Shown: positions 1 through 25,878 of the stretch, in pieces | Numbering within the stretch: the first letter of the stretch is position 1 | Layout of the letters: each line of letters starts with the position of its first letter | IMG/VR virus record: IMGVR_UViG_3300032322_001358 | Span: 1-25,878 of that record | DNA length: 25,878 nt | Direction: 5' to 3' (one strand) | Source: a virus | Made by a program: the position numbers and the translations under genes | Notes under the pieces: generated by a model | What the model saw: the letters and a program-made list of their open reading frames with translations, nothing else | Database searches by the model: none | What the model was told of the DNA's origin: nothing

Positions 1-2143
1 AAACGCTTTTGCCTTGCTGGATACCCTGAGAGAACGACGTAAAGAACCCGGAGAAAGCCGAGCGCCCAGTATTCAACACGTCCTGATATCGGGTCTGCGC
101 TTCGCGGGCTTGCTCGGTGGACGCTTGCACGCGAGCATATGCGGACGCCGCCTCCTCAATGGCCTTCTTATTCTCATCGGTTAGCTGGCGACCTTCGCGC
201 ATTCCGACCGATTCAAGGCGTTGGACGGCTAGAGCCTTTTCGCGGGCAAACGTATCGAGCCCAATCACATTCGTGGCTGTGCGGATCGCCGCCGTGCGCT
301 CGTTTAGGCGCTGGATTTCCTCACGGAGCGCCTTCTCCGCGTCCTGTGCTTGGCGAGCGCGTCCACCGCCCGAACCGCCCTCGCTATCGCCAGAGCCGTC
401 CACCGGGAAATCAGCCGCGCGGATTGGCGTCACAGCCGCGCGTCCCGTCTGTGCTGGCGTAGCGCCTGAGAATGTCCGAGTTACGGCGGAGCCAAAGGCG
501 CCAACATAATCGCCCTGCCCGCTTTGGAACGCATCGCGGGCCGCGCCAACAATGTTACCACCAGTGCCACGGTCGAACATGGCGCCGGACAAGTTCACAT
601 TCCCGATGCGGCTATCAAGTCCGGGGATGAGCTTCAACGTGTCCAAAATCTTATTGACGCCGCGCTCAACAATTTGAAGCGAGAAGTTCATCGCGTCCGC
701 AAAGGCCGCGCGGAAAGCGCCGGGGATTTCACCAGCAGCGGCAGAGACAGCCCTAAAGGCCCCCACAAAGCCACCAATGAGCCCGTTTGCCGTGTCCTTG
801 ACGATTTGCATAACATCAACGCCGAATATGCGGTTAATGTCATCTCGAAACACAGTAGCGGTAGCGGCAAGACCAGCGATGGCAACCGCAATGGCCGTGA
901 ATGGATTGGCAAGCGCCAGAGCTAGCAAGGCCGAACCGAGCCCTGTCACGGCGCCCGTGATAAGGGTGATCCCACCCACAACGACAGCGGGCGCAAATGC
1001 CGCCGCAAGTATGGTGCCGGCAGCTAGAGCAGCATCCCCGATTTGCGGCAGCGTGTTCATAAACGCGCCGGCAAAAGCAATAGCGGACGGGACGCCCACG
1101 CCGTCGATCCAACGCGAAATACCATCAAGCGCGCGGCCTATGCCACCAGTGGCGCCGATCACTTTATCGGCTTCGCCTACTAGCGTGATAAAAGAGTTCC
1201 CGAGACGGGTCATACCCTGCGCAACAGTCGGGACAGCCTTAGCCGCCATTTCATCCAAGATGGGACGACCCGCCTCAAAAGCGTTAAAGAACGCTTTTGA
1301 TGAAACTTCACCGTCAACGACCATTTGGCGCAATTTAGAAACAGAACCCGCAGCCTCCACCATGCCGGCAGCGACAGCTTGAAGGATTGGGCGCGCGCCT
1401 TCGTTGACTGAATTGAACTCTTCAGCGCGAACCGTGCCGCTTCCTAGCGCTTGGCCAAGCTGCCCCAAAGCACCAGCGGCTTGCGTTGAATTGGTGCCAG
1501 CAACGCGAAGCGCGACGGCAACACCCTCGGAGAAGCGCTCCAATCGTTCGCTATTTGCGCCAAGCTCACCGGACGCCTGAGACGCCTTAGAATAAAGATC
1601 AATGAGCGCTCCGACGGGAGCGCCCTGACGTTGCGCCGCCGCATAAATGTTGTTGAATGTCTTGGAAAGTTGCTCGCCTTCTAGCCCAGCCACGCGAAGG
1701 CTATTTTGCAAGTCCGTGTAATCTTGACCAGCTTTCATAATGGCCGAAAGGCCAAGGTATGCGGAAGCAGCTAGGGCTAGCTTCGTCGCCATGTCCTTTA
1801 GCGCATCAGAATAGCCGCTGGTTGCCCGCTCGGCACCGCTATACTTGTCCCGTGCAAGGTCAAGCAACTCGTTATGACGGGTGGCGCTGATAAGCCCCTG
1901 GTCACGAGCGCGGCTTAGGTCACGTTCAACCTTTTCGAGGTTCTGCGTGTTGCGGAACGACACATCCAAAGAGCGTTGGATGCTATCTAGCCGGCGCTGA
2001 TAGCTCTCGGTCGTGCGAGATGACGTGTCAGAAGCGCGCGAAACGCCGTCCTGTGCATTCGCAAGCCCCGTGAGTTTAGCCTTGGCCTCATCAATGCCAC
2101 GGGTCGTGGCCTCGATTTGGACGCGGCTCGTGCGATCAGTCAT
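1..2143 (-). CDS. Tail tape measure protein, 3' end outside window
   Basis: The frame stays open from the ATG at 2143 to the window edge (714 codons, C-terminus missing). It encodes the protein that sets tail length and fills the tail tube. The N-terminus is charged and helical. Residues of about 60-250 resemble the tape-measure N-terminal domain of lambda-like tails, with long Ala/Gly/Leu helices and the segment GTVRAEEFNSVNEG. A long hydrophobic stretch at roughly residues 345-430 could cross the host membrane during DNA entry. A Gly/Ser-rich linker near 580 precedes a coiled-coil-like part. The start overlaps the stop of the frameshifted chaperone product by ATGA, the usual order chaperone then tape measure. 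Family call is firm from size, composition and position. Confidence 0.93.
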   Translation of the reverse strand, partial: MTDRTSRVQIEATTRGIDEAKAKLTGLANAQDGVSRASDTSSRTTESYQRRLDSIQRSLDVSFRNTQNLEKVERDLSRARDQGLISATRHNELLDLARDKYSGAERATSGYSDALKDMATKLALAASAYLGLSAIMKAGQDYTDLQNSLRVAGLEGEQLSKTFNNIYAAAQRQGAPVGALIDLYSKASQASGELGANSERLERFSEGVAVALRVAGTNSTQAAGALGQLGQALGSGTVRAEEFNSVNEGARPILQAVAAGMVEAAGSVSKLRQMVVDGEVSSKAFFNAFEAGRPILDEMAAKAVPTVAQGMTRLGNSFITLVGEADKVIGATGGIGRALDGISRWIDGVGVPSAIAFAGAFMNTLPQIGDAALAAGTILAAAFAPAVVVGGITLITGAVTGLGSALLALALANPFTAIAVAIAGLAATATVFRDDINRIFGVDVMQIVKDTANGLIGGFVGAFRAVSAAAGEIPGAFRAAFADAMNFSLQIVERGVNKILDTLKLIPGLDSRIGNVNLSGAMFDRGTGGNIVGAARDAFQSGQGDYVGAFGSAVTRTFSGATPAQTGRAAVTPIRAADFPVDGSGDSEGGSGGGRARQAQDAEKALREEIQRLNERTAAIRTATNVIGLDTFAREKALAVQRLESVGMREGRQLTDENKKAIEEAASAYARVQASTEQAREAQTRYQDVLNTGRSAFSGFFTSFSQGIQQGKSV

Positions 2144-2870
2144 TTCGATGCCTGCATTAGCGCCAGGTACTCGGCATCAAGCCGTTGAACGACCATTGAA
2201 AGCACCTCAAATTGATCGGGGTCAGTGACGGTGTTTCGGTCCGCCCATGCGGCGATTGCCGTCCACGGGATGGGGCCTATCGTCATTCCGAGTTGTCGGG
2301 TGGTGGTGAGGTCGATAAACGCTCGCCACCAAAACTCGTAACCGGCTGGGGTTTCGGGCCGCGCCTCAAGAGCGGGAGGGGTGAAATCGTCGGAGCAAAG
2401 GTCTAAGAGGAAATCGACCTTCTCACCCCATTGGTGTTCCCACTTGAGGCGGGCTGTTAGTTTCCCACGATGTCCGAAAGGCTTTCAACGCCTTCCTGAG
2501 AGACGACGCCAGCGGCGTACAGCACCGCATTGCGGAAATTCGAGTAGTTCGGGTCGGTGATGAGTTCCCGAGCCAACGCCTTGGAATAGGGCATTGGCTT
2601 GTCATCGTCGCCAGTGATGCCGGACCAATCAACCAACGCCGTTTCAATCAGGCATTCGTTGACAATGCGGTCAGATTCCAGCGGGTCAATCTTGTTGCCC
2701 TGACGCTTGGAACGCGGGACAGCATCGTAGAGCTTGGCCGAAAGCCGACGCCAATCCGAATTGCCGAGCCCGCGAACCTTTAGGGCCACGTCCCCAAAAT
2801 CGGGGATATCGCGAACCCAAGCGCCGGCTTCACCCTTTTGTGCGTCGATTTTCAGTTCGGAGAGCTTCAT
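2140..2870 (-). CDS. Tail assembly chaperone, -1 frameshift fusion (GT-like)
   Basis: If ribosomes slip back one base at 2460-2466, the 137-residue upstream product is extended by a 105-codon open frame that begins at the slip (LTARLKWEHQWGEKV...) and ends at 2140. This gives a fusion of about 243 residues. The extension has no start of its own near its beginning, is acidic and aromatic-rich, and its stop overlaps the tape measure start by ATGA. This is the G/GT arrangement of lambda, in which both forms bind the tape measure protein during tail assembly and are absent from the virion. The frames and slip site are directly visible. That slippage occurs is inferred from the conserved arrangement. 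Confidence 0.85.
2457..2870 (-). CDS. Tail assembly chaperone, short form (G-like)
   Basis: 137 residues from the ATG at 2870, chosen because AAGGTGG lies 4 bases upstream; an upstream in-frame ATG at 2888 lacks such a site. The protein is basic at its N-terminus with a conserved-looking middle (GNSDWRRLSAKLYDAVPRS) and ends at a TAA directly after a slippery heptamer. It sits between the tail tube gene and the tape measure gene, the fixed place of tail chaperones. Its start lies 40 bases inside the end of the preceding small gene. It likely holds the tape measure protein in assembly-competent form. Confidence 0.85.
   Translation of the reverse strand: MKLSELKIDAQKGEAGAWVRDIPDFGDVALKVRGLGNSDWRRLSAKLYDAVPRSKRQGNKIDPLESDRIVNECLIETALVDWSGITGDDDKPMPYSKALARELITDPNYSNFRNAVLYAAGVVSQEGVESLSDIVGN
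2460..2466 (-). other. Programmed -1 frameshift slippery heptamer GGGAAAC
   Basis: On the minus strand the sequence reads G GGA AAC in the zero frame, matching X XXY YYZ, and is followed at once by the TAA of the short chaperone (2457-2459). Six bases further on a small hairpin can form (CCCGC at 2453-2449 with GTGGG at 2443-2439, one G-U pair). After slippage the reading continues as GGG AAA CTA into the 105-codon extension. Lambda uses the related GGGAAAG. Confidence 0.85.
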
Positions 2871-3012
2871 CGTCCACCTTCGTTGCAAGACCCTTGGCGA
2901 CGTAAAGACTTGCGTCTTCGTCCTTCAGGTCGGAAACCGTTTGCCCAGCGACAAAGGCGCGCGCCTCGTCATTGGGGTAAGCCGTGAAATCAGCCAAAAT
3001 GATGATGGTCAT
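2830..3012 (-). CDS. Small hypothetical protein between tail tube and chaperone genes
   Basis: 60 residues starting MTIIILADFTAYPNDE, with a hydrophobic beta-strand-like start, an acidic middle and a basic end (ENRRTKG). The ATG at 3012 overlaps the tail tube stop by ATGA, so it is probably translated by coupling. Its 3' end overlaps the chaperone start by about 40 bases in another frame. It is not recognised by family. The place between tube and chaperone suggests a small tail-related accessory protein. Confidence 0.7.
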   Translation of the reverse strand: MTIIILADFTAYPNDEARAFVAGQTVSDLKDEDASLYVAKGLATKVDDEALRTENRRTKG

Positions 3013-3929
3013 CAGGCCACCACGCGGGTGATCTGGATAGAACGACCGCTGGACAGCGTGCCCGTAAACGGGACCGTCACCATCACATCGTCGGTATTCC
3101 CAGCCGCCTTGCGCTCGGCAGAGCCGAAGACAGCGCGCGGGATCAGGATCGTGTATTTCTTATTGGTATCGATCCCAATGGTGGCTGTGATAGCCACGTT
3201 GGAATGCGACAGAGCCGCCGCATAGAGTTCGGTGTTGCGGAAGTAGGCTTCGACCGTGCCAGACACCGAAGCCTGCCCCAAGCCGTGCTGAATCCCCGTC
3301 AGAGAGCCAACCACCGGACGTTCACGCGCGCCGTTATCAATCTCGATATTGAGTGAGCGGATTTGCGTGGTAAGCGAGCCAAACGTCAGGGTACCCACGT
3401 CGCCAGAGGCTTCCATGATGGGTTCGGAGTTCGCAGCGGTATAGGTGGAACCCGAAATTGCCGTGGTAGCGGGCGCGCTTTCGGTGATGCCCATGATCCC
3501 GATGGAACCCGTGATCTTGGCACGGGCCGCAAGGCTCAAAGACAGGCTGTTGATGGTGCAGCCGAGGAACCGATGAAACGATGAGGACGCATCCGGCATC
3601 GTAAAGGTTTCCTCAAACGTGAACGAGCGCCGGGTGGTGCCGTTGCTGATTACGTTCGATGACCACGTGCCGCAAAGTGCCGCTTCGATCATGTCATCAA
3701 ACGAAGCGTGGGAGAACTCGAAGGGCAGCGACCCGCTGGCACTAATGCCGGTCTGAATGAGATCGACCACGTTGCGATCCTGTCGGATTTCCTCGCTCGT
3801 GACCGTCTGTTTGGTCGACTTCATGCCGGTCTTGGTGACCCGCATGATTTTGAAAGTGGGGGTTGCCGGGGTTGTGCCGAAAGTGCTCTCGGCAACATAG
3901 GCCACGCGGGCGTCAGAACCATTCGCCAT
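3012..3929 (-). CDS. Major tail tube protein
   Basis: 305 residues from an ATG at 3929 preceded by TAGGAG eight bases upstream. The protein is rich in Thr, Ser, Gly and Ile in alternating beta-strand patterns, with the N-terminal TTP-like opening DARVAYVAESTFGTTPATP and a C-terminal immunoglobulin- or tube-like strand set. This matches the phage tail tube families that stack as hexameric rings in siphovirus tails. Its place after the tail terminator and before the chaperones agrees. It is the largest gene between the connectors and the tape measure, as expected of the major tail subunit. Confidence 0.88.
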   Translation of the reverse strand: MANGSDARVAYVAESTFGTTPATPTFKIMRVTKTGMKSTKQTVTSEEIRQDRNVVDLIQTGISASGSLPFEFSHASFDDMIEAALCGTWSSNVISNGTTRRSFTFEETFTMPDASSSFHRFLGCTINSLSLSLAARAKITGSIGIMGITESAPATTAISGSTYTAANSEPIMEASGDVGTLTFGSLTTQIRSLNIEIDNGARERPVVGSLTGIQHGLGQASVSGTVEAYFRNTELYAAALSHSNVAITATIGIDTNKKYTILIPRAVFGSAERKAAGNTDDVMVTVPFTGTLSSGRSIQITRVVA

Positions 3930-3953
3930 TGATTGGGCTCCTAGATAGCTGGC

Positions 3954-4361
3954 CTATGCCAGGATGTCATATTGATAGGCGACCGAAGACGAGACGATAA
4001 AATACGCCTCATCGTCCAAGTCCTCGTTCGTGATGGCAGGGGTTGACTCGAAACAACGCAGCCCGCTTGCCTTGTAGTTTCTGAACAATGTCCGGATCTG
4101 GTCACACAGCGAAAACGCATTATTCGCGCCCGTATCTCGCGGAACATGCACCACAAACCGAATGGACCCTTCCTCTCGGAAGCGGTTAGAGCCCGGAGCC
4201 CCCACCGTTGCTTGCTCCTCGCTCGCGACCGGATACATCACGAGCACGTAAGCTCCGCCGTTAGCGGGAGGCTGTGATAGCTCGTTAGGCCCATAAAGTT
4301 GCGCGCCGGTCACGCTCGCAAGCCGAGCCATCACCAGCGTATGAACCGCGCCCGAAGCCAT
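3954..4361 (-). CDS. Tail terminator (tail completion) protein
   Basis: 135 residues when started at the ATG at 4361 (MASGAVHTLVMARL), which overlaps the upstream stop as TAATG. A longer start at 4382 would lie inside the upstream gene. Features are an N-terminal helix, the segment ANGGAYVLVMYPVASEEQ, a central strand GSIRFVVHVP and a C-terminal set of strands (EAYFIVSSSVAYQYDIL). This fold order fits the ring-forming terminator that caps the tail tube at the neck (lambda gpU-like; DUF4128-type). Position just before the tail tube gene supports this. Assignment is by pattern and order. Confidence 0.75.
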   Translation of the reverse strand: MASGAVHTLVMARLASVTGAQLYGPNELSQPPANGGAYVLVMYPVASEEQATVGAPGSNRFREEGSIRFVVHVPRDTGANNAFSLCDQIRTLFRNYKASGLRCFESTPAITNEDLDDEAYFIVSSSVAYQYDILA

Positions 4362-4651
4362 TAGCCGACGCTCCCGTCCCACGCGGGGTTGATGCGCTCA
4401 TCAACCGCATGGCGGGGCGCAATCGCGTCAATGCGATCAATCAGGCGCTGGCGAAACTCGCGAAGCGGCATCGTAGCCTCGGACGCAGCCTCGCCTATGG
4501 TGTACCAGCGGGTTTCATCGACCAGACCACCAACGGCGTGTCGCATCCCGGACAAATCAGCATTTAGTGTCATCGTCACGTGGTTGTCGGCTTTCGCCTG
4601 CCCAGCCATCAAGGCAACTGGGATAAGACCGAAGAACGAGCGGCGATTCAT
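4361..4651 (-). CDS. Small protein with twin-arginine-type signal peptide
   Basis: 96 residues. The N-terminus MNRRSFFGLIPVALMAGQAKA has a twin arginine followed by S-F-F, a hydrophobic core (residues 6-17) and an A-K-A cleavage motif ending at residue 21. This is what a Tat or Sec export signal looks like. The remaining 75 residues are polar, with a helix near 62-78, and no family is recognised. GAGGTAG lies eight bases before the ATG and overlaps the upstream stop, so the start is well supported. A signal peptide is odd between the neck protein and tail terminator genes, where products normally stay in the cytoplasm. Confidence 0.75.
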   Translation of the reverse strand: MNRRSFFGLIPVALMAGQAKADNHVTMTLNADLSGMRHAVGGLVDETRWYTIGEAASEATMPLREFRQRLIDRIDAIAPRHAVDERINPAWDGSVG

Positions 4652-4655
4652 CCAA

Positions 4656-5252
4656 CTACCTCAGAGTGACCACAAGCGCGGGCTGGCGATCAGCCTTATC
4701 GCGCCGCCCGCTGGCGTTGATTGAACGATACGTGAAGCGCACCCGCGCAAAGTTTCCAAAACGCCGCTGCGCGACCGCCGCAACGCCTTCCATGCGTCCC
4801 GCAGGACCATACTTGCCCTTACCCGCTTCGATCTTCCGGGCGTAGGGTTGCGGGCTCACAAAAACGTACTCGCCAGCCTGGGGCGGGTTGGCCGGATCGG
4901 CTTCAACCCCGTCCGCAAGCAACACGAGCGTGTTGCGGTAGCGCCCCGTTTTTACCGGCGCGCTTGCCTTCAGCATGTCGAGGATATCAGCAAGAACGGT
5001 GGAGCCGAACTCCCACGTAGCCACGATCCGCGATGAAATCTTGACGCCGGAAAGCGTCTCGTCCGGGGAACCGTCCACGAACGTCTCAAATTCAACGTCC
5101 CTGCCCGCGCTTCTGTCGTTCGCGTCGTCAATCTCGCGAATGATCGCCCGCGCTTCCTCTGCGAACAGTTCGGCCTGCACCTTTGGCGACAAGCTCTCGT
5201 CAATGATCAAGCCGATATCGCGCGAAAGGTTGTCAATGCGGACGCTGATCAC
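4656..5252 (-). CDS. Head-tail joining / HK97 gp10-like neck protein
   Basis: 198 residues starting at a GTG whose bases overlap the previous stop (GTGA). The central part, ASAPVKTGRYRNTLVLL about residues 90-106 followed by a Gly/Pro loop and PYARKIEAGKG, is the pattern of the HK97 gp10-like family of tail completion and neck proteins. The N-terminal 80 residues are acidic and helical, longer than in HK97 gp10. It lies in the connector block between a head-closure-like gene and the tail terminator. It likely helps join filled heads to tails. Confidence 0.75.
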   Translation of the reverse strand: MISVRIDNLSRDIGLIIDESLSPKVQAELFAEEARAIIREIDDANDRSAGRDVEFETFVDGSPDETLSGVKISSRIVATWEFGSTVLADILDMLKASAPVKTGRYRNTLVLLADGVEADPANPPQAGEYVFVSPQPYARKIEAGKGKYGPAGRMEGVAAVAQRRFGNFARVRFTYRSINASGRRDKADRQPALVVTLR

Positions 5253-5623
5253 CGCGCCTGCAACCCAATACGAACCAGCGTCCCATTCACGAAAACCGGC
5301 ATGACCTGTTCAATGCGCCGATTGCGACCTTGCACAATCACCCGATTTCCAATTGTCGGAATGCGGCGATCAGGGTTGAACGGCGTTGTCCCAGCCGACC
5401 CACCCGCCGCAACCCATGCCGCGTCGTCTAGGCCGGTCGGAGACAGCGTTACCCGGATATCACCGACCACCACGCCGCCCGTGATCTCCTGGGCGTTGTA
5501 GGCCCTCACAGAGGCCCGGACGGTCAAGTCCGTGAAGCTCGTAGTCCCGCGCCGCAAGATCACGTCCTCGCCCGTAAACTTTAGCGCAAGGTCAAGGCGT
5601 TGGATGTGGAGAACAGCGCTCAA
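5249..5623 (-). CDS. Head closure / head-tail adaptor protein
   Basis: 124 residues of alternating strands, for example VILRRGTTSFTDLTVRASVRAY and IGNRVIVQGRNRRIEQV, a small beta-barrel composition typical of siphovirus head-closure proteins (SPP1 gp16-like). The start is a TTG that overlaps the preceding stop (TTGA), with only a weak ribosome site, so expression probably depends on translational coupling. The next gene overlaps its end by GTGA. Function is inferred from size and order: connector, closure, neck protein, tail terminator. Confidence 0.7.
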   Translation of the reverse strand: MSAVLHIQRLDLALKFTGEDVILRRGTTSFTDLTVRASVRAYNAQEITGGVVVGDIRVTLSPTGLDDAAWVAAGGSAGTTPFNPDRRIPTIGNRVIVQGRNRRIEQVMPVFVNGTLVRIGLQAR

Positions 5624-6192
5624 AGCCGCACTTCACGATAGGGATAGAGCAACGTCACCACCGATTCAGGCAGCACACCGCCGCCCGCGTCCGGGTCAAG
5701 ATAGGACACGTTCCGAACGTCCGGGATGCTTTCGCTGCGAATAGTCGGGTCACGACCTACGGAACTCGCAAGCGACACAGCCAAAGTCTGCGATGCCTGC
5801 TCAAGATCAGCCGGGACGGTCGAATACCCAGCCACGTAGTTGATCACGACTTTATCAGCCACCCAATTCGTTCGGGCGTCCGACACCAGCCGGAATAGGA
5901 ACGACCCGTCCCGCTCATAGTCAGAAGCGGAAAGCGTGGTCCCGTCCTCAATCACCGAAGTGATCGAAGACACAGGCCAGCGATCCAAGATGAGCGCGCC
6001 GGTTGATACGCCGCGCTCCGTCTGGCGAACGGTTTCTGAAACCAAAACCCGCCCACAGTACCCCTCAATCATCGCGCCCGCGCGGTCCAAGAACTTATCC
6101 GCCGCAGTATCAGACAAACCAGCGACAGCGGCTTGTAGATCAGCGCGGGTGGATAGCCGCTTGTTCGACGCGGGCGTGATGACAATAAGCAT
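5620..6192 (-). CDS. Head-tail connector (gp6-like DNA packaging protein)
   Basis: 190 residues. The N-terminal half is helical (LSTRADLQAAVAG, TAADKFLDRAGAMIEGYCGR), followed by strands with DRWPVSSITSVIEDGTTL, DYERDGSFLFRL and VVINYVAGYSTVPADLEQA. The last set is highly typical of gp6-like connector proteins that attach below the portal. The start at 6192 overlaps the previous stop by one base (TAATG). It is the first clear connector gene after the capsid region. Confidence 0.85.
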   Translation of the reverse strand: MLIVITPASNKRLSTRADLQAAVAGLSDTAADKFLDRAGAMIEGYCGRVLVSETVRQTERGVSTGALILDRWPVSSITSVIEDGTTLSASDYERDGSFLFRLVSDARTNWVADKVVINYVAGYSTVPADLEQASQTLAVSLASSVGRDPTIRSESIPDVRNVSYLDPDAGGGVLPESVVTLLYPYREVRL

Positions 6193-6638
6193 TAGGTGGT
6201 CGGCAGCAGATCAGGGTTGCCACGAACCGCAAAAGCGGCAATGGCCGTGCCGGTGCCGTGAGTGCCGCTGAAGTCCGCCGTCAAGCGGATATAGCGGCGT
6301 GCGCCGATATAGCTCATCTTGGTTGCGGTGGTATCCGCAGCGGCCTTAGCGGCCACGAAAGAGCGAACAATGCCGCCCGATGCAACAGTAGTTCCGACCA
6401 CATCAGATTGAGCAACGGCAGCCCAAGTGCTGTTGTCGGTCGAATGCTCAAGAACGAACTCGATCTTGTTCGTGCCAGAGAAGGTGATGCCACCGGCACC
6501 AGCCCAGATCATGACCATGGCGGACTGGTAGCCGCGAAGGTCAATTACAGTCGGGGTATTGTCCGCAGCCAGGACAGCCGCATCAATCATGGAGATTGGC
6601 GACAGATTGTCGTGAAGATCACGAGTGGGAGTGCTCAT
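6192..6638 (-). CDS. Hypothetical virion protein, possible head decoration
   Basis: 148 residues, Ala/Thr/Gly-rich and strand-forming, with IEFVLEHSTDNSTWAAV and ARRYIRLTADFSGTHGTGT. This motif set occurs in small phage structural proteins with a jelly-roll-like pattern. It begins 31 bases downstream of the terminator that follows the capsid gene, with GAAAGGG seven bases before the ATG. Its place between major capsid and gp6-like connector fits a head accessory or decoration protein, but this is inference from context. No enzyme motif is seen. Confidence 0.7.
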   Translation of the reverse strand: MSTPTRDLHDNLSPISMIDAAVLAADNTPTVIDLRGYQSAMVMIWAGAGGITFSGTNKIEFVLEHSTDNSTWAAVAQSDVVGTTVASGGIVRSFVAAKAAADTTATKMSYIGARRYIRLTADFSGTHGTGTAIAAFAVRGNPDLLPTT

Positions 6639-6668
6639 CGTAGAGCCCTTTCTTCAGGAGTGTTGGAG

Positions 6669-6694
6669 AAAAAAGGGCGGGATTTCTCCCGCCC
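6669..6694 (-). terminator. Rho-independent terminator after the major capsid gene
   Basis: On the minus strand GGGCGGG (6694-6688) pairs with CCCGCCC (6681-6675) over a six-base loop and is followed by six T (6674-6669). It lies 8 bases after the capsid stop codon. It probably limits transcription into connector and tail genes relative to the capsid gene, since no clear promoter is seen behind it. Confidence 0.88.
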
Positions 6695-6702
6695 CGTTAG
6701 GC

Positions 6703-7995
6703 TCACGTACCAAATCGCACGAACTTGAGGGCATCGAACGAAATTGCGCCCCCCCCAACTCGCTTACGGAACTTGAAAGCGACGTAGGGATATTGGGTGT
6801 AGGGATCACGCAGGAGCGAGAGGCCCACACGGTCCACGATCTGATAGGCTTCGCGGAAGTCCCCGAAGGCCATCGAAAGCGAGCCCGAAGCCAGCGCCGG
6901 CATGTCCTCAGCCTCAACAATCGAGAAGCCGAGGAGCGAAGACGGTTGACCCGCCACCATTGCCGGCTGCCAGATGAAGTTGCCCTGACCGTCCTTCAGC
7001 TTGCGGGCGTCACGAAGCACCGCGCGCGAAGTCATCCACGTCGCGTTATTGCGGTAGCCCGCCTTCAGCGCATAGATGGTGTTGATCAAATCATCGACCG
7101 GGTTAGTATCGCCAGAGCGGGTGCGGAAAGCACCAGCAGCGCCCGTGTTGATGTGCTCGAACGTACCCCAAGCGCGGGAGGCGTCAGCCGTTGCCGCAGT
7201 CGGATAGGTGGTGATGCCGCGCGGCTTCATCTGACCGTCGCCAGCGACGAAGGCCGCATTTTCGCCGCGTGCGATGCGGTCCGCGCTCTTGGTCGCCAGC
7301 CACGATTCAAGATCAAGGCGGGAATCCTCAAGCACTTTCTGCGTGGCAGTGACCCACGAAAACGCCTCGTGGACCTGAATCGACCACTTGCCAAGCTGGG
7401 CAGTGGTGCCTTCGGTTCGGCCCGTTTCACCGACCCACGCGAAGCCGTTCTGGTCAAGGTCGTTGAGACCTTCCATCGAATCCGTCCCGATGGACACGGT
7501 CGATGCGACCTGACGCATGGGGGAGGTTTCGTAGATGCGCTGCACGATGCGCCCGGTGGTGTCCGGGGTCACGAGATAGCCGCCGTCCGGGTCAGACCCG
7601 ACCGAAAGCGCCTTCGTGTCGCCGGTCATCTGCTTGTTGCGCAGCGGACCACGAGCGCCATAGAGAGCCGACTTGTACGCGCGGAAATCGTCAACCGACA
7701 CATCAGCGCCGATCTGCTCGCCAAATTCCTTGGCAGCCTTGGTTTCAACCTCAGACGCGCCACCACGCAGCGAGTCCTTGTTGATCTTCTTTTCGATGTC
7801 ATCAGCGCGGCTCACAGCCGCCTTGATGTCATCAGCCAGCTTGTCGAGAGCGGTGTTAACCTTCTCGTACTGCGACTTGGTGACGATATCCTCGCCGCTC
7901 TTCTTGGCCTGCTTGTCAAGGTCGTTGACGGTGGCCTTCAGAGCCTCAAATGCTTGCGCCTGAGCCTCAAAAAGGCCCTTGATTTCGATGTCCAT
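6703..7995 (-). CDS. Major capsid protein, HK97 family
   Basis: 430 residues, close to the usual length of unprocessed HK97-type capsid proteins. Residues 1-75 form a coiled-coil scaffold-like delta region (ALKATVNDLDKQAKK and so on). The region around 127-140, TKALSVGSDPDGGYLVTP, is the typical start of the mature subunit. Downstream are hallmark segments such as FAWVGETGRTEGT and the C-terminal AYQIVDRVGLSLLRDPYTQYPYVAFKFRKRVGG. GAGAGGG precedes the ATG. The prohead protease gene lies immediately upstream and is expected to remove the delta region. Confidence 0.96.
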   Translation of the reverse strand: MDIEIKGLFEAQAQAFEALKATVNDLDKQAKKSGEDIVTKSQYEKVNTALDKLADDIKAAVSRADDIEKKINKDSLRGGASEVETKAAKEFGEQIGADVSVDDFRAYKSALYGARGPLRNKQMTGDTKALSVGSDPDGGYLVTPDTTGRIVQRIYETSPMRQVASTVSIGTDSMEGLNDLDQNGFAWVGETGRTEGTTAQLGKWSIQVHEAFSWVTATQKVLEDSRLDLESWLATKSADRIARGENAAFVAGDGQMKPRGITTYPTAATADASRAWGTFEHINTGAAGAFRTRSGDTNPVDDLINTIYALKAGYRNNATWMTSRAVLRDARKLKDGQGNFIWQPAMVAGQPSSLLGFSIVEAEDMPALASGSLSMAFGDFREAYQIVDRVGLSLLRDPYTQYPYVAFKFRKRVGGGAISFDALKFVRFGT

Positions 7996-8023
7996 GATTG
8001 GACCCTCTCAGATGGGGTGAAAA

Positions 8024-8665
8024 TCAGGCAGCAAGAGCGCGGAAGCGCTTCTTGATTGCCTCGATGTCCGGCCCGTCCTCATCCCGAGGTTCCGCGTCCG
8101 TTTTGGTCTTCCAGCCGCCCGCCGCAATGGACTTGGCTGCCGCATGTGAAAAACCCCCTTCATCCCGAAGGAAGTCTTCAAATTCTCGAATGGTGGTGAT
8201 CCGCGTCGCTGATTTGACTACATCAGTGCGCGCCGCCTCGTTCATGGGGAATGGGACTAGACTTATCTCAAATAGGTCAAATTCCTTGATGAGCCGAGCG
8301 CGCTTGCGCCCGTCAACCCCATCGGACATAGTGCGCCCACCAATTGACAAGCCATCAAGTTGACCCGCTTTCAGGTCAATATACGCATCTTGCCCAATGC
8401 TTTTTTCAAGGAACAAGCGACCTGAAACCCGAAGACCCTTTTCGTCTTCGTCAATCGACGTCCAGTAACCAATGCGCTGCCGTGTGTCATGATCGGCCAG
8501 CATCTTGATCCCACGCGCACCCTTGGCCTTAATTGACGCCTTGAAAGCACCCGGCAAAACGATATCGCCGCCCTGGTCCTTGTTGCCGAACGTTGAGGCG
8601 TAGCCTTCAAAAACGCCCTGCTCATCAAGTGACTTGATGCTGAAGTTAAACGGCAGCTTGTCCAT
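8024..8665 (-). CDS. Prohead protease, HK97 family
   Basis: 213 residues from the ATG at 8665, chosen because the N-terminus MDKLPFNFSIKSLDEQGVFEGYAS is the normal beginning of the family and AGGGG lies 8 bases upstream. Longer frames run into the portal gene. The serine protease residues are visible: His59 in LADHD, Ser107 in LDGLSIGG and Glu133 in DLFEISLVPFPMNE. It processes the capsid protein during prohead maturation and then is lost. The start overlaps the portal stop by 20 bases. Confidence 0.95.
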   Translation of the reverse strand: MDKLPFNFSIKSLDEQGVFEGYASTFGNKDQGGDIVLPGAFKASIKAKGARGIKMLADHDTRQRIGYWTSIDEDEKGLRVSGRLFLEKSIGQDAYIDLKAGQLDGLSIGGRTMSDGVDGRKRARLIKEFDLFEISLVPFPMNEAARTDVVKSATRITTIREFEDFLRDEGGFSHAAAKSIAAGGWKTKTDAEPRDEDGPDIEAIKKRFRALAA

Positions 8666-9857
8666 TGGAACTCGCCCCTGCATTAGCTGTTGATGGATCG
8701 GGAGGGCGCGGGATTTCGTCCCCACCCTCAACCGGGTCAAGGCCCTCGTCAGCCCTAACCTCATTCGGTGTCATCCAAGCAGCGCCGTGGCCCCCAGCCC
8801 CTAGCGCCTTGGTGTAAAACTCTGCTCGGTCCTTCGACGCGCCGCGCATCAGGCCGTTGAAGTCGTGCCGAAGCTCGTGGCTATCGTCCAAAAGTGTCCG
8901 CGCTGCCGACTGTTCAATACGCTCCGCCCATGGGGTGAGGCAATGAACAACATGCGCGATAAACATCTGCTCCGCGCTGGCATAAGTCGGGGTATCCGAA
9001 GCTCCCACGAGCATCGGAGACACTCGGAAATGCCGGCAGATTTCAAGCACCTGATGCTTGCGGGTTTCGATGTGCTGGGCATCAACCCCGCTCATCATAA
9101 GGGGCTGCCACTTAGCACCCTGGTCCGCCACAATCGCTTTGCCAGCGTTCGCTGCGCCGGTTAGCTCTTTCTCAAAGTAGAGCTTCAGCCGGTCGTATTG
9201 CTCTTTTGACAGCTTCCCGTCGACCGAAAGCACGCCGCTGGATTGAATGCCGTTCCGGTGAAAGCTCGCATGGCTTTCCTCAGTCGCCATCGCCAGGCCA
9301 ATGGCCTCGCGAGCGTACTTGACGGCATCCAAGCCCATCCACGTATTCCACGAGGGGCCGCGAATGTGCCAGACGTTTTCAGGTGCCAGGACCGGGGAAG
9401 TCCCGTCCTCAAACGTAAAGCGATACTCAAGGTCCATATTGAGCTTGCGGGTGACAGACACCCGCCCCGGCTCAATCGGGATAAGCTCTAGCACCGACCC
9501 GTCAGTGCGCCGCGAAACGTACACAAAGGCGTTGCCGACAAGCGCGCAATGGACCAGCAGCGTCTCGCGAAACTGAAACCCGTCTTGCCAATCATTAGGC
9601 TTGCGAAGCACCCCTAAAAGAGGGTGCGGTACACGAGGGCCACGCATCCCGCGCGCATCGCGTGAATGCACATAAACCGGAACCTGCGCCACGCCCTCAG
9701 CAATGGCCCGAACGCAGGCCATGACCGTTGAAACCTCAAGCGCGGACAGCGCCGAAACTTCCCGCCCGGATTTGCTTACAGGCCACCCGAAATTCGGTGG
9801 CAGAAACGAAATCCCTGACTTTTTCTCAAGCCCAAAGAGGCGAGATAGAAAACTCAT
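8646..9857 (-). CDS. Portal protein, HK97 family
   Basis: 403 residues. The N-terminus MSFLSRLFGLEKK and the block VSALSALEVSTVMACVRAIAEGVAQVPVYV are typical of HK97 portals. Further on come LLVHCALVGNAFVYV, WNTWMGLDAVKYAREAIGLA and ICRHFRVSPMLVG, all hallmark segments of the family. AGGGAGG precedes the ATG. The product forms the dodecameric ring through which DNA enters the head. The last 20 residues are Pro/Ala/Ser-rich and probably flexible. Confidence 0.96.
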   Translation of the reverse strand: MSFLSRLFGLEKKSGISFLPPNFGWPVSKSGREVSALSALEVSTVMACVRAIAEGVAQVPVYVHSRDARGMRGPRVPHPLLGVLRKPNDWQDGFQFRETLLVHCALVGNAFVYVSRRTDGSVLELIPIEPGRVSVTRKLNMDLEYRFTFEDGTSPVLAPENVWHIRGPSWNTWMGLDAVKYAREAIGLAMATEESHASFHRNGIQSSGVLSVDGKLSKEQYDRLKLYFEKELTGAANAGKAIVADQGAKWQPLMMSGVDAQHIETRKHQVLEICRHFRVSPMLVGASDTPTYASAEQMFIAHVVHCLTPWAERIEQSAARTLLDDSHELRHDFNGLMRGASKDRAEFYTKALGAGGHGAAWMTPNEVRADEGLDPVEGGDEIPRPPDPSTANAGASSNGQAAV

Positions 9858-9866
9858 TCCGCCTCC

Positions 9867-11534
9867 CTAGGCTGCATCCCAAAACGACTGTGAAGCCTCC
9901 GGATTCAGCGCCATGAGCGCCGCCGCGTCGAAAGCCGCCATCAGCGGGTCAATTTTTCCAAAGCCGGACGCCGCGCGCTCAATCATCATGGCAGTCGAAG
10001 TGGCGCGAACCTTCGCGTTGGAAGCGCACCAAGCCATCATTTTCGAGCCGCCGTGCCTGAACGTGCCGTCCACCAGCTTACGTTCAACCGTCTTCGCGGC
10101 GTTCATCAATCGAATGCCCTGCGGCACGCCGATCAAGAGCCCGTTTTCCTCCGTTACATCCACGGCAGGATCAGCGAGCGCATCGACCAGACCGCCATAG
10201 CCCGCAGGGTCAACGCCGACCTGGGCTAGCAGCCCACGGTCCTTAATCATCACCACGAGATCAACGATCCATTGAACGTCGTCCGGCAACCCCTTGACCA
10301 CCGTCAGGTCGCCGTCGCGCTCAAAGTCGCGATAGATTGTCTCGTTAGCCTTGCGGCGCTCCAAGCCTTCCGGGCTCACCAGTGCATGACCCCAATGGAG
10401 CCAATGCCGGGTGCCCTTCTCGCGGCCTAGAACAGCCACGCCATACAGGTCATCAAGCCCGCCGCCGTCCGCAGCCACAATGACCACTTCAGAGCGGTCT
10501 AGCACCGCGTCGAGGGTAAGCCCCTTGGTCGCGCCGCGATCCCAAACACCAGCACCAGCCCACGTGTCCGAAGCCCCGCCCGCCGTCACTTCGACGTTCA
10601 AGTGCTTGGCAAAGAAATTCCGCAGGCTGTCGGCTCCACCGTGCCGCGCCTTCGTCAATTCCTCGCTCAAAAACTCTTCGTCCACCGATGCCCCTAGATT
10701 GGGGTTAGTGACATAGAAGTTCGCCGGGTCGTCATACGTCTTGGCTTCAAGCATGGCCTGCGGAAACTCGTAAATCACCGCAAGCGAGCGAGGGTCGTCT
10801 ATCTTGCCGTCACGAACCGCCCGAAAGTAATCGAGCTTTTTCTTGAACACCCCAGCGGGCGGGTCGTCCGATTGCGTCGTCGCATAAATAACGAAACCCT
10901 CGGGACGAGATGCAAGCCCGCCCATGGCTTCGCGAAGCATGTTTTCCGCGTTCGACTTCTTACCAAAAGCCCAAAGCTCATCGACCAGAAGGCCAACGGT
11001 CTTTTTGCCCGCAATCGTATCGCTTTCCGCTGCCACCACCTGAAGCGTTGCACCCGTCGTCCGGTGCGTGATCAACCTCAAATGGTCTTGCGCGTGCAAC
11101 AGCGTGGAAAGGCCCGGATCGGCCTTAATCATGTCCCGCGCTGGGTCGTAACTGTTGTGCGCCACCTCAATCGTGGGGGCGATAATGTAGAACTCTGCCG
11201 ACGTTCGCCAATTCCGCAAAAGCGCTGTCAGCATCAGCCCAGCCGCAATGGTGGACTTTGAGTTCTTCTTACTCACCATCAGCATGAAGTCGCGAATATC
11301 GCGTCTCCCCGTCTCATGGTTATACGAGCCGAACACAGCCCCCGCGAAATCAAACACCCATTGCCGGCAAGCGTCCGCTATCCTCGGAGAGCCAGGCGCG
11401 TCCACAATTCGCAAGTCCGAAAAGATATCGAGCGCGGCCATCGCCTCAGCCGGATAGGCCGGCGAGAACGGGATAAGCGAACGACCCTGGACTATCCGCG
11501 ACTCCCAATCGTGGCAGGCCGTCGATTGCCTCAC
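9867..11534 (-). CDS. terL: Terminase large subunit
   Basis: 555 residues, the packaging motor and DNA-cutting nuclease. The start is GTG overlapping the small subunit stop (GTGA). Walker A-like segment SKKNSKST is at residues 88-95 and Walker B with catalytic Glu is VGLLVDEL at about 180-187. The C-terminal RNase H-like nuclease shows acidic positions in VIVAADGGGLDDLYG, in QVGVDPAGYGG and in AAFDAAALMA near the end. Length and motif order match HK97-type TerL. It lies directly before the portal gene. Confidence 0.96.
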   Translation of the reverse strand: MRQSTACHDWESRIVQGRSLIPFSPAYPAEAMAALDIFSDLRIVDAPGSPRIADACRQWVFDFAGAVFGSYNHETGRRDIRDFMLMVSKKNSKSTIAAGLMLTALLRNWRTSAEFYIIAPTIEVAHNSYDPARDMIKADPGLSTLLHAQDHLRLITHRTTGATLQVVAAESDTIAGKKTVGLLVDELWAFGKKSNAENMLREAMGGLASRPEGFVIYATTQSDDPPAGVFKKKLDYFRAVRDGKIDDPRSLAVIYEFPQAMLEAKTYDDPANFYVTNPNLGASVDEEFLSEELTKARHGGADSLRNFFAKHLNVEVTAGGASDTWAGAGVWDRGATKGLTLDAVLDRSEVVIVAADGGGLDDLYGVAVLGREKGTRHWLHWGHALVSPEGLERRKANETIYRDFERDGDLTVVKGLPDDVQWIVDLVVMIKDRGLLAQVGVDPAGYGGLVDALADPAVDVTEENGLLIGVPQGIRLMNAAKTVERKLVDGTFRHGGSKMMAWCASNAKVRATSTAMMIERAASGFGKIDPLMAAFDAAALMALNPEASQSFWDAA

Positions 11535-11869
11535 TCGTTGTTGACCACAAGTCGAGGCGGCTTCGGAGGCGCGAACTTGCCGCTAGCCGCCTCTTGCGCC
11601 GCTTCCTGCGCTTGTTCCTTTTTGCCCTTGGCACCCGCTACGGCATCGGCCTTGGCGTGAACATAGGGCGCGGCCATCACAGCCATGGAATCCCGACGTT
11701 TAGCGTCCGCCTCTGCGTCGTTGATCACGTCCATCATGTATTCAAGCGGGGTCTTGTACCCAAGCCGACGCACGTTCGCCGTCGTCACTTCCTTCGCAAT
11801 GGCCTTTGTCGCTTTCGTCTCGTCTTTCGACTTCCGACCAGCGCCAGGACGATAACCACCACGCGGCAT
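11531..11869 (-). CDS. terS: Terminase small subunit
   Basis: 112 residues. It begins MPRGGYRPGAGRKSKDE, a basic RPGAGRK opening common to small terminases, followed by LGYKTPLEYMMDVINDAEADAKRRDSMAVMAAPYVHAKA, the family core. The C-terminus is Ala/Gln-rich. It recognises the packaging site and brings DNA to TerL. A small inverted repeat (ATCAGC-AAA-GCTGAT, 11893-11907) lies just upstream in the 121-base gap to the HNH gene. Confidence 0.92.
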   Translation of the reverse strand: MPRGGYRPGAGRKSKDETKATKAIAKEVTTANVRRLGYKTPLEYMMDVINDAEADAKRRDSMAVMAAPYVHAKADAVAGAKGKKEQAQEAAQEAASGKFAPPKPPRLVVNNE

Positions 11870-11990
11870 TTTTGATTAATTCCCCTCAAACCATCAGCAA
11901 AGCTGATAAATCATAGTTACCGGAAAAAACCTCTCCGTGAGACCCCGTGCGGTTGACGACCCCTTAAAGCCGTAGAGATCAGACCCCCCC

Positions 11991-12299
11991 CTACCCCTCA
12001 GCCAAACCCATCCGTTTCGCCCGTTCGCGCGCTGTCTTTCGACCGTGACACGAACCGCAAAGCGCTTGGCCTTTGCCTTGGAGATCGCCACCATCACGCC
12101 GCTCGTGGACGTGATCGGCATAGAGCGTCACGCCTGATCGCCCGCAGGCTTCGCACTTGTAACCAGCACGAGCCTTGACCGCATCGGCCCATGACCTGTG
12201 CTCGCTTGTGCGTAGCTCTTGGTCTGCCTGATGCGGTAGTGGCTTGGCTTTGCGTAGATCGGCGGGCTTCGGCCCGGTCTTTACCGTGCGGAGCGCCAT
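11991..12299 (-). CDS. HNH endonuclease
   Basis: 102 residues. The zinc-binding HNH module spans residues 48-88: Cys49-x2-Cys52, the DHV catalytic His63, then QALCGSCHGRK with Cys81, Cys84 and His85. The N-terminal 45 residues are basic. HNH proteins next to the terminase genes commonly take part in cos cleavage or packaging in HK97-like phages, and this position fits that role. AGAGG lies close before the ATG. A free-standing homing nuclease is the alternative, but position favours packaging. Confidence 0.92.
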   Translation of the reverse strand: MALRTVKTGPKPADLRKAKPLPHQADQELRTSEHRSWADAVKARAGYKCEACGRSGVTLYADHVHERRDGGDLQGKGQALCGSCHGRKTARERAKRMGLAEG

Positions 12300-12370
12300 A
12301 GCCTCTCGTGATGATTAAGCAGGCATTCGCGCCTGAGCCCGCAGCAAGCTGCGGGTGGGTGATGTGGCTA

Positions 12371-12455
12371 GGCCCGCGACAGGACTTGAACCTGCATCGC
12401 TTCTGAGAGCCAGAGGTGTTTAGCCTCCTGCGTCCGCCGTTTCCGCCACGCGGGC
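12371..12455 (-). tRNA. Leu-like (type II) tRNA with anticodon reading AAA
   Basis: A full cloverleaf folds on the minus strand. The acceptor is GCCCGCG/CGCGGGC, the D arm begins TGGCGGAA and ends GACGC, and the anticodon stem is GGAGG/CCTCT (one G-U) with loop CTAAACA. The variable arm is long with a GCT/AGC stem. The T arm is GCAGG-TTCAAGT-CCTGT. D arm and variable arm resemble bacterial tRNA-Leu, but the loop places AAA at 34-36 and a C at 37. CCA is not encoded, and the base after the 7-bp acceptor is C rather than A. Pairing extends to 10 bp (12449-12458 with 12369-12378). Isotype is therefore uncertain, and it may be a decayed gene. Confidence 0.75.
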
Positions 12456-12463
12456 CTATGGAA

Positions 12464-12665
12464 CCCCAGAGCCTTAGCCCTGGGGCATCGCAAGGCGCGA
12501 AGACCTTGCGGGGATAATGGATGAGGCTGCCTATTCCCGCGTGAGCACCCTCGTCAGGGTTTCTCCGGAACGCGTAGCCTCAACTCGTTGCCCGTTCGGG
12601 CAAATAACTGCCCCGCACACCAGCCAAGGTCGACACTCGCTGGCATGACGCCCTGTGGTCAGGGC
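12464..12665. other. Gene-free block dense in inverted repeats
   Basis: No convincing gene lies between the tRNA and 12753. Instead there are many inverted repeats. They are CCCCAG/CTGGGG (12464-12485), CGCAAGG/CCTTGCG (12489-12510), GCGGGGATA/TATTCCCGC with one G-T (12508-12540) and TGAGGCT/AGCCTCA (12522-12582). The last encloses CGCGT/ACGCG (12538-12574) and ACCCT/AGGGT (12547-12560). Further right are TTGCCC/GGGCAA (12588-12603) and GCCCTG/CAGGGC (12650-12665). Some are mutually exclusive. It may be a structured leader RNA of the leftward transcript or part of a packaging (cos) region. Neither is proven. Confidence 0.55.
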
Positions 12666-12752
12666 TGGCCCATTTAGATGGCGGACCGGGGCGGACATGG
12701 GAATTTGTGAATGCTATCGTTTTACGGTGATTTGCATGACACGTCAAGTCCG

Positions 12753-12983
12753 TTACGGGACAGGGACAGTATGGGGCGGACGATACCCCGCGAGCATTGC
12801 GTCAATGGCGACCGCAGCGGGTCCGGTCGGGCCTTCGCGGCGCTCCCAATCTCGGACAGTCACACCAACGTCCCTGCCCTTCAAACGCAAAGCGCGCCCC
12901 ATCTCAGACAAATGCAGGGGCCGATTAAGCCCCCACATATTGCCAAGAGTGGCGCGTGCGTCTCTGAGTTCTGCGGGGGTCAT
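12753..12983 (-). CDS. Small helix-turn-helix-type protein
   Basis: 76 residues, MTPAELRDARATLGNMWG at the N-terminus, then LHLSEMGRALRLKGRDVGVTVRDWERREG and GPAAVAIDAMLAGYRP. The layout (first helix, SEMGRALRL turn, VRDWERREGPTGPAAVAIDAML) is that of Cro/C1-type HTH proteins that read W-E-x-G-x-x-x-P near the end. Its ATG overlaps the stop of the upstream gene by ATGA. It may regulate late genes or bind the adjacent structured region. The target is unknown. Confidence 0.75.
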   Translation of the reverse strand: MTPAELRDARATLGNMWGLNRPLHLSEMGRALRLKGRDVGVTVRDWERREGPTGPAAVAIDAMLAGYRPPHTVPVP

Positions 12984-13216
12984 GAGAAAATGTCCCCATC
13001 AACACTCGTATAAACATACCCAACCGGCAGCAAGTCGGAAGTGGAAGCGGCCCGAACCGCCTTGCAGCTTCCCCACTGGCCGGTAGCCAAGGCTAATTCG
13101 GCTTCAGCGATCGACATCGGCAACCAGCGGCGAGCCTCCCCCCAATAATGGGCGATACGCTTGCCATTCTTGTTTGAGCGAATGCGGATTGAAATTGAGC
13201 GACGAAAGTTGGTCAT
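12980..13216 (-). CDS. Small basic hypothetical protein
   Basis: 78 residues from the ATG at 13216, chosen because CACAGGAG lies seven bases upstream and a promoter is found further back. The longer frame to 13339 runs through that promoter. The first third is very basic (FRRSISIRIRSNKNGKRIAHYWG) and the rest mixed, with no family recognised. It is the first gene of the leftward unit that includes the HTH protein, tRNA, HNH and terminase. Confidence 0.7.
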   Translation of the reverse strand: MTNFRRSISIRIRSNKNGKRIAHYWGEARRWLPMSIAEAELALATGQWGSCKAVRAASTSDLLPVGYVYTSVDGDIFS

Positions 13217-13233
13217 TTTTGTCTCCTGTGAGT

Positions 13234-13246
13234 GGGGCGCTGCCCC
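13234..13246. other. Short GC hairpin in the 5' leader
   Basis: GGGGC-GCT-GCCCC, a 5-bp perfect inverted repeat between the promoter at 13263-13290 and the gene start at 13216. In the transcript it would sit just ahead of the AGGAG ribosome site and could influence translation or RNA stability. Confidence 0.45.
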
Positions 13247-13262
13247 GTTGCTGATGAAAACT

Positions 13263-13290
13263 ACTATACAAGTTTTTCTCGTATCTGCAA
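13263..13290 (-). promoter_or_regulatory. Sigma70-like promoter for leftward packaging unit
   Basis: On the minus strand TTGCAG (13290-13285), 16 bases, then TATAGT (13268-13263). Both hexamers are close to consensus in otherwise GC-rich DNA. The gene start at 13216 with its AGGAG site is about 45 bases downstream. An inverted repeat AAAACT/AGTTTT brackets the -10 and could be an operator. Confidence 0.65.
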
Positions 13291-13301
13291 GCGGGTTCCG
13301 A

Positions 13302-13898
13302 TCACGTATTGTTACAGTTAGCCATCGCCTCAAGCCCATCCCGGAAAAGACGCGCTACGTACTGCGTCCCGCGTGTGCTGGGCTCGCCTCGCTTATGCGC
13401 CACTTCGGCAAAGGTCAAACGGGCGCGCAGGATATCCACCACCGTATCGCCCATGATCATGCCAGCGACCCGGTAAACCCGCCGCATGGTAGCGAGCGCT
13501 GCGTCAGCACGGTCAAGCCCAGCGACTACGGCAAGCTCAACACGCCTGCCCGGATCAATCCTGTCACCCTGAAGCCACTGCGATTGCCCGGATCCACCGA
13601 GGATCGTTAGCGCTTGCTCAATCTCACGACCAACAGCTAGAGCCGCGTCAGAGATGCGCCCGTGTGCGTGCTCGGTGCCGAGAATGTCAGATTTGATATT
13701 GCGCGCCACCACGATGGACCGCAGCGGCGTGTCAGGGTGCGGATGTGGGTCACGCACCCTGTCGTGAACAATCGTCATCGTGGGGTAGCGACCGACCGGC
13801 AATAGCTGGTCTGGTCGAAACGCTGGCATTGCCTGCCCGCCGTCAAGCGGAGGGGAAGCGGTACGGGCAAGGGTGACTGCTACTTTCCGACGTGGCAT
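13302..13898 (-). CDS. Hypothetical protein with C-terminal HTH-like region
   Basis: 198 residues from the ATG at 13898 (MPRRKVAVTLARTASPP), chosen for AGGAG six bases upstream; a longer frame begins at 13943 without such a site. The first 60 residues are Pro-rich and likely flexible. From about residue 60 the protein is helical, and the final 45 residues (DILRARLTFAEVAHKRGEPSTRGTQYV) look like a helix-turn-helix. The style recalls DUF6456-type proteins of alphaproteobacteria, but I am not certain. It lies between the origin-like region and the late promoter, so a late-gene regulator is a reasonable guess. Its 3' end overlaps the -35 side of the next promoter region. Confidence 0.65.
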   Translation of the reverse strand: MPRRKVAVTLARTASPPLDGGQAMPAFRPDQLLPVGRYPTMTIVHDRVRDPHPHPDTPLRSIVVARNIKSDILGTEHAHGRISDAALAVGREIEQALTILGGSGQSQWLQGDRIDPGRRVELAVVAGLDRADAALATMRRVYRVAGMIMGDTVVDILRARLTFAEVAHKRGEPSTRGTQYVARLFRDGLEAMANCNNT

Positions 13899-14083
13899 GG
13901 GCCGCTCCTGTGTGAGGGTCCATGCGGATATTGGCGCGCTCAATAGGGGTACGCGATCAGGCGGGGAAAATCAACGTCCCACCCCCTTTCCTCATTACCT
14001 CATGCACACCCCTTAAAGACCCCTCTAAATGGGGGTATTTGGCTAAAAATAAGGGGTATGGACATAAATAATGAGGAAAGGGG

Positions 14084-14110
14084 TATATATATAAATATAT
14101 ATAATAATAT
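14084..14110. other. 27-base pure A/T tract, likely unwinding element
   Basis: Every base from 14084 to 14110 is A or T, flanked by iteron copies on both sides. In origins such a tract is where strands first separate. Confidence 0.6.
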
Positions 14111-14171
14111 CAGATACTTATTGAAAAACTTTCCTCAAATTTCGGCCATGAGGAAAGTTGAGGAAAGCCCC

Positions 14172-14204
14172 AAAAAGAAGCCCGGAGCGCTTTTGTCCGG
14201 GCTT
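14172..14204 (-). terminator. Rho-independent terminator of the replication unit
   Basis: A 9-bp perfect stem, AAGCCCGGA (14178-14186) with TCCGGGCTT (14196-14204), and a nine-base loop. In the minus direction it is followed by TTCTTTTT. It lies 40 bases after the primase/helicase stop and within the iteron cluster, so leftward early transcripts should end inside the origin region. Confidence 0.8.
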
Positions 14205-14243
14205 GAGGTAAGGTCAAATTTTGAGGAAAGTTTGAGGAAAGTT

Positions 14244-16553
14244 TCACCCCTTGCGATAGGTGATTTTCGGCCTTCCTTTGGTCGGGTTTGACACCATCAG
14301 AATCTCCCCGCTTTCAAGCAATGTGGAGATGATGCCAGATAGGTTGCGAGCGTCCACGCGACCTTGCACGCGGCGTAGCAAATCATTCCGGCCGATCTCG
14401 CCAGCCCGTTCCACGATGCCACGCACGAGCTTGTAATTAGCCTGATGATCGTTTTCGGAGGCGTGCTCGCGAACGCCGCGCAACATGCTTTCAGCACTCC
14501 ACCACGCAAGGCTAGCCGCCCATGTGATGTCCTCGACTGAGACGGTCTGAGAGCGCCGCCCGATGGCTATTATGGTGGCAATGCGGACGGCCATTTCGCC
14601 CGTGCGTGCAAAGTAGGACGCCTCGTTGGCCTCGGCATCAATCATGGCCTCAACACGGTCTAGAATGTCAAGGTAAACGCGCTCGGCTGCGGGCGATGTC
14701 CAGCGCACGGGATGGGCCGCAATGCCAGCAAAGTACGGGTCTGGGTTGCCATCGCCAGGGATAGTCGCGCCGTCCTTGTGGATGGCCTTCAGGCGCTCGA
14801 CAATGGCCGGTGGTGGTACGAAGGGATTGGCTTCGGGAACCACGCGGGCGGGCTTGTCCGGGCTTTCTAAAAGCAGGAAGCGGTTAAGCACCCCGTTAGA
14901 GGAATCGCCCGCCGCGATGGACTGATAGAACTCCTCGGCAGTCGTGGCACCGACGATGGACATGCCGGGCGAATGGATGACCTCGCTGGCCTTCTGCGCA
15001 TATTCGGGCGTGACCATATCAGTGAAATTGCAGCCCCATGCCGTGCGAAAGATTTTCGACACCGCGCCCTCAAAGCCGGACGCGCGCTTTGAGTTGATGC
15101 GCTTTAGAAACGATCCGAACTCGTCCATGGGGCAAACATTGATGGGCGCGCGGTGTAGCAGCGACACGACGGCAGGCATGGACGTGAACTCGTCCGGGCC
15201 AACGCGCTGGGCAAGCCCGCACGCCGTCAGCACCGTTCTAATGGCGCGCAAGGGCACGTCCTTACCCATGCCGGTGGGGGCGACATTCAAGATATATAGA
15301 TGGGTCGCGGCTCGCGTTGGTCCGACATAGCCGCCGCCTGAGACGGTGCCGACGATAGCGAGCGCGGCTCCTATCGATAGCAATGGCTGAGGACGTGTTG
15401 CGGTCGATACAATCCATTGCGCAAGATCACCTACCACGCCGGGCGGATACGGGAATTGCGGGGGCGGTTGTGGTGGCGCGTCCTCGATAACCTCGCCTGT
15501 CGTGCTGTCGATCAGCGTGCCGTCGTCTTGGCGTAGGATCGTGGCAATAGCGGCATGGTCAATTTCAATCTGGTTGCCCCAACCGAAATGTTCTGGCGTT
15601 TTGCCTAGCTGAAGACAAAGCCATTCTGCCGCCGCCTTAACATCTGGTGCGCCGCCGTACTCCATAACCAAATCAATGGGCGTTCTTTTGCCATTTCGCC
15701 CGTCGCCAAGGTCATGAACGCCAAAATCAACAATGCCGTTAGGGGCAATTGACAAATCTTCCTCAAGGTCTCGTCCCAAGTCACGAGACGAAATGCGATA
15801 GGCTTGCGTCCCGACTTGATATCGAGATTTCGGCCAAAGAGATGGGACCCAGCTAGACAGAGATGAAAGCGCGCCGCTGTTGACATTCCGAAAATAGTCA
15901 GACCTTGAGGACGATTCCGGCAAGGTGGTGGTGTCAATCTTGACCGCGCTGGGGCTTGGCGTTGGTCGCTCATCCCCCGCCCGTTCCAGCATGGCCGCAA
16001 GCGTGCGTGGTGCCTCCCGGATTTCTCCGGGCGTGCCGCGCACCTGATAGCCGGTGACGGTCAGATAGCGCCCATGGGAGTATAGCTCCACCCCGTTGCG
16101 CTTGATGGCTCGGGGCAAGTCCCCAAAGAAGAATATACGCAAGCCCCGCCCTGATGGGCTGATCTCAATATAGGTTTCGGCTAGGTCAATGATGGCCTGC
16201 GCCCATGGCAACGGATAACCGCTCTCGGGATCAAAACAGTCGTCAATGTCGCCAGCACATAGCCTGTCATCGCCTGAGAGCACATAGCCCACGCCCGCAA
16301 GCTGGCTGCGCAAGGTGCGCTGCACACACTCATCGTAGGTCGTCCACGTGCCAGGATTAGAGGACGAGGCATTGGCACCAGTCCGGGCTGCAATGGGGAT
16401 TTTGCGGGGCTTTTTGCCCGGCTCGGGAACCGCTTTCCAGCTAACCCATTGCGGGCGGGATTTCAGATAATCGAAGGCCGGGCAGTCCGGCAAATTGTGG
16501 AACGAGTGGTGAGGATATGGCTCGGGTATGCGGTCAGAATGGAGCGCGACCAC
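14244..16553 (-). CDS. Primase/helicase (PrimPol-like N-terminus, DUF3987-type ATPase)
   Basis: 769 residues from a GTG at 16553, chosen because GGAGG stands exactly six bases before it; a TTG at 16592 lies deeper in the upstream gene. The N-terminal part resembles bifunctional primase-polymerases: WVSWKAVPEPGKKPRKIP, an acidic motif AGDIDD (about 101-105), ISPSGRGLR (132-140) and GRYLTVTG (161-168). The C-terminal half has Walker A APTGMGKD (425-432) and Walker B CPMDEFG (474-480), as in DUF3987-type helicases. The tail resembles a winged helix (NLSGIISTLLESGEILMV). It likely primes and unwinds at the adjacent iteron region. Confidence 0.88.
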   Translation of the reverse strand: MVALHSDRIPEPYPHHSFHNLPDCPAFDYLKSRPQWVSWKAVPEPGKKPRKIPIAARTGANASSSNPGTWTTYDECVQRTLRSQLAGVGYVLSGDDRLCAGDIDDCFDPESGYPLPWAQAIIDLAETYIEISPSGRGLRIFFFGDLPRAIKRNGVELYSHGRYLTVTGYQVRGTPGEIREAPRTLAAMLERAGDERPTPSPSAVKIDTTTLPESSSRSDYFRNVNSGALSSLSSWVPSLWPKSRYQVGTQAYRISSRDLGRDLEEDLSIAPNGIVDFGVHDLGDGRNGKRTPIDLVMEYGGAPDVKAAAEWLCLQLGKTPEHFGWGNQIEIDHAAIATILRQDDGTLIDSTTGEVIEDAPPQPPPQFPYPPGVVGDLAQWIVSTATRPQPLLSIGAALAIVGTVSGGGYVGPTRAATHLYILNVAPTGMGKDVPLRAIRTVLTACGLAQRVGPDEFTSMPAVVSLLHRAPINVCPMDEFGSFLKRINSKRASGFEGAVSKIFRTAWGCNFTDMVTPEYAQKASEVIHSPGMSIVGATTAEEFYQSIAAGDSSNGVLNRFLLLESPDKPARVVPEANPFVPPPAIVERLKAIHKDGATIPGDGNPDPYFAGIAAHPVRWTSPAAERVYLDILDRVEAMIDAEANEASYFARTGEMAVRIATIIAIGRRSQTVSVEDITWAASLAWWSAESMLRGVREHASENDHQANYKLVRGIVERAGEIGRNDLLRRVQGRVDARNLSGIISTLLESGEILMVSNPTKGRPKITYRKG

Positions 16554-16860
16554 TGTCGACCTCCGCGCGAATGGCAAGGCCAAATTCCTCAATGAGCCAT
16601 TCTAGAAACTCGAATATCTCATCATTGCGAACGGTCACGCCCTCGTCGGGTAGTTTGGCCCGAACGGTTTTAAGCGCGCGCTTTTCGATCTCATCTAGCT
16701 TTTTAGGGGCTAATTGCATGATTTCTTCTGCCCTATCGATGCCGCATGGATTGCAAATCCAGCCGATGGCGTTTGGCCTGCCCACGCCGATGTTGTCGGC
16801 TCGTGATCGGCAGACGATGCAAACGTGATGATTGTTGAGGCGAGCGCGAAGGGGGGTCAC
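16534..16860 (-). CDS. Zinc-ribbon hypothetical protein (DUF6511-like)
   Basis: 108 residues from a GTG that overlaps the previous stop (GTGA). An N-terminal metal site is visible, Cys14-x2-Cys17 and Cys36-x2-Cys39 (CIVC ... CNPC) with GWICNPCGIDRAEEI. The rest is helical and acidic (EEIMQLAPKKLDEIEKRA; EIFEFLEWLIEEFG). Layout recalls the phage DUF6511 family, though that name is from memory of pattern only. It lies between the transposase-like protein and the primase/helicase, with a 20-base overlap of the latter, so it is likely an accessory of replication. Confidence 0.75.
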   Translation of the reverse strand: MTPLRARLNNHHVCIVCRSRADNIGVGRPNAIGWICNPCGIDRAEEIMQLAPKKLDEIEKRALKTVRAKLPDEGVTVRNDEIFEFLEWLIEEFGLAIRAEVDSGRAPF

Positions 16861-17678
16861 GCTGCCTCCGACAGGGGTGTGGAGGCGGGCGCGGATACAT
16901 CGGCCCTAACTGGCGAAGATTGGTTAGCCCGCCTCCACTCTGACCACAGGTCAGATATCAAGCGCTGCGTCATGATACGCATCGCGTCATTGTGTGAATG
17001 GCCCTTTGTCCACTCGGGGTGCGTGATGGCAGTCCGCTCACGCCGCGCTAGGTACAGCGCGTGGTATTGACCTTTGACCGTTGCCTGCGCTCGGAATAGC
17101 GGCGATGTGACAACGCCGAAGACTTGGCCTAAGCGCGCGGGGTTATACCCGGCCTCAGTCCACGTTGAAGCTGTCAGCCCGCCCTCTTTGCGCCAAGTCG
17201 AATATGCCTGCCCAAAGTAGGGAGCGAGCCCTAGCCGCTTTTTCAGCCCGTCGTCTGATCGATACGAGCCAATATCGCCCGCCTCGCCAACGATGACAGC
17301 TAGACCAAGTTCACCAAACCCATGGACACCTTTGGCCCATGATGACCAGACGGGGAGCGCGCGGGCTCTGCGCTTCATGTCTAATTCGATTTGATGGCGG
17401 GCGCGCTCAATGGGGTCTAATGCGGCGCTCATGGCTGCAAAGTGCGACGCTAATGCGCTTCCGATCTCTTGGTCATCCTCATGCCATGGCTTGCCTGAAA
17501 ACCCGTCAGACACGATGCGCGCGGCACGCTTGACCAATTCCTTTTGCGCTGCGTCCTCATTGCCGGGTTGAAAGCCAAGCGCCCGCCGTGTCATTGCGCC
17601 CGTCGCCAGAATAAGGCGGTTCGCGCCCTTGATGTAGTGCTTACGCCAAGCCTGAAGCTCTTGAATTTCAGCGTGCAT
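16857..17678 (-). CDS. IS110-transposase C-terminal-domain-like phage protein
   Basis: 273 residues from the ATG at 17678, chosen for GGGAGAAG six bases upstream. The middle matches the layout of the Transposase_20 domain of IS110/IS116/IS902. A coiled-coil-like helix (about 86-108) precedes HGFGELGLAVIVGEAGDIGSY (119-139), GLKKRLGLAPYFGQAYS (144-160) and a C-terminal helix GHSHNDAMRIMTQRLISDLW. The N-terminal RuvC-like DEDD nuclease domain of IS110 enzymes is absent; residues 1-80 show no acidic quartet. It is embedded in the replication operon with overlaps on both sides and no terminal repeats, so it is a phage gene, not an insertion. It may bind branched DNA. Confidence 0.65.
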   Translation of the reverse strand: MHAEIQELQAWRKHYIKGANRLILATGAMTRRALGFQPGNEDAAQKELVKRAARIVSDGFSGKPWHEDDQEIGSALASHFAAMSAALDPIERARHQIELDMKRRARALPVWSSWAKGVHGFGELGLAVIVGEAGDIGSYRSDDGLKKRLGLAPYFGQAYSTWRKEGGLTASTWTEAGYNPARLGQVFGVVTSPLFRAQATVKGQYHALYLARRERTAITHPEWTKGHSHNDAMRIMTQRLISDLWSEWRRANQSSPVRADVSAPASTPLSEAA

Positions 17679-18576
17679 CTGACTTCTCCCGATTGGTAGC
17701 AATGGCATCACGAAGAACGTCTTCTGAGACCAGTTGACGCAGCGGTTTGAAGGGGTCTGACATGTCGCCAGCGCCCGCTTTTTCGATCACGACGGCAAGA
17801 ATGCGAGCTTCGCGCTCGTTCACACCGCGCAGGCTTTTCGCCTCTGACAGGCAGAGATTGCCGATGGGCCTTCCATCTCTGACCTTGAACGTGTCCCACA
17901 TGCTCTTGATGAGGGGCGCAGCCATAACCGAGTGGACGTATCGGCGCGGAGGGTTCACGACAGGCAGGCGCGCCGGTATCGGCACATAGGTGCGGCGTAC
18001 GGTTGGCCCGCCTGTCGTGATGGGGTCGGATGAGGGGCTGGGCATGAATGGCTCTTGCGAACGCGGTTTAACTGGCCCCTCCTCCGATGGGGTTCCTCTA
18101 ATGTGGCGATCGTTCAATGGCGGTAACGGCGAAGCCCTTCTGGCCACATCAGAGGAATTGGGGGCGTGAGGAGGAATCGGCGACATGGCCCTTTCAGGCA
18201 AAGACGATCTGGCCTCACTCACGCTTGTGGTAGCAACGGCGGCGCTCGCTAGCGTAGGCGCATTGCGCGGAGCGTCTTTGGCCCCGCCGTCGCTTGGGGG
18301 TGAAGGATGGGCGGAGCTTTTCTGGCCCTCATTGGGCACCGGCGAAAGAGGCCCATCCTTCAGTTCTGTGCCGGCCATATCGCTGGCCAGCAATTCGAGA
18401 TAACGCCGCGCCATAGCACGGCACAAATCCGGTCGGCCCGCCACAAATGCGGCAAGCCTTTGCGATGCCTCGTTGGGGCCTAACAACCTCAAAAGGTCGG
18501 AGGCCGTCACGTAAAGCCGCGCCTCTGCGCTGGCATCGGGCATTTTTGCTTTCAATTGATCTGCTAGAGCGCTCAC
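17668..18576 (-). CDS. Hypothetical protein with long disordered middle
   Basis: 302 residues from a GTG with AGGAGG five bases upstream, overlapping the helicase stop by GTGA. The first 70 residues are helical (SAEARLYVTASDLLRLLG, RPDLCRAMARRYLELLASDM). Residues 71-200 are rich in Pro, Ser, Ala and Gly and are probably unfolded. The last 90 are again folded (PLIKSMWDTFKVRDGRPIGNL, SLRGVNEREARILAVVIEKA). No family recognised. Position between helicase and the transposase-like protein suggests a replication linker or loader role, which is only a guess. Confidence 0.75.
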   Translation of the reverse strand: MSALADQLKAKMPDASAEARLYVTASDLLRLLGPNEASQRLAAFVAGRPDLCRAMARRYLELLASDMAGTELKDGPLSPVPNEGQKSSAHPSPPSDGGAKDAPRNAPTLASAAVATTSVSEARSSLPERAMSPIPPHAPNSSDVARRASPLPPLNDRHIRGTPSEEGPVKPRSQEPFMPSPSSDPITTGGPTVRRTYVPIPARLPVVNPPRRYVHSVMAAPLIKSMWDTFKVRDGRPIGNLCLSEAKSLRGVNEREARILAVVIEKAGAGDMSDPFKPLRQLVSEDVLRDAIATNREKSDAR

Positions 18577-20180
18577 GCTGCCCTCCTGTGCCGACGACCG
18601 ACGATTTCAAAGTATTTGCCGTTCGGCTTGACGCGGATTTCGTCAGGCGGGTTGATCTCGTCCTGCCGCTCTAGCGCCTCATCAACAGTGGATGGTGGAG
18701 CGGTGCCGGCTAGCCGTTGCCACCATTCGCGCGCCTTGGTGAGCGCGTATCCGGGCTCGTGCTCAAAGCACAACCACTCCCGATAGACCTGAAGCCCAGA
18801 TCCATATTCAACGCGAAACGTGGGGGGAGAGCCGGGCTTGTTGTGCTTGAAATAGCGCACGTCCTCTATCGGAACCCATACGGGCGGCTCGGTTGAAAGG
18901 ATCGCCACCGCAGCGTCCGCCTTGGCCTCGTGCTTGGGAGTTTCCGCCGCCTTCGGCCATTCATGGGCGCACGTCGGACACGTCCGGGTGTTGAGCGCCA
19001 CAAGCGTCATGCACGAGGGGCATTCCTTTGCCCTCACGTCCGCCTCTTTGGCTGTACCCTCGCCAGCGGAGCCGCCGTTGCCGACAGTGATCGCATCAAC
19101 CGGGCCATGCCTGCGCACATTGCCGGCGAAGTCCAAAATCAAGGCGTCTTGCTTAGATGGTGCCAAGCGAGTTGCCCTGCCCACCATCTGAAGATACAAG
19201 CCACAACTTAAAGTTGGTCTTAACATAGCCACAAGATCAGTGGCAGGCGCATCGAATCCGGTTGTCAGCACCGAGACATTCGTCAAGCACCGCAGCGCGC
19301 CGGACTTGAAATCCCGCAAGATGCGGTCGCGCTCGCCTGTCGGGGTTTCGCCCGTGACCATCTCGCACGAGACCCCGCGCGCTCGCATGGCATCGCGAAC
19401 GTGCTCGGCATGTTTGACACCGGAACAGAACACCAGCCACGAGCGCCGATTTTCGCCCATGCTGACGATCTCGGATACCGCCTCTTGCGTAATCCAGTCC
19501 TGATCGACGGCAGCTTGTAGCGCGCTTTCAACAAACTCCCCGCCTCGCTTGGCAACGCCCGACACATCAAGCGTGCGAGCGGTCGCCTTGCTGATGAGCG
19601 GCGATAGATAGCCGTCATCAATGCCCTGCCGAATGCCGTAGTCGAAAACCATATCGTCAAAGAGCCGGTCAGACCCTTGGTCTAGCCGCCCGCTATCGAG
19701 ACGAAACGGGGTGGCAGTGAAGCCAACCACCCGCATGTCAGGGTTTGCCTTTCGCATGGTGGCGAGAAACGTCCGGTACATCCCATCGCCCTTGCGGGGC
19801 GTTAAATGCGCCTCATCAATCATCACCACGTCGCGAGAGCCAATCGAATAGGCATCCTCGCGAAAGATCGATTGAATGGACGCGAACAACACGGATTGAC
19901 GCCGGTCGCGTCGTCCAAGTCCGGCAGAGTTGATGCCGATATTTGCGCTCGGATGGTTTCGCAAAAGCGCTTGGGCATTTTGCGCCACAAGCTCTCGGCT
20001 ATGCACAAGCATGATGATGCGAATATCGGGATTGATCGTCTCTAGCTCTTTGACGAGCCCGGCAATCACCACGGACTTGCCTGTTCCGGTTGCCATGGAC
20101 ACCAGCGGGTTGCCGCCGCCTGCGCTCCAATAGTCAATAACGGATTGGATGGCCTGGGATTGGTAGGGTCGGAGGCTCAC
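18573..20180 (-). CDS. SF2 DEAH-box helicase with zinc ribbon
   Basis: 535 residues. Motif I ATGTGKS (30-36), motif II DEAH (122-125), motif III TATP (155-158), motif V TTGFDAP (307-312) and motif VI QMVGRATR (331-338) are all intact, so it should be an active ATP-driven helicase. A zinc ribbon follows with Cys387, Cys390, Cys401 and Cys404. The C-terminal region (VRYFKHNKPGSPPTFRVEY, EWWQRLAG) is shared by phage and bacterial helicases of this type. It overlaps the upstream nuclease gene by ATGA, suggesting that the two act together in replication or recombination. Confidence 0.93.
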   Translation of the reverse strand: MSLRPYQSQAIQSVIDYWSAGGGNPLVSMATGTGKSVVIAGLVKELETINPDIRIIMLVHSRELVAQNAQALLRNHPSANIGINSAGLGRRDRRQSVLFASIQSIFREDAYSIGSRDVVMIDEAHLTPRKGDGMYRTFLATMRKANPDMRVVGFTATPFRLDSGRLDQGSDRLFDDMVFDYGIRQGIDDGYLSPLISKATARTLDVSGVAKRGGEFVESALQAAVDQDWITQEAVSEIVSMGENRRSWLVFCSGVKHAEHVRDAMRARGVSCEMVTGETPTGERDRILRDFKSGALRCLTNVSVLTTGFDAPATDLVAMLRPTLSCGLYLQMVGRATRLAPSKQDALILDFAGNVRRHGPVDAITVGNGGSAGEGTAKEADVRAKECPSCMTLVALNTRTCPTCAHEWPKAAETPKHEAKADAAVAILSTEPPVWVPIEDVRYFKHNKPGSPPTFRVEYGSGLQVYREWLCFEHEPGYALTKAREWWQRLAGTAPPSTVDEALERQDEINPPDEIRVKPNGKYFEIVGRRHRRAA

Positions 20181-21139
20181 TCCCGCCTCCCATCAATCCA
20201 CTCGCTGCCGTCCGGCATGGTGTAAACGATCAAATCGCCGTCGATTACGTCGACCTGTTCGCCGGGAACGAGGGCCGGAATAAAGCGGTGATCAGGGCAC
20301 CCGGCTTGCTGGTCCTTCCAGAGAAGTGCTTTCGCGTGCTTGTCGCAATGCACCATGTAATCGTCGGAGAGCGTGACGAAGGCGCACGTCCGGCAATTCA
20401 GGCGCGGCCATGCGCGCTCGTGGCATTGGGTTTTTGCTTTGCAGAACTTGCACGCGAGTGCGGTCGGATCGTTGCTCACTCGTGGTGGTGGTTCGGGTGC
20501 AGCGACAATGCGAGCGATGCGGGCTTCAAGACCCAAACAAAACGCCGGGTCGTAGTGCAGCCGCTCGGTGACAATCTCGTCGGTGTCTTTGTTTGCGCCG
20601 ATGTAGAGTGCGCGCTGAATGCCCAGCCCGTGCATATACATTTGGCACTGTGCGTAGTGCTCGGGCTTGGCCTTCTCCAGCTTGTGCTTGATGATGGCGC
20701 GATAGTCCGCAGCCTTGAGGCTCTTGCACTCAATGACGTGCTCCTCCTTTTCGGCAGTTGGCACGTTTGTTGCCCGTCCATCAGCTTTGCCGCGAAGCCA
20801 GCCGTTAGCAAGGCTTACCTGCCATTGCCGCCCGGTTGCCGGGTCAAGGTCATCAACGAGCACGTTAGCCGCACGCAGATAGCGAATAAGCCGCTCCTCG
20901 TAGAGATGGCCGGTCTCGAAAATGCGTTCCTTTTTGCCTGTCGGTTGCTCCGGGTCGTGAACCCAATGGAGCGAATACCAGATCGACCGGTCGCACTCGG
21001 TGGTGACTGACGACATGAAGACGCCGCCCCAATCAGACGCGCGGCCTAGCTTGGCAAGCGCTTCGTCAATCGCTGCGGTGATGTGGTTGTGTGGTTCGGG
21101 AATGGCGTCGTTGCCATTCGATGGCGCAAGGCTCATCAT
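20177..21139 (-). CDS. Cas4/RecB-like Fe-S exonuclease with extra metal-binding tail
   Basis: 320 residues; GGGAGG lies seven bases before the first of two ATGs. The PD-(D/E)xK nuclease core is visible as GKADG (Asp120), VIECKS (Glu137, Lys139) and the QxxxY motif QCQMY (164-168). A Cys at 49 together with CKFCKAKTQC (Cys230, 233, 239) is the four-cysteine arrangement that holds a 4Fe-4S cluster in Cas4 and AddB. Beyond it is a second cysteine/histidine set (Cys249, 252, 265, 281; His268, 284), probably zinc-binding, which Cas4 lacks. There are no cas genes nearby, so a recombination exonuclease is more likely than a CRISPR role. Confidence 0.88.
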   Translation of the reverse strand: MMSLAPSNGNDAIPEPHNHITAAIDEALAKLGRASDWGGVFMSSVTTECDRSIWYSLHWVHDPEQPTGKKERIFETGHLYEERLIRYLRAANVLVDDLDPATGRQWQVSLANGWLRGKADGRATNVPTAEKEEHVIECKSLKAADYRAIIKHKLEKAKPEHYAQCQMYMHGLGIQRALYIGANKDTDEIVTERLHYDPAFCLGLEARIARIVAAPEPPPRVSNDPTALACKFCKAKTQCHERAWPRLNCRTCAFVTLSDDYMVHCDKHAKALLWKDQQAGCPDHRFIPALVPGEQVDVIDGDLIVYTMPDGSEWIDGRRE

Positions 21140-21182
21140 TCGCGCGCCTCCCAGCGCTCGTCAGAGTGTTGTGTGTGGTGGA

Positions 21183-21221
21183 GGGACGCGGGGCGCGTCG
21201 GCTAAACTCTCCCCGCGTCCC
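21183..21221. other. 11-bp perfect inverted repeat between cistrons
   Basis: GGGACGCGGGG (21183-21193) and CCCCGCGTCCC (21211-21221) around a 17-base loop, in the 89-base gap between DUF669 and the nuclease gene. No T-run follows in either direction, so it is not a classic terminator. RNA processing, stabilisation or attenuation are possible. Confidence 0.6.
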
Positions 21222-21228
21222 GGCTCCG

Positions 21229-21759
21229 CTAGGCTCGCTTTAGGAACGAGGGCGCGCGGCCTTGGGTTGCCGGTGCAGCGGCAGGGCGTGCGCCTTGCGT
21301 GACAGCCGGGCGGGCCGTTTGCGCCGGGGCCGGTGCGGTCTGACCGTAGGGCTTGAACTGCTTGATGCGGTTCTGCATCTCGCCAGTGTCCTTGCGCTTT
21401 TCGACGCCGATCTTGGCTATCACCGGTTTCCACTCCAAGTCCTGGAGAACTTGTGGTGGGCTCGTAAGCTGCATCGCATCGCGCCAAAGCTCGGTGTAGC
21501 TGCGCTGTGCGATCTCCTGCGCTTGCGGGTTTGAGTGCCGCAAATTCAGGTTTTCCCAAATGAACCGGCCTTCAAACTGACCGTCCATCACTTGGAAGGT
21601 CAGCTTCACAAGCACATCGCCGTTGTCCTTGTTGACGCGCTTTGCCTCGGTGATTTGCACGAGGTAATCGCCAAGGGGCAGCGGCTCCAAATTGGGCCGC
21701 TCGGTCGACATATTCGGATCGTAATTGTCGTACAGGTCTGCAAGCTCATCCATGATCAA
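21229..21759 (-). CDS. DUF669 protein, probable ssDNA-binding partner
   Basis: 176 residues. The core PLPLGDYLVQITEAKRVNKDNGDVLVKLTFQVMDGQFEGRFIWENLNLRHSNPQAQEIAQ is the DUF669 signature. The C-terminus from about 140 is Ala/Pro/Gln-rich and flexible, ending in SFLKRA. DUF669 genes regularly accompany RecA-like single-strand annealing ATPases in phages, and here the ATPase gene overlaps its start by ATGA. It most likely binds single-stranded DNA in recombination. Confidence 0.85.
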   Translation of the reverse strand: MIMDELADLYDNYDPNMSTERPNLEPLPLGDYLVQITEAKRVNKDNGDVLVKLTFQVMDGQFEGRFIWENLNLRHSNPQAQEIAQRSYTELWRDAMQLTSPPQVLQDLEWKPVIAKIGVEKRKDTGEMQNRIKQFKPYGQTAPAPAQTARPAVTQGARPAAAPATQGRAPSFLKRA

Positions 21760-22535
21760 GCTGCCTTCTCAATTTTCGGGGTGTTCGGAAAATACGGAGC
21801 AAGCGCGGCGAAGCCTTCGCCGTGCCGGAAGGGCACCTTGTCAGGGATGCCAAAGCGGTTCTTGGCGATGTAGGACGGGCGCGGGGTGGCATAAATCCAC
21901 CGGTTCCCACCACCAGCGCCGCGAACCCGGCTAGTCTTGTCCTTGGGATCGTCCGCGACCACGGTCACGTCCTGATTCAAGAACAAAATGGCGTCCACCT
22001 CGTCTTGAAACAGTGCCAACGCCCGCTTGTGCAGCCGGATATCAAACTGGCTGTATTCGACCGTCATCGGGTCGTTGACCGATTTGACATGGCTGTGAGC
22101 GATGAAAACGACGTTCATGCGTCGTTCGCGCCGAAGCGTGCGGCAAATGTCCAAAAGCGAAAACCAATAGTGGTCTGCCTCAATGTATCCCTTGCCGTAG
22201 CCTGGGGATTCAATGGACTGCCACTTGTTCTGCTCGCACAGCGCACGCCATACCAGCGGCTCCAGCTTGTCGAGGCTGTCGACTACGACCGTCTGATAGT
22301 CGTGGTCTTCGACGGCCAGAGTTTCCAGCGCTTCACCGACTTGTTCATAGCTTGTCAAAAGCCCGAACGTATCGATTTCAACGCCAGCAGGCGTGCCGTC
22401 TTCGATCTGCACAAACACAGGCGAGGGAAACTCCGTCGCGAGCGTTGTCTTACCCATGCCGGGCGGGCCGTAAATCAGCACGCGAGGCGGGTCATCGTTC
22501 ACCTTGCGGCGAAGGTCAGACAGTGAAATTGCCAT
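21756..22535 (-). CDS. RecA-like ATPase, Sak4-type recombinase
   Basis: 259 residues with Walker A GPPGMGKT (23-30) and Walker B-like TVVVDSLDKL (81-90). Next are VVFIAHSHVKS and the RecA-like segments with VTVVADD and the motif RPSYIAKNRFGIPDKVPF, typical of the AAA_24 / Sak4 family of phage ATPases. AGGAGAAAAGG precedes the ATG. With DUF669 and a PD-(D/E)xK nuclease next door it would form a single-strand annealing recombination set acting on phage DNA ends. Confidence 0.88.
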   Translation of the reverse strand: MAISLSDLRRKVNDDPPRVLIYGPPGMGKTTLATEFPSPVFVQIEDGTPAGVEIDTFGLLTSYEQVGEALETLAVEDHDYQTVVVDSLDKLEPLVWRALCEQNKWQSIESPGYGKGYIEADHYWFSLLDICRTLRRERRMNVVFIAHSHVKSVNDPMTVEYSQFDIRLHKRALALFQDEVDAILFLNQDVTVVADDPKDKTSRVRGAGGGNRWIYATPRPSYIAKNRFGIPDKVPFRHGEGFAALAPYFPNTPKIEKAA

Positions 22536-22621
22536 TTTGCCTTTTCTCCTCTGGCTGCGCCGCCTCGTTAAGGTCCGGGAGGACCGGGGGTGAGGTCGGG
22601 AGGCAGCCCTTAGCCAACGGT

Positions 22622-23056
22622 CTAGGTCGGCTCCCCGGTCCTCTCGGTGAAGGGTTCCCCGGACGCCGAAACGTCCGGGGTGCGCGCGCCAATACCCGCA
22701 AGGGCTTTGGCAGCCATGCGGACGCGAAACGCGCCGATGGCATTCAAGATTTTGATGAACTCATCGAGCGACCGAGCGATGTGGTAGTGACCACCCGCGC
22801 GCTCTAGGTCGCACTGAAATTGAATTTGGTGAGGGCTTAGCCGCCCCTTGGTGGTCTTGAGTTCAACGCCGTGAACAACGCCGCCCTTGATAAAAATAAA
22901 GTCAGGAGCGCCGGGCCGAACGCCCATGGCCTGGAGCTTGGACCCGACCCGTCGCGAGCGCGCTTCACCGTTGGGCACATGGAAGGCCAGCACGTCATTG
23001 CGTCCATACGCCGTGACGACCTTCCAGCACTGATAATGGAGGGCGCTCTCGCTCAT
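22622..23056 (-). CDS. VRR-NUC domain nuclease
   Basis: 144 residues from the ATG at 23056, which overlaps the upstream stop by one base (TGATG); a GTG at 23068 would be four codons longer. Nuclease motifs are HVPNGEARSRR (Glu31), GAPDFIFI (Asp52), GVELKTTKG (Glu65, Lys67) and LSPHQIQF (Gln77), the order seen in VRR-NUC enzymes. These are often structure-specific nucleases in phages, for example Holliday-junction-type. The last 35 residues are polar. A gap of 86 bases with a small GGTCC/GGACC repeat follows before the RecA-like gene. Confidence 0.9.
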   Translation of the reverse strand: MSESALHYQCWKVVTAYGRNDVLAFHVPNGEARSRRVGSKLQAMGVRPGAPDFIFIKGGVVHGVELKTTKGRLSPHQIQFQCDLERAGGHYHIARSLDEFIKILNAIGAFRVRMAAKALAGIGARTPDVSASGEPFTERTGEPT

Positions 23057-23493
23057 CACCGTACCCACGCTGGTCCGCTAACGCGCCCGTCTGATGGTGG
23101 CGCGACTTGGCGAACGAAGCCAAGCGCTGCGAGCTTGTCGCCTAGGGGATCGCGCGGGCCTGTGGCGTCGGCTTCCTCGTCAAGGTCGAAGGGGTCAGCC
23201 TGCGTTGGGTTCCGATACCACTTGTACTTTGCCACTAGGCTTTTGATGGTTCGCGGCGTGACGCCGTGCTTGCGAGCGATGGCCCCGCGCGTCAGCTTTG
23301 CTATCAAGTAATCTTCGCGGATCGTCTCCACGTCGATAAAACGCGGCTTCGGACGCTCCCAGCCTTGCAGTTTTACCTTGTTGTTGATCGCGCGGCGTGT
23401 GACGTCGTGGCGCTGTGAAATGGTTTTCAGCGCTTCGCCTTGTTCGTAGTCGCGTCGGATAGCTGGCCAGTCTTTTGTTATGGGGCGTACCAT
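23056..23493 (-). CDS. Protein with two tandem helix-turn-helix units
   Basis: 145 residues from the second of two ATGs (23493), seven bases after AGGAG; the ATG at 23499 is too close to that site. Two similar units are visible. One has GEALKTISQRHDVTRRAINNKVKLQGW and the other LTRGAIARKHGVTPRTIKSLVAKYKW, each a helix-turn-helix ending in a Trp. The C-terminal 45 residues are acidic then polar. It resembles small terminase-like or resolvase-type DNA-binding proteins. Placed near the head of the delayed-early genes, it may regulate transcription or bind the origin. Confidence 0.8.
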   Translation of the reverse strand: MVRPITKDWPAIRRDYEQGEALKTISQRHDVTRRAINNKVKLQGWERPKPRFIDVETIREDYLIAKLTRGAIARKHGVTPRTIKSLVAKYKWYRNPTQADPFDLDEEADATGPRDPLGDKLAALGFVRQVAPPSDGRVSGPAWVR

Positions 23494-23495
23494 GG

Positions 23496-23861
23496 TCATT
23501 CTCCTAAGAATTTCTGAGCGCGCGCCACTTGAGCTTTAAGCGCGTCCATTTCAGCGCCGCGAGGGTCAAGACCGCAGCGGCGAGCGATTTCAATTTCATG
23601 AGTGGCCCGTGCAATTTCGGTTTGAAGTGCGTTTATGACTGCGGACTGAAGCCGCTCGAAAAGATCGACGGTCAGTCGCTTGGCACGTCCGCGCGCCACG
23701 TACTCAACAGCGGCAGGCGTGATGCCGATGCGTCGTGAGATGCGAGCGCGGGCTTGCGAAGCCGTCGCCCCCTTGGCGGTTTCAATCCGCTCTAACTCTT
23801 CCACCCAAGCCTGGGCTGTGGCTGACGCACTCATGTAAATTTCGCCCTGTTTGCGTGACAA
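23496..23861 (-). CDS. Small DNA-binding-type hypothetical protein
   Basis: 121 residues if the TTG at 23861 is used, which has a strong AAAGGGGAGG site five bases away. An ATG at 23834 (113 residues) has only AGGG ten bases upstream. The middle ARISRRIGITPAAVEYVARGRAKRLTVDLFERL looks like a helix-turn-helix, with a helical C-terminal half. Its stop is two bases from the next gene's ATG. It is the first gene after the early terminator, so it could be the switch to delayed-early transcription, but this is inference. Confidence 0.7.
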   Translation of the reverse strand: MSRKQGEIYMSASATAQAWVEELERIETAKGATASQARARISRRIGITPAAVEYVARGRAKRLTVDLFERLQSAVINALQTEIARATHEIEIARRCGLDPRGAEMDALKAQVARAQKFLGE

Positions 23862-23933
23862 TTCGCCCTCCCCTTTGTGTGATGGTCATTCCAGCGACGG
23901 ACGACCACATCAGGAGCGCGTTATGCGGAGAGG

Positions 23934-23975
23934 AAAAAACGGGCGGAGGAAGTCACGTGACCCACCATCCGCCCG
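23934..23975 (-). terminator. Rho-independent terminator of the immediate-early unit
   Basis: On the minus strand CGGGCGGA (23975-23968) pairs with TCCGCCCG (23947-23940), 8 bp, followed by six T (23939-23934). The 20-base loop contains the perfect palindrome GTCACGTGAC (23952-23961). It lies 28 bases after the second small membrane protein gene and before the replication genes. Confidence 0.85.
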
Positions 23976-24002
23976 CAAGTTAGCCCAGGGAGGACGGGCA
24001 TT

Positions 24003-24146
24003 TCATCGCGGCCAGACCACGTAGAGGCTGACGGCTAGGCAAAGGAGAGACGCGGCCATCATCGTCACGGCAACGCAAATGCCGATGTACGGAGGCTCCT
24101 CGTCGTCGTAGCGGTAGGAGCGCGGGGGCGTGCGGTCGCGGTTCAT
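24003..24146 (-). CDS. 47-residue membrane protein
   Basis: A small frame with a polar N-terminus (MNRDRTPPRSYRYDDEEPPY), one hydrophobic segment at residues 21-44 (IGICVAVTMMAASLLCLAVSL) and a short WPR tail. The ATG overlaps the upstream stop as TGATG. One membrane span, probably N-terminus in the cytoplasm. No family recognised. Its pairing with another tiny membrane protein and its position next to the Cro-like gene suggest an early host-membrane function such as superinfection exclusion. Confidence 0.75.
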   Translation of the reverse strand: MNRDRTPPRSYRYDDEEPPYIGICVAVTMMAASLLCLAVSLYVVWPR

Positions 24147-24277
24147 CACAGCACCGCCTTGAGCGTGTCGAATGCGAGATGCGTCACCGCAAACACCGCA
24201 CCAAACGCGGCGAATAGGCCGACCGTGGCGAGCGTGACGCCGAACGCGCCAAGCACAAAGTCAAGGGTTCTGCTCAT
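24146..24277 (-). CDS. 43-residue membrane protein
   Basis: Starts at the ATG at 24277, which overlaps the Cro-like stop by ATGA and has AGGAG eight bases upstream; the longer frame to 24388 lies inside that gene. Nearly the whole product is hydrophobic (FVLGAFGVTLATVGLFAAFGAVFAVTHLAF), one long or two short spans. It is coupled to the following 47-residue membrane protein by TGATG. Function unknown. Confidence 0.75.
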   Translation of the reverse strand: MSRTLDFVLGAFGVTLATVGLFAAFGAVFAVTHLAFDTLKAVL

Positions 24278-24477
24278 CGCGCAGGCTCCTGTTCTGATAG
24301 AAAATCGTTGGCCGTCACGAGCCCGTTTGTCGCCGCGATAATCCGCCGCATTTGCTCCGGGCGCGGCGTGCGAGCACCAGCCAGCCAAAGCCGGACAGCC
24401 TCAACCGAAACGCCAAACGCTTGCGCGGCATCCGTTCGGGTCAGCTGGTGAGTTTGAAGGTAGTCGCTGAGGGTCAT
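24274..24477 (-). CDS. Cro-like XRE helix-turn-helix regulator
   Basis: 67 residues from the ATG at 24477 (MTLSDYLQTHQLTRTDAAQAFGVSVEAVRLWLAGARTPRPEQMRRI). This is a clear Cro/C1-type helix-turn-helix in the order helix-TRTDAAQAFGVSVEAVRLWLAG-P-E. It faces the repressor gene across an operator pair. No ribosome site is seen. The start lies about seven bases after the -10 candidate, so the mRNA may be leaderless; an ATG at 24483 would fall against the -10. It likely promotes lytic growth by shutting off the repressor. Confidence 0.85.
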   Translation of the reverse strand: MTLSDYLQTHQLTRTDAAQAFGVSVEAVRLWLAGARTPRPEQMRRIIAATNGLVTANDFLSEQEPAR

Positions 24478-24483
24478 GCCCAT

Positions 24484-24512
24484 AACAAACAACAAATCGT
24501 TGTATCAGTCAA
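24484..24512 (-). promoter_or_regulatory. Leftward early promoter
   Basis: On the minus strand TTGACT (24512-24507), 17 bases, then TTTGTT (24489-24484); TGTTAT one or two bases on is an alternative -10. The -35 touches one operator and the -10 touches the other, so a bound repressor would block it. It has the same architecture as the promoter at 25290-25318. Confidence 0.6.
24489..24503. promoter_or_regulatory. Operator, ACAAC-AAATC-GTTGT
   Basis: A perfect 5-bp dyad with five central bases between the Cro-like and repressor genes. Its centre is 23 bp from the next operator. The same word occurs at 25276 and 25299. Confidence 0.75.
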
Positions 24513-24526
24513 CAACAATTTTTTGT
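24512..24526. promoter_or_regulatory. Operator, ACAAC-AATTT-TTTGT (one mismatch)
   Basis: Second operator of the pair; the right half is TTTGT instead of GTTGT. Centre-to-centre distance to the first operator is 23 bp, equal to the other pair. Confidence 0.65.
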
Positions 24527-24560
24527 TTGGATTGAACATGAGTGAAAAGCACAATGCGGC

Positions 24561-24803
24561 ATGTCGAAAAAACCCCAAAAAACGGACATTCCGCTGTGGG
24601 CTAAACGCCTATCGCGTGCACGTGCGCGAAAATTCCCTACCGCGCTGGCGTTTGCGGAGTTCATGGGGCTGTCACAGCAACGCTATGGCTACTATGAAAT
24701 AGGGCGTAGCGAGCCTGACTATGAATTGCTCATACAGATATGCGTTGCCCTAGAGGTTTCGCCTAATTACATTCTCATGGGGAGCGAGGCCATGGCCGCA
24801 TAG
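24561..24803 (+). CDS. XRE-family repressor (CI-like, short)
   Basis: 80 residues. The HTH is visible in TALAFAEFMGLSQQRYGYYEIGRSEPDYELLIQICVALEVSPNYILMG, with the typical end LLIQICVALEVSPNYILMG. It lacks the C-terminal peptidase domain of lambda CI, so induction must work by other means. It is divergent from the Cro-like gene and preceded by the paired operators. No strong ribosome site precedes the ATG. It is the best candidate for the protein that binds ACAAC-N5-GTTGT. Confidence 0.85.
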   Translation: MSKKPQKTDIPLWAKRLSRARARKFPTALAFAEFMGLSQQRYGYYEIGRSEPDYELLIQICVALEVSPNYILMGSEAMAA

Positions 24804-24819
24804 CTCCAAAGGGGGCTTT

Positions 24820-25203
24820 ATGCGTCGATTGGCTTTATTGGCGTCTCTTTCGATCATGATGGGCTGTCAGACGAACCCGCAACAAACAGAGGACCCGCCT
24901 ATCTGGGGGCGCTTTGACTGCCAGCGCCAAGCGGACAATCCGGCGCTAATGTCTGAGTTTGAGCAAGCGCGCATCATTTGCACTGGTCGAGCCGAAGCCC
25001 AAGCGCGCGCTGCCGCTGCATCTGTCGCGCCTGGTTACGGCATGGGCGGCGCAATCGCAGCGGGATTCGAGCGGTCAGTGGTTGCCCAGCAAGTGGGGGT
25101 CCCCGCCGTCATGTCGTGCATGGCAGAGCGCGGATACACGCGAGCGCCGCGCGCTGCTCACGAGGCGAGGTGCGCGGCAGTGCCGTCGACCCCGCGCCGA
25201 TAA
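24820..25203 (+). CDS. Predicted lipoprotein downstream of the repressor
   Basis: 127 residues, AAGGGGG before the ATG. The N-terminus MRRLALLASLSIMMGCQTN is a lipoprotein signal with the modified Cys at 16 (MMGC lipobox). The mature part is Ala-rich with four further cysteines, AAASVAPGYGMGGAIAAGFE in the middle and a polar tail. It lies 17 bases after the repressor gene in the same direction, so it is probably expressed in the lysogen, like many prophage surface or exclusion lipoproteins. Family not recognised. Confidence 0.8.
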   Translation: MRRLALLASLSIMMGCQTNPQQTEDPPIWGRFDCQRQADNPALMSEFEQARIICTGRAEAQARAAAASVAPGYGMGGAIAAGFERSVVAQQVGVPAVMSCMAERGYTRAPRAAHEARCAAVPSTPRR

Positions 25204-25275
25204 CCACACTATCCCATCAGAATCGCTACAACTTTTAAAGCCGGCTACAACTAGAACAAAGAGCGAACGCATCTG

Positions 25276-25290
25276 ACAACATTTTGTTGT
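25276..25290. promoter_or_regulatory. Operator, ACAAC-ATTTT-GTTGT
   Basis: Perfect dyad matching the operators of the switch region; its last T is also the first base of the TTGACC -35 box. Confidence 0.75.
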
Positions 25291-25318
25291 TGACCTCTAC
25301 AACGAAATGTTGTTTACT
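25290..25318 (+). promoter_or_regulatory. Promoter of the repeat-protein gene
   Basis: TTGACC (25290-25295), 17 bases, TTTACT (25313-25318). Both boxes abut or overlap operators, exactly as at the leftward early promoter. Confidence 0.6.
25299..25313. promoter_or_regulatory. Operator, ACAAC-GAAAT-GTTGT
   Basis: Perfect dyad located between -35 and -10; centre 23 bp from the preceding operator. Confidence 0.75.
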
Positions 25319-25347
25319 CCTCTCCATCGAACACATGGAGAGCCCCG

Positions 25348-25878
25348 ATGGCACGCAAGCCAAAGACGCCAGACGAGCCCGCGATTATCGCGATCAAGGG
25401 CTTTGACAAAGACCTGAAGTGCCGTGGCTATCAGTTCGAGCCCGGCAAGACCTATACCCACGAAGGCAAGGTGGCGGTCTGCGAAAGCGGGTTCCACGCC
25501 TGCCCGGATCATCCGCTTGACGTTTTCGAGTTCTATTTCCCCGCTGGCAGTCGATATTTTGAGGTGTCGCTAAGCGGCGATTACCAGAAAAAAGAAACCA
25601 AAATTGCCGCCGCGCAAATCTCGCTCTCTGTCGAGTTGACAATTCCTGATCTGGTCCATCGCGCATGGAGCTATGTTTGGTCGCGCGCTACCGTTGAAGA
25701 TGGTGCGTCTGCTACAGGCACCCGAGGCGCAGCGTCTGCTACACGCTACCAAGGCGCAGCGTCTGCTACAGGCGACCAAGGCGCAGCGTCTGCTACAGGC
25801 TACCAAGGCGCAGCGTCTGCTACAGGCTACCAAGGCGCAGCGTCTGCTACAGGCTACCAAGGCGCAGCGTCTGCTACA
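25348..25878 (+). CDS. DUF7666-like protein with 9-residue tandem repeats, 3' end outside window
   Basis: 177 residues are visible from the ATG at 25348, with GGAG about seven bases upstream; the frame continues past the window. Residues 1-115 form a globular part, IIAIKGFDKDLKCRGYQFEPGKTY ... CESGFHACPDHPLDVFEFYFP, a pattern found in phage and bacterial proteins with similar repeat tails. From residue 118 a repeat G-[Y/D/T]-[Q/R]-GAASAT runs six full times to the end of the window. The repeats are Ala/Gly/Ser/Thr-rich and would suit a beta-solenoid. Function is unknown. It is the only plus-strand gene here controlled by the shared operator pair. Confidence 0.82.
   Translation, partial: MARKPKTPDEPAIIAIKGFDKDLKCRGYQFEPGKTYTHEGKVAVCESGFHACPDHPLDVFEFYFPAGSRYFEVSLSGDYQKKETKIAAAQISLSVELTIPDLVHRAWSYVWSRATVEDGASATGTRGAASATRYQGAASATGDQGAASATGYQGAASATGYQGAASATGYQGAASAT
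25717..25878 (+). repeat. 27-bp tandem repeat, six copies, coding
   Basis: Copies start at 25717, 25744, 25771, 25798, 25825 and 25852, and a partial unit (25699-25716) precedes them. The unit is GGC-NNN-NNN followed by the invariant 18 bases GGCGCAGCGTCTGCTACA. The last three copies are identical. Variation is confined to codons 1-3 of each unit. The array runs beyond the window. Confidence 0.95.

Follow-up and report, generated by a model that had tools for sequence, protein, structure and literature searches.

Near one end of a viral DNA of 25,878 bp, which is the entire viral record and is called the window here, two pairs of similar palindromes stand at two promoters that point away from each other, with the gene of a short XRE protein lying between them. 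The locus raises the question of whether one repressor governs both promoters and, if so, what this says about the repeat protein of the uncharacterised DUF7666 family that is encoded behind one of them. Our analysis makes it very probable that the two pairs are the operator regions OR and OL of a compact immunity region of the lambda type, and the features on which the argument builds are named below according to this reading.

24274–24477, minus strand: Cro-like XRE protein, 67 aa from the ATG at 24477; first gene of the putative PR operon
24484–24512, minus strand: candidate PR promoter; -35 TTGACT at 24512–24507, -10 candidate TTTGTT at 24489–24484
24489–24503, minus strand: putative OR proximal operator, ACAACGATTTGTTGT, exact ACAAC-N5-GTTGT; fills the -35/-10 spacer
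24512–24526, minus strand: putative OR distal operator, ACAAAAAATTGTTGT, one mismatch to ACAAC-N5-GTTGT; overlaps the -35
24561–24803, plus strand: XRE/HTH_3 repressor, 80 aa (Pfam HTH_3, E 6e-8), without an S24 cleavage domain
24820–25203, plus strand: small lipoprotein-like ORF, 127 aa, with an MMGC lipobox; between the repressor gene and OL
25276–25290, plus strand: putative OL distal operator, ACAACATTTTGTTGT, exact; overlaps the -35; identical in the OL of a related phage, L059
25290–25318, plus strand: candidate PL promoter; -35 TTGACC at 25290–25295, -10 TTTACT at 25313–25318
25299–25313, plus strand: putative OL proximal operator, ACAACGAAATGTTGT, exact; in the -35/-10 spacer
25348–25878, plus strand: repeat protein of the DUF7666 family (GAASATG repeats); first gene after OL, incomplete because the contig stops here

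Operators, promoters and genes in the window

All four sites lie where the first-pass annotation had placed them, and the equal spacing it had described, 23 bp centre to centre with TGAC plus four bases between the sites, holds at both pairs. This TGAC is the tail of a TTGAC -35 element standing in the same register at OR and OL, the first T of the element being also the last base of the distal operator. Both candidate promoters have a -35/-10 spacer of 17 bp and -10 boxes that are T-rich but weak, and a strict scan for sigma-70 promoters and terminators found none, PR and PL included. A search of the full record for ACAAC-N5-GTTGT recovered three exact sites, where 0.015 are expected by chance in 25,878 bp, and only one site with at most one mismatch (at 19203) beyond the four; 0.5 sites of the latter kind are expected, and none of 100 shuffles reached five. 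A search against Rfam gave no match.

The product of the first gene behind PR matches HTH_3 (E 1e-4) and, as a 73-aa frame, the repressor family phrog_35 (E 3e-11). The minus-strand arm continues with VRR-NUC, Sak4-like and Cas4-type recombination genes and a helicase, and farther along with the genes for the terminase large subunit, portal, capsid, tail tube and tape measure. On the other side, the assignment of the repeat-protein gene to DUF7666 is firm (PF24703, E 1e-31, 109.7 bits against a curated cut-off of 27; phrog_4433, E 9e-69). A near copy of the window, IMGVR_UViG_3300033571_017558 (L005, L049 and also L125), is 99.98% identical to it. Both contigs stop inside the 27-bp repeats of the DUF7666 gene (25700–25878 in the window), so that this gene is incomplete in each; their shared right end is an assembly limit and not a genome end. 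No integrase gene was found in the window, a fragment that ends inside DUF7666, before the rest of the PL arm.

The switch in related phages and the protein that probably reads it

Searching with the Cro-like protein, we found three related phages (L059, L208 and L210) in addition to the near copy. Each has one operator pair directly before cro and a second 0.4–0.5 kb away, beyond the repressor gene, with a spacing of 22–23 bp within the pair. The half-sites (ACAAC in L059, AGAAC in L208, CCAAC in L210) are shared by OR and OL of a given phage but change from one phage to the next, which is the behaviour expected of immunity-specific operators. L059 is especially close to the window: the Cro-like proteins are 51% identical, a relative of the 24561 repressor is present, and its OL has the same distal operator and the same GTTGTTTACTCC. 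The OL promoters align through xxAACATTTTGTTxx. The cro ATG follows OR by 12–13 bases in all four phages (24477–24489 in the window, where the distance from the proximal operator is 12 bases, 1056–1068 in L059, with the same ATG spacing, and ~3988–4001 in L208 and L210); since this leaves so little room, the cro mRNA of the window is probably leaderless, and the recurrence implies conserved leaderless cro mRNAs. Behind OL the relatives vary: a search of the L059 contig for DUF7666, run without a positive control, gave no match, and other ORFs stand there, as they do in L208 and L210. In two more distant relatives, L211 and L212, no ACAAC-type sites of this kind were seen.

Scanning viral contigs for ACAAC pairs showed two outward-facing pairs in L043, L048, L055, L059 and L067. 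ACAAC-type OR and OL pairs 0.5–3.3 kb apart, spaced internally by 22–25 bp, were observed in L043, L048/L094, L055/L110, L067/L071, L069 and L070, and some of the repressors in this set have QE (SQESARKWLEGES) in place of QQ. A scan of genome contigs for the 23-bp ACAAC pair returned 12 loci, mostly from unrelated bacteria. Five loci (L114, L118, L119, L121 and L124, from Kibdelosporangium, Actinosynnema and Rhodococcus genomes) carry ACAACCGGCGGTTGT / ACAACCGCCGGTTGT pairs at 23 bp, and these half-sites, identical across genera, look like a conserved chromosomal regulator site.

As to the protein that reads the operators, the recognition helix of the 24561 product, LSQQRYGYYE, calls to mind the repressor of phage 434, in which a helix with Gln-Gln meets half-sites starting ACAA and Gln28 and Gln29 read the ACA. 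The likeness has its bounds: the half-site here is ACAAC with a 5-bp centre, there is no close overall sequence similarity, and the closest solved structure in a PDB search was the C2 repressor of P22, not that of 434. QQ at the positions of 434 Gln28/29 occurs in 22 of 34 XRE proteins near ACAAC pairs versus three of 55 elsewhere, and, when HMM seed loci are left out, in 17 of 27 versus two of 41 (p 2e-7), in a set of loci chosen for holding ACAAC pairs and including related phages that are not fully independent. This association lends indirect but specific support to the 24561 product as the reader, and it offers a simple rule by which operators can be predicted for metagenomic phages that have short XRE repressors.

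The Cro-like protein should bind the operators as well. Its helix reads EAVRLW where the half-sites contain CAAC (window, L059 and L210) and KAVSHW in L208, where they contain GAAC, and this parallel change is what one would cite in favour of the Cro-like protein being the true reader, with the XRE protein working elsewhere. We regard such an exclusive role as improbable, given that the XRE protein has the 434-like glutamines that accompany ACAAC sites over many loci, and that CI and Cro of lambda share their operators, which turns the matter into one of sharing and not of exclusivity; probably both proteins bind, as in lambda. Still more remote, and in our estimate close to negligible, is that the palindromes are chance occurrences or the site of a host regulator. 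ACAAC-N5-GTTGT pairs do occur at other spacings in many contigs, a few of the matches being tandem repeats, but neither chance nor a host site fits with the excess of exact sites in the window, with the same spacing and promoter register recurring at both places and in relatives, or with the conservation of double pairs in L059, L208 and L210. That one repressor, most likely the XRE protein at 24561, controls both promoters, as first proposed from the window itself, is now well supported by the common operator class, the double pairs of the relatives and the association of QQ with ACAAC.

DUF7666 genes behind left operators

To place the gene behind OL in context, we surveyed the best 80 viral matches to DUF7666 together with five phage records; the fractions given for these 85 loci should not be read as population frequencies, and diverged sites escape the operator search, many of the loci having no detectable operators. 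In L006, which apart from the near copy is the closest DUF7666 relative, the operators are of an entirely different kind, GTAGGG-N4-CCCTAC: one pair lies between an ORF in the Cro position and an S24-type CI, and a second pair stands around a TTGACA directly before DUF7666. In an unconstrained search, two matching operator pairs were found in 16 of the 85 loci and in none of 85 randomised sequences; in five of the 16 the sites belong to the repeats of the DUF gene itself, and in the other 11 they all lie upstream of it. Gene starts directly behind recurring operators comprise seven of 85 for DUF7666 versus 37 of 1973 for other ORFs (p 0.002), most of the 37 being switches of the same phages, so that the position of DUF7666 is not random. 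Inspection by eye located OL 65–125 bp before DUF7666 in nine loci (L125, which is the near copy of the window, L128, L137, L141, L150, L152, L172, L182 and L186), although in L137 and L172 the repressor side yielded a single matching site, and 0.5–3.4 kb upstream in about 12 further loci. L181 was dismissed as a direct case, no convincing promoter or repressor being found there. Apart from L161/L169 and part of L147/L151, the switches of the loci read in this way are unrelated in DNA, and most of the repressors scanned in DUF7666 phages have an S24 domain.

A similar order is found in Salmonella phage SEN22 and in Pseudomonas phages of the Hollowayvirus type, where cro on the minus strand and cI on the plus strand are followed on the cI strand by DUF7666 and then by early genes such as exonucleases. 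They differ from the window in having at least one gene between cI and DUF7666; in SEN22, a P22-type phage, N and a superinfection exclusion gene precede DUF7666 in the PL operon. An integrase gene was found in four of ten DUF7666 records, in all four on the strand of DUF7666 and downstream of it, which suggests that in relatives the DUF7666 arm, unlike the head and tail arm, leads to integration.

OL might instead serve mainly the regulation of the repressor, as a reservoir for OR or its partner in looping, in the manner of lambda, with DUF7666 as exchangeable cargo that is controlled only incidentally. The variable gene content behind OL in L059 (with the reservation about the search stated above), L208 and L210 fits such a role, as does the distance of 0.5–3.4 kb between OL and DUF7666 in many phages. 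We nevertheless consider it rather unlikely, since DUF7666 stands directly behind OL in nine loci with unrelated switches and the short repressor of the window lacks a known looping domain. What the same variability does remove is the need for the earlier idea that the operator pair had been copied specially for the repeat-protein gene, because OL normally accompanies OR, is kept in L059, where the contig gave no match to DUF7666, and is followed by different genes in different phages.

Returning to repressor control of the DUF7666 gene, the first place behind the left operator appears to be a recurrent address of this family in unrelated phages. Whereas the switch itself is textbook, what our analysis adds is this regulatory address for a widespread family, for which the literature searched yielded no mention: in many temperate phages that are unrelated to one another, its genes resemble early genes under repressor control, and the search for their function is thereby narrowed to the opening minutes of an infection or an induction. 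We suggest, tentatively, that DUF7666 proteins may be a recurrent first-expressed product of PL operons in temperate phages, in switches that are independent of one another and whose operators and repressors are unrelated; if so, they would have an immediate-early job, for instance in host takeover, counter-defence or tuning of the decision between lysis and lysogeny.

Folding of the L006 protein was useless from the single sequence (pLDDT 34) and reached pLDDT 82 with 27 sequences. Compared with the PDB, this fold had no match better than E 0.9, and among viral folds it matched other DUF7666 proteins, giant-virus repeat proteins and, weakly, a T4-like RIIB (E 2e-3); we discarded RIIB as kin, T4 RIIB being without DUF7666 according to Pfam. 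In L148 (8001–8888) the DUF7666 frame shifts within the repeats from GAASATG to GRGQCDRH, suggesting a frameshift, a sequencing error or slippage in the array.

The locus as a probable immunity region of the lambda type

The layout of an OR/OL system is present in the window: two operator clusters of the same class flank the repressor gene and overlap outward candidate promoters, the Cro-like gene comes first behind PR, and the repressor gene is divergent from it. Seen directly are the four sites and how they are spaced, the outward promoters, and a gene order that recurs; from these we infer binding by the named repressor, repression and timing as follows. In a lysogen the 24561 repressor would be made, and its dimers would bind both operators of OR and both of OL; with the distal operator on the -35 and the proximal one in the spacer, the bound repressor would block RNA polymerase at PR and PL. 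PR would drive leftward transcription of the Cro-like gene and then of the recombination, terminase, head and tail genes, and PL rightward transcription of the DUF7666 gene and then probably of early genes ending in an integrase gene. The Cro-like protein, as the first PR product, would probably bind the same sites and shut the repressor off.

The DUF7666 protein is likely to be early and repressed in the lysogen, and it may serve lysis, lysogeny or defence. The first-pass annotation had made it part of the lytic programme, which is too strong, because DUF7666 heads the arm opposite to that of replication, head and tail genes; in lambda-like phages the PL-type arm carries early genes of recombination, exclusion and integration. 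Induction of the SOS type and OL–OR looping as in lambda are not expected, because the 80-aa repressor has neither an S24 cleavage nor an oligomerisation domain. Its induction must then differ from that of lambda, and an antirepressor or a Cro-driven process are possibilities.

With lambda the window shares divergent early promoters flanking the repressor gene, Cro first behind PR, operators at the -35 and in the -35/-10 spacer and, in its relatives, recombination and integration genes behind PL. The operators of lambda are also about 23–24 bp apart, close to the 23 bp found here. The differences are a distance between OR and OL of 0.8 kb versus ~2.3 kb, a short repressor lacking S24, DUF7666 as the first gene behind PL and a different operator sequence. 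Lambda has three operators per side (PMC5880393) versus two in the window, and a lambda-related phage with fewer operator sites is known (PMC4488713). No separate site within three mismatches that could be a third operator, OR3, was found between 24526 and 24561, nor were PRM and OR3 found near the repressor start. An OR3 for PRM and a RecA/S24-cleavable repressor are lambda traits not seen in the window, and the OR/OL layout needs neither.

The lipoprotein-like ORF at 24820–25203, which had no match in Pfam, PHROG or phage records, occupies the position of the rex genes of lambda. Small lipoprotein-like genes also stand between the repressor gene and OL in L127 (5451–5987) and L172 (6641–7243), and genes at this position are candidates for exclusion genes expressed in the lysogen. 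A lipoprotein gene at this place did not emerge as a general feature, with two among 75 ORFs inside the interval versus 12 among 1672 outside (p 0.12).

Operators divided between two places are known from the telomere phage N15 as well, in whose immB region the CB repressor occupies OR sites at cro as well as two OL sites upstream of repA, at a promoter some way off. N15 and phiKO2 have three OR sites and PY54 has one, and the cro mRNA of PY54 is leaderless (PMC4488713), as the 12 bases between operator and ATG suggest for the window.
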